From the NCBI GenBank assembly GCA_905250025.1, contig CAJNOJ010000047.1, positions 186,001-250,000 on the forward strand: DNA of 64,000 nt. The letters run 5' to 3'. Shown in pieces: positions 1 through 64,000 of this stretch. The notes below the pieces were generated by a model that was not told the DNA's origin, ran no database searches, and saw only the letters and a list, made by a program, of their open reading frames with translations. A program made the position numbers and the translations under genes. Within the stretch, counting starts at the first letter, position 1. The number at the start of each line of letters is the position of its first letter. This stretch comes from Adineta ricciae. Lineage: Eukaryota > Rotifera > Eurotatoria > Adinetida > Adinetidae.

Positions 1-293
1 TATTCGCTGTCCTCGTAGTGGAATTTGCACGGCTGTCGACTTCACATTGTTCTTTTCACAGCAACTGAAATTAAAAACAACAATTTGACGAGTACAAAAC
101 AACATGATATTCAAATTTAACGTACTATCCGCAGCAAAACTTCCAGAGAACACAACCAATAACAATCTAACATAAAGAAATAGACAAATTCGTTCCTCAT
201 GTTCGATAAAGCTAAAGAAGTGCATACAAATCCGACAAATCCACCAAGACCAACTCCAAGACCGACAGCAATCGCGTGAGAATCATCTTCCAT
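1..293 (-). CDS. Possible N-terminal exons of a membrane protein, cut by the left edge
   Basis: On the minus strand an ATG at 293 opens a frame of acidic residues followed by a Gly/Val/Leu-rich hydrophobic stretch (about residues 7-30) that looks like a transmembrane helix. Further left, a pyrimidine-rich 3' splice site (cag at 61-63) precedes an open stretch running off the window edge. No donor I tested joins the two in a matching phase with confidence, so the model is incomplete. The plus strand of the same bases is also open (a Pro/Arg-rich reading from 199), because Gly codons mirror Pro codons. I do not recognise the product. This is a candidate partial gene only. Confidence 0.22.
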
Positions 294-577
294 CGCGGAA
301 ACGTCTTTTAGGAAATGAACATGAAAACTATGTATGAAAATAACAAGTGTATCATTTTATATTTGAAGTGTCACTTTATTCAATTTGAAACAAGTGAGAA
401 ATTTCTTCTCTTTTTGTCATGTTCACTAATATTTCTGCTTTCTGGTCTTTTGATTGTGAATAATAATAGACTTTTTTTTGTTTTTGAGAACAAAGTGTAT
501 TCGTTAATAATAATTTATTTACCAGGAAGAAGTTTGTTAAGCAATTTTACAGAAAGAGAAAGGGATGTTAACCTGTC

Positions 578-1129
578 ATGTACCGATGGGTAAACAGGAG
601 ATGGGAATATCCAAGAACATTGTCAAACATACTGAATAATAAATTGTTATGTTTTTATAAGAGTTACTTTAATTGGCGCTCTGGAACAATACTCTTATTG
701 TTATCATTATATTTATTTGAGTTTTCTTTCATTTTCTCTCAGTGTAAGATGCAGAATGGTCGACGGACGACTACTGGACGAGTATCGAGAGATCATCATG
801 AAGTTTCCAATAGTTACGCCGATGGTTTTTCTGCAGGTTTCGAAGCTGGACGACGTATGAGTCTTGTTGAAGGTACACAACATCTCAATCGACGACGTAG
901 TGACGACATGCATCAACATCGATCGACATCTCAAGGTAGACGACCATTTGCGAACGCTCGTCGAACTCCGCTACATACGAATCGAGATCAGAGATTTAAT
1001 CCAGAACAAATTCACAACATTGGTCGTTCATCGTTGGATGAGCAGCTTCATAATCGCGAACGTGGCATGGTCGGACGGATAACTAATCCTTCAGACACAG
1101 TACATTTGCAAGCACATGGACGTTATTAA
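578..1129 (+). CDS. Hypothetical basic, Arg/His-rich protein (last exon)
   Basis: The supportable coding part is 743-1129. A clean 3' splice site (ttctctcag ending at 742) is followed by an ATG at 749 and an open frame of 126 codons ending in TAA. The product is hydrophilic and rich in Arg, His, Ser and Gly, with a short segment of alternating Gly/Ala/Phe near residues 25-37; no signal peptide, membrane segment or known domain is visible. The open frame extends upstream to 578, but that part is hydrophobic and low in complexity and reads like intron. A mini-exon of four codons at 578-589 followed by gtaaac would join in phase 0. The splice site may instead be a spliced-leader acceptor. AATAAA-like repeats follow near 1408. 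Function unknown. Confidence 0.42.
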   Translation: MYRWVNRRWEYPRTLSNILNNKLLCFYKSYFNWRSGTILLLLSLYLFEFSFIFSQCKMQNGRRTTTGRVSRDHHEVSNSYADGFSAGFEAGRRMSLVEGTQHLNRRRSDDMHQHRSTSQGRRPFANARRTPLHTNRDQRFNPEQIHNIGRSSLDEQLHNRERGMVGRITNPSDTVHLQAHGRY

Positions 1130-1618
1130 ATACACGTTCTTTTCATTTGAAAAGTAAATCCAATTAGACGACTCATGGTCTCAATCTAATTCCGTTTCCC
1201 TCCTCTCGACATTATTCTACTTTAGTTGACATCTGTCATCCGTTGCTGGTGAAGTATTCGAAGTAGTCTATTAATAATCAACAAATTTCTAATACATTGA
1301 AAGATTGTAATGTACAAAGCGTGAATTACCAATAGTTATGAATAATAGAAGAGCTAGTTTCCATCTATACTCTCATTTTCATCTTGTTATAAAAGCTTTT
1401 TTTTGCGATAAATAAATAAATAAATAGTAAACATTGGTTATTAGGAGATGAAAAGACATTCGAAAATGGAAAGTTCAAAAATAAATCTAATTGATCAAAA
1501 CAAACTGAATGTATGGTCGTATTTATAATCTTTCTTCTTGTTCGTCAGCAAAATGGATACGCGTATATTCTCTTCATCAATCTCTCCAGACCATCATTGT
1601 TTTTGTTTCAGTTTAATT
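1130..1618. other. Convergent intergenic region
   Basis: AT-rich spacer between the 3' ends of the hypothetical plus-strand gene and the minus-strand GPCR. It holds a run of overlapping AATAAA motifs (about 1408-1425) that can serve as poly(A) signal. No other structure seen. Confidence 0.5.
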
Positions 1619-2761
1619 CTATTGAATCGTAATCGATGATGCTCGATGCGTTGAGACATAGGAGTTTTCCGAAAGCATACTATGACTATTTCCTTGCTGA
1701 TGATGTTTACGATGTCGCAAGGTGTTTGATGCCGTTCGTTTTGAGCACAGAATTAACTTTCGAAATTCCCGTCGAAAATCCTGACCACTTAATGTATACA
1801 GAAGAAAATTCAATGCATGTTTCGTATACCATAGTGCTTCGAACAAATCCAAGACGATTAGTTTCGTACCCGAAAATGTCGTTACTGTTGATAGACGATT
1901 CAAACAGATATAAACAACGGATGGACAGGTTAACAGCATAAATGATAAGATCACCGAAAGAAGCATAATCGTCAGGCGATTGTTACGCTTTTGTCTGCGT
2001 GATGTTTTGCGTAGGAGATTCGTACGCATTGTAGTGTGTATGATAGCGATGTTTGTAAAAGCTAGAAGACAAAATGGAATGATAGCGACGAATAATACAT
2101 CGAGTATCGGCTGAACAAAACGAAAAAACTGTTTAAATTCCGTTTTTGCTATGCAGACAAAACGATTGGTACCATTGTGAGCTGTTTCATCGGTCAGATT
2201 TCGACGTTTCGGATGAGTTGAGGAAGGTAATCTCACGTTTCTTCCTGGTAAAAAAAGAGGCGATGAAGTAGATCAAACAATTTTCATTTCATTCTTACCT
2301 AGAATCACGAAATAATGTGCGTTGAGAAAGCAAATGATTAAAACTAGAATACAGGTTGTTAACATCACGCGATATTTCGTATTTCGATGCGAGACGCGAT
2401 TTTTCATAATGAAATATCGATCGAAACTAACAATAACAAGAATCCATGAAGCTAAATGTGAAAGTGTCGAAGAAAAGAATATCAGTGACCGACATGCCCA
2501 TTGTGATGTATTCCGTAAGTCAGCACTGAATATATGTCGATATAAATAGCGTATTGATCGTGTGTAAATGAATAAAATATCAATGACAGCAAGTATGCAT
2601 AGATATTGACAAGTTGACTGGCGACGAAAGCGTTTGCGGAGAAGAATTTTCAAACACAGAATATTTCCGATGGTTCCGAATATCATTAAGCATGGATAGA
2701 AGAGTCGAACGAGACCAAGACGAATAGCTTCGTGCCACACATCATACTTCGACACGTTCAT
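1619..2761 (-). CDS. Class A (rhodopsin-family) G protein-coupled receptor, probable peptide receptor
   Basis: Two exons, 2761-2299 and 2244-1619, joined across a 54-base intron (gtaaga..cag) in phase 1, give 362 residues with seven hydrophobic segments. Family marks: Gly-Asn at residue 33 in TM1, L-A-x-x-D at 57-61 in TM2, a Cys near the start of TM3, D114-R115-Y116 at the end of TM3, and N-F-L-L-Y in TM7 in place of NPxxY, followed by a basic helix 8. The short N-terminus starts directly after a 3' splice-like ttattctag, so ATG 2761 is a good start and may be trans-spliced. The set resembles the FMRFamide/neuropeptide receptors expanded in rotifers and other spiralians, but the ligand cannot be read from sequence. 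It acts at the plasma membrane. Confidence 0.85.
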
Positions 2762-3550
2762 CTAGAATAAGTATAAATGAGTGCGTCTTACATGTCTTTT
2801 CAATATTGAACACTGGCGAGAGTTGCAGTCTGAGCGGCTTATGAGTATCTTCGAGAAATTCCTCATTCCTTCTGACACTTCTGTTCAGATGGCTTTAAAT
2901 AATTGAAATGAATAGAATAGATGAGAAAGAGAAGAAGGAGAACAGATGCTTTGCATTCTCAGCGTATCGACGATCATTAGTTTCAATTGTCAGCTGCGAA
3001 TGTGATCCAATCAGGCGATATTCGCTTCTAGAACGACTCTTAAATAACTTCACCTTGATCTTTAGCATCTTTATGAAGCATTCCAACCATCACATTCATT
3101 TAGGAAACAATAACGGTCGAAAACGTTAATCTCTTCAACAAAAGCGTTTCTCATTCTCTAAAGAGAATCAAAGTACCTTGGTATAACTTTGAAAGAGACG
3201 CACATAAGCCGACAGGCAACTAATATATATATATCTTAAGCCTATTGATGTGTCTCTCTCAGGGAAGCACTTTGGAATCCATTAAAGCACTTCTGTTCTC
3301 CAGATAAACAATCATCGTCATCATATGGAGATTTGAGCTGCTTATAAAATATTTAGCTTCTTATCGCTATCATTATATAGGATGTGTAGCCAATTTGAAC
3401 GGTGTTTTCTCCGTTTTTGTTCGAGCGTCAGTTAATAATAGCAATAGATTGTTGAAGAATAGTTATTATTAAAATTCATGTATCACATTGATGGATATAA
3501 ATGAGGTTTAGCGACAAAAACAAAAAATAGAAAAAAAAATAGAATGTCTT
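2762..3550. other. Intergenic region upstream of GPCR and downstream of the C45 gene
   Basis: About 790 bases with short open frames of no coding character. A short alternating TA tract lies near 3221-3234. Nothing else supportable. Confidence 0.45.
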
Positions 3551-4807
3551 TCATTCTGAAGAAAATATATCTCGTAGATTATAAGTAATCGATGGTTGCT
3601 TGTTGTCTTTAGGATTTTGTTGATAGATTTCAAGTTGTAACGTAAGGAAATTAATATGTACCGTGCAAAGTGTCACGGAGTTAACATCGGATCCGTTCGA
3701 AGTACGAAATATCGGAAATTGTTCATTTTCATGATCACCAAGTAATCTGATGGCATCGGCAGTAGTGAAGATTTCACCGAGTTCTTTACCACGTTTCCAC
3801 CGACTATACGAGGAATCGAGTGCTTTTTGTTGACGGATAACATGATTCAATCGTTCATAGTGATTGTAATGTACAAGATAATTGCGAGCGTCGGAATCGT
3901 CATTGAACTTACCTTCCGAATTGATAATTCGACATTTACTGATGTAATTTTGATTGTTTTCATTTAGATTCGGACCGATTTCGTAGTTGAGTAGATGTGT
4001 TTTTTGACGAAGGAAACCACCATTGATACAAAATCCATATGCAACAGGTGATGATTGCAGTAGTTTATCTAACTCGTCTTCATTCTTGACGGAAAGTAAT
4101 GCACGATTGACAATCTGACGCGGTAAACGATCGGCGACTACAAAATCTGGATAGAGTCCATTCAATGCACAAACAAAACCATGTACATTAACACCAAATG
4201 CGTTTCCTATTCGAGGAAAAAAGGTAAAACACAACTATAAAACAGAATTTCTTTTACCTGGAATTGACCCAGCATAACAATAAGCAACAAACTTCTCTTT
4301 AGGACTATCACGTTGATCATTATCGTATTTACTCGGTTGAATATCAGCTTCAACTAGATAGCCTGTCATATACAGTGCACTTGAATGATCTTCGTTATGC
4401 AATAATGATAGTGTCTCCGTATCTTTTCGATTGATTAACACCGTTGTGCAGCCTTGTTCGCCTGTTTCATTTTCGAGCTTTTTCTTTTCGTCAAGCAGAC
4501 GATAAACTGTCCGGGTTTCATTTAGAAAGTTCAAAACAACAATCTGCTCGAGTGGAACTTGAGATCCATCCGCTAATCCACGAATTTCGTCCCAATACCA
4601 TGGATAAATGGAGCGAGTGGTTTCAATGAAACCTCGATGCAATTTTTGTCCGTATTCGGTTTGAATAAAATGGAATAATTTCGATAAATAGGCGAAATCA
4701 TTTGCAATACGTTGTCGAATTGATTCGCGTGTCAATTGACCGAGTTGATACGAATATTCGTAATGTGTCCCTTGAACACGGTGTAATGGGATTCTATTTG
4801 AAGTCAT
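3551..4807 (-). CDS. C45-family acyltransferase/amidohydrolase (Tan / penicillin acyltransferase-like)
   Basis: Exons 4807-4258 and 4206-3551 (51-base intron, phase 1) give 401 residues, close to Drosophila Tan (387). The family's autocatalytic Gly-Cys site is present: Cys120 within E-Q-G-C-T-T, where the precursor is normally cut to free an N-terminal nucleophile cysteine. The intron interrupts a typical downstream block ending P-G-N-A-F-G-x-N-x-H-G-F. C45 enzymes are N-terminal nucleophile hydrolases; Tan splits beta-alanyl-dopamine and carcinine, and fungal members acylate 6-aminopenicillanate. The substrate here is unknown. The frame is open upstream to 4915, but those residues contain a possible small intron and hydrophobic filler; Met at 4807 matches the family's usual start. 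Confidence 0.85.
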
Positions 4808-5111
4808 CGTACATTGCTTTCGAGCAAATGTAACAACGGATGATAGAAAACGAAGTTTATCAGAAAATTTACCTAATAAAAACAAACCTTGATGAACAAG
4901 TTTTATCATTATCATGTCATATCATTTTGATTTCAAGTTGCTCTTCTCATTGGCGGACGTCGAGCCAATGCGAAGGGAGAAGAATGAATGTAATGTGATT
5001 GATCGTGAATAGAGGTATTGTGATAGGAAACAAACTGAGTATGGTCGTTGTGGTTTTATTCAACTGTTGCAGCGTGTAATTGGATTCATTTCTCCAAGGT
5101 TTATTTCAAAG
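4808..5111. promoter_or_regulatory. Divergent promoter region between the C45 gene and OFD1
   Basis: About 300 bases separate the start codons of two diverging genes, so both promoters should lie here. A 3' splice-like site (ttcaactgttgcag, ending at 5073) lies 38 bases before the OFD1 ATG and may be a leader-exon or spliced-leader acceptor. No TATA box is evident. Confidence 0.4.
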
Positions 5112-8100
5112 ATGACGAGTGTTGATCAAAATGGTCTTAGCGGACGAGATCTTCGAATCAAATTATTCGATCTAATGAAATCAAAAGGAATCGTGGACAA
5201 TGTTAAAGTTCGTTATGAAAATGTTTCATTGAATTTCTTTTCTCATAATCGATCTTCTGAATTTCAGTCTCATCTACGTGGTCGATTGATTCAAGAGTTG
5301 CGTGGAGGCATTGATGATCAAATTCGATTCTCGTCGTCAGAAACGCAACCGACATTACTTGTCCGAGCGTTGAATGCATTGATTTTAGATTATTTTCAAA
5401 TACAAAAATACGATTATACATCAAGTGTTTTCATACCTGACGCGAATATTAATGATTATAAAGTATAGTCTGACTAGCAGAAGAGCATCTGGTTTGAGAA
5501 AAAGAAAACATCTTGTCTTCTTGTTAGGTTATGTCAGATGAAGAAATTCTTCGTCTATTGAATATCTCGACGGAATCAACTTTCTATAAAAAAATTGTAA
5601 TAGCTCATTTTCATTCGAATGGAATTCACATCCTTTTGCTTGTCTAATTCATTTAGAAATCAAACAAAGAAAACCACGCACACACAAGTTTACTCATGGC
5701 AATGCTCACATGTATTGCCTCATGGTTGCCTGGTTCATGGCAGAGCAATGGAACACAAACTTCGCATGATCTCTGGTCTGGTTCCATCGCAGGAGCAACG
5801 CTTGGTTAGTTATTATTAACATTTTCACATTGAAAATTGATCAAATGCAATAATCTCTCTCAGGAAATATATTTAGTTCCAATTAAGAAATCAGTTGTCA
5901 GCAAAAAGCGTCTTGTCTAGACTATCGGTGCTATATCTCATGTCTATCAGTTCTTAAAAAAAGATCGAACAAAACAATTCTTCTGAGAGGTTTTTCTTTG
6001 ACACGACAAGTTCTAGGCACGTACGTCGGTGCGGGAGAACACGCCAACGTTCTTTGCAGTTAGACTGGCTGTACATGTCGATGTATATTCCAATTGATTT
6101 AGATGAAAAATTAAGTAATCTCGATGCAATGTATAACAATCGGCAAGACGACGTGACCTCGATGCATAATTTGTCGACTGAGGAAAAACTATTGTTATTT
6201 CAGAAAAATATCGAACTGAGGACGAAAGAAAGTCTTCGGCAACAAGTAGGTCATTTTGAATGTTTCGTGGATATAAAAGGAAAAACGTTGATTTAGATGG
6301 AACAATTCCGTGAAAACGAAATTAAGAAAATTCGTGAAGATGAACGTTTGAAATGTCAAATGGAATTACAATCATTACGAAAAGAAGTTAGTCGATTTTG
6401 TTGAACAAAATACAAAATTCTTTCTTTTTCCCAGCTCGAAGCACTTTATCATTCAAAACACGAAACTCTCAACGAGAAAGAAGGACGTATTAGTGATCGA
6501 TTCAAAGCTGAACTCGAAGTTTGTCTCATGTCTTTTTTCGATCGCTTCATCCATCTTCTCTCTTTCATACAGAACGAACGGCGCGAACTATACGGACAAC
6601 GGCAAACATTTCTCGAAGAATTAAAAGCGATGAAAGTTCGCGAGACTGAAAATCAACGGAACCTCGAAATACGCGAAAGGTAAAGTTCGAGTCCATACTC
6701 TCTAAAAGCATTTCCTTTTCACAAACACTTCTCCCGAAGGCAACGACCGTAAACACGAGAATTCCATTTGAAAGATTTACTCTGTAGCCTCGGAAATCTT
6801 GCTCCGATGATTAGATCTACATCTTAGACTATTAATAAACTTTCATGTATTAGAAAAAGAATACAGCTTAAAGATCTGCCCGGTATTTAATCAAATTTCT
6901 CGCGTCATACACTGCGCTTATTTTTCAGCATGTCTGCGTAACACGTCATTTCTGCAGAACATTTTGTGAATGAACACATTGAATAATTTACGAAGACGAT
7001 AGTCGCTCGTGTTCTGCGTCATCGGGGCATATGCGTAATTTATATCATCATAGTTTCTATAGATAGACAGATGTTCATGTTTGAATGAATTTAGCGTTTT
7101 AATGTTGATTACGTTGTTCTTTATTTAGATCATTAGCTCTTGAAGCAGATCGCGTTAAGCGTCTTGAAGATGATATACGGAAACGTGAAGTAGGATTGAC
7201 AAATACCGAATTACATGTGGATCAACAAGTACAAATGAAATTGAACAAGTTCGAGCGAAGAAGAATCCATGTTGATTTGAAAGACAAGTTTTGTTGATTT
7301 AGATTACGATTTGAAATTGAACAGCAATTTACCGAGCGCAACAAAAATTTACAATTGATTGAAATGAGAAATCAGGGTACATTCGGATTAAAGTTGCTTT
7401 CTCTGTTATCTATAATTGTTGAATTAATAGAAGAAACACGACGACTTGCTGAAGAACGTTTGGCAGCTGAACAAGCGAAAGCCGAAGTTGCTTCCATGCG
7501 TAAACATTATTCCGAAGCTGATGTAACTGAATCGTTGTTAAACTGATATGGAAAAACAACTCTAACTTTTCATTTAGTCGAAAATTTTGCGTTTACAGAG
7601 TGAAATCAAAGTTCTTCAGAATGAAAATGAAATCTTACGTGAAAAAGCCAAACACGTAAGTAAAACACCGGCAGATTGAGTTTTATAGTGATCAGCTACA
7701 TACATGAAGCAAAGCTTTGCTAAGCCCCATAGCTCAGATAATCAGCTTTTAATGCTTTTACTTCCGAATCCGGCTTCGGCTCTCAAACTCCTCTGCGCTC
7801 CGCTCATGACAAATCTCTTCTATAGCTGCGCACTCGATTCCGGCCAAGATTCTCCGACATATATTCTCGGTCTTCTATTTTTATTTGTTGGAGATAAATA
7901 AAGCCTGACATTCCGATGATAAATTATGTTTTCCATGCATTTTAGTCTGTTGATTATCAATCCATTCGAGAAGAAAATGCTGTTTTAAAATCTCAAATGA
8001 ACAATACAACAAGGTGAGCTCTCCGTTATTCTTTTCTTCAACTTCATTTCCATTATGTTTTGTTCGTAGTCGATCTCAACGTTCCAGTAAGTCATCCCTC

Positions 8101-11100
8101 AATTGGTATTCTGAATTATTGATAATATTTTCAGATCGATATCAACATGATAGTGGTAGTTCATCGCCTCGCGAGCGATCGCATAGCTCTGTAAGATCGA
8201 ACTCGAATGATTTTCGATAAAAACGCTATTTGATTCGGCCGTTATTTAGCGAGGAGTGATACGTGAATTGAAAACTATTTTGGACAATCAAGCCGTCGGT
8301 CAACGTGTTGTCAATGATGAATTGGTTGATCTAAAAACACAAATAGCACTTCTACAATCATCGAACGAACCCGAACCGTAGTAAGAGTATCGACTTTTCA
8401 TTGAAACGAAAGTGAAATGTTTTCTCAATAGCCTTAATGGTCGTTTTCCGAGCAATCATGGCGGTGATTATCTATCTCGTGTTGTCAAATCAGCAAGTGA
8501 TGCTCAGTTGAATCAAAGTCGATACTCAACGTCGTCAAACTATAATCAATTCATCGAAGAGGCGAAATTAAGAATGCATGAGCTCGATCGCGAAGCCGAT
8601 GTTCGTTAAAAAAATCTATCGAAATTTGTACAAACATTTTCAATTTCTTGTAGAGAGTCGAAGAAAGTTATCGTGATTATCAACATCGGATTTTAACCCA
8701 AACGTCACAACCACATGCTTTACAATCGGCAGGTAACCACAACGCTACTCACTTTTGCACCGAAGGAAAGAACGACAGAAAAACGAGACTAACAGTTGTG
8801 TTAGTTTCACTGAATTCAATGTTTGGAATAAACAAATCACAAGATGAGAGGCGTTTATCAATTTTCACTTCGTAGATCGAATAACAGCACATATTAGAAA
8901 AAGTACGTGTATTTATTCAATAAAACGTACCGATCCGATGGGCGTATACATATTCCAACACGCACGTACCGCATGGACAAGTTATAAAATATACTTTTTC
9001 TCCTTTCAATCGAGTTATTTATGAAAATGAAAGACACACTATTGTATGTACTTGAGTGCATGCACTACTCGTTCTTTGTTTTTTTGAAAAAACCAAGTTA
9101 CACAGCGTTTTTCTTGCTTTTTTTCTTCTTTTCTTTTCTAATGCTGCAAAATTGCAAAGAACGTACGCGTAGGAGCCGAAAAAGAGAAGAGAAAAAAAAG
9201 AAGAGGATCTACCATCGCTTCTTTCTTTTTCATTTTCTTTCGCTTATTTTCCTGAATCGCGCATTTGGTATATACAATTCTTACTGTCTATTATTGAATG
9301 AACGATTTTTCTACGATAATACCTCATGCTTCTATCAAATTCGAGTAAGTGCTGACCGACTCGTGTTTACACTCGATTTCCTGCATAAGATCGTTGAAAA
9401 CATCGCCGCTCGTCTTTAATTAACTAATTCGGTTCGTTTCCATTTACGTCCAGCGAATTCCCCAAACAGTCTGATAATACAGAAATGTTTCATCGAGTTC
9501 TGAGAGAGAGAAAACAGCAACATAAGTTGATATAAAAACGACTTTCTAATCACGTTTGCTAGTTTCTAACTTGCTAACATTTATTAGCACATCAGCAATA
9601 AAAGTTTTCGCGTCTAAAATAGACTATTTCTATTTCAGTCGAAGATCTAAATCAACTGTTTGAATAGAAAGATTTCGCCCGAAGGTATTCGAAGAGTAAG
9701 TTTGCAAACGATGTTCTTCTACCTTTTTTTTTCTTCTTCTTCATCATGATTATCATCATTGTTGCTATAAATAGCAATGGTGAAAAACTTCGAGAGAAGC
9801 AAAGCTCGTTGTCTACCCATAGACAAAGTTTTCTTGATTGCGGAAGTGAATGAATGTCTCGGATGAACATTGTGTCTGTTCATGCTATTCGATCATTACG
9901 CAAAGAGAAAAACATAAACATTAGAAAGATGATATTCTCGTGCTTATCTTCATTTACACAAAGCTTCATTTACTGTGACACGGTATGTGTTTCTTTCTTG
10001 TCTGGTGACGAGAAAAACTTTCTCTGAAGGGAAGATTTGCTTCGGTTCCATCGTGATTCATTTAATCGAGTTAAAGATGAGAGAGAGAAAGGAGAAACGA
10101 GAACATCTTGATGTTTTTTTTATATTATTTGTAGTCTTACGAAGCAGAAAAGAAACAACGAGAACGACAAGTACTAACGAGCAAGTCAACACGGAAACAA
10201 ATAATAATAGTCATATTCTTTACCAAAACACATACAATGCATGACTCGTCGAGAAAATAAAAGGAAAAATACTCTTGAACTATTAAATGAGTTCGATCGA
10301 AGACAATGAACCGATGATTTCGTTTCGCCAGGAGAGAAACTTCTTTTTTTTTCTCCTTCGTTTCAAATCTACTTGCAAAGATTCTTTTATTTAATCAACG
10401 AGAAAAAGACGGAAAGAAGATGCATAATGTTATCCTGTCATCTCACAGTTATTTCCGTGCAGGCTCATGAGAAAAGTCTTTTCTTTTTTTTTCAAGAAAA
10501 TGAATCAAAGAGAATAGCTTGATTCCTATTTATATATGAAGAAAAACATCTTTTTTTCCTTCTCGTGTCATTATTCAATGCTTGTGCATACTCTCCATCT
10601 CAACAAGCTTTTTATCTTTCCAAGACTTCAATTCGGAGACGATTACTGTCACTCGCGTTTCTTTTTTTTTTTGTTTCATGAAAACTAGAGAAACAAGTCA
10701 TCATCGACAGAAAGGGGCTGGTATCACTTATTCATAAGGCAATCTTGTCTCATTCTCTCTCTCTCTCTCTTGAGAGAGAAATACATACCAACACGAAAAC
10801 TTGTGAATGACTCGGTTCTGACAGATGAATTTTTGAAAATTTTTGTCTTAAAGTTATCAAGAAGACGATCATCGAGATATTTTTAGCAACTAAAGTAGAA
10901 CGTAATGGGCGACGCTTTGTTTTTTTCATAGCTTACAGCAACGCTATTCAACATATGCATGTGCACCAGTTTTGCACAATGGAAAATACTTTCTTACTCA
11001 ATTGCCCACATGATTTCCGTTCGTTTTTACCCGAAAACAACATTACAGATGGTTTTTTTTTCAAAAAGAAAAATAAAAGTTTATCTTGCCCTTAACTTCG

Positions 11101-12416
11101 ATATCGTTTCGCGCACATAGTACTCGTATAAGATTAGTTGGTATCGAGAATAAACGAAGTATCCAGCAGTTGAAAGAAAATTATTCATTCTTGTTCTATT
11201 TCTTATGCAATAGAAATTGATTATTCATCAGCACGACGTGGACCAACTGTTAAACTAAGTGCACAAATACAAGGAGCCAGCAATCCGACGACAAACATCA
11301 TGCCGGCATCAACGTCTTTGCAAGATATTAACTCGCATACTCAGAAATACAATTGGAATAAGGATCAACCAATGATTAATCTAACCGAGTAAGTTTAAAG
11401 GTTTTCGACAAAGCTAAATTTAGCTTATTTGTTTGATCCGATAGAAAAAACTAAAAAGGAAGCTATTGACTCAAATCGGAACCGATGTTTTCCTTTTTTT
11501 GAACATCCAAAAATAGAAGCTCGTAAGGTTATTAGAACTAGGATCTATTGTATTGATACAGATGAGTCGGAAACTCTGCACGCACACTTCGAGAAATAAG
11601 AGACTGGGATTGTTTTTCATGGTAATTTAATCATTAATAAATTGATGAATGTTTGTTGTTTCGCTTTTAGAAGTTTGTTAACATCAAAAAGCAATCCGAG
11701 TAGTCGACCTAAAACATTTTCTCAAAGCAATGATCACATCTTCGAACATCCGGAAATCACAATCAAACCTTCGAGAACTGATGACAGGGCGAGCCGACGT
11801 TCACTTGTAACAACGAAACCAATGACACATTATGAAAGTAATGGAGGAAGTGTACCAAATATATTAGAACATCCTGACATGAAAACGCCCATTGTTATGG
11901 AAACTCAACAAGTATCATTGTCATCGTCTTCATCGTCGACTCCATCAAGTAGTCACCATAATAATAGAAAAATAATAAGACAACAGTCTGGTAAGGCGAA
12001 CGATGGCAACAGTTGGACAGCGATGCATTTGATTCATTTAGCGGATGTCTATGCGACACTGACTCGAACAGTGTCACCTGCCAGTCGTAATCAACATCAA
12101 ACGAATGCTGCTCCTAATCAAAGACGAACAGATTCACCTGGATCAGCCATCGACAATATTATGGAAAGTCCGGAACAAGAAAAGGTGAGACATTAGTTCA
12201 ATCAGTTTTCCACTAGTTTCTTTCCTTCGTTTTCAGAGTGAAGATAGCAGTTCATTTTCACTTCCACCACCTGCTACAACAACAGGCGCAACAAAAGCTC
12301 CAGTTCAAATCGTTCGTGAATATTCTGGAGTCAGTTCAGCATCGGATGTTGATCGAACTGGTAAACATTCCGAGAAAACCAATAAACCACAATCGGAAGA
12401 AGACGATTTTTGGTGA
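5112..12416 (+). CDS. OFD1: OFD1 orthologue, centriole/basal-body coiled-coil protein
   Basis: I assemble 22 exons with matching phases: 5112-5207, 5268-5462, 5528-5596, 5657-5804, 6103-6245, 6297-6386, about 6437-6518, 6573-6679, 7129-7248, 7303-7376, 7431-7522, 7578-7655, 7946-8013, 8070-8086, 8135-8190, 8250-8377, 8432-8600, 8654-8732, 11214-11388, 11671-11990, 12042-12184, 12237-12416. The product is about 876 residues (human about 1,010). The N-terminus holds a LisH motif (D-L-R-x-K-L-F ... R-G-R-L-I-Q-E-L) and the OFD1-type block after it. A long charged coiled coil follows, then the conserved late segment L-D-R-E-A-D ... Y-R-D-Y-Q-H-R and a Ser/Thr-rich tail ending in an acidic, aromatic tip. 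OFD1 caps centrioles, controls their length and is needed for cilia; rotifers have ciliated coronas. One exon is 17 bases long, and one intron (8733-11213) is unusually large. Confidence 0.92.
7656..7945 (+). other. OFD1 intron with GC-richer, repeat-like insert
   Basis: This 290-base intron is longer than its neighbours. Positions about 7707-7870 are GC-richer than surrounding introns, contain a perfect 14-base palindrome (agcaaagctttgct) and CCGG/CTTCGG short inverted pieces. It may be an old insertion; no target-site duplication or coding capacity is visible. Confidence 0.3.
8733..11213 (+). other. Large OFD1 intron (about 2.5 kb)
   Basis: Bounded by a phase-1 donor (aggtaacc) and acceptor (tatgcaatag). 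It is rich in poly-T, CT and GA tracts, including a (TC)n run followed at once by GAGAGAGA at 10753-10779 that could fold back on itself. An internal 3' splice site at 9638 opens an eight-codon in-phase frame ending in TAG, a possible alternative last exon. No gene on either strand is convincing. Confidence 0.5.
10753..10779. repeat. (TC)n/(GA)n simple repeat, self-complementary
   Basis: A CT dinucleotide run is followed immediately by GAGAGAGA, so the two halves can pair as a hairpin. It lies within the large OFD1 intron. Confidence 0.6.
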
Positions 12417-12611
12417 TAATGAATCACTCATGTCTCATTTTCTCTTTCGCTCTTGTTGCTCATTTGCTTTACTATTGCTGTTCTTTCTTCATATAATGTG
12501 TACATAGTACTCATGAAAGAAAACAAGCCAAAACAGAATTGAGAGAAACACTTTTTCTTTAGAAATTTCTTCGTTCTTTTTTTTTAGTCTTTTCTTTTTC
12601 TTGAAATCATC

Positions 12612-15600
12612 CTAACGAGTTATTGTTCGTGTCCATTGATCAAGATTTGATATTGTTGTTGGTGGTGTTAATAATGTTGTTGATATAGGTGTAATATATT
12701 CTTGATTTGTAAAAAAAAGTGGATTACTAACACCCAGACGATATGGTTGATATCGATCACTACTAACACGTTCACCATATGGAGTATAGGATTGAGGACG
12801 AATTGTTAAACCATACCTTAGTTGTAATAAAGAACAATTTAGTTTAGAAACATATGAACAGAAGCGATTTACCATAAGAACCAGATGATTATAAAAACTA
12901 ACATGAGAGAAAATACATAACCGAAGACGATCGCTAACGGCCAGAGATTGCTGGTATTGTTTGTCTCATCGTCGTCGAAGTTGATATTAGGATTGGTGGC
13001 GATGACTTTTGATGAATTGGAATTCATTTCAGATTCACAACGTTCACCTGTATATTGTTCAAGACATGAACAAATGTAGTTTTTCGATGCTAATAACATG
13101 TGACAGGTTCCATTGAATAAACACGGATTAGATTTACATGGATCAGCATAACAAGATGGATCTAAATAAATATATAGATACAAAATCTCATTATTAAGTA
13201 AACACTTCGATTGAACTTCGATTTAAATAGTTTACTTTTTACAAATCATGTCAACAGTACTTGTTAGAAGAACGCTCTCTGAGTACTCATCTACTTCTAC
13301 GTCGATATGAAGAATATTTTTATTTTAATTTAGTATAAAGTCCAAGATGAAATAGTTCACTATACTCAAGCGAGCGTGAATCACTCATGTTGAGTGAAAT
13401 TTGTTTTCCATCTGCAATTCAAGTAGAGACATACTCTATTTTCTCGTGAAGCTATGACTATTTAATGATGCATGATAAAAACGAGGACGAATTTTAAGTA
13501 AAAAATAGTCATACCCGTGCTGTTAGTACAATTAGTTTTCGATAGTTCACAATAATGCCCGGTGTAAGTTGGTTTACAAACACATTGTTCTTGATTAGCT
13601 TCGTCAATCTAGAATTTACATGTAAAACGAGATTTGCAGTTAATGATTTTCTCGTTGTGTTTACCAGACAAACACCGCCGTTTTGACAAACACGATTGCA
13701 TTTTTCGTTGAAAGGCGTCAGATAAAATGGTACCGGATATTCACAAAATTTGCCGGTATAATGTGGTCGACATAGACATTGAATATGGTGATTCGATTTA
13801 CTTATACAAAGACTTTGATGTTGGCATGGAGAACTTTCACATGGATTTTGTTCTTTAAAGAAAAACAAAACAGTATAGCTTTTTTGTTACTAAGGAGAAA
13901 ATTCTACTGGATTGCACATGCTTCCGTCGAACTACGCGAGAACTAAACTTACGAAACTGTGTAATCTTTAGAATTTCTAACGGAATGAGAATGATGACAA
14001 GATTTTTTTTGAGATTTCAAAAGTCGTTCTTTCACATACCAATTTCACAATAAACTCCAATGAATGACACGGAACAAATACATTGGAAACTTTCTTCAGA
14101 TCGTGATACACACGTCGAATTATGAAGACACGGTTTGCTCGAACATGGTGAATGTTCTAGAAATAGACGACCAATATTAAACTTCGACATTATGTTGTTC
14201 ATACTATATTTATGATGTCCGGTCGATATTGTGATAGGTAGTTCGGCTAAAGTGCCATTTTTCCTATCTGTGTATTTCATGTTCAACCAATCGAGATAGT
14301 TGTGTATATCATTTTGTAAAACCACGTTGGTTAGGTTTTTTATGATTCTCGTTGGTTTCGTCGGTCGAATATATCTGATAGTAGGCGGTGGTGGTGTTGT
14401 TGTTGTTCTCGTCGTTGTAGTTGAAGCTGTGTAGAACATTCGCGTGTAGAATGGAAACTAGAAAGAGTATCGTCATCGTTACTTACGGTGTAATCGCTGG
14501 GAACAATCGATTCCTGTCCAGTTCTTTTGACAAACACAAATTTCTGTGTCATAATCGATTTTAAAGCACTGTCCGTGAACACAAGTCACCTGTTCGCACA
14601 TTTGAATCATTGCTTTTAAAAATAAATACAGTATTACAACCGAAAGATATACTTTCGGACTTACAAGTTTCGCAATTTCGACCGGTAAATCCTGCTCGAC
14701 AATGGCAACGATATGCCGATGCAGGATTGACGCCAATCAATGTCTCACATGTGGCATTGTGTAAACAGGGTCGACTTGAACAACCGGATTCTCCTGCTTG
14801 ATTTCCAATTTAACAGCAACCGAATTGAAAGACACTATACTTACCGATTATAAAGCTTCCATTACAATTCTCTGACGTCCAGCCGTTGTAACAAACACAC
14901 CTTCCTTCTTTCGAACAGTATCCATGAACGCAATTCAGGCGATTACACGGCGATGAGAAGATTCTCATTGTTGAACCGATTTCACATGTTCGACCGGAGA
15001 ATCCTTTCTGACATTGACATAGATAACTTCGAAGATATACAACGCATGTGCCGTTGTTCAAACACGGTTCATCTGCACAAGCACGAACATCTAGAACGAG
15101 AAAATCAAGTTTGATCATTGTAATCTCTCTTTCTCTTTTTTTCGTCTTACCACTAAAGCAATGCGCTCCAAAGTATCCATTTTTACAAATTTTCTGTCCT
15201 GTGTTCACGTCACAATCGTACCGTTGATCGTGTGGTAAACAAAATGTTTCACAATTCGTTCCGAAGTAATTTGGTGAACAGTACAACTGAAAAAATCGAA
15301 ATAAGATTCAATTGATAATGAAAACCGACATCAACTAATAAACTCAACCGAAAAATCTGCTGTCAGGTTCGTATAAACACCAAATAAACTTTGTAAATGA
15401 ATTCGTCGTGGTTTCGCTAAGTCTTTAGATGGATAAGTATTCAAATCAAGCAATTTTCTTGCATAGAAATCGATTGAATCATGGATCGTTTGATTATTCA
15501 TGTCATCAACATCGAATACCTCAACAATTAAACCAATACCTGCCTATATAAAGATTGAATAATCGTTAAAATATAAAATTTCGACAAAAATCAAACAAAA

Positions 15601-16055
15601 TTTACTTCAGGATATTTAAAACGGAAATAAATAATGGGTTGATACCAAAGAGTATTCAACGATGATGCCGATCGCGGTTGTGCATCGAATTTATCTTCTT
15701 GCTGTTGATTCACATTGATAAAATGAATATCATCAGCACCGACGAAACCGGTAAAATGATCTCCTAATGTACAATTATGTGGATTTCGGAAAGGTAATCG
15801 TACAAGACAGAATAAAAAGGCAGTGTCACATCGCCCATCGTGATTGATGTCATGCTCGTATCTCGTATCGCACGGACGATTTTCATACGTTAAACCATTC
15901 CGATTTTTATAATGTAGTAAACGTAAGGACAGTGTTACTTCACTGACTGATAACTAAATACACATGAAAATGCACGTAAACAAAGAAAAACTAACTGAAC
16001 AAACCTTTAGAATGGCTAAGTTATAAGTGAGAATTACCATTAACCAATGGACCAT
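12612..16055 (-). CDS. Delta/Jagged-type Notch ligand (DSL protein)
   Basis: Twelve exons join in consistent phase: 16055-16005, 15953-15606, 15543-15349, 15286-15151, 15090-14845, 14793-14665, 14612-14487, 14426-14040, 13852-13665, 13608-13515, 13161-12873, 12816-12612, giving 797 residues. Order: a signal peptide (residues 1-17), an MNNL-type N-terminal C2-like domain, a DSL domain (Y-C-S-P-N-Y-F-G-T-N-C at its start, C-K-N-G-Y-F-G-A-H-C at its end), eight EGF-like repeats, one transmembrane helix and a cytoplasmic tail of about 70 residues. A Thr/Pro-rich spacer of about 100 residues with no cysteines splits the EGF array after repeat four. No Jagged-type cysteine-rich (VWC) domain is seen, so it is nearer Delta. 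It should present ligand to Notch on neighbouring cells. It converges on OFD1 with 195 bases between the stop codons. Confidence 0.92.
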
Positions 16056-16226
16056 GTCGTCCTTCTGTACATAATCACACAAAGCAAAATGTACAATTCA
16101 TTTTCGGTACGGACATGTACGGCAACTCAAATTCAATTCAACAACTGAACGAATGTTATACGTTATACGTATGTAGATGTGTAATGGTCAATATTGAATA
16201 TACGTTCTATTCGCTAAATGAGTGTT

Positions 16227-16442
16227 TATCTTGGAGTTATTAGCCGAGATGCGTCCAGACATACTTCTCTCCGTCGTGCTCGTTTGTCCAGCGACCGTCA
16301 AGTTAATACTGATGAAAGTTTGATTTTTCGTTGCGTCGTTTTTTTTCTCTCTACTAGTCATTGTCTTGTACACAAAGACGAAAAGTTCGAAAGTCTAAAT
16401 GAACAGCTGTGTCTATATTTATTTTTATGCTGTTGTATATGA
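16227..16442. repeat. Direct repeat, copy 1
   Basis: Matches 16444-16658 at about 96-97 percent by eye (about 7-8 substitutions, no indel noticed). The copies abut at an N. Confidence 0.9.
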
Positions 16443-16443
16443 N

Positions 16444-16658
16444 TATCTTGGAGTTATTAGCCGAGATGCGTCCAGACATACTTCTCTCCGTCGTGCTCGT
16501 TTGTCCAGCGACCGTCAAGTTAATACTGATGAAACTTTGATCTTTCGTTGCGTCGTTTTTTTTCCCTCTAGTAGTCATTGTCTTGTATACAAAGACGAAA
16601 AGTTCGAAAGTCTAAATGAACAACTGTGTCTATATTTATTTTTATGCTATTGTATAAG
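16444..16658. repeat. Direct repeat, copy 2
   Basis: Second copy of the segment at 16227. The junction falls exactly on the only ambiguous base of the window (16443), which suggests a scaffold join of two overlapping haplotype contigs rather than a biological tandem array. Confidence 0.9.
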
Positions 16659-17121
16659 ATGATTCTTCTGTGAGTGGAAAGAAAAAAAGTTTCAAGCAAT
16701 TGTCAGTTCGAATAATGATACTTTGATCGAAGCAGATTGATCTAATTATATGAGATTATCTTTCTATTTGACTTTTGCTCTGCATGTCGACGTGAACAGT
16801 GTAAATAGGGTGTTGCTGTCTTTTGCTATCGAAAATGATCATTAGTGTGATGATGACAAAGTTCCTAATAGAACATCATTAGATATCAATGTTGAAATAT
16901 TCTATTTTGGAAGTTGGGTGTGGGAGAATGAAGATATGAGAATGTTTTTTTTCACCTATGTGTGTCTTCACTCTCGAGATAAGCGACTCAATTTTTATCT
17001 TTTTTTTCACAAAATGGTGCTTCATGATTTCTTTTATTTTCGAATATTTCGTATTTAATGCAGTACCTCGAGTAAAACGAGTCTCTCCAAAGGCGACAAA
17101 TATTTAAAATAGTTTATTCGT

Positions 17122-17621
17122 TTAATATTGTTGTCCAAGATTTGGATACGCAGCTCCTCCCATGGGTTGCGCCATAACTGGTGCCGGACCTAGATATATA
17201 CATGTTCTGGTTGCATTCAGGTTATTCACTCGCATACATACCTCCAACTGTAGCCGAACGAAATTTCAATTCACGTGCTTCTTGACAGACAGCACACGAC
17301 GTACAGAAAGTAGTGGCCACACAGTCATTACAATCTTCTTGGATGCTGTAACGGTCACGTAATGCTTTTCGTTTACCCATATGAACTAAACAGCACAAAC
17401 CACAGTCGGCTAGTAGAACCCATATACAACACGAGCCACAACAGCTACTGCCGTCAATTTGTTGTGCATTCTCTCCATAGAGACAAGGTGTACAGCACCA
17501 ACCGTAGAAACAAATACCAATATCGCTGAAGCAATCGAAAAGACCACCTAAGACAAGAATTCGTTCATTGTACGTGCAACACGAAGAAGTTCTTTTCTAA
17601 CTTACTACTCCAAGGATTCAT
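17122..17621 (-). CDS. PLAC8-domain (cornifelin/FCR-like) cysteine-rich protein
   Basis: Exons 17621-17606, 17547-17242 and 17189-17122 give about 129 residues. Almost the whole protein is a PLAC8 domain: G-L-F-D-C-F-S-D, then F-Y-G-W-C-C-T-P-C, a hydrophobic Cys-rich core with two short membrane-like stretches (C-C-G-S-C-C and G-L-C-C-L), and the typical N-D-C-x(4)-F-C-T-x-C-A-x-C-Q-E-x-R-E-L end. The last exon adds a short Pro/Ala/Gly tail. PLAC8 proteins are small membrane-associated proteins; plant members affect cell number and metal handling and animal ones cell growth. No narrower role can be inferred. It sits between two large minus-strand surface-protein genes with its own short flanks. 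Confidence 0.88.
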
Positions 17622-18173
17622 GCTTCGGTTGTTAAGTGATGAGTTACTAAAATATGAAGTCTTTCTTAGTTTGACTACGACAGTAAACCTTGAAGGATTT
17701 TATATAGCTAAATTCCTTATCATCTTGATGGACAGAATAAAATATCTCTGAATATTTGCTCGCGTCATTAAAAACTTACTCTGTCGTTATGAAATTACTA
17801 GTTGTCAAGAGTCGATAGCGCGCTCTAGTCTCTGGTACTTATCTAGTGTAATTAAATCTTTACGATATCAAAAAAGTGAATAACCACTGATATGTGTGGG
17901 TGTCAAAGTTAATATTTACTAGATAACAATATGCTTTCCTATTGTAGCACGAGTTGTTTCAAGTAAAATTGAATATACATTTCTGATTTATTCAATTTTA
18001 CAAACACAATTCAACAAATGAGATTAACATCAATGACATCGTTGACAATAAAATGTTTTTTTTTTGTGAGATTTTTACCAACTAAAGCAATAAATACGAA
18101 AATAAAACTACCTATTGACTTTTAACACTGACATTTCTGACAGAAAAGAGTAAATATACTGATCGAATGTTTA
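17622..18173. other. Intergenic region between agrin 3' end and PLAC8
   Basis: AT-rich, about 550 bases, promoter side of PLAC8 and 3' side of agrin. Nothing else recognised. Confidence 0.45.
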
Positions 18174-21100
18174 TCAGTATAAATCACGACAGGGGCGTAA
18201 CTGTCTTTGCTTGTTGATTTGATCGTACACTAAATTTAAGTAGTTTTCATCAATAGAAACATTCCTTAGGCATCCATGAAAGGATTGACAATGCTGTTCA
18301 TCATAACCACAAAGCTGATTATATCCACCGATATAAATTAATGATGGATTAGGGTGAAAATCTGTTTCTTTACTCAACGATAATGTTTGATAATAATAAA
18401 TATCATCTAGTTTCATTATTATACGACGACGAACTCTAAATATAGGATGATGATATTTAGGTGATGTGAATAGAGAATTGCGTACCTTTCTATCGTAATT
18501 CGATGCCATCGACTATCATCGACTCGCACTTTCGATTTCAATAAGATCGCACCTGAATGTTGATCAACTTTGGTTTCGAATTGTAGAAAACCGTTAACAA
18601 GTATCAATGAAAGATACTTCGAGAAAAATGATACTGTAGTTTCACCAACAAAGAACACAAGACCGGACGAGTATTTCGTTTTCAGTAGCAGATCGAAATC
18701 ATTTCGTTGTAAATTCTGTGGTGTATAAGCATAAACTGCATTGCTTGCTCCATCGAACTCCGCTGATGTATCACTACTCTTCAATTGATCAATACACGTT
18801 GCATTATCCATATCCGTTTGATCACATAGAAGAAATGGATGCGATTGATATGGATCATCCGAATATTCAGTTATATTGAATAACTCCAGCGCATTCTGAC
18901 GAATGTCAGAGAATACACGATTGTTTATAATCATCTATTTGAATAGAGATACAAGTCGTTTCAGCATGTTATTAGAAGAGATGTTACTTTTTGGATTGAG
19001 CCTTGAAATCCTTCGAAGAGACGCGAATTCTTTGGGCGATATTGTTGAGGAAGGTTACCAATAAATGTCAGGGAACGTGGCCATAGATTATTTGAAGAGA
19101 ATAGTTCATAGGAAATGACTGGCAGGTCCTGATCGAGAATTAAAGTAATTTTTTGACCGTAGATCTCGATTAAACAGCGATGCCAGGTGTTCAGTTCAAT
19201 TGGAGAACGAGAACTAAGGCACGAGAAAGTTTTCAACGTTTGGTATTCACATAATTGAAATAGTTTACCTCAGAGCAATGTTCTTCGCTCCAAGTAGAAC
19301 ATTGAATAGCAATGTTTTCTGTTGTAAATATAATTTCATGTGACCTTTCTTCGAATTGATATGTTCGCTATAAATCAGTAAACCTAAAAACGACTCTCTT
19401 TGTTAGAAAAAGTTGAAAACTCTATACAACCTGATGATTTCGAACTTAAAAACCATAATTCCATCTTAAACTTTCCTGTTTCCCCTAACGGTTGCAATGG
19501 TCGATGTTTGATATAACTAATCGATTGAAATTGAACGGCATACTGATGATCTAGAATGACAAAATTGACTTATCTTGCTTCTTAAAACTCGCTGTGACAT
19601 ACCCAGGGAACAATTTAAACAAACACAGATGTAATCGTTTGGAGAAACAAGAACACATTCTTGATTGGTATCGCACGGTCTTCTTAAACATCGGTCAATC
19701 GCTGTATAATCTTCGTCCAAGCATTCATAATTTCTTGGATCGTTATTAGTGAGTGGGACACAATGAGTTCCTTGTAGACATTGAGCTGATTGACATGAAT
19801 TGACCGAACATTCATCTATTCGATCAAAAAAGATGTACTTTGAAAACTGAGAAAGAATACATACGAATATTTTGACCGGTTTGTTCTGAATTATTGAACA
19901 GTATCGCTTCTCCGTTGACGGATAAGTCATGAACGCATCCTTGAAAACCTTCATCAAGTTCCAATTGTTTATAATGGCTAAACATGACACCATAGAACTA
20001 GAGAATTGCACACGAAGTTTATTTACAAATGTAATGATTCTGGTAATCCACCTAAGAAGAATTGTTTTTTCAATGTCATTTCAAATGGTAATAATCCTTA
20101 AACAAAAAAACTTGGTTTTTCGATTCGTTCGTCTAAATTCCAGGCATACTCGTTGTTAGATTTCCATCATTCAACTTCGCTTGAATTTCATTATATACAA
20201 GACGAATTTGTAGTCGAACGTATGTATGTAATTTGATCTTCTCCGGTAATTGAATTTTCGATATCGAACGAGAAGATCGAATCCTTTCGAGAAAATTAGA
20301 TAAAACATCTCGAACTCTCTTTCGAACGAATCTTACATTATATCAATAGCTCGATTTCGTATCGCAATAACGAAATAGATATTGTTGGATTTCTCTTCCG
20401 AATAAAGAATTAATCCATTTTCATGCTCACTAGCAAAGGTAACATCAATCGATTTAATAAACGTCGATAAATTGTATTCCAGATAGGACTGACGATTAAA
20501 ATACGGTACAGTTATGGTAATTCCTGTTGATGAAAAGCTTGTCGGACAACTTCATTCGTGAAAATATGTACCTTACTCTGCTCGCAGTGACGTCCAATCC
20601 ATCCGAATGAACATAGACATATGTAGCTACCATTCGATTCATCGTGACATACACCATGATTTTCACATGGATTGAATCGCATGCATAGAGCATTTGATGT
20701 ACGGCGAATCGAATTCACTAAATTTTTATTGCGTTCGAATGGAGTTGAGTGTACTAAATTCATCGATGTACAAGAACTCTGTTCATCAGTTTTCAAGCAT
20801 CACTCACGCCTAATACACTGCGGTCCAGGAACACGTTTGTATTTTTGTTGTGCACATTCACAAAACTCAGATAGACAGACCATGTTCTCTCCGCAATCTT
20901 CATCTGTGATACATCGTTCTAAACGGAAAGATTTTACGTGTAAGACTGAAAACCAAATTCTATAATCGCTGTTTTACTTGAATCGATCGGTACGATCGGT
21001 AACACTTCTTCAACAAATCCACTATTTTCCACTTGTTGATGTTCATCCCTTGCTAATTGAATAAGCAGAGCGTTTAAGAAAATCGTTATCCCCGTCGTTC

Positions 21101-24100
21101 TTACCATGACAAACGCCAAGATACATCAAAACAATCTCATATTGTTCTGCACATTGTTGTCGTTTCATATCGCATTTAGATCGATACGTTCGCCCGTTCG
21201 AAGCACAAATGCTCATAGAACGTTGCTCTTCATCTGTACAAATTACTTGATCACATGTACATCTCGGATAACCATCACGAATTTGACATATTCCATCGAA
21301 GAGACATGTCAAATCATTGCATGTTCGTTGACGACGACGACGAGGATTTTTATTCACTAAATAGTATCGGAAAATATTTCACATTTCACTGTTTCTCATA
21401 CATACTGTTGACACAACCATGATCAGTGAGAACTAATGTTGAATCAATACATTTATCGCACTGAAGACCTGTTGTAAACGAATGACATGAGCATTGGCCT
21501 GTATCTTGTGAACAATCTCTTCGTTCCGAACCATACGGGTGGCAACCGCACGCTACAAGAGAAAATATACTTGATCCAAATTGAATCTTTAGTGATAGTG
21601 AATATCTACGGATGCAACCAGTATTGTTATGTGTTGAAATTCGGGCAAAATTCCAATATTCATTGTCACAATGAGAACATGTCAATCCATCAACACCTGA
21701 ACGGCAATAACAAGAACCTGTTTGTGGATCACACGATGTTCGTAATGAACCCGTTGGATGACAATCGCAATTCTCTTGAGAAGAGAAAAGAAAATCTTTT
21801 TTCTATTCTGCTCTTATCCAATAGAAAATCACATACCTGGACATCCTTGTCGATTGAATGTTGGTGAAACAGTAATTTGATCATTACAGCATCCATAAGG
21901 AGAAGTGGCACACGTAGAATTTTGAGAAACATATGAAGGAACCGCAACTAACAATCGGTTATCAAGATATCGAACTCAATTGATTCATCTTACCACATTC
22001 TCGTTTATTTCTCGCGGGCATCATATCATTTCTTGCACATTGACAAAGACCAAATGAGCAAATCATATTTCGTCCACAATCCTCATCGGACCGACATACT
22101 CGATATGGTAAAATAGCCGTTATAACTAAAATCAAAATTGTATCTATAACAAACATCCATCTATTTTACCTTTAACGCAACAACGGTTGGTTTGTTTATT
22201 ACAATAACTATTGATCGGACATCGTTCGAAAGCATCGCATTCAATATAACGGTTTGAATTCAAATCCAACAATACTTCATCATAACTGCATTCAAAAGTA
22301 TATTCTAAAAGAAAGTATTTCTCCGAAATCGCACAACTCGTCCCAGTTTTACTTTTTTGGTCGTGATATTGAATACAATAATGAGGAGAAACCGCATACA
22401 AATGTGTATTCAACTCACACGAACGTACATCCATTTCACATTGACTGTAAAATAATTCTTGATTGCTTCCACATATTGGATTTGATTGATTACGCTGTGT
22501 ACATCAGAAGTCACCTTTAATTTAACAATTGAAAATGCTTTACCGTCAAACAACTATCTTTCGTCGAGCATAGGCACGTATGATTTCCTTGTTCCGATCG
22601 ACAATATCCATTGAATGGACAGACAACATTCTGACAGTTATTGCACGGCCCCATGTGCCGTGGTTTGATATCTTTTTGTTTTGTACAAGCATCGTGCTCG
22701 AGTAAACATTGTGACCTAACATGGAAATCAATCTTTCACGAGAAGAATCAGAAAAAAAACTAACTTACGGATATGTAAATCCATTATCTCCGCAGATCTG
22801 TTCGTGCTCAGAATATTTCTGCGAGCAAGTCTTACATTCGCATTCAATCTGTTCGTTCGAATGATGTTTACATCGACCATAAGGACAATGAATTTTATCG
22901 CATATTGATACACCTTAATAATAAAATTAAAGGAAATGAATGAAAGAAAATAGTTAGTTAACATACAATAGGATATATCGACAGGAACGAAACTTGCATC
23001 GTTGAAACAACGAGCACGTTCCATCTCGCATAAGTTTTGGTAGAATCGACCATCCGATGCACAGATCTTCAGAAAAAAAAGCAAAAATGTACAATACTTG
23101 ACAGTTCGTATACGTTTACTGGATTTTTCTCAGATGAACAGTTGAATAAACATCGACATACGCCGAGTCCATTTTCCAGCATACACATTTTTCCATTTGA
23201 ACAAGTCAACGTTTTACAAGCTAGTCCATTCGATGCAATGTGAAGAAAAACAAAGATTTTGTCGAATAACTTCTATCTACCTTTTCTCAATTGCTGTTCT
23301 TCATTAGAATAGCATCTCTTATCGTGTAATTTGGTTAAATTTACACGAGATTGACAAGCATATTTCTGCATCTCACATTCATTCGAAAACGAATGAAGAT
23401 TACTCGCACATATTGGTCGATATTTTGACGAACAACTGACATACGGATTACACTGCTGCGAATTTAACAGGCAACTAGAACCCGTGCAATTTTCTAGAAT
23501 TAATTTTACACACATTTCAATCATCCGTTCATAGAAAGAAACCTACGGCATCTTCCTGAATGAAGAACATATAGATTTTGTTGAATTTCGCACGCTTTCT
23601 TCTGTAGCTCGCAACTTGTATCATAAGTTCGTTGATCATTCGCACAGATTAATCCATCAGGCGCTTCTGTCCGATCGTATTCATCACAATTAATTGGACA
23701 ATTACATCCCGCTAAACCATTCTCATTTATGACACATTTCGCCCCATGAGAACAATTCATTGACGAACATGTCAGATCTGTTCAAAAAATGTATCTTTCA
23801 ATAGAAAACTCGGCACAATTTCCAAGTTTCTCTACGACTTACTTTTCTCGTAATATGCAACACATCTCGCCTGATCAAGTCGACATGTATCACCATTCGA
23901 ATCGGCACAATTAAAAATGCAATGACATTGGTTTTGCTCAGTACACGTCGCATTATATTTACACTCGAGGAAACCATGTAAACACGCTAATGGAACAAAA
24001 CAACAAGCTAAAAAAATAGGCAAAACTTCTGCCTTTACCTCGCTCAGATCGATCTAAACAAAGAATCTAAGAGAGGAAAGATTCAGATTTCGACTTACTG

Positions 24101-24332
24101 AAATACAATTCTGTTAAATTACTACTATGCAATGCTAAACTGTCTCGTTGTGTTTCTAAAACAATGTCACAACTATTTCCTGATCTCGAACCCAAACAAC
24201 ATACTTGATTTTAATGTTTTGTAAATAACTCCAATGAGAAATAGAGTTGCTAATAGAATAACCACCCCAAGAATAATCAGTAGAATGTGCAGCAATCTTC
24301 GTCTTCTCTGTTGTGTTTCTTCGGTAGTCATT
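18174..24332 (-). CDS. AGRN: Agrin orthologue, transmembrane (type II) form
   Basis: Many short exons on the minus strand, about 1,400 residues by estimate. ATG 24332 opens a short cytoplasmic piece (T-E-E-T-Q-Q-R-R-R-R), then a single hydrophobic helix and a Ser/Thr/Asn linker, as in TM-agrin. Next come six Kazal/follistatin-like repeats (about 24000-22400), small Cys-rich modules, the agrin-specific T-P-Y-G-C-C-type motif (here S-P-Y-G-C-C-N-D), two laminin-type EGF domains (about 21780-21390), one more Kazal (about 21350-21110), an EGF, LamG1 (about 20510-19870), two EGF-like repeats, LamG2 (about 19550-18990) and LamG3, ending Y-I-G-G ... G-C-L-R-N-V near the stop. This order matches agrin. 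No SEA domain is visible and the EGF between LamG2 and LamG3 is missing or degenerate. Agrin is an extracellular heparan-sulfate proteoglycan that binds laminin and dystroglycan and, in vertebrates, builds synapses through LRP4/MuSK. Confidence 0.92.
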
Positions 24333-25697
24333 TCAACTGATTTCTTAATCTATCTCACTCTAGAAAGAAAATTATGCATAAGATCTTTCTTTATCTCGAA
24401 AACTAATCGTCGCGTCGTGTTTTCTTCTTTGATAAAGAAAAAAAAAGTATCTCTCTAAAGACGAAAGGAAAAGAATTGTATCAATTCAATCAATCTCTTT
24501 GTTTTATATATGTGTAGCTCAAAAGAAGAGTTGTGTTGCTGCTTCGTCTTCCTTTCTTTTCTGTTTCTGTCTAATCGGAGAATGACAAACGCATCAGTAC
24601 TTTCGAGAAGAATAATATGCTTCAATTTAAATGATCTCCAATTGTAGTTGACATCTTTTGATTAGAGATCCAGCTCCGAATATATATCGATTGGTCATTT
24701 CAAGCGTTTCGGTCTCTTAATTCAATCAAAATTTTGATGAGCGTATAGTGGAAAGAAGAGAAGCGACGATGACTCATCAATCTCAAGTAACAATACAAAG
24801 ACGTATCTGTCGACTTCGACAGCGTATCAGACGTATTCGATTTGAAAAGAAAATACTCAGCGAACAAGTCGCGAGTCTTCCAAGAAAAATATTGTCTTTT
24901 CCTTCTACCCGGAAGATGAAGTATCTCCAATGCGAGTACAACGAGAGGAAAAAAAACGACGATAACGATCAGATTATATCGGCATTGGTCATCATAACTT
25001 CGTTGTAAATTCAATCAGAGGAAAAGAAATCAGATTAAATTATATCTCTTCCACTTACATTGCCATTCACTTCGAGAAAATCAATGAAAGAAGAAATCGC
25101 TTTTGCTTCTCGACGGAAACAAGTTCTCTCTTTAGTAAATAACAAAAACTCGAATTTAACTATCAATACACAATTTATCTTTTCTATTTCATATTCGTCC
25201 GATGAGTCATAGAATACTCCGAAAGAGAAATTCTTTCCAGTAACTGATCAAACGCTGAAAAATAGATTCTATCCATCCCTTTCAAATAAGTCTCATCAAA
25301 GCCTTGCTAAATCGACTCGTATCTTGCAAGACATTGTCATTTGCTGATGAAAGAATTCAAAGCAACTGATTGAATCTCGTCGGTGGAATTTATCATCGAC
25401 CTTCATGTTCACCTCTCTGCCCGCTGAGAATTACAATCAATAGCCATTTCATGTTAACCGAGTAGTTTGTTTTCCGTAATTAATTCACACATTTGCCTTG
25501 CCAATCGAATCAATTCATATTAGTTCAAGAAACGTTGACCTTTCAGTGCATCCTGTACCTGCATATTTTCCTTCTTCGTAGAGAAAAAAGAAGAGAATAA
25601 GGAGACTATATCTCTCTCAGACGAATCTAGACGACAATGAGATGTATATAAATTAATTGAATGGCGAAGATTACAATAGAAATCAATTCTATTCAGC
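24333..25697. other. Divergent intergenic region between agrin and the F-box gene
   Basis: About 1.36 kb with the 5' flanks of both genes. Open frames at 24700-25014 on both strands overlap each other, are rich in Arg/Ile and have no recognisable features. No clear TATA element. Confidence 0.45.
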
Positions 25698-27283
25698 ATG
25701 GAATCGCTTCCCAATGAAATTGTGCTCTTGATATTTCGCTATTTGAAAACATACGATATTGTTTATGCTTTTCAGTTTCTCAATCAGCGCTACTCGTGTT
25801 TGATTGAAAAATATCGTTCGTCGTCGATTAATATCGATTTGGTCAACGCACCAACACGAATTTATAATTTCTATTGTTCGTTACTCTTCGAATCGGAACA
25901 ATTCGATCGAACTCAAGTCGAACATCTTAAACTCGAAGGTTATATGCTGCACAGATTCGTATTGGACGAAACCAACTTTCCGCGTTTACAATCACTCTCA
26001 ATTATCGTTCGACGAACCGATGAACTATCGATCCTGTTGAAATATTTCGCGTTTTTCACCAAGATCAAACAACTTTACATCAGAAGCGATGTTTGCTGTT
26101 GCGATCGAATCTTATTCGAAGAGCATGTCAAACAATATCTCTTTCAAACAGACAAAACCCGATTACAATCGTTAACATTCGCCACACCGCCTTGCTATTC
26201 GATTTCCGTGCAAGACATTAATTTCGAACATTGTTTATTCGCAAATCTAACTGTAAGTTGTTCTGAAAATTGTTATCTAATGCATACGCTTTCTCTTTTT
26301 AGCTTACTGTTCGTGCTATGAACGATTTCTGTACAATACTCAGCAGTGTTCAACAATTAGAATCGTTGCGTATTCGTGTTTTGGACTCAAATATTAATGA
26401 ACAAAATCCATTGACGATCGCTGCACCGCCGTTGAATCTCAAACATCTGTTGTTCATATGTTCTCATCCGATCTCATATGAAGTCATTCGAAATATTTTC
26501 AAAACACTGACACCATTGAAACGGTTGAGTTTCTCGCTAGTTTTCGATCTTCAATCTGGTGTTATCGACGGTTATCGTCTCCATTCCGACATCTTTTCGT
26601 ATCTACCGAATCTGTCGAAAATTCAATTCGAAATCAAATCCCTAATTGCCATGATGTCCAACGATTTAATACGTTCGTTCGAAACTCCGTTCTGGTCTCG
26701 TTTTGCTCCGATTGGTTTTCATTCCTACAATCATATTTACACTCTTCCATTTCCATTTCATCATCTCAATCTCGATCAATCCATACTGAAACATCAACGC
26801 ACACGAAAATGTCACCAGAACTGGCGGTTTGTTCGTGACATCGATTTATACGATCGAATTCCGTATACGAACGAGTTTTTGACTTATCTTCGTGATGAAT
26901 TCCCTCGTTTGACATCATTGACATTAAAATGGAAATTTGATTTAATGAGTTCATCTCCATCGTTAATGACATGGCTTTCCTTATCAACGATTCGTCGATT
27001 GACAATCAAATCAACTTATTTACAAAGTCCGGAAGTCATCAAACAGTTTCTACTTTGTTTACCTAATTGTGATACATTAGATTGTGATTATGTGCTGATT
27101 GCCCGAACAACATCGTATTTTCAAGCTGGACATGTTTTGAACGACTTCGGGAAACGATTACGTTTATTATTAGTCGATGAATTACCATCGGATTGGAAAG
27201 ATCCGAAAAAGAAGAGAAAAAATGCGTATTTTCGCCGATTTCGCTTGTTTTTTCCTAATATTGAATGTTCTCTATATGATTGA
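25698..27283 (+). CDS. F-box protein with leucine-rich-like C-terminal region
   Basis: Exons 25698-26252 and 26303-27283 (50-base intron, phase 0) give 511 residues. Residues 1-40 are an F-box (E-S-L-P-N-E-I-V-L-L-I-F-R-Y-L, then Y-S-C-L-I-E-K-Y). The rest is a repeating pattern of L-x-x-L and P-x-L-x-x-L units like degenerate leucine-rich repeats, with no transmembrane segment. F-box proteins bring substrates to SCF-type E3 ubiquitin ligases via SKP1. Large families of such two-part F-box proteins are typical of bdelloid genomes. The ATG follows a 3' splice-like ttctattcag by two bases. Target unknown. Confidence 0.88.
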
Positions 27284-27748
27284 ATAAATAGATCATTAAG
27301 AAAAATAAACTAAAGACGCATTTCCCGAATTAGGCGAACGACTCGAATGCATGGCCACGAGCAATGGAAGAAAATTCATGTTTTCGTCAGAAGTGAAGAG
27401 TCTCTTATCTTGAAAATGATTCACGAGTGCCATCCAGCCTCTTTTTCTCAAATGCATCGATTTGGCATCTATTCAAACAATTAATCATCCAGTCAAAGGC
27501 ATGGGTAAAACTAATAAGTGCGTGTATGGCTATGCCGTCTTTCTCTCTTCGTTTATAACTTTCATATGTTCTTGTCGAACACCTCGAATGTAAGTAGAGA
27601 TAGTAGAAGACAGCTGTTGTTTTCTCCGTCACTTGGTGATTCATGATAGCTTCACGAATCATCCGCGTCACGTATATTTATACACACATGTTTGTGGGTG
27701 TAAATTTATTTTAATCAAAATCATTTTTTACAGGCTTCCGCGAGAATT
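27284..27748. other. Intergenic region upstream of the knottin-like gene
   Basis: No coding frame of interest. A pyrimidine-rich 3' splice-like site (attttttacag, ending at 27733) lies 16 bases before the next start codon. Confidence 0.45.
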
Positions 27749-28053
27749 ATGAATGCAATTCGAATTTGTATTTTGTTAGTCATTGTGTTGATTGTTGTTA
27801 ACTGTACATTGGTATATGGAAGAAGTGTGGAAACTAGCGTTCATCGTGAAAAACGGTGAGTGTATGTGGTGATGAATGTGATCTTTGTGATGTAGAATAT
27901 TTTAGACTCTTTAGTTGTGCGAAACAAGGTAAAAGATGTTCGGGTCTTTTCGGTAAATCCTGCTGTTCGGGAATGAAATGTCATTCAACAAGTGGTAAAT
28001 GTGTACCTCGTGGTTCGCCAACGTCATGGCTTGGCGATAGAAATGGAAAATAA
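27749..28053 (+). CDS. Secreted six-cysteine knottin-like peptide precursor
   Basis: Exon 1 is 27749-27855 (donor gtgagt). Exon 2 starts at 27915, or at 27906 if the upstream of two in-frame acceptors is used, and ends with TAA at 28053. The precursor of about 80 residues has a strong signal peptide (residues 1-24), a short propeptide ending in a Lys-Arg cleavage site, and a mature part with C-x6-C-x7-C-C-x4-C-x6-C, the inhibitor-cystine-knot spacing. Such peptides include ion-channel toxins, antimicrobial peptides and protease inhibitors; sequence alone does not separate them. The cysteine-free tail is basic. AATAAA lies at 28092. Exon 1 carries the secretion signal and exon 2 the knot, a common arrangement for this class. 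Confidence 0.75.
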
Positions 28054-28399
28054 GGAGACTAATATGAATATAAATGTTACTTTGTGTATTGAATAAAATG
28101 TGTCAGAACTGATCAGAACGATATGGTCTAGTTAAAAGATACGAGTGGCGTCTCGTCTACTGATGACTTTTGTGCGTGGTATAGTGATGTAGCTATCGCT
28201 TTGTTATTCAAATGGAGTTGGCAAAGAAACAAAAGCTTGATTTAATTGAAAAGCATGCCATTCACAGTCAGATTTCATCCGTCGTTTATATAGAAGAAGG
28301 AAAACATACAAGTCTATTTTCGTCGTCAGAAAAGTTCGCATATAAATGTGATTATATATCTCCTTCGTTTCACATTTGTATTCTTTCCATCAAAGCAGA
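28054..28399. other. Intergenic region upstream of GNPNAT1
   Basis: Contains the poly(A) signal of the knottin-like gene (28092) and ends in a 3' splice-like site (ttctttccatcaaagcag) one base before the next start codon. A 63-codon frame at 28212 has no recognisable features. Confidence 0.45.
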
Positions 28400-29002
28400 A
28401 TGACCGAACGTCTTATTCACAATCATTCTTCGTCGATAAACGGTAATCAGAAGTTAAACTTACTCTTCGATGCAAATTTACTTCAATCGGCCTTCAAAGA
28501 ATATGCATCGAAAGATCCAAAACTTCAGGGAAATATTTACAATGGAAGATACTTGATTCGACCTTTAGCTGCATCTGATTATGACCATGGTTATGTCGAT
28601 TTACTCCGTCAATTGACCGAATGTGGAAAATACTCGTTGGAAGACTTTGAAAAGCGTTTCTTTGATATGAAACAGTGCGCAAATACGTATTACATTCTCA
28701 TCATTGAAGATTTGGATTCTGATAAGCAAATCATCGGTTCAACAACACTGATTTGCGAAAAGAAATTCATTCGCCAGTTAGGCATTCGCGGTCGAATCGA
28801 AGATGTAGTTGTTGATCATCATTATCGCGGTCAACAACTCGGCAAATTACTGATTGAACTATTAACAAAATTCGCCAAAGAACAATGTGATTGTTACAAA
28901 GTTTCGCTTGAATGTAAAGACAATCTCGTCGGCTTTTATCAACAATTCGGTTATGATCATGAAGATCAACAAAACTATCTCTGTCAACGCTTTCAAAAGT
29001 AG
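28400..29002 (+). CDS. GNPNAT1: Glucosamine-6-phosphate N-acetyltransferase
   Basis: A single exon of 200 residues (human enzyme 184) in the GNAT fold. After an N-terminal segment containing L-L-F-D come Y-L-I-R-P-L, L-L-R-Q-L-T-E-C-G, I-G-S-T-T-L-I-x-E-x-K-F-I, and the acetyl-CoA loop R-G-R-I-E-D-V-V-V ... Y-R-G-Q-Q-L-G-K-L-L. The end is C-Y-K-V-S-L-E-C and N-x-V-G-F-Y-x-x-F-G-Y. It transfers acetyl from acetyl-CoA to glucosamine-6-phosphate, a step toward UDP-GlcNAc for chitin, glycans and glycosylation. The ATG immediately follows a 3' splice-like site. AATAAA lies at 29017, only 15 bases after the stop, so the 3' UTR is very short. Confidence 0.95.
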   Translation: MTERLIHNHSSSINGNQKLNLLFDANLLQSAFKEYASKDPKLQGNIYNGRYLIRPLAASDYDHGYVDLLRQLTECGKYSLEDFEKRFFDMKQCANTYYILIIEDLDSDKQIIGSTTLICEKKFIRQLGIRGRIEDVVVDHHYRGQQLGKLLIELLTKFAKEQCDCYKVSLECKDNLVGFYQQFGYDHEDQQNYLCQRFQK

Positions 29003-31007
29003 ACATTTTTATTCGAAATAAATCTTTTCTAGTCGAAATCACAACGAGTAAATTGCATCAAAGGTCGAATTGCATAGTTTCTGCTCGATTGCTTCTCCAT
29101 TGCATAATCCAATCTACAGGAGAAAAATGATCTTCCACATGCTTCGTTGCGAATCTCAATGTAATTTATTTTTTGTTCCTGACATGAATTTTGAATAATT
29201 AACGCGAAAGAAAGCTCATTCGATACTCTCTTTTTTTTTGTCAATGAAGTGCGATCGAAAGACGATGAAAGATGTGTGTCATTTATCATCTTCATAATAG
29301 AACATATCAAAGCGCACATGACAATTAACATCTTTTCATCACGCTATGAACATCGGATAAGTCAGAAAAGATGTCGATAAAACCTTCTCGTTTATCATAA
29401 CAACACGTCCATTAGATTTCACGATATTATTTCCCTAAGTAGTATCTAAGCTCAGCCTATCGTCGTCTTCGTATGGTATCGATCAATCATGTGAAGTACA
29501 AGGGAAGGGAAAAAAAAGCAAAACTTGCATTGAATTGAAAATAAAAATAACATTCAGATGAATAATTTGTTCGTTTTGCTTTACTTCGTCTCAATTTCAT
29601 ATCGAATGAAAATAGAATTGACAATGATGCATGAAAACGATTCGTTACTTCTAATATATCGATATCCTCGTTTCGTTGCGAGTCGATATAGTTAAATATA
29701 TTAAGCGTGAGTGTACGTGTCATGTACACTTCATCTCATTTTGATTAAACGAGAATATATTCAATGTATGTACGTGCGCCGAGATGTGAGAACCTATAAT
29801 GATCGGATAATGAAAGGCTCTTCGTTTGTATAATCGCGTGTATGTCGAGACACATCAGATCGGCTAAAGAAAGAACGAATCATACACAAATATGCTCTAA
29901 GCATACGTACTGATACTAATCTTTTGATTGTTCAACATACATGTCTTTCTTACTCGCTCTCACGCGTCGTTTTCACTCATTTTTTTTTGTTTCTTTTCTA
30001 GATAGATTTACTTTTGTTCATTGATTCATTAGATTTCTTATTCATCAAATAACTGCACCAAAGTTCAAGGTAGATTAGATAAGATCCTTAGCTTTACTAT
30101 GGTGTATAATACCTTATTTATGAACGCGGAAAGAAAGAGAGAAGAGAGTGATGATAAGGAAAAGGATAAATAGATATCTCTATACATTGAACGTCCCTCA
30201 GCACGCACACACTTACGACGTAACCTTTATGTATACTGCAATTCAACAAACTATTGATGATTAAGCAGTCGATGAGAGAAAAGATATCGAGACAATAGAC
30301 AAAAAAAAAGAATGTGCGGGTGCGATTGAGAGAGAACAAGTCTATTGGACTATAGTCGTTAACATACAATGCTGACAATATGCGCGAACGAACAGAAGAG
30401 AAGAACGTAAAGCTCACAACTATTCTGAATACCTTGTGTACATTCTTGAAATTTTATTCATGTAAGGACTAGACGATTATCGTTATTATTATTCCTATCT
30501 CTGGTGGCATGTTGATTGATCGTATGAGAATTTGTTTATACCATCAGCAAGGCCATCAATTCATTAGCTTTCATTTGGTGTCTATCAAATCGACTGTTTA
30601 TTCTTGTGTTTAGCTTGTCTCCGCAGTTTTTTTTTCTCCCCAATAAACATTCGACTAATGAACTTTTCACACGGTTAAATTCAATCCATTAAGAGCATTA
30701 TTGCGGTAAACTGAACATACATATTAGAAAGGAAAAAAAAAGTAAAGTAGATCATAATTTAACGGTAAAATACATAGTTGCGTTCATCATCGGTCACTTT
30801 TTTTCTTCTTTTCTACGTTTCATGCGTGAAGTAATACCTATTACTTCGTTATGAGTTTTCACACTCGACATTACATCATACCTTTTTCTTCCTCTTCTCT
30901 CTCGGCTTTTCTTTTTCTCGATTGATGTTGTTTGATCAATTTTGAAACATGGCGATGCAAAACGACAAGAGACTTTTTGTGTTTTAGATTGTAAATTAAA
31001 AGAAAAG
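29003..31007. other. Long intergenic region / upstream region of the MRL gene
   Basis: About 2 kb of AT-rich sequence with no convincing exon on either strand. The frames present are low-complexity or Ser/Phe-rich. A 3' splice-like gtgttttag (ending at 30987) lies 20 bases before the MRL start, so a leader intron may occupy part of this region. Confidence 0.5.
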
Positions 31008-33809
31008 ATGTATCATCGAATGTATTTACGTCGATGTTCAATGTCAAGTATAAGTGAAGAATCCGAAACAGGTGATGATGATCATCTAGACGGAGAAAAC
31101 ACTGAACGTCAGACTAATGAAAATCAACCAGACAAACTCTCACCAAATAACTTAAATGTTGAAAATTGCCTTGGAGATTTGAATGTCTTCAAAGAAGTAA
31201 GTCGTCGTGTTATTTGTTTTTGTTAATCTCCGCTACTCTCTCTCTCAGAAGTCCTACTCGACAGACATTTTTCACACTAATAGATCTGTTTATGACACCC
31301 ATGTGCTAAATTTCTAAGTCGATTATCCACCTGGTCCTGGTAGTTTGTCAGTATATATAATGACTTCGAAGGCCTTGTTAAGATCGTTCACCTTGTAAAC
31401 ATAAGACAAGCGATGAAGAACAAAAAAAGGCCATCAGCGACCGGTGCTTAGATTTTTCTATTTGTCTTAGCAGTATATCAAGGTCTAATGTTGAATATTA
31501 TGTATACAATCTCATCATATTTCATTTACATTACAGGAAATTCGAGAAGCTTATGAAGAATTATCCACGTTAGAACGACAAGCACGACGGAAAACTGCTG
31601 CTGCAGCATCTCGAAGTTTCGATCTGGATCAAGGTAAGCAGTTTTGTTCATTAAAGAGCAAACCGCATCTCATCACATCATGAGCATTTGAGCGGAAAAG
31701 AAATCATTATAGATTCAAGAGACACTTCGAACGAAAACTTTATTTCCTTCCCTTCAATAGTCAATTTTATGTAAACTATGAATGACAAGTAGTGACGGTT
31801 TTGTTTAGAAAATGAACTTGATATTTTACTTGATCAACTCGAAACACTTGAACAGCGATTGGACGAAAGAAAATACTCTCGGCAAGTATGCGACTTCTCG
31901 CGAAAGAAATCAATTCCGTCAACCATCCTCGCACAGTTCGATGAGCTTGATCAAACGTTAGCCACATTGACAAACACGATAAAAAATGTGGAAATTGAAT
32001 TCAATGATTCGGGAAATAGTTCATCATCGTCAGCAACGAGTGATTCAACTCGTCTGCAACATCATTGTGAAAATGACGAACATTTTTCTGATAGTGGCTT
32101 GTCGCAATCAACAGATTCGATTAATATACCATTGATAAGTCAACAGATCTCCAATGCGTCAAGCGTATGTCAGAAGTTTGTGATCGAATTTGGATTCGAC
32201 TAGACTTTTTTTAGGTTATTTCATGTGATACGATAAAGAATTCTTGTGATGAAAACGAGATTCGTCTAGCGTTAGAGAAAATGCATGAAGCAAATATCAA
32301 AAAGCTGTTTGTGAAAATCCATAATGAAGATCAATCAACAAAGAACATTCTCATCGATGAAACGATGTCGATCTATCATATACTCATCTTACTTTTTCAC
32401 AAATATCACTTCAAACCAACATTGAACTATTCGATCATCGAAGATCTTCCGGATTTGCATATCTACCGAATATTTGAAGATCATCAGAACTTAATCAACG
32501 ATGGATTAATCTATTGGACACGTGATACACACAATCGAATATGTTTTCAAGAATCTCCGAATAAATATTTCATCTTCCAAGAACCAAAAAAGTTCTTCTC
32601 AAACTACGAAAAGACTCCTAATGACGTCCTAACCGATTACATTTCTTCGGAAGCCATTCTTCTGCCGGATGACATCACCAGTATCCTTTACATCAAAGAT
32701 AAAAACCGCAAATTGTGGAAAAAGTTCACATGCATTCTTCGTCAATCGGGTATTTACCATTTACCGAAAACTTCCTCGTCCAGACGTGATCTTATTTGTC
32801 TAATGAAATTCGATTCGAATCTTCAATTATATTACGCGAACAATTGGATTGAATCATTACGTTCACCCACATCATTTGGCTTTGCATTAAAACATGTTCA
32901 CATACAGAAGAAATCCAACAAATACATTCACTATTTTTGTACAAATACTTTCGAAGAATATCAACGATGGATCAATGGAATTCGCATCATTTTCTATGAT
33001 GTCCAGTTGTATAAAAATTACCAGCGAATGAAAGGTGTGGTGGAGCAAGGCTTTGACAATTTGGTTAATCTCCTACCAAATCAACATCATATCAATTTCA
33101 TTACAGCGAATACGACATCAATGCAACAGTCAATGTCAAATATATCATTACCAATCAATCAGATTGTTTTCGATTCTATTGACTCACATAAATCTTTGAT
33201 TGAAATTGATAGTATGCCGGAAAAATATACTTGTTTTTCATTGGGTAAGCGACCTTCATTAACAAAAGAGAATCTCAATATTCTCGTCGATTCGGAAATG
33301 CTTTTCCAAGGCTTAGTAGGATTATTCTCGCATTGTTTCTTTGTTATTATTTAGATCGATTAAATTCAGCGAAAACATCCTTCACACGTTCAACATCATT
33401 TCAATCTTCTCTACGTCATTCGAAATCCAATAAAATATTTCGTACGAAATCGACTTCACCGTTAGAAACGTCGTCAACAACGAATCACGATGAAATTATT
33501 CTTAAACGTTCGAAATCGACCAAAGAAATCGCCAGTCGTTCTTTACCAACTGTTCAACGTGCGAAATCGAACAAAAGTTCGTCAACTTCTTCGATTATTC
33601 CATTCATTAACCAATGCATTCAAACCGATCGTACGCCAATTCGTTTAAAACCACCTAAACGACCTCCGCCACCGCTTCCACCGAAACTCTCACCAAGCAT
33701 TAGTAATCATATCTACGATTCACTACAGGATAGTCCTTCTTCGATCAAGGAAGATAATCGAACAGTGTCAACTCCTCGTCTTTTATCACCAAGAGTAACC
33801 GAACTGTAA
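31008..33809 (+). CDS. MRL-family adaptor (MIG-10/RIAM/lamellipodin-like), RA-PH protein
   Basis: Exons 31008-31196, 31537-31633, 31809-32164, 32215-33244 and 33355-33809 join in phase and give 708 residues. After an acidic N-terminus comes a predicted coiled coil with the MRL talin-binding-like and linker pattern (N-E-L-D-I-L-L-D-Q-L). A Ser-rich stretch, a Ras-association domain (about 237-320) and a PH domain (about 355-470, with W-K-K-F-T-C-I-L-R and a closing Y-Q-R-W-I-N-G-I) follow. The C-terminus is basic and Ser-rich with a poly-Pro segment (P-P-P-P-L-P-P-K) fit for Ena/VASP EVH1 or SH3 binding. MRL proteins link Ras/Rap GTPases and phosphoinositides to actin growth at the leading edge. 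A Grb7/10 origin is unlikely because no SH2 domain follows. AATAAA at 33990. Confidence 0.88.
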
Positions 33810-34203
33810 AACAAAACTTAAACTGTGATCCACCGGTGATTCTCTATATGCGCATGGTTTCTATCAAACCAAAATGTCTTCTGTTTTTGTGCTTGAAACT
33901 GGATGAATTTCTCAACATGTTCCATTCGAATATGAAATCATTGTAGCGTGTTCGTTTTTTTTTTTCATTTGGTTTTGTATAATTCTCTCAATAAAATCTC
34001 ATGCTTTTTCTTTATGATTAATAATCATCATTGAATAGTTTATTTGAAAGAACACAGCAAGACACAACAAAAAAAGATGAGGTTTGTAATACAAAGCAAA
34101 TAAGATAGAGATTAATGTATACATCTATTGACTTGTCTGACATTATGACTGGAAAGAAAACTTCATTGAATAGGTACAGAGAGAGATCAGCGAAAGGAGA
34201 AAA
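33810..34203. terminator. Convergent 3' flanks of the MRL and BAR-like genes
   Basis: AATAAA at 33990 serves the plus-strand MRL gene. The rest is AT-rich and holds nothing else recognisable. Confidence 0.5.
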
Positions 34204-35661
34204 TCATTTGTTTCGATTGCGTGGACTTCGTCGTTGAAGACGAACTTCTTTGCAACTACTTGGAACAACGAAAAGATCGGTATATGATGGCAACCGATCA
34301 TCTCCGGAAAGGTCTAAAAAAAGAAGAAAAACTCGATACTTTTGCCATGGTTGAAAGAGAAGAATTTACTTTGAAATCGCTCGTTCGATGGAGTGACCAT
34401 GATTGATTCATGTTGAGGTGCCTGAACAGGTGCTGATGGAGGAATGGATGGATATTGTGGGATAATCTGAGCATTTTGTTGTCGTAACGATTGTCCATGT
34501 GAACGAGCGGCTGCTTCAGTGATTTCAGGTGAATAAAGCGAATCTACATATGGCAAATAAGATGAGAAACTTTGAGAGAAACAAAAGGGTAAACTCACTG
34601 GATAGAGTTAATTGATTACTGAGAAATCGCGAACGTTTTGCGTTCGGCAGCAAAGTCAAATCGTTTGGTGCTGCATCAAGCATGATACGCAACATTGTAT
34701 CGATATCTCTTCGTGCTCGAGAACTATGGTCAGCAAAATTTGGTAGACTTGTATTACCATCATCTCCATCATGCGGTAATTGATCAACAAAAGTCTGCCC
34801 AAATAAAGTTCTCGTCATGAAAAGTGTATTTCGGATGAATTACCTGAAGTTTTTCAAGTGTCGCCATTTGAATTTTCAGATTATACAGACCAATATCACA
34901 ATAAGATGATAAGCCTCGTTTGAATTCGATGATTGCTAATTTTTGATGTTTAGACCATTCAGATTGAACTGAAAAGTGATTCGATAAGTTCGAACGATTC
35001 TAGTTCACTTAGAAACCAACCTTTGTTAAATATTTGCTTCGTCGTGTGATCAGAACAATGATTAGCAACGGCTTCTTCAAACGCGGATTTTGTCTTATCG
35101 AAATCTCTGGATAGATCATTGTTTAATCTTTGCAATGACTGTTGAAATGCGTTCATCGCATACTCTACTCAACGAAAACAACTTTGAAGTGATGAAATAT
35201 TGACTATATCTCCTACCATTGTAGATTCTTGATGATAATTGATGTCTCATTGCTAATGAATCGAGTAAACTAGTGACTTCCTTCAAATAATCTCATCAGC
35301 TTTCGTATTAGATCAAAGATATCAATATACCTGAAGAGATTTACAACCGGATAGGTGGCCAATGTCGTTTATCAATCGTGCAACTAAATGTAATGGATAT
35401 TCAAATCGATATTTCAGCTTCTGCTTACCATGTATGGATGAGTCAGGATTGTCGAGATTCCGTTGCGCTGTTTTCTTCGTTCGATTGATCTGAACGATTG
35501 CTGATTGTAGTTTTTTCCGATATTTGACTGTGTTGTTGAGAAGAAGTTCATTATTTGCATCCAATCTTTGTGGTCGCCGTCTAGAAAAAAGGTGAAGATG
35601 GACATTGAACAGCAACGAAATTCGTCAGTTCTTACGAAAATCTTTTTCGCCAAGTAGACAT
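34204..35661 (-). CDS. Helical, BAR-like coiled-coil protein with Pro-rich tail
   Basis: Nine exons (35661-35636, 35580-35429, 35383-35331, 35280-35217, 35164-35021, 34968-34844, 34794-34599, 34543-34370, 34313-34204) all join in matching phase and give 347 residues. Residues about 15-200 are almost wholly charged amphipathic helix with Leu/Ile at heptad-like positions (for example L-N-N-D-L-S-R-D-F-D-K-T-K-S-A-F-E-E-A), the look of a BAR or arfaptin-type dimer. A disordered region with a Pro-rich segment (Y-P-S-I-P-P-S-A-P) and a basic tail follow. I do not recognise an exact family. If it is a BAR protein it would bind or bend membranes. The start is the first Met after a 3' splice-like aaaatcag. 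Confidence 0.65.
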
Positions 35662-36375
35662 TTCCAATATTTTCTGATTTTACTTGAACAAAGACAACAA
35701 CAAGATGTGGTCGGACGTCCAATTGGCTCGAGCAGATAACCAATTGAGGCGAGAGCGCTACCGTCGACGAAAGAATAGAGAAAGGGAAAATATAAAGAAG
35801 ATCTATTAAAGAAGTGACATAATTTTCATTTCTAAGAAAAACTTTGAATTTTCTTCTCTTAAATTTTTCATTCACCTTTTCCAACTTACCTGATTGATCG
35901 TTCCGGTGACAGGTAGAAAAGTTCATAATTTCAATTCAATTCTCAATATGGCCGCTGTCAATTCGCGGTACATAGATGACCTTCGACCGGTGATCAATGG
36001 TGACTGTATTTTTTCTTCGGACAACAGCGAATGCGATACGTAGATCGAGATGATTGAGTATTTGTGAATTTTTCCGGTTGTACAACTGAGAATCAAGAGT
36101 TCTTTCTGACCTTGACGAAAAAAGTTCTTTTTTTTCACGAAATTCGTCAAATGTCAAGAGGGTTAGTCATCCGATCGTTTCAGCCATGCAAATTTCTCTT
36201 CGACAATTCATCGATAGAATATCGTAAACGATACTATCGTTTGTTATCCCCTCTCTCTCTCTCTCTCTGTATTCGCTTATCGTGAACTTTTTCACATAAA
36301 ATATTATATAATAGGGCGCAACAGTTGTTCAAATACGAATAGGTATTGTCTTCTTCATGTTTTAGATTCTTGGTC
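35662..36375. promoter_or_regulatory. Divergent promoter region (BAR-like gene and GPR158-like gene)
   Basis: Seven hundred bases between opposed start codons. It has a (CT)n run at about 36250-36269 and a 3' splice-like catgttttag (ending at 36365) 10 bases before the plus-strand ATG. The minus-strand frames here are not convincing. Confidence 0.4.
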
Positions 36376-39300
36376 ATGGGCCTGATTGTGCGTCTTTGCA
36401 TCTGTCTCTGTCTTTGTCTTCTTTTCTTTGATAAAAGTCGATCTCAATTCGAATGGATCGCATACGATAAAATTGATGAAATCATGGACCGAGTCAATTC
36501 GGTCACTGCTGGTAATTGTTTTAACAAACAACCAAGTGAACTGGTGCTACCTGAAGAAGCTGTCTATCAAAAACCATCGATTGAAATGCTGAAAAAAGAT
36601 ATTATTATGAGAAATCGAACACAATTATTACACGTTCGAAATATTGCGCATCGGAATGCACTTCTTTACAGTTATTTATTTCAACGGTTATTCGATTTTG
36701 AAGAACCGGGTCTTACTTATATTCTTCTGCATAACGCCGGTAAGAAAATCGAATTGCCACGGTTTGTGTACTCTTTTCATCTTGGCATTTTCTAGCTGAT
36801 GTAACGGGTGGTCAGAGTATGATCAACGGCTCAGGTATCTATTTCGATCAAGATAAATACTATGCTCATTGGTATAAAAACTTCTTTAACAAAACAATAC
36901 CGTTGTTTGGTCCATATGCATGGCGTGCAGATGATTTCTATGGTAAAGACTTTAAGAATTCTTTTGTTTAAAACAAGTAAATCATGCGGATGTATGTATA
37001 GATGCGTTCAATTGGAAAAATGAATGGACAAATCATACAATTCAAGAAGAAGATATCGGTGCAGGTCGAAATCATCAGTATACATCACGATACAATCGAG
37101 GGAACGAATGGTATAGTAAATGGCTGCCAGATCAAACACGGAATGATCAAGGACGAGGTATAAATATTGAATTTTACTTTGTACATTCGTATATACATTG
37201 TTGTCCGTTGTCTCTTAGGTAAACCAGTGCATACGGTTCAGTTATTACTGGCCGAACGAATGTATAAATTGCGTGATGTAGCTCAGAATATTGAGTTTTA
37301 CGGACCACCACATCCTGAAGATCCTCAGGGTAAGTTGATTTGATTCACATATAAGTAATTGATCATGTTTTTCCTTCAAACAACAAAAGGACCGACATTG
37401 TGGACACGTCCGTATTTCGATTGTGGTCGATCGAACAAATGGATTATTAGTGCGGTCTCACCGATTGTTGACATCTATCCTCGACATACCGAATATCGTC
37501 ATTTGCAAGCCATGCGCAATTTAGCAGTTGCTGTTACAGATATTGATTTTATTATGATGGATATCAATCAATGTGCTGAAACAGGTCAGACCAATGCTCA
37601 ATCGAATGATCCACAATCGAAACAACCGAATCTATTCGCCGCAACGGATAAATGTAAACCAACAACACGTTGTGAACCGCTGATGGGTTTTGGTTTTCGA
37701 CGTGGTGGTTATCAATGTCTTTGCCAACCAGGTTTTCGCTATCCGCCGTATCAGGATGGTCCATTCAAAGGTTATGTTATCGAAAAAGCAACTCAAGAAG
37801 AATATGCTAATAACTTCGATTGTCTCAAAGTTGAACGTAAGGATAGAAAAACGAGTGAACGTGTACCGAAAACATTCTTTTTCTAGTGTATCAACAAATT
37901 CCACAAAATTTCTACCAATCGAACGTTGAAATCTTCGCCGCACGTACACGTCGTTCAGCTGATTCCCAAGCTGAAATGTCGAATAACTCAATCTATAATG
38001 GTGATTTAAGTAAAGATCCAATTTTACCACCACTCATTGAATCCCGTATGTACTGACGATCTTGTTCTCATGAGCAAATCGAGTAATTTTCTTTTACGCT
38101 TCAGTATCACACGTGAATCCAATCGCTGCTATATCATCGCCAACTGTCTCTTTACTTAAATCATCAATTCAACAATTCGCCTTATTCTCGGGTAAACTTA
38201 TAACAGGTTTTGATAACGATGATCCTGAACATCAGAAGAAAAAGAGTCGTTCAAAACGATACGCTTTTGAACGTCCATCACGCGTTGCGTCAGTCATGCA
38301 ACTGTACGATCGTCTCAATCGTGATCCAAATCTTTGTGAATTAATGACTGAAGATCAATTAACAATGCCGGGTGATGTGCTGAATGACGTGGATATTCAA
38401 TTCGAATCTCAAGCACGTTTAGCATTGACCTTGTCGCACTTTCTCTCGAGTTTCTATCAAGTTGTGAATCCAGCAGAAGATTTCCCGCTTCGCAAAGCTG
38501 AACTCGAATTAACTGACGAACAGTTGATCGGTGAAGTTCTTGCTGCAGTCGGCGGTGATTATAAAGCTGTTGGTGTTGGAATATTTTTTGATCGCGGCAA
38601 ATTTCGCAACTATCGTTTACCTTACTTTGGACCATACGCTTTTCGCCCGGAGAAAGATATTAGCCGGAAATACACTGTAGTTGATTGGGCTGGTCTACCT
38701 GATGGATACGAGAATGAAATTTGGTTCCGAGTATGCTAAACCCTTCTTTTTCTCTTCTGCGTCATGCTGAACCATCTCTACTTCTACTTAGACAATGAAA
38801 GCACGATGGGCAACCAATGCCGATCGATCGGAGTTGACTGAATTCTGGCTGAAATTGTTTATTCGATCGGACTATAGTGGTAATACACTAGTACATCACG
38901 AATCAGGCTTTCCACTATATTCTTACGCACCAGAACTGAAGTAAGATATACATAACACTATTTTCATTTGTATGATGAAAATCATTTCTATCCTCATAGA
39001 CATGGCCAATGGTTTCCACCAACATTTCAATGTAGTAGAAACTATACATTACCACGTCAATGGATTGTGACTTATGCTGTACCGTTCTTTGGACTTGATG
39101 CACTTGGTATCAACCTTGAATTCAAGTAAGATTATTCACAGTTGAATTGGATGATTATTATTCATTTTTTTCGCATAGGGGTGTGGTACGAGTTGATACT
39201 TATCTCAGTTATTTGGATATCAATCAATGCTCAATGCCACATTACGTACCGAATGCATTTAAAGGCAGTGATCGCTGTGATTATCAAAGCACCGTGGTAT

Positions 39301-39628
39301 GTTTGTCATGTTGCTACTTCTGATGAGTTGACTGATCTTGAAATATTGGTTTTTATTCTAGTGTGAACCAATCTTTGGCCGTGGTTTCCGTCTAGGTAAA
39401 TACAAATGCCGTTGTCGACCAGGTTATGAATATCCATTTATCGATCAAAATGACTTCTTCAATGGTGATGCAATGGATACCCAATGGGAGGTCTTAATGA
39501 GTAATAATTCTCGAATGTCACGTTTCGATCAATTGAAATGTCGTATTGCTATTGCAAGTTCAATCCAACCTGTCAATATCATTCTTCTTCTATTCACTAT
39601 ATCTTTTGCAATGTTTGTCACTCGATAA
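36376..39628 (+). CDS. GPR158/179-like ectodomain protein without a seven-helix region
   Basis: Eleven exons (36376-36739, 36796-36942, 37002-37157, 37219-37329, 37390-37836, 37887-38045, 38105-38730, 38792-38940, 39000-39125, 39179-39296, 39362-39628) join in phase and give 889 residues. It has a signal peptide (about 1-23), then two related halves. Each half has a Cache-like segment (W-I-I-S-A-V-S-P-I in the first, W-I-V-T-Y-A-V-P-F in the second), the tag D-I-N-Q-C, and a Cys-rich EGF-like block (C-E-P-x(2)-G-x-G-F-R-x-G-x-Y-x-C-x-C-x-P-G-F/Y). This block and its Cache neighbour resemble the ectodomain of the metabotropic glycine receptor GPR158. Instead of seven helices the protein ends in one hydrophobic segment with almost nothing after it, as for a GPI signal or a tail anchor. 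It is probably on the cell surface; ligand unknown. Confidence 0.72.
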
Positions 39629-40071
39629 AAATTGAGCTCAGCTAATTAGTTTCTCTCGTCCGTATGTAAATATAGTTGTTTTCGACGATCTGTTCCACTG
39701 GTTTCCTTTTTTTTTAAATATTCTTATGAATTCACGTATTTTTCATTTGTTACTTCAATCGATGTACATTCCTTTTTATAGATTATTAACTCTTTGCTCA
39801 TGTAGAAGTTTCTTGTCTCTCGATTATCTTATTCGACTTTTGTTTTGCTCTTCTTCTTTTTTTTTTCGTCAAGGTGTATTTTTTTTTATTAAAGTAAACT
39901 GAATTCTCAATAAAGAATACCTTCTTTCCAAACGATACATGCTGACCTCTATCTCTTCCATTCGATTTGTTCAATCCAATTGACCAATAATGACACATGT
40001 ATTGTTGTTTCAAAATCGAAATTCATTAATCACACACGCACATAGTGTAACTTGGTCTGTCAACCTATTAA
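39629..40071. other. Intergenic region
   Basis: AT-rich with poly-T tracts near 39700-39900; 3' flank of the GPR158-like gene and 5' flank of the RING gene. No splice-like site lies directly before the next ATG. Confidence 0.45.
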
Positions 40072-42294
40072 ATGGATACTGACGAAGCACATATTGCTGG
40101 CGACTTCTTTCTGCATTCAATAGCAAGCGAGCCGTCCCGACGTCGAACATTCATCGAATATTTCCATCGTTTTATCTCACCAGAAACAATCATTTATATT
40201 CAGTATTGTTTATTACGCGTGCCATTTGTACTTATCTATGATTATTTATTTACCGAGAAATTCTCCAAGTTATTCGAAACTTTTTTCAAATATTTAATCG
40301 ATTTGACCGAGAACGAGGGTTCTTCATTGACAATCATGACAAATTATATACTACAGAAAAGTCCATTTCTTCCGCTGATTCAATTGCTTCTTAGTCTTTT
40401 AGTACCGATTCTAGGTAACATAACTACAGAAATGACATGTCATCTCAAAAAACTGTTTTTCATCATTCGTAGGACTGATTCTCTTGATACTTTTACTCTT
40501 ATGTTCTGATCGACATCTTGTGATATTCTACAGTTATACAATATCGTTGCTTGTAATTTATTTTGATTATCAAATGAGTTGTATAACTGACAGTCAAACA
40601 TCGTCATCAATCAACATGTATGTTCTTCAGTTTTTGTTATCATCAATTTACATTCAAATGCTCAACATACGTCCACGTGTTCGTTCGTATACGATTCAAA
40701 CATATTTATGTCATTTCGCGCCGTTTGTATTAATTCTAACAAGGTATTTGATCTCCACGAAATATGACCATCAGTTATTGAAATCTTATTATTTGATCTG
40801 GACAGTTGCTCATCTGACTGAACTATTTGTTTGTCATAAACAAACCATTGTGAACTACATACGAGTCGATTTCATTCAGGATTTATATCATCTTTATGAG
40901 AACCTCGGTTTCCAAACGTTGATCAATTATCTTCAAACACGAATATACGTTTCGACATTATTGAAGATCTTTTGGTTAGCAAAAATCTTCGTTTTACCGT
41001 TGTGCATACGGAACATTTACTCGAATCCGTACATAGCAAATGTAACATTAAATCTGAATATGACAAGCTCGGAGGAGAATGTGACGGTGGTGAACAAAGA
41101 GATGCTGTACAATGAAACAACAATAAAAACGATTTATTATACAAGTTTGTTTTATGGAACGGAGACGATGTTCACGTAAGATTTGCTGAACGTCAAAAAT
41201 AGATTTCTAGATGTTTCTTGTGAATTTAGTTTGATAAGTTTAGCATGTCTGGTTTCTCATATAATGAAGAGCATTTCTCATCGTTTATTTCGTCTTCTTC
41301 AGCTCTGGACCGAAGATGTTGAACAAATTGGCACAGTTGTTGGTGTCATGTTTTTTCTCTTATTATTTCAATCGAATATCACACGACTAGAACTCAATCG
41401 CCGACATGTTCCATTACTAAAAGCATTTAGTTTATTAATCGTCGCGCTTTTTCATTTTCTACATACGATTCTCGAGCCTCAATTACTTAAAGTAGCAATG
41501 CAAACAATGACGACAAAAATGGCGTTTAATCAAACGAATGAACCTAGTCAAGAAGAAGAAAAACAAGATTTCACCAAGTAAGTACTAAACCCCTTTCGTA
41601 CAACCTGACAAATAAACTCCATTTCAGTTCCTCGCCTTCGATCCTTCGTTCATATCAACACCGGCATGTTTATATCTGTGCCTCAATCTTATGCTTAATA
41701 ATTCTTTATATAATCATCCTTTGGCGTTTAACAACCTTTTCTACTTGGTTACTTGCTGTCACAGCATTCTCTTTAGAGCTCATTGTCCGTCTCATTGCTT
41801 CACTTGCTCAATATACAGTCTATGTTCTCGATGCACACAATCGTTTGTCGAATGTCGATTCATTCGATGAATACATTTTCCGTATCAAAGCCGTCACTTC
41901 CTGTTTTGAATTTCTACTCGGTGTTTTCCTACTGCTTAATGGTTTTTATATCTTATGTTTTGAATCACGTGGTGCATTACGTGCTCTAATGCTCGCCATT
42001 CACGCACATTTGAATATTATTAAAAATCTACGGCGTGGTTGGCAAATCTTTCAGAATCGTAAATCAGCTTGGAATAACGTTACTCAACTACCATTGGCCA
42101 CTAATGAACAGATCGAAGAGTATAATGACATATGTTCTATATGTCATAATACGTTAACGTCGGGTGTTGCTTGTGTGACTCCATGTGCTCATATATTTCA
42201 TCAGAAGTGTTTACAAAAGGCGTTTTATGCGACACAAAATTGTGCTTTATGCTCGCGCCCAATTATTATTGAACGAAATCAACATCAGGACTGA
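40072..42294 (+). CDS. Multi-pass membrane RING-H2 E3 ubiquitin ligase, RNF139/TRC8-RNF145 type
   Basis: Exons 40072-40414, 40473-41175, 41230-41577 and 41628-42294 give 686 residues (human TRC8 664). About ten or more hydrophobic segments fill residues 35-560 in the TRC8_N arrangement, with an N-glycosylation-rich loop (several N-x-S/T) near residue 330. Then a family-typical linker (I-H-A-H-L-N-I-I-K-N-L-R-R-G-W) leads to a RING-H2 finger: C-S-I-C ... C-A-H-I-F-H-Q-K-C ... C-A-L-C. TRC8/RNF145 sit in the ER and ubiquitinate sterol-regulated and misfolded proteins such as HMG-CoA reductase. The stop lies only 149 bases before the USP46 ATG on the same strand. Confidence 0.88.
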
Positions 42295-42443
42295 GGAATG
42301 ACATTGATATACTGTGATGTAAACTTTCTGGAATTCGCTCTCTCTTTCTTTTTTTTTTGTTGATGTTTAAAACAATTGTGTCCATATCGATGTTTTTTGT
42401 TTGTTTATTTTCAGATCTATGTTGCGAAAAGACGAGATTTCCA
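42295..42443 (+). promoter_or_regulatory. Short intercistronic region with 3' splice-like acceptor
   Basis: The gap holds a pyrimidine-rich tract and a strong acceptor (tttgtttattttcag, ending at 42414) 29 bases before the USP46 ATG, with no coding exon of USP46 upstream. That is what a spliced-leader acceptor in an operon would look like. A leader exon lying inside the upstream gene is the alternative. Confidence 0.5.
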
Positions 42444-44015
42444 ATGAATCCAATGTTTTGCTTTAAAATGGTATGTCATTCGATCGAACTTGTGAATGTA
42501 TTCCGGCAATGAACGCTTTTTCTAGGGTCATGGACTTTCAGCCAACACAACCGGTAATTCAACGATTGAATCAAACTCGAATGAACACTATCTCGGACTT
42601 GTAAATGTAAGTGTTGACTAATCGATGGAATTTCTGTGTTCGATCGTCGTTTCACAACGATATGTTTAGTTCGGCAATACGTGCTACTGCAATTCGGTGC
42701 TTCAAGCTCTTTATTTCTGTAAACCATTTCGTGAACATGTGTTAAATTACCGTCTGTCACAAAAGAATAAGAAAGAGAACTTGTTGACATGTTTAGCGGA
42801 TTTATTTCATATGATTATCAATGGCAAACGGCGAACAGGTGCGTTGCAACCAAAGAAATTCATTAATAAATTACGAAAAGAAAACAGTACGTTCGATAAT
42901 GATATGCAACAAGATGCACATGAGTTTCTTAATCATTTGTTGAACACTTGTGGTGACATTTTAATTGGTATGAAGAGATATTTCGAATGTTTCATCAAAA
43001 TATTCATATATTCGATTGTTTTAGCTGAGAAGAAAGAAGACAAGGACAAAACGGAGAATAGGCGGAATAAATCGAATAATGTCTTACCATATAACGGTGA
43101 TGGATCGTATAATCGAATCAATCCAACGCTAAATTCAAATGATTTGTTAAATGGAACGAGTTCATTGACAGATGAGACTTGGATACACGAACTTTTCCAA
43201 GGAACACTCGTATCGACAACGAAATGTCTCAATTGTGAAACGGTACTTGAAATTTCATGTGTTTCGAAGAGAAAATACAAACTTCGCGTATGTTTAGGTT
43301 AACAGTAAAGATGAGAATTTTCTCGATCTATCCATTGATGTCGAAGAGAACACTTCAATCACCACATGTTTACGAGTATTTAGTAATACAGAAACATTAG
43401 CTGGTGAATCGAAGTATTTCTGTGAAACATGTTCGAGTAAACAAGAAGCAACAAAAAGGTTTGCGTTCGTTAACTCAAATTTCTTTTTCATGCTTTGTTT
43501 TATCCAATAGAATGCGCATCAAGAAACTACCACGTATATTAGCATTGCATTTAAAACGTTTTAAATATGTGGAAGTTTTTAAACAGTATAAAAAATTATC
43601 ATATCGCGTTGTCTTTCCATTCGAACTTCGTTTATTGAATACTGTAAGTATCTCGTCGGAGATTTACGAAAAAGTATCATCGTCTTATTTCTTTCTAGTC
43701 GGAAGATTGTACAAATAACGATCGCATCTACGATCTTGTTTCTTTGGTTGTTCATTGTGGTATTGGACCTAATCGTGGACATTACATAGCTGTAGTTAAA
43801 CGCGATGGTTCTTGGCTTGTATTCGATGACGAAACTGTTGATGTAAGAGAAAACAGATGTTGAGTTAAGATTTAGTTTTGATGCTTTTTTTCTCATAGAG
43901 ATTGGATCCGGCGAATTTCGAAGAATTCTACGGCGTTTCCCATGATCTCGGTCGGCAATCTGAAACTAGTTACATTCTATTTTATGAAAGTCGTGATGTG
44001 TTCGTCGAGTCATAG
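42444..44015 (+). CDS. USP46: USP12/USP46-type ubiquitin-specific protease
   Basis: Eight exons (42444-42470, 42526-42606, 42670-42967, 43025-43242, 43298-43458, 43511-43643, 43699-43842, 43899-44015) give 392 residues (human USP46 366). The peptidase C19 core is complete: Cys box [13 protein letters not shown] with Cys41 as nucleophile, Q-Q-D-A-H-E-F-L, two zinc-binding CxxC pairs (C-L-N-C and C-E-T-C), and the His box [11 protein letters not shown] followed by F-D-D-E-T-V. A low-complexity charged insert (about 135-165) is longer than in vertebrates. USP12/46 with WDR48 and WDR20 deubiquitinate histones, AMPA receptors and PHLPP. The first exon codes only nine residues. AATAAA at 44136. Confidence 0.95.
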
Positions 44016-44423
44016 GAGACCGGTGATGATTTTACTGAAGGAAGCCTGCGCATGTAGCATTAGCTGAGAAAAAAACGCACGCCATTTTACATATTGGTGT
44101 ATATATCTGTTTCAATGTTTGCTTTTCGTGTATCAAATAAATTAAATGCACAATATATGTTACTCTGTTGGCGTACAGAAGACGAGAGCGGAATCGGCTA
44201 ATGATGAAAAAGAACGAATCGTCAATTGGAGGACTCCTTCGTTTCGGCTAAACTGATAGTCATGAGTATTGCCAAAAATTGCTATTCGAGAAGAAGTTTA
44301 TTATAAAAAGGTCGATGAAAGACGCGTGGCAGATTAGAAACATGTTCACTTCAGAAGAAAAAAACAACAACAACAACGAATCAAGTCAATGGCGAAGTGT
44401 ACGCGAGTATGTCATATATTTAA
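44016..44423. terminator. Convergent 3' flanks of USP46 and the GMC oxidoreductase
   Basis: Contains AATAAA at 44136 on the plus strand. No other feature is seen. Confidence 0.5.
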
Positions 44424-46100
44424 CTAAGAACCGTATGAATCGTTATCTTCTAAAATCATATCAGCAGCTTTAAACCCGATGATCATTGTGATTTGGTTCG
44501 GGTTTCCAGATATCAATGTTGGCATGATCGAAGCATCGGCAATTCGTAAGTTTTCTGTGTTACGCACTCGAAGTCGATTGTCGACGACGATCATGTTATC
44601 GTCATCGAAGTCATTGCCCATTGTACACGTACTCGATGGATGCAAACCGGTCTCTATGTTCTTTCTCGCCCATTCGATTAATTTATTATCATTGTTTATG
44701 TCATATGTCGGAGAGATGGCTCTTCTTTTATTTGTGGTCAGCTTACTGAGTATTTTAGTAGATAAAAATGATTGGGCGACTTTAATAGAATTTAAGATTT
44801 TGTCTATATCATAGGAATTCGATAGATAGTTCGGATCTATGACAGGCTTTGAGAGCGGATTGTTATTTAATAAAGTAACACTTCCACGAGATTGATAATG
44901 AAATGTTTCAATGAAGATTTGAATAGCTTTGACATTATTCACCTGTCCTACACCTAAAACATGGTAATATTCACCGTTTTCTTCAATTGCAACTGCGCCC
45001 CATGCCCCACCCAAAACGTGATTTGGTAATGTCGTATTTTGATCAACTAATGGCGCTGACCACATCTGTAGAATAGTATGCTCTTGAAAATTCTTTCCAA
45101 CACCCGGCACATTGGATAAACACTTTATATCATGTTTTTCTAACTCATCACACGGTCCAATACCGCTTAATAGCAATAATTTTGGTGTATCAAACACTCC
45201 AGCGGATAGTATCACCTCTTTTTTACTGTAAAAGTAAGTTTCGTCTTTTTTCCCAAGGTTGTATGTTTGCACACCAATAGCTTTTAAATCTTTATCGAAT
45301 AGTATTTTGTGGACTTGTGTAAATACCAGAATATCGAGATTTCTGCGTGGTAGGATTGGTTGTACATAAGCATTCCAACTACTAACTCGTTCTGCGTAAT
45401 TATTCGAGAGTTTTTTAGCCATGTAAATTCTCGGTGCTACTCCTCCTTGTCCTTGTTCGGAATCTAAATCATTTGGATTTGGATTGTACTTATAACCGAC
45501 TTCCTCGGCACTTTGTAATAATTCGCTCATGATCGAATCATTTCGATCTAATTGTGTATGTGGAAATGTTGCATTGATATAATTCCAATAGGGCGCGATA
45601 TCGTCCCATGACCATCCATCGATTTGTCCCCAACGTTCATCGAAATCTTTACGATTACCCAGTAGGAATATCATTGCATTGATACTGTTACTTCCACCTG
45701 TACCTTGCCCTCTAGGTTGTGGTATAGTACGATTTTTCAGTTCGGGTTGTGGAACTGATACGTAGCCTAATTCCACAAGTGGGTCGGATAACAAGGAATA
45801 CCATTTCGATGCTTCTTGGATATTGGGATTCAATGATGACCAATAGCCTTGTTCAATCAATAAGACTTTGTTGTTTGGATCATCTGAAAGTTTTCGTGCT
45901 AGAATACTACCAGCCGTTCCCGAACCAACGATTATATAATCATAACAATTCCCGATAGATGCATCCAAGCATCGCTTGTGCCTTATTCTATGCAGGTGAT
46001 GATTGCTATTGTAATTATTGTGGTAGTAGGTAAGTGTTTCTACAGAGATGAAACCAAATAAGATTGTAAGTCGCAGAAAGTTATATTTTGCGCTATTCAT
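44424..46100 (-). CDS. Secreted GMC-family FAD oxidoreductase (choline/glucose dehydrogenase-like), intronless
   Basis: One uninterrupted frame of 558 residues. A signal peptide-like N-terminus (about 1-22) and a His/Asn-rich linker precede Y-D-Y-I-I-V-G-S-G-T-A-G-S (about 53-65), the FAD Rossmann motif. The first GMC signature (P-R-G-Q-G-T-G-G-S-N-S-I-N-A-M) and the second (G-V-F-D-T-P-K-L-L-L-L-S-G-I-G-P) follow. The C-terminus holds the catalytic His (H-P-S-S-T-C-T-M-G) and the Asn of N-P-N-Q with the closing D-A-S-I-M-P block. It should oxidise an alcohol or sugar, passing electrons to oxygen or an acceptor; the substrate is unknown. It has no intron, while nearly all its neighbours are cut every 100-300 bases, which suggests retrotransposition or horizontal transfer. 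Insect-type GMC enzymes are an alternative origin. Confidence 0.93.
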   Translation of the reverse strand: MNSAKYNFLRLTILFGFISVETLTYYHNNYNSNHHLHRIRHKRCLDASIGNCYDYIIVGSGTAGSILARKLSDDPNNKVLLIEQGYWSSLNPNIQEASKWYSLLSDPLVELGYVSVPQPELKNRTIPQPRGQGTGGSNSINAMIFLLGNRKDFDERWGQIDGWSWDDIAPYWNYINATFPHTQLDRNDSIMSELLQSAEEVGYKYNPNPNDLDSEQGQGGVAPRIYMAKKLSNNYAERVSSWNAYVQPILPRRNLDILVFTQVHKILFDKDLKAIGVQTYNLGKKDETYFYSKKEVILSAGVFDTPKLLLLSGIGPCDELEKHDIKCLSNVPGVGKNFQEHTILQMWSAPLVDQNTTLPNHVLGGAWGAVAIEENGEYYHVLGVGQVNNVKAIQIFIETFHYQSRGSVTLLNNNPLSKPVIDPNYLSNSYDIDKILNSIKVAQSFLSTKILSKLTTNKRRAISPTYDINNDNKLIEWARKNIETGLHPSSTCTMGNDFDDDNMIVVDNRLRVRNTENLRIADASIMPTLISGNPNQITMIIGFKAADMILEDNDSYGS

Positions 46101-47229
46101 TTAATACGATTGAAAATCTGAAATACAGAAACAGGTACTAGAATAAACTCGATGTTTTTCTTTGTATCAATGTGAATCCATTTAAAATGTACACATACGT
46201 CAAAATCAATCTAGAAATTTCATTAAATTACAAAAAGAAAACAAACATTTACAACTTATTTTAGCATATGAATTACTTGGCTTTCGATGGTTTTCGTATT
46301 AGTATTTATATCATGAAGATATACTACAGTTCTAAATACAAATTGGAACAATCCCATGATGTACGATAGACAACAGTGGTGCTCTGGGAACTATTTCACT
46401 CTGTGGGATGACTCATTTCCCCACAAATAGTATTTTTGAGGTAATACTTCAATGTCTCTTCCAACAAAGGATTGATAGAACGAAGGAAATTGATAGAAAT
46501 GAGTATCCACATAAGTCTTGATATTCATGAGCTGCACGAGTATTCTTTCATCATGACATACGGTAAAGTATTGAAGTATGCGATCGTCTGTGCTTCCAGC
46601 TATCTTACAATTCATTTCAATTAACAAGCAGTAAATATCAGGCGTGTACTGTTAATCCCAACTATTTACAGTACTGTCACTTTACAATTGTTGTGGTTAG
46701 ATTTGATTTTTCTTGGATCATGAATTCACAATAAGAAACCCATAGCTATATAAAATTGAACGATTATTCAAAATTAGGAATTGGCAAAGGTTTCTGGAGG
46801 CATTTTGTGGTTGGGAAAGTTTTTGTCTGCACTGTCATTTGGTAGAATAGTTTTCATTGGAACAAAGAAGCTCGAAAAGATCTATTCGCTTCTTTAGAAC
46901 GTAACAAATACTTCAGTTGCATAGGCTTCGTTAGTGTAAGATCCAATTTCACATTGTTTACATGTGCATAACAAACAAATACGGTGATAAAAATTAAGAT
47001 GAAATGTAATTCAGCAAGAAATATTTCAAATCTAGTGAATTTAGGGACGCGAAAGTGTCCAGAAGAATCGGTGACACTGATTCACACTCGTTCTTCCAAG
47101 TTCAAAATCGTTCTGATTCAAATTAAGATTCACAGCAACTAGGATTGAATAGGGAAAATGATTACGTTTATTTAGAATTCATGATAAAACAATAAAGGGT
47201 GAATAAGAATAGGTCGGAATGTGTACGGA
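46101..47229. other. Intergenic region with one doubtful small frame
   Basis: Mostly non-coding. The minus-strand frame at 46391-46627 (listed separately) is the only part with a protein-like look. Confidence 0.45.
46391..46627 (-). CDS. Doubtful small frame, possible gene fragment
   Basis: A 78-codon frame; the Met at codon 5 may be the true start. Its composition is balanced, with C-H-D-E-R-I, K-T-Y-V-D-T-H-F-Y, G-R-D-I and Y-Y-L-W-G-N-E, and looks more like a piece of a folded enzyme than random translation. No domain is recognised, there are no splice sites that clearly extend it, and no signal peptide. It could be a remnant of a larger gene. Confidence 0.25.
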   Translation of the reverse strand: MLIEMNCKIAGSTDDRILQYFTVCHDERILVQLMNIKTYVDTHFYQFPSFYQSFVGRDIEVLPQKYYLWGNESSHRVK

Positions 47230-47451
47230 TTACTTTCCGAATGGAAAGCAGACCCAATGATTACTTCCAGCTCGACAGTAAGTATCCATTTTAGCCCACC
47301 AAGGACAATGACAGTGACCACCCCGTTCTCCTCCGTGTTGACAATTACAAGCACCCCACGTGAAATGACCATCATGTCTAGCAGCAACATTTGTGATTGC
47401 TATGATCATAACCAAGAGCATCAATACAACGGTCAGTTTCGTTTTGTTCAT
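47230..47451 (-). CDS. Small secreted Cys/His/Trp-rich peptide, family member A
   Basis: A single-exon frame of 73 residues with a clear signal peptide (about 1-24, ending A-A-R-H). The mature part of about 49 residues has C-N-C, then H-G-G-E-R-G-G-H-C-H-C-P-W-W, and two further Cys near the end. The C-[NH]-C ... H-C-H-C-P core is shared with the gene at 48900 and the decayed copy at 49660, so the three form one family. I know of no named family with this pattern. The high His, Cys and Trp content suggests metal binding or membrane-active (antimicrobial) roles, but that is inference. Confidence 0.68.
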   Translation of the reverse strand: MNKTKLTVVLMLLVMIIAITNVAARHDGHFTWGACNCQHGGERGGHCHCPWWAKMDTYCRAGSNHWVCFPFGK

Positions 47452-48899
47452 TGTGATAGTAGCGAAGGCTAAATACTAAAAGTAGAAAATGTGCAGAACT
47501 ATTTATCAGATTTGTTGGTCATATACAAAGATCTTGTTTTCTTTTCTATTTTGACTCCTCGCTACTCTATCGACTGCATTGACTTCTTGTCTCAAAGCAG
47601 ATAGTTAGAAGCTATAGTTTTCCACTTTGAAAGAGCTATTCCATAGTTCAAACTAGACTACTTGTACCCTGTGTAGGTCTGGGAAAGTGAAAATGTTTCA
47701 GTCTTCCATATCAAATAGATAGAAGTGTTCGAATCTTATGAATTATAATGTGTGACAACAAATATGACACGCACGTTAAACTTGACTTTCTTGGAAAAAG
47801 CTAAACGTATCTACACAACTTTTGCTTGCGAGTCAGTGCGAATGAACGAAAAAAAACATATGCGAATAAGATAAATAGCCACTGATTCGTATCATATCTT
47901 TATTTTTCACACTCTCAAAACAAAAGCACTGAATCTAACAAGTTTTTCAAGATAATGTGAATTACCTACCTTTCAAATGTATAAACTGTGTTTGTATACA
48001 TTCATGGAGTACCAGCTTTTATAGATGTCGGTGTACCAGCCATTGGCTTGGCGATGGATAGATGGGAGAAAAAAACAAAGAATATACTGGGAGAGAAACT
48101 ATCGATGGAAAAAGAAAAACTTATGGCATTGTATCTATGGTATGTTGAAAAAGTCCCACATAGCTAGTATTTCTCATCCTGTTCGATATGACAGTATTTG
48201 TGTTGATGTGGGTAGTCCCACTAAGAGAATTTCCCTTTCTTTTTCGGTCGTTTGGTAAATGTTGAGCGTACGATTATTGCTTGCTAGTCCACACCTTCAG
48301 ACCGAAATAACGAACTGTTGAGCATATTTAAACCATTCGCTTCAAACAGATACTAACAATAATGCTTTTAAATAACTTCTCAAAGGATTTGTTAATTGTG
48401 TCGAATTATTTTGAACTCGAATCAAAAGGGCCAAGTGAATCAATTGACTTTGAAAAGTGTTATCGTAGTTTTTGCTGGTTGAAAAAAAATCGAATACTTC
48501 TTTTGCCCTGTCTATCATTCATTTTTTCGTCTGTACAGTTTGATACGTCTATATTTCTTCTGTTTAGGATATTAGTATATACACAATGAAATAAACAGAC
48601 TCATATTCCTATTTCTATCGACTATCGTTGCCATCGTTGATGAACTGATCAGCTTACACCTTCGCACATACCTAGCTACTCTCTAAATACTGAAATTGAA
48701 CCAATGAAGTTTATCCGAGAAAAGAGACTCGTAGAATAATATTTAAATAATAAAATTAAGAAGGTAGGCTCTCATCATCCAGCTATTTCGTTTCTTTTTA
48801 TTAGTTATATGTATGTATTAGTATATAATATGTAAGAAATCCACTTTTCTTTAATTATCGAGATTAATGACAAGAATTTATTCAAGTTGACTATATGAT
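47452..48899. other. Spacer within the peptide cluster
   Basis: About 1.45 kb without a convincing gene. A Trp/Arg/Lys-rich frame at 48025-48258 (+) lacks a signal peptide and cysteine pattern and is not called. Confidence 0.4.
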
Positions 48900-49181
48900 T
48901 CACCGTCTTCGCCACCATTTAGGTGGACCACGGCCATCAAGATAGTAAATATGATGATTTTTTTCCCATGGTCTCTCCCATTGCTTCTCTCTATAACTGG
49001 GCCAGTGTATACCGAGAGGACAGTGACAATGATGATCACCAGACCAGGAGGAACTTGTATCACAATGACAACCACGACCTGCTGGCCAATGACTATGATG
49101 TTGTCCATCAATCATGTCCGTCATTGAAAGGAGTACAACGCCGATGAGTATGAATGCGATCACCAAATTGATGTTCTTCAT
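48900..49181 (-). CDS. Small secreted Cys/His/Trp-rich peptide, family member B
   Basis: A single-exon frame of 93 residues. The signal peptide (about 1-26) ends in D-G-Q and leads into H-H-S-H-W-P. The core G-C-H-C-D ... G-D-H-H-C-H-C-P matches member A. A long Trp-rich basic tail follows (W-P-S-Y-R-E-K-Q-W-E-R-P-W and a final W-W-R-R-R). The mature peptide has only four Cys, all in the two C-H-C pairs, plus many His and Trp. The paralogue at 49660 on the opposite strand carries the same signal and core with stops. Function unknown; secretion and a metal-binding or membrane-active role are inferences. Confidence 0.72.
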   Translation of the reverse strand: MKNINLVIAFILIGVVLLSMTDMIDGQHHSHWPAGRGCHCDTSSSWSGDHHCHCPLGIHWPSYREKQWERPWEKNHHIYYLDGRGPPKWWRRR

Positions 49182-49659
49182 TTTCTTCTTAGAATAGGAA
49201 TGAATAAAATTTATTTCAGAATGTGACTAACTCACCGATGAGAAGAACGAATTACGAAAGAAGCAATAGTGAAATACACGAGATTGAAGGTGTTGGAAAA
49301 AGACCATACGTGATCCAGAGGGAAATAGATATTATCGATAAGAAAAGAATGATATATAACACCGCGTGTAAATTTAGGGAAAAGTTCAACATAAATAAGT
49401 TTACTGTATTCTTGTAACACGATATGTAACAGTCTTCATCTCGTGTTTTACCAACATAGAATGTATGTTGCATCATTTATCTTTTCTCATCAAAAATATC
49501 TATTTTGGGTTCACCTGTGCTTTTCCCGACATACCTGTTATCAAGGGAAACGTCATCAAGTTTGGTTCTATCAGAAGGGCCAGCTTTATTTATGTAAACA
49601 ATCATTTTCGCTTCACATTTTGAAATGAATTGCATCGATTTTGATCATAGTAAGAAGAT

Positions 49660-49880
49660 GAAGAGCATCAATTTAGTTAATGCATTTATGCTGATCGGCG
49701 TAGTTCTTATTTCAATGATGAGCATGGTCAACGGATGACCTCACAACCATCATTGGCCGACGCCTGATGGCTGTCATTGTGACACCAGCTGAACCTGGTC
49801 AGGTAATTATCATTGTCACTGTTCTATCGGTACACGCTGGCCAGAGACTTATAGAGAGAAGCAGTGGGAGAGAACATGGG
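49660..49880 (+). pseudogene. Decayed inverted paralogue of the secreted Cys/His/Trp-rich peptide
   Basis: From ATG at 49660 the plus strand aligns codon by codon with member B (about three quarters identical at DNA level by eye). It keeps the signal peptide, the H-W-P start, the C-H-C-D and C-H-C-S core and the Y-R-E-K-Q-W-E-R motif. Three in-frame stops break it: TGA right after the signal peptide, TGA between the two C-H-C pairs, and TAG before the tail. No GT..AG pair would remove them. It lies about 480 bases from member B in opposite orientation, so it arose by inverted duplication and then lost coding capacity. Confidence 0.75.
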
Positions 49881-50137
49881 AAAAAAATCATTAGAAGTCA
49901 ACTGGCTGAAAACATAAGCCTTTCCGGTTTGTTTTTAGGTCTTTTGTCTTTCCTTTTTATATTTCAATCAATTATCAAAAATATACAAATAAGCAGAGAA
50001 AAAAAGAATTCTTGTTTATGATATTCATTTTGTTTATCATTGATTAATATACATAAAAACACTGGAATTGTACTAATTGGTTCAATAAACAGAAGATAGT
50101 AATTGTAGAACATTGCATTGAATTCTCACATTGACTA

Positions 50138-50371
50138 TCACGAATTTTCCAAAACGTTTGTTTTGCGCGCAACTTCAGTTAACGTTGCGCCTCGTCGATG
50201 ACGTCTTATTCTGTAATAACAAGTGCAGTAAGCTCCTTTTTGAACTCCAGTCATGAAACCCCGTCCTAAACAAAGTTGTTCACAGTAACTAGCTTCAGCT
50301 CGATCAGGCATGAAAACTAGGAATGTTGAAAGAATTACAAGAACAATGAATACGGTCCTTAAGTTGAACAT
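50138..50371 (-). CDS. Secreted CSalphabeta/defensin-like peptide
   Basis: A single-exon frame of 77 residues with a signal peptide (about 1-27, ending E-A-S). The mature part begins Y-C-E-Q-L-C-L-G-R-G and continues to K-G-A-Y-C-T-C-Y-Y-R, followed by a strongly basic R-I-R-R-H-R-R-G stretch. C-x3-C with a later G-x-x-C-x-C is the core of the cysteine-stabilised alpha-beta fold of defensins, but one disulfide pair of the usual three is missing. The basic tail suits an antimicrobial peptide. This is a structural guess from spacing, not a family match. Confidence 0.6.
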   Translation of the reverse strand: MFNLRTVFIVLVILSTFLVFMPDRAEASYCEQLCLGRGFMTGVQKGAYCTCYYRIRRHRRGATLTEVARKTNVLENS

Positions 50372-51937
50372 GTTTGGTTGTTAAAGCCGATCTAAATCAA
50401 AGGAAGAATGTACAATGAAATTGACGTACGTTCGAAAAACTTGTCTACTTTCTTGAGATGATCATAGGGCAAAAAAGGTTTTCGTTATTGTGTGTGTATA
50501 GTTAGTTAGTTACTAGAAAATGAATGGCTAATTTCTTTCGTAAGGGTAAAAGACTATTTAATCGGTACAATGAATTGTTGTTGAAAGATCGAAAGAAAAT
50601 ATTGAAATTAGATATGACGATTGCAACTTTGAACGAAGAGCAAACGTATCGAAAGCAACAGTAAATGTGCAGATGAGGATGAAGAAGATTTATATACTCA
50701 AGCTATACTTTTCTGAACAAATCTATCTTTCAAAACTAGTGTCACTTGTGTTCTCGATATGTATACCTTTCGCTATTTTCTTCCAACATTGGCTGAGAGA
50801 AGCTTGACAATATCAAATTCCAGTCTTTCGAAAAAGCCAGTTTGTAAGATAAAATAATTTCAATGATCACATTGTCTTATCTCACTCGCTCAGCAGAGTC
50901 ATAGTATGACTCATTCTCAAAAAATGTACCCTCCCAGAGGATGATCCGTAATACGAAAACTTTTTCTATAACATCAGTAGCTTACCTTTGTAAAATGACA
51001 ATGACGAAATAAGCCGAGTAGTCGAATGAATTAAAATGTTTCGATAGATCTACCTAGTTACTTTTATATCTGATCGAACGGTGGGATTATATTTGATACA
51101 GAAACAAATAAAACACCATGGGAAGAAAGAAATATTCCGACAAAGCCAAGATGACGAAATAAGACGGGGTTTTTCATTCGACGGGATAGAAACGTCATTT
51201 ATCCCACCCCATTCATTGTCATCTCGCAGAATGACATCTGCTGTGATGTTTATCCAAGAAATCTGAAATACTAAATCAATAAATATCGTTGAACAAGAAT
51301 TCTTCCGTATAAATAAATGAAACTTTATCGATTTGACTAAACTGTACATCTAATTCTGAGCGTCATATCATTTCAAACATTCGCTATCATTGATAATTGA
51401 ATTCACGAACGCAGTATAAGTTCTCTCAGCATAGTTCTCCTCTACATTACACTATAATACCATCATAACTATTCATTATCATTGTCAACAGCTGATATAC
51501 AACCGAAAGAATGATCGATATTGTGTTAAAATTAGCAATAACATTGCCTGTTTTGGTATGTAACTGTGCAAACAAACATATTGTACATTGATATTTTTAT
51601 TACATGGAAAATTATTATAAAATTGATTTCAAAGTAGAGATAGTAGCTTGATTGGTATGCATTCGTTATTTTTCCTAACGAGAAAGATAATTATTATGGA
51701 GAAAAATGCGAAGCTTAAAAGAAAGATTAATAAGTATTCATGTCACAATTAACGAAGTCGGCTGAGTTACTTTAATAAGCATATTCGAGTATGTATTCAT
51801 TCATTATCGTCTACTTTGATGATCGAAATTCCTTTAAAGTCAAATTATAGAAATCCTCTGCGTTAAAAAAGAGATCGCATACAGTTACTTGAGCATTACC
51901 TACGTCGAACTGTCAATCTAAAGCATTACAGTGCATA
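50372..51937. other. Intergenic region upstream of the GPCR
   Basis: About 1.57 kb, AT-rich. The pair of opposed frames near 51050-51349 is not convincing. A 3' splice-like aaagcattacag lies six bases before the GPCR ATG. Confidence 0.45.
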
Positions 51938-53197
51938 ATGAACACCCTTGGAAATCTTGATTTTTTTGAAAATGCAACATTTTATCCATTAATGACGCCA
52001 AGAGATGATAATAATCCGTTCATTATTATCTTATCCATTCTTTTATTCATTGTTCTGTTAATTGGTTTAGTTGGAAATGTTCTCGTTATCTATGTTGTCT
52101 TGAATTATGGACGATTAAAAACAGTGACCAATACGTATTTACTACACCTTGCACTATCAGATCTGATCTTTTTGAGTGGTGCACCATTTTTCGTCTCTTC
52201 GATTATCACACGTTCGTGGATATTTGGTCGTCTAGCGTGTAAAATCTTCTTTTTAACTCAAGGTGTTAATCAATACACATCAATTATCATCTTAGCACTC
52301 TTATCCTTCGATCGATTTCTTGCTGTTTGTTATTCAGCTAAATCAATCGTATGGCGTTCGCGTGTCAATCCGAATGTACTTCTAATCTTTGTATGGATCT
52401 TGTCTTTTCTCTTAATGTTACCAATTATTATCTTCACATCATTACAACGTGAAACCAGTTCATCATCATCGACTTCTTCATCTGATGTTCAATGTACAAT
52501 CATTTTACCGTTCTCTCATTCACGCGTTCTCTATGTTATTTTCGTTGCTCATACAGCAACTATAGCATATTTCATTCCATTACTATTAATGATTTACTTT
52601 CATATACGAATTGTTCATCGTTTGCAATATCGCATTCCTAAACAACATCGCCGCTCGCGAACATCGATGCGTACGCGACGTCGAGTAACGATCTTAGTTC
52701 TAAGCGTCATAACTGTACATTTACTTTGCTGTTCACCGTACTGGGCATTTCAAATGTTTATGACCATCGAATTGTTGCCGCAAAATAGTTCATACCTTTT
52801 TCCAGCATCGAGTATAGGACAATTTTTATTATTTGTGAATTCATCAACAAATCCAATCTTATACGCGTTTATTAGCGAAATCTTTCGTACAAGTTTCCAA
52901 CGAGTTTTTTCGTGTTTATCCGCAGATCAAAGACAATTGATGCAAGACAAAACGATGATGCATCAGAGTATGATTGGTGCGGCAGATCGAATCAATTATC
53001 TTCAATCGCGAACGAAAACAACTACAAGAATTTTGATTAACGATCAAATTCAAAGCCATCAAATCGATTATCAACGTCTATCAATTTCAAACAAACCGTC
53101 GGTCAACAATTTAATCACGAGAGAAATTCGACTTTCTTCTCTAGCACCGACAGCATCGATTTTCGTCTCAGAGACATCTGTCGTTTCAGACGTTTAA
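51938..53197 (+). CDS. Somatostatin/allatostatin-C receptor-like GPCR, intronless
   Basis: One frame of 419 residues with seven hydrophobic segments. The N-terminus has an N-x-T site. TM1 has G-L-V-G-N-V-L, TM2 L-A-L-S-D-L, TM3 the motif G-V-N-Q-Y-T-S-I, close to the G-I-N-Q-F-T-S-I of somatostatin and AstC receptors, and ends D-R-F instead of D-R-Y. ECL2 carries a Ser-rich insert and Cys. TM6 has C-C-S-P-Y-W and TM7 N-S-S-T-N-P-I-L-Y-A-F. A long Ser/Thr-rich tail follows. It probably binds a somatostatin-like or allatostatin-C-like peptide and signals through Gi/o. The lack of introns is common in GPCRs and need not mean transfer. Confidence 0.88.
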   Translation: MNTLGNLDFFENATFYPLMTPRDDNNPFIIILSILLFIVLLIGLVGNVLVIYVVLNYGRLKTVTNTYLLHLALSDLIFLSGAPFFVSSIITRSWIFGRLACKIFFLTQGVNQYTSIIILALLSFDRFLAVCYSAKSIVWRSRVNPNVLLIFVWILSFLLMLPIIIFTSLQRETSSSSSTSSSDVQCTIILPFSHSRVLYVIFVAHTATIAYFIPLLLMIYFHIRIVHRLQYRIPKQHRRSRTSMRTRRRVTILVLSVITVHLLCCSPYWAFQMFMTIELLPQNSSYLFPASSIGQFLLFVNSSTNPILYAFISEIFRTSFQRVFSCLSADQRQLMQDKTMMHQSMIGAADRINYLQSRTKTTTRILINDQIQSHQIDYQRLSISNKPSVNNLITREIRLSSLAPTASIFVSETSVVSDV

Positions 53198-53600
53198 ACC
53201 CATTCTTTTCTCCTACTAAGTAGATGGCAATCTCAGATGATTGGCATGCGAATATCTCGATAACTAACACTGTTTTTTACCAACTGTATACCTATTCTCG
53301 TACTAGATGGCGTTAATTTGAACTAATGTTACTTCTAGAGAGAAGTTTTTGAATGCAAAATAGTGAAATTGAGACGTGTATAATTAGTATCTGATGATTT
53401 TCAAATACTTTAATAAAGTGAAGTTGCAAAGCGACTTTTATTGGCTTGTGTTTCGTCCTATAAGAGTAGTAAATGTAATACTCCGAGGAAATCTGTTTGT
53501 GCGTTTTTCGTCTCGTGGTTTTAACAAGTTTTTCCTGGCAACCACATGTAAATAACTAGAAATTGTTGCTCGCTGTCGTGGAAAAGCTCTCTTCTTACAC
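53198..53600. other. Intergenic region
   Basis: 3' flank of the GPCR with AATAAA at about 53411, and 5' flank of the EEP gene. Nothing else noted. Confidence 0.45.
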
Positions 53601-54416
53601 ATGACTTCCACACCATCGCATGATTTATCATTACTCAGCTGGAATATTTTAGCGCCTTGTTGGATATACAAAGAATGGTATCCAACTCCTGCTCTATACG
53701 ATTTGGCTGACGACGAACAAGCCCGTTTAAAACTGATTATTGATCATATTTCTTCACTTCGTCATGATATTGTTATGCTTCAAGAGGCACAAGAAGATCG
53801 CTTATTTCTATTCAAAGAAAAACTAGGAGATGATTATTTGTTTGAATTCGCGCCCAACAATCCGACACCGAGTCCGAAGGCGAATGGACTGTTGACACTT
53901 GTCCGAAAGAACTACGCCTATGCATCTGAAATCAAAATTATCAATGGTATTCTCGATTTAGAACGCGGGGATGCCATTCAAATTATTGAAATTCCTTCGA
54001 AAAATCTTCACTTGCTAAATCTTCATATCGATTTCTTTCATCGAGTAGTTCAAGCAAAAATGATCTACGATCGATGTAACACTCTACTCGGTACGACACA
54101 TTCGATTGCTCTCATGGCTGGCGATTTGAATGCTGAGGTGAAAGATCACTATGAATTTGAATGGGTCGGTTTCGAAAATGTCTTTTCTGAGTCATCGGAA
54201 TATGCGCATATTCCAACATATTACGGTGATCCAGAATATTGGGAAAACATGATGCTCGATCATATTTTGTACGATCCCGATCGATTAGAGCCTCTTGCAC
54301 ATGGTAAAGCGTATGCCACAGCCGATCATACACTCGAAGATGCATTTAAGCAATTCGGTAGCGATCATATTTATGTCTGGGCAACTTTTCGTTTTCGACC
54401 GAACACAATCAGTTGA
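53601..54416 (+). CDS. Endonuclease/exonuclease/phosphatase (EEP) superfamily protein, intronless
   Basis: One frame of 271 residues. EEP marks in order: L-S-L-L-S-W-N-I-L-A-P (about 9-19), D-I-V-M-L-Q-E with the catalytic Glu (about 56-62), L-L-N-L-H-I-D with a His, A-G-D-L-N-A-E (about 172-178), M-L-D-H-I-L-Y and the closing S-D-H-I. All the usual metal and catalytic residues are there. Members include DNase I, AP endonucleases, CCR4/Angel deadenylases, TDP2 and inositol or sphingolipid phosphodiesterases; the S-W-N-I-L start recalls the CCR4/TDP2 side, but the subfamily is uncertain. No signal peptide. AATAAA at 54461. Intronless, unlike most neighbours. Confidence 0.85.
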   Translation: MTSTPSHDLSLLSWNILAPCWIYKEWYPTPALYDLADDEQARLKLIIDHISSLRHDIVMLQEAQEDRLFLFKEKLGDDYLFEFAPNNPTPSPKANGLLTLVRKNYAYASEIKIINGILDLERGDAIQIIEIPSKNLHLLNLHIDFFHRVVQAKMIYDRCNTLLGTTHSIALMAGDLNAEVKDHYEFEWVGFENVFSESSEYAHIPTYYGDPEYWENMMLDHILYDPDRLEPLAHGKAYATADHTLEDAFKQFGSDHIYVWATFRFRPNTIS

Positions 54417-55676
54417 CACAGCATTCCATTTCATTCTAGGCAGATGTCTATTTTTACGAAAATAAATCTCCAATTGTTCGATCATTCGCAAATATTACCC
54501 TACTCTCATCTTCACCCATATCATCAATGCATCAGATGAAATTGATTAGCAAAGAATTCTTCAATATTCAGTTGATGTCTAGTTCTTGATCAATTCCTTA
54601 CATTTCCTCACTCATTTATTGACAAAAATGTCATGAAAACAAATGTTGATAGTATCATGCAAATTACTTCTCTTCCATCGTATGCTGTATGAAGCAAGTT
54701 ATTGCTCGACATTTTTGAAATAACTAGCAAGAATAGGAAAATTGTACATTGATCGAACTATTCATTGCAAGAAAATAAACCGTACGAAAGCAACGAACTG
54801 TACGATCAGAATACTACCTGAAAGTACAAACTGTTGAAAGCAAAGGACACACCTAGATTCCGAATAGATTTTGTTTTGTATATTCTGTCCGCATACATAG
54901 AAACCTATGTCAACAATTACCTTCATGTCCTTGGGCGACATAAACATTCCGAATGCATACATATATCAATATTTTCAAAGCACAAAATCAAGTAGTCTTA
55001 ATGTAATCGATTATGTTACCTGTACAAAGACACATGGCATTTTTCGAAAAGACTAATTGCCTTCTTCATCGATCAATAAAAAGGAAGAGAAAAAAAGAAT
55101 GAAAGAAAAAGGTTATTTTCGTGTTTGAATTTCGTTATTTCGCCATACACGAAACGTCCGTACGAATACATTTTCAATGCATATCTTCACTTGAAAATTC
55201 TGAAAGAACGAAAAACATGCCGAAACAGAATGACAAATACCTCGTTTTGCATACGATACTTGGCCAGCTTGTTGAAAAAAAAGGCAACGAAATAACTGCC
55301 TTGTGCTCTGCAGGTCAAAATAAATAGTACACGGTAATATATAACGATGTTGTCATTTATTTTCAAGGAGAACGAGAAAAAAGAAAAGAAATACATTGAG
55401 AACAAACATTCCTTTGCTAGCGGTTTGTTGACTATAGCAGGCTTGGCGAAGATTTCTATCGATTCTCGTCATCTAGAAAGTTCGGATCTAGTGCGTTGCA
55501 GGCAAATCGATTTGAACTGATATTGAAGAGAGAAATATGAGTTGTAAACGAGTTGGTTTTTCTTTCAAATACTAGCATAATGTAACATTATCGTACAAAC
55601 AAACAAAAAGAAATTATAAACAGATCATTCGAGTGAAAAAATGGAAAATTAAATACAATGAATATTGAGATTAGCA
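54417..55676. other. Intergenic region with convergent 3' ends
   Basis: About 1.26 kb. AATAAA at 54461 for the EEP gene. The rest is AT-rich with short frames that lack features. Confidence 0.45.
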
Positions 55677-56348
55677 TCAATTCATCAGAAAATGGTTGAG
55701 ATCGTCACCGGCGGTAAAATTTATGAACGAATCTGGAAAGTTTTGTTGAATTTGTTCGGGAGTTAACGAATTAATGAATGATTCAAAGTCGATGTCGACA
55801 GTCTTATCGCTTACTATTGTATCGAATTGTTGAGAAGGAAGCTGAATGTCATCGAATTGAAAAAATGTTGATAAATCGGTGTTCGAAGTGATCGATGCAT
55901 TGGTTTGAGTCATATTCGAACACATGCGCTCATGAGTAAACAATCGTGTTTCTAAGTGTAGTTTTTGATGCTGAAGTGATTCAACATTTTGTGATAATTT
56001 TGCTTCTTGACTTTCCAATTCGGCTATTTGATTGAGTAATTGTTGTTCGACAGACAATCGACTAACGCGAACACGTTCGGCAGCTGCACGATTGCGTGCA
56101 CGTCGGATGTTTCGTTTTTGTTCTTCTTCAGGACTTAAAACTTCATACTTTGATCGACGGCCAGTTGCTAATGTTGGTGCTGGTTTCTTACGAGGTTTAA
56201 CCTTGATAGGACCAAATGCGATTATGTCATTATCATCAAACGATGTTCGACTGTTTTCTGGTGAACTAATTGTATATGGTTCAACTTTAACAATCGATGG
56301 TGTTCCCGTGGCGTAAGTCGCCGTAGAGAGTATTTCGTTCATACCCAT
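55677..56348 (-). CDS. Fos/ATF3-like bZIP transcription factor
   Basis: One frame of 223 residues. The approach T-G-R-R-S-K-Y-E-x-L-S-P-E-E-E-Q-K-R is that of Fos proteins. The basic region reads R-R-A-R-N-R-A-A-A-E-R-V-R, with the invariant Asn, Ala-Ala and Arg but Val where bZIPs almost always have Cys or Ser. A leucine zipper follows, ending with the Fos-like L-F-T-H-E-R-M-C (Fos: H-K-P-x-C). The C-terminus is acidic and Phe-rich, fit for transactivation. It would pair with a Jun-type partner at AP-1 sites. The gene lacks introns; the second Met (residue 3) is an alternative start. A TATA-like element and several AP-1/CRE sites lie upstream. Confidence 0.88.
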   Translation of the reverse strand: MGMNEILSTATYATGTPSIVKVEPYTISSPENSRTSFDDNDIIAFGPIKVKPRKKPAPTLATGRRSKYEVLSPEEEQKRNIRRARNRAAAERVRVSRLSVEQQLLNQIAELESQEAKLSQNVESLQHQKLHLETRLFTHERMCSNMTQTNASITSNTDLSTFFQFDDIQLPSQQFDTIVSDKTVDIDFESFINSLTPEQIQQNFPDSFINFTAGDDLNHFLMN

Positions 56349-56423
56349 GAATAGTTGGTTGATTTGGTATAATTTAGATCGTATACAATGATATCGTTGG
56401 TTTAGTCTTCAAAAATGTTTTCT

Positions 56424-56433
56424 TTTATATAAA
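56424..56433 (-). promoter_or_regulatory. TATA box of the Fos-like gene
   Basis: TATATAAA on the minus strand, about 80 bases before ATG 56348. It is the best core-promoter match in the window and is typical of immediate-early genes. Confidence 0.6.
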
Positions 56434-56505
56434 TTCGGCTTTTTTTTCGTTCTGTGTGTGGGTGGGGGCGACAGAGACGTGTATAGCCTAGCAAAGCTCG
56501 CACTG

Positions 56506-56547
56506 ATGACATCATCTTACGCATTTCTCCACTTCTCCACTACGTCA
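56506..56547. promoter_or_regulatory. CRE-like sites upstream of the Fos-like gene
   Basis: TGACATCA at 56506-56513 and TACGTCA at 56541-56547 are one-mismatch relatives of the CREB/ATF site TGACGTCA. Confidence 0.45.
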
Positions 56548-56652
56548 TCAGGCATAGGTCGATGTTGATTCTCTGACGAGTGCGAAGCAGAAAAAAAAAT
56601 GCTGCTCGCTTTTTTCTCTCGTTATTTCTATAGCGATAAAAATGGTTTTTCA

Positions 56653-56685
56653 TGAGTCAGGAAAGAGAACAGCTACAATGACTCA
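56653..56685. promoter_or_regulatory. Two perfect AP-1 (TRE) sites upstream of the Fos-like gene
   Basis: TGAGTCA at 56653-56659 and TGACTCA at 56679-56685 both match the AP-1 consensus exactly and lie about 300 bases before the start codon of a Fos-like gene, so self-regulation is plausible. Confidence 0.6.
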
Positions 56686-59339
56686 ATCTTGATGTTTTTC
56701 TAACAAGCTTCAACGAGCGCGAAAGATATTGTGTGTGGGACGATGCGTAGTATACATAAATCTTTAAGAAATTCTTCAGTATATGTCATTCCATTGCAAC
56801 CTAGTGACATTTTCCACATACCAAACAGATGTAATCTTGAAATAAGTCTTCCAAGATTGGTGAAGATAGATGCGTTCTTGAATGTACTTACCTTTGACCT
56901 GAAATGTTAAAACTAAATCGTTTACTCAAAAACAAAAAATAAGAAAAAAAGACTGGAAAGCTTTCTCCATGAACAGAAAGATTGAATATAAAGTGAAACA
57001 GCAATAATGCAATATTAATAAGCCGATATAATTGGGCAAAACTTCAGGAATTGATTGAATGACTAAATTAGGATTATAACTCCATCGATATTCCAGTACA
57101 TACAAAACGAAGAAAGTATCTCGCTGTTGAGTAGAAGTAGAAGCCATTATATACGCATGAAGAGCAATACGTTTACGATTCTATGTATCTATCGCCTTTA
57201 TGAGTCGAACAAATACTATAGACGCATCGAACAGTATTGTTCATTCGATGTGAAAGTATTCACTGAATGATTGGCATATTACCTGAAAATGTTAGATCGA
57301 CGAGTTTTTCAACGGAATGCTTCGTTAAACCAGAAAGTTTTCTTCCGAGATATATTTCTATCATATATCAGTCACATGGATTGTTATTGTCAATAAAATT
57401 CACCTTCCAAGAATTATACATAGAACAACAGTCGGTCTCGTTTTCAACTAGCAGAGAGCGTAGGTCACCTTATGTATGTTTCTTTTTAGTTTTAGATTTT
57501 TAGAATGAATGTACACTTCTGAGTGAGAGACAGTTGTTTTTTTCTGCGCCCTTACTCCTGACGCATATGTTATTCATGAATACATGAGTAATATTTGTCC
57601 AGTAGAAACTAAGTATGAAAGATGTCATTGTAGAAAAACATGAGTCATTAGAATAGCGACTTATTTTTGTTGCAAAAAGTGGAAAATCAGTGAAGTGAAG
57701 CGTATTAGAATGAAGATATTTTGTGCGTAGGAGAAATGCACGGTTTTTATGCGGATAAGTCCTGTATCAACAAAACTAAATGTAAAAAGTCATAGTCAAG
57801 CAAACGAACACACTTTTACAAAGATAAAAAGCAAAAAAAAGTATTCATTTGACGCCGGTATGCAACTGACACCTTGTATTGATGATATGCTAGAAGTACA
57901 ATTATTATTTAATTAAGAAATACTATCTGAAAACATTATTTATAAACATAAAATCTTTAATCCTATCGTTTCATATTCCATGATACCAAAAGACCACGAT
58001 TTTAATTAACTTAGTTTTCTGTCTCACAAACCCTCTTATGATCTAAATCCGATAATTTCTTGCTGGGCACGACATTCATCATTGCATATGTATATGAGAG
58101 ACCTTTGAAAAATGTCCGGAGTATTGTTCAAAGAAGTGATTTTTGTCAAGTTATCTTGATTAGCTATCATTGAGCTGTTCAATTCTGCGTCGGTTGTATT
58201 CGTGTCTACACAATCGAAGACATTCTTCATTGTGGTTACCGACTTACGATGACATTGTATCAAAATCACTGACAAAATTTGCCTTTTAAATGATATTTCC
58301 ATATTAATTTGTAAGAGTAATCGTCTAAAGACTGATGATTTCGAACATATCTAGTAAGGGCCAAGCATTCAAACTACCAGTGCAAGTGGTATGATCAACA
58401 CTTTGTAACAACCGAGTGCAGCTCTAATGGCAGAGGGAATAATAACACCTCTTGTTTAGTTCCAGGCGATGCTAAAATAATCAGCATTTCTATAAATAGC
58501 TAGAATCGCAATCACTAATATAAAAGTGTACAGCAATCAGCGGATTTCCGAGAATCGTTTGATTGTCTTATGCGGTCGACAAAATATGCGTTAGTGGAAT
58601 GAAACCTGCGTATACTTTTTCACCGCTGACAACGTGTCGAGTGCAAAAAGAAACTTCATTCTATAAATACTTTCGACATATATCTGTAATCATGCATAAA
58701 AATAGCATTTTATGACCATACATATCTAATTGAATTTGATCTATTGGAACATAATCTTATGTAATCCAAAACAGCGCTGTAAGTTATAAAGACCTATTTA
58801 TATTGAACGACTTGTTAAATAACCATTTGGGTATTCTTTTATTGTCCTGATACTTTCTTTAAAAGTCTAACAGTCATTAAAAAAAAACAAATTTCCCTTG
58901 GAGAAATGTCTTAGATTTTTACTCGCTCTTTGTAATATGATTTCTTACACTGTCTAATGTACCGGTTTGATTAAGATTATAGGATGCGGATGTGCATATC
59001 AATAAATGGCAGAAAGAAGTCATTTCTCGTGTACGTCAAAGTCTGCGCAACATTGTTTTCCTAATAACAACTGATGAAGAACAAGAGATCTGTTAGTTGT
59101 TTAGACATTTAATTCAACACGAACACAACGCTTCAACCTCAATTATACGTTTGAACTTCTCCGACATTTAGTTAAGCTGTTATTACGGCACGTCTGATTG
59201 AAGTCTCACGTCGTTTTGTCTGATAGAAGCAAAACGTTGGACTTGTTGAATAGTTCGTCCAGTTTGGTATTTTGCGTCGCTCGTCACTCTTATTTTTTCC
59301 TTGAGAAAGAAAAATTCATTGTATTTTAGGTGATTTTCA
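56686..59339. other. Long intergenic region between the bZIP and opsin genes
   Basis: About 2.65 kb. Minus-strand frames at 56926-57147 (hydrophobic, 73 codons) and 58036-58302 (88 codons) cannot be tied to a family or to splice partners and are not called. The opsin ATG follows a 3' splice-like tgtattttag by nine bases. Confidence 0.45.
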
Positions 59340-60894
59340 ATGATTAACAGCTCATTTTCTTCATTCGGTGTGATCTATTCGTCGGATGATGATGAATGGA
59401 CGCCGCGTGCTTTAGCATCTTGTCAAACGTTAAAATGGATTAGCGGCTATTTATGTTTAGTATTTGTTCTTGGTATTGTTTTGAATGGCATTGTTCTATA
59501 CACAGTTCTCACAAAGCAATTCGTTCAAGCACCAGTCAGCACATTTATAATTGCATTGTCCGTCGCGGATTTGAGTCATGCTGTCTTCGGTATACCATTA
59601 CCTATGACATCGAACTTTGCTTGCCGGTAAGATATAGAATATTGTTTTGATGAAAATACATTTATTTATATGAGTAAAGATGGCTGTATGGGAAATATTT
59701 ATGTTATTATGAAGGCTTTCTTGCGTATTTCGTTGGAATGATTGGATTGTATCTATTGACTGCTTTATCATTGAATAGGTAAGCGAATCTTTTCCTGGAT
59801 CTCTTCTGTTTTGAACGAGAATGCTTTGTTAAGATATTGGCTGATTGTGACGCCAACGAAATCGAAAAATCCCAATTATCGCTCAAGTTACAGATTAATA
59901 GCTTTAGCAATCACTGGAAGTTTCTTCTGGGCAATCACTCCCATCTTTGGTTGGTAAGTAACTTAGCTTTACGAGTACATCGCACAGATCAACTCCCCAT
60001 CACTTAGGAGTCATTACACTCTTGAAGGTGTACTGACATCCTGTTCAATACGTTGGCAAGATGGAACATTGAATGTTATTAGTTATAATATAATGATGTT
60101 TCTTTTTGGGTACATTGTACCATTATGTATTCTGCTTTACTGTAACATCAAAATCTATCTTCAAGTAAGAGAACGGTTTAATGGGTATATGTTTCTTTAA
60201 GTAGTATCTACCATAGATACATCTTGAATCTCAACGAGATTCATTATGCCAAACATGTACAACAGTAAATCGGATTCATCACAGAAAAGTCATTGAAAAA
60301 CACGTCGTCAGATCGATTTATCTTATTATAAGTAAGTAATGTCTTCATTATACTCAATGACCTATCATTATCATTATGGCACAAAGCAGACAGAACTATA
60401 CTTATCAAGACTCATTCCTGTAATGAGGCATGATATGAACTTTAATTTAGTAAAAAGTCATGGCTGGCATAGAGTTCAGGTGAACCCACTAATGAATTTT
60501 TTTACTATAGTTACATTTACTACTGCATGGACACCATATGCCATTGTTGCTTTTATTTCGTCATTCTTTTCTCCGACGTTGATTTCACCATTGGGTGCCA
60601 CTCTGCCAGGTAAATATAACTCTGTCATTAATAGATCTTGGATTAATTACTGAATCTATTTACCTAGCGATCTTTGCCAAATCATCAATTTATTTCAATC
60701 CGCTGACTCTTATCATAACCAACTCACGATTTCGTAGAGCATTTTTGAATCAAAAGCGGCAGTCATTCGCAACCAATAGTTTGTATCGACATAAGATGAG
60801 TTTTATTTTTCAATTCCCTGTGCTATATTTAGAATCTAGTCCGACGAACGAAAACCAGCATCGTCTCAGTTCGCTAGTTCGAACAAAACTATGA
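59340..60894 (+). CDS. Opsin (retinal-binding GPCR)
   Basis: Seven exons (59340-59626, 59680-59778, 59834-59953, 60008-60164, 60217-60331, 60511-60609, 60668-60894) join in phase and give 367 residues. TM7 holds the retinal Schiff-base lysine, Lys297 in I-F-A-K-S-S, followed by N-P-L-T-L for NPxxY. ECL2 reads G-W-S-H-Y-T-L-E-G ... S-C, with the Glu that matches bovine E181 and the disulfide Cys. TM3 has C104-Y-Y-E107-G, placing a Glu at the vertebrate counterion site E113. The G protein motif is N128-R-Y rather than D/E-R-Y. TM6 is A-W-T-P-Y-A. It should be a light receptor or retinal photoisomerase; the opsin class cannot be fixed by eye. The ICL3 exon (60217) was placed by phase and is the least certain. 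Confidence 0.87.
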
Positions 60895-61001
60895 ACGCCT
60901 ACGCATAGTTAAATGGTTGTTTTATTGACTAAGGCTAATGAAACTCTTTTTTTTTCAAAAAATATAATCAGTCCAAAGTTCATCTCGCATGTCTTGTTTT
61001 C

Positions 61002-64000
61002 TTATGGTCTATCCACATTTTTCACAACAATAATTCCTTTGAATTTCGATGCAGTTAATGTTCCTTGAACGCGCTTCAAGAAAGCTTGACCGACGATGTT
61101 CATCGACAATTGATTTCGTTTCTGATCATTGGTTAACAAAACATCTGTTACTACATTTCGAATGATAACATCACCATCGATATTGCCAATACGTGTATTG
61201 CCATGTTCCTCGCGAACAGTCACCGGTTGTAGTTCATGTTCGGCTTTGCGATAATTATGAATGATAATTTCTCCATCATGTTTGGATGATTCGCTAGTTT
61301 CGTCGATTGTTAATTGTTGTAACATCATTTGTTTTGGACCGTGAAATAATTGTAGATCTTCGCTTAGTGCTAAGGTATCGAAACCGTATTGTTCATTGGG
61401 AACGAGATCTTCCTCTTTGAAAAGCTTTTGAATCACATCGTTCAAACTTATATTCAACGGATCGTCGAGCGGTTGATGACCAGCAGCTAAATATTAAATA
61501 AACACATCGTAACTTCAAATTTGCTCTATATCATATCCAACCGACCGAAGTATGTTTTCATTTAAATTACACCAACATTTCCCACTCAATATGAAAAACA
61601 TGAGAATGCGTAGTTGGAAGAAACTAATGTTTACTGAAGATATAATTTCTTCATTCCTACTCATTAGATTCGAATATTTTCCCTATTTTAATTATGCTCT
61701 CATTGTTTACAAGAAGCGTCTCGGCGAATGTCAAAGCATCTGTAAAAATATCGTCGTATTTTTCTTTCATATGTTTTTCCAGATAATCGGATCATTGATC
61801 GTATACTAATTCTATTAGACATGTCTTTAAAAACAAATCAAAGCGTGTCAACAACTCTGATATAACATGTCAGTTAGAGAGTTTTTTCTTTCTTAACGAA
61901 CTAGTACTTGAATCATGATCTTACCTGCTTGCATTACACCGCTAACGACGCTCTCGAGAGTTTTTTCGACCTTTTCCAAAAAGAGCGATGGATCATAGAG
62001 TTTTACTATAAAGAAACAGACGAAGTTTGCTTTCGAAGAATTGATAAATTTCAATTAACCTGATGCCGTCTCGAAATTGAATTCTTGTACGATATTGCTT
62101 TGTTCATCTGAGGATGGCGCTGATTGATTGTGGATTTTAAAGGTGTAGGCTGTGTTTTCCGGAAGATTCTTGATTGTCATATTGAGATGGTCTTTATCGA
62201 TTGTTCCGACCTTTGAAAACATATCGAATATATTGGAAATCAATGTCTTACCCACGTACTTTAACCCAGTCGTCATTAGCAGTATCTTTCTTGGAATAAA
62301 CATCGAAAATATCTTCGAATAGAGCTGGTTTGTTCGATGGGAGAATTGCTTCGATGAAAACAGTTTTCGGATCCGTTTGATGAATAGCAAATTGGGTGGG
62401 AGGTTCGCTGGACTTGATTTCGTTTTTCATTACTGAAATTGAACAAAGAAGGAGCAGTTCAATGATCTTCTAGAGAAAGAAATACGAAACAGACATCGTC
62501 CTTTGCGTGTCAACGGCATTTTAACATCGAGCACGAGGGATAGCTGAGAGGAGATGGCGTCTTTCTTTGCTGTTGCTGAACCGCGTAGAATTGGTGTTAA
62601 GCGAAATTTATAATCAACACCAGCTCTTAGTTTTTCTATTGTTAGATGAGCAGCATCGCGAGTGATGTTCGAAACCTGAAGAAAATCATTCAACAATGTT
62701 TGCTTTGCCCTTGCAAAGGCATTAGTACATACTTGGTTCCATTGGTCTGGTTGGTCCATCGCTGCGTATTCCACTTTATATTGATCAAATTGTTTAAAAC
62801 CTTCTTCGGATATATCGATATCGACAATGTTAGCCGATATTGGTTCAATATGTAATGAACGGAGCCATTCGTTGACATTCTGTACAGTCAAGAGCTCGGA
62901 TTCATTTTCGTCTAGATAGATGTAGGAGAATATTTGTTTTGTAGAAATGAATGATTTCATCTGATCTCACCTAATTTTGATGGTACTAGACGAAATTCAC
63001 ATTGTTCAGCATCGGTTAGATCGTCGATTTGAGCAACGTCTTGTAATAGGGAGACTGTCGAAACTTTTGTCCATTGCTTTTGATGAGATTCCTTCTTTTC
63101 AATATGATATTTCGTTGTCTTTTCATCACCGGTAGGTTGCCAAGTTAATTGAACGGAGTTCGGCGAGAGAATTTCGACATCAGGTTTTATAAAACGGCCA
63201 CTAGCTAAAGAATCCACGTTGATTTCATTAGTTGGCTTACTTGTCCATGTTTTTCCACTCTTAAAATGTGCCTTTAAGCGATAACTTGATGGGATATTTT
63301 CCTGTATTTGCTCATCAAGTAATGAGGAGAGACCTAATTCAATTTTGTTTTGTGCTGTATCGATTTTCTCTCCTAAGGGTAACCAGTTTTGGCCGCCAAA
63401 TTGACGTTCGATCGTAAAATGATCTATAGCTGCTGCTGCTGACGCGATCGGAGTTGATGACGAAGGTAATTTCGGTGTTGTCCATTCACATACGAGATAA
63501 CCAAGAGAATCTTGATTTTCCTGACTTTGATCATCTGATGAGGATTCTTCGTAATGAGCAACGAACGATAACAGATCGTAGGCTTGAGATAGAAAGTATT
63601 CGTCATCCGCGTTAGATTCTATAATACAAAATCAATCGTTTTCCATAGAATCTAAAGATTAGCTAAAGATCTTGACAAAAAAGTTTTAGTGAAATCATTG
63701 AATGAAGTGAAACCAAGTGCATGGGGATGTGAATTGAACTACAAGATGGATGTGTATTTGTGTATTTGTGTGTGTGTGTGTACACTTCGTTTTTGTTTGC
63801 GTCTTGCACATACCCTCGGCTTCAACATTCGATGCTTTTGCTTTTCGGTTTTTTACCTCGGCATCTTTTTTCGATTGTTCTTGTTTTTCGTCTTGGACGA
63901 CTGGTTTCTCCTTCGAAGATTTTTCTTCAGTTGAAGCCTGTTTCTGTTTTTGGTCTGTTGAACTGGACGGTAAAAGTTCAGCTATCTGGCCATCTTGATC
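61002..64000 (-). CDS. Fibronectin type III repeat protein, 3' part (5' end beyond window)
   Basis: A minus-strand gene entering from the right edge and stopping at 61002. From N- to C-terminal side: a Glu/Lys/Gln-rich disordered part (64000 to about 63800), an acidic Asp/Ser-rich exon (about 63618 leftwards), then at least four FN3-like domains of the usual pattern (for example S-P-N-S-V-Q-L-T-W-Q-P at about 63160 and I-K-N-L-P-E-N-T-A-Y-T-F-K-I at about 62150). A C-terminal domain of about 150 residues follows with three spaced motifs of the type [DK]-G-x-[IV]-[IV]-[IV]-x-N. No signal peptide or membrane segment is seen in this part. Intracellular FN3 proteins of muscle or cytoskeleton are one possibility. 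The family is not recognised. Confidence 0.75.
63765..63781. repeat. (GT)n simple repeat
   Basis: A short GT dinucleotide run inside an intron of the FN3 gene. Confidence 0.6.

Follow-up and report, generated by a model that had tools for sequence, protein, structure and literature searches.

Do two short intact open reading frames lying close together with a broken third one encode a genuine family of secreted peptides, and what might such peptides do? The loci (Table 1) lie in a window of 64,000 nucleotides, corresponding to bases 186001-250000 of contig C47 within a 130-Mb assembly. A first-pass annotation, made from the letters alone, had placed three homologous loci here and described their products as rich in Cys, His and Trp. 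Both intact frames exist, the third is a broken copy of gene B, the coordinates given for them were right within two bases, and the composition of the peptides was likewise borne out. The N-termini of A1 and B are hydrophobic, with 12-residue Kyte-Doolittle maxima of 3.59 and 3.48, respectively, in agreement with the secretion-type start that had been claimed. An in-frame stop precedes the ATG by 27 nt in A1 and 48 nt in B, and each gene is followed by a poly-A signal, a motif that, when 60-nt stretches of the window were sampled, was present in 210 of 2440. Both genes appear to be single-exon, as judged from open frames only. The third locus, with 75% DNA identity to B over 279 columns, 68% protein identity and two TGA and one TAG as internal stops, is by its sequence clearly a relative of B.

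Table 1. Features of the cluster, its surroundings and related loci (positions are those of the window unless a locus name is given).
Feature	Position	Strand	Description and basis
Gene A1	47230..47451	-	Intact ORF; 73-aa precursor, putatively secreted; six core Cys; relatives in own genome and databases
A1 putative signal-peptide part, residues 1-24	47380..47451	-	Hydrophobic stretch; model helix 3-23, low-pLDDT block 21-30 behind the helix; cleavage set by eye
A1 core domain, C35-F71	47239..47349	-	Predicted CxC/CxC hairpin and C59/C68 hairpin, then G-K (possible amidation signal); alignments and models
AATAAA poly-A signal of A1	47167..47172	-	58 nt past the A1 stop
Gene B	48900..49181	-	Intact ORF; 93-aa precursor, putatively secreted; first four core Cys, without C59 and C68; two relatives, P0027 and P0028
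AATAAA poly-A signal of B	48877..48882	-	18 nt past the B stop
Decayed inverted copy of B	49658..49894	+	Three in-frame stops; DNA alignment 210/279
Neighbour peptide, 77 aa, non-member	50138..50371	-	ORF; putatively secreted, CxxxC...CxC (defensin-like by pattern only)
GMC oxidoreductase gene	44424-46100	-
Rhodopsin-type GPCR gene	51938-53197	+
90-aa precursor near A2	L050:7788-8060 (C280); L051:7174-7446 (C430)		Putatively secreted; inhibitor-cystine-knot Cys pattern
Caspase-domain (Peptidase_C14) gene	L053:3292-4461 (C404)		In two frames
Tc5-type transposase piece	L053:8500-9174 (C404)

In the two homologous gene pairs compared, synonymous changes outnumbered replacements by 5 to 1 in one and by 6 to 1 in the other (pooled Fisher p 1e-6 with site counts rounded). 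Between two paralogues, dN and dS amounted to 0.041 and 0.73 in the core, 0.31 and 1.42 in the signal part, and 0.22 and 0.72 in the tail. Synonymous changes per site therefore far exceed replacements, which argues that the genes are functional and that the core evolves slowly rather than fast. Contrary to the rapid evolution proposed at first, the core is, on these substitution counts, under strong purifying selection: copies come and go and the core is held. We consider it almost certain that the family is real and functional.

The turnover of copies, in turn, was corroborated, two of the eight genomic loci being decayed. A search of the genome with A1 revealed at least five further loci, intact on C280, C430, C641 and C404 and interrupted by two stops on C293; the search with B returned only itself and the decayed copy among the matches listed, which is a lower bound. 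Searches with the database relatives P0016, P0024 and P0025 led to the same A loci, P0024 also reaching B (E 5e-5), and none further was listed. The C280 and C430 copies constitute a close pair, 91% identical across 3.2 kb, and distant copies are found too, such as those of the GPCR gene of the window, 72% identical to C2 and C5. The presence of close copy pairs together with such distant copies points to a bdelloid genome.

The published rotifer spliced leader, as given in a table of PMC3795323, had no exact match in the genome. When up to three mismatches were allowed, 46 matches were obtained, 41 of them identical with a T for G at the first base and no other change, and the backward control yielded 0; the genome is accordingly that of a rotifer. 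These spliced-leader copies mostly form inverted pairs about 153 bases apart (contigs C6, C8, C43, C77, C79, C99 and C146). The TGTGGG telomere repeat gave 38 matches in the genome, its backward control being the same repeat.

Database searches extended the family well beyond this genome. A profile of the five own A peptides retrieved 26 proteins at E <= 10, 25 of them at E <= 1.2e-9, which rules out a chance motif; a second profile, built from 16 sequences, retrieved 46, and the relatives come to 48 proteins in all. The species assigned among them are the springtails Orchesella dallaii, Folsomia candida and Orchesella cincta (the protein of the last being cut short) and the sciarid fly, or fungus gnat, Pseudolycoriella hygida, so that the family is not lineage-specific, as the first-pass annotation had supposed. 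The search with B returned two relatives, P0027 and P0028, 88% and 60% identical. The family core reads CxCQxGGERGGHCHCP...CRxGGNHWICFPF, and its identity between rotifer and springtails is 55-68%; over 38 core columns, A1 shares 26 identical positions with Orchesella and 21 with Folsomia, and A3 shares 25 and 26. Both A1 and B display the features by which the family was delimited, i.e. a putatively secreted product with CxC[QD], followed 9 residues on in A and 11 in B by another CxC, usually as HCHC. Pattern matches in 134 stretches of the genome_contigs set and 57 of the viral_contigs set, none of which was confirmed, led us to reject a prokaryotic or viral origin.

No significant match to a Pfam family was obtained. 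A1 and B matched zero Pfam-A families even at E 10, and the 43 members of the A6 set matched nine at E 0.1 (best 0.00085), 33 of the 43 having been checked by bits and all lying below the gathering cut-off; the rows known by E-value alone are CD20 (two members, best E 0.01) and FeThRed_B (one member, E 0.04). The weak rows Myticin-prepro, Fungus-induced and FeoB_associated are below cut-off, with matched stretches that start in the signal part. Likewise, the springtail members P0020 and P0037 have no Pfam family above cut-off, and NCBIfam has none for the seven proteins given. Four core strings and three record names had no verbatim match in open-licence PMC main texts. On the evidence of Pfam (A1 and B), NCBIfam (seven proteins) and those main texts (core strings), the family appears indeed to be undescribed, as had been proposed. 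A family that keeps 55-68% core identity between rotifer and springtails and yet has no name represents a real gap, small secreted peptides being poorly annotated.

Whether A1 and B belong together is less immediate than the relationship of B with its decayed copy. Profile comparison of A with B (hhalign) gave a probability of 96.8% over 42 columns, the signal peptide being in part among them, and BLASTP of B against P0019, which is of the A type but has neither C59 nor C68, gave 24/82 identities (E 2e-7 for that single comparison). We regard it as very unlikely that A and B are two unrelated small Cys-rich families that are neighbours by chance. That possibility draws on the absence of real DNA similarity between A1 and B, the best match being an 11-base inverted one, and on the fact that the shared part is mainly CxC...HCHCP, with a profile alignment that is partly signal peptide; it is opposed by the hhalign result and by P0019 and P0024, which act as bridges between the two types. 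B thus appears to be a remote member of the family of A1, a link that is weaker than that with the decayed copy but holds, and the homology first claimed for the three loci stands in this graded form. Within the family, B is by its residues an outlying member, lacking Q38, the GGER turn, C59 and C68.

The pattern of gain and loss of cysteines was analysed in a set of 52 rows, comprising 48 database proteins and four own peptides, with the near-duplicate C430 and C404 peptides uncounted. Cysteines were counted in 44 of these, five rows without the full core and three that are cut short making up the eight left out. Their number is even (4, 6, 8 or 10) in 41 of the 44 and odd in P0014, P0017 and P0034; the rows are related to one another and hence not independent, so that p-values on them overstate independence. 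Wherever an extra Cys occupies position 39, as in peptides of O. dallaii, Folsomia and the gnat, a tail Cys stands alongside (10 of 10 rows); without it, a tail Cys is found in 3 of 34 rows, two of which also carry an extra Cys ahead of the core. Furthermore, C59 and C68 are jointly absent from P0019 and all three B-type peptides, and C68 is lost singly in P0034. The even number and the paired gain and loss argue for disulfides, since metal-thiolate ligands need not be even.

Two AlphaFold models, like the conservation counts below, were based on 38 rows (A1 and 37 of the 48 database proteins), B-type, cut-short and degraded rows being left out. The precursor was modelled at pLDDT 87.7, with block means of 92-96 across residues 31-70 and strands at 29-32, 35-39, 45-49, 59-61 and 66-68. 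The mature part alone, modelled at 87.9 with block means of 79-94, showed matching strands and no helix of four residues or more. If the strands pair symmetrically, their positions would place the cysteines in the register C35-C49, C37-C47 and C59-C68, and a disulfide-bonded double hairpin is probable. Sequences of solved structures had no significant match; fold searches returned mostly MutS rows, none of them significant, for the whole precursor, nothing among viral structures and nothing significant for the mature part, although a novel fold does not follow from this lack of matches. A secretion-type start combined with aromatic and disulfide-rich content would also suit a structural or surface peptide, such as one of the mucus, the integument or the egg coat, in place of a soluble effector, an option to which we assign little probability given that the peptide is one small domain without repeats and that some rows carry basic processing sites.

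Besides the cysteines, several residues are nearly invariant. In the 38 rows, Q38 and G45 are found in all 38, E42, H46 and H48 in 37 each and H65 in 36, and where 37 rows were scored, F69 is kept in 37, P70 in 36 and H29 in 35. With four His, one Gln and one Glu packed into so few residues, the domain looks more like the carrier of a metal site, or of some other specific site, than like a plain membrane-active peptide. The domain net charge in 46 rows is 0 to +3 in 38, below 0 in six and above +3 in two, and a plain cationic membrane-active peptide, an idea in line with the earlier suggestion of membrane activity, fits these values less well. Metal binding by the peptides appears possible from the four near-invariant His. 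The same His with Q38 and E42, the HxH inside strand 45-49 and the nine His across a 56-residue stretch of B could also be read as those of a secreted peptide that scavenges or delivers zinc or copper and plays no direct part in immunity. We consider this unlikely, as the Cys are most probably paired and so would not be ligands, and as P0046 lacks two of the His. In P0046 the six Cys are kept and F and R replace H46 and H48, indicating that these His are dispensable for the fold, and perhaps for function in some members. In P0008, P0009, P0010 and P0016, a mature chain delimited by eye could start with H-x-H, and such a start might bind copper at the N-terminus.

Gly followed by Lys or Arg stands directly behind CFP[FWY] in 9 of 52 rows, and a polybasic run is found in 10 of 52, the latter being a minority that counts against the reading preferred below. 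Such Gly-basic and polybasic sites behind the fixed CFPF end of some rows, together with the strong conservation of the core, raise the alternative of a signalling peptide, namely a hormone or neuropeptide with disulfide bonds, processed and in part amidated, that would act through a receptor; the rhodopsin-type GPCR gene starting 2.0 kb beyond the decayed copy might also speak for it. This alternative strikes us as rather improbable: copies of the family decay and multiply, the amidation signal occurs in just those nine rows, and no family member is among the matches listed for C2 and C5, the contigs that bear the related copies of the GPCR gene, so that the neighbourhood is not kept.

Other putative secreted peptides were found beside members of the family. 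A knottin-like 90-aa precursor with a C..C..CC..C..C pattern lies downstream of the family gene on C280 (2.6 kb) and C430 (2.0 kb), and its C280 version narrowly passes the cut-off of Pfam Conotoxin (26.0 bits, cut-off 25.1) and aligns weakly to a chain named Toxin Ado1 (E 0.4). In the window, the peptide adjoining the decayed B copy has two Cys pairs, aligns weakly to Defensin-1 6bi5 (E 0.88) and has one match in the genome, itself. With the same filter, the genes on C641 and C404 have no such peptide neighbour within their 9.9-kb stretches. The neighbouring secreted peptides, present at two places, make us lean tentatively toward a defence role. A GMC oxidoreductase gene flanks the cluster in the window, the GPCR gene standing on the other flank; on C404, the caspase-domain gene and the Tc5-type transposase piece are separated from A3 by 0.4 kb and about 3.4 kb, respectively.

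Gene reality, the secretion-type start, selection, the family and the Cys pairing pattern are supported. The reading of function that we prefer, tentatively and at a little under an even chance, is that of a secreted host-defence effector against microbes whose His set binds zinc or copper; here we infer the defence and metal parts, and take the fold and register from models. The secreted mini-proteins specified by the genes would measure about 45-50 residues; removal of the signal peptide would be followed, in some members, by a cut at a basic site, with C-terminal amidation possible. The peptide would fold into two short beta-hairpins, the first with its CxC pairs opposed (C35-C49 and C37-C47) and the second with C59 opposite C68, leaving H46, H48, Q38, H65 and H29 as a conserved set, and it would act as an extracellular antimicrobial effector whose activity would depend on the binding of zinc or copper by the His set. 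Taken separately, a role in host defence has roughly even odds, and metal-dependent activity has odds somewhat below even. Defence peptides often diversify, whereas the core of this family is conserved, and both this conservation and the low domain net charge count against the defence reading. A study of the bdelloid response to fungi, with live and irradiated Rotiferophthora spores in its design, focused on horizontally acquired genes, metazoan ones not being closely explored by its own account (PMC11258130), and the rotifers' own peptide effectors could be directly tested in such data.

The phylogeny of the family, built on 47 columns with 12 of the 52 rows left out, leaves 22 of 37 inner branches open. 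One branch (78/91) can part the ten position-39-Cys rows from the own rows, in a tree that includes column 39 itself and with 27 rows uncounted. These sequences leave the tree silent on whether transfer occurred. Damp soil is the habitat of bdelloid rotifers, springtails and fungus gnats. A far-reaching scenario, which we deem distinctly unlikely, would see in the family a new fold around a metal-binding His cluster on a double cystine hairpin, forming a defence arsenal common to these unrelated small animals, and would explain its patchy spread, at 55-68% core identity across phyla, by horizontal transfer between animals and not by descent. Spread by transfer between animals, if true, would be a rare case.

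Several known systems invite comparison. Metallothioneins are cytosolic, lack aromatic residues and use Cys as metal ligands, and were rejected on the signal-type N-terminus, the conserved W, F and Y and the even Cys number (41 of 44 rows) of the family. CS-alpha-beta defensins are secreted and have three disulfides, with a CxxxC helix motif joined to a CxC strand. The family resembles them in secretion and in its three predicted disulfides, but the A1 core has no CxxxC, the mature model has no helix of four residues or more, and A1 and B have no Pfam match. Springtail secreted peptides are also represented by the five collembolan antimicrobial families, namely diapausin, Alo, diptericin, defensin and cecropin, and the present family falls outside these five, as listed in the abstract of PMC10051947. 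The Hairpin Loop Peptides (PMC13357843) share with it the precursor size (about 85 aa), six Cys and a patchy spread that includes Folsomia, Orchesella dallaii and rotifers; they differ in having two helices, mirror-image Cys, a mature chain starting with GP and at most one or two charges, whereas our family has predicted beta strands and a CxC...CxC...C...C spacing, and it was not placed among them. The Ibp metal-binding proteins are likewise secreted and found in Folsomia, but their Venus-flytrap fold (PMC6813330) excludes them.

The predicted strand positions and the paired gain and loss of Cys agree with cross-strand disulfides. In the protegrin pattern, CxC faces CxC in an antiparallel hairpin. 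The beta-hairpin antimicrobial peptides of this type, as described in PMC13001179, constitute a class of single hairpins of 11-25 residues with cross-strand disulfides. Our family resembles them in its CxC opposite CxC in a predicted antiparallel hairpin, in being small and secreted, and in the possible amidation of some members, and departs from them in length, C35-F71 alone comprising 37 residues, as well as in its two predicted hairpins, its low charge and its conserved His set.
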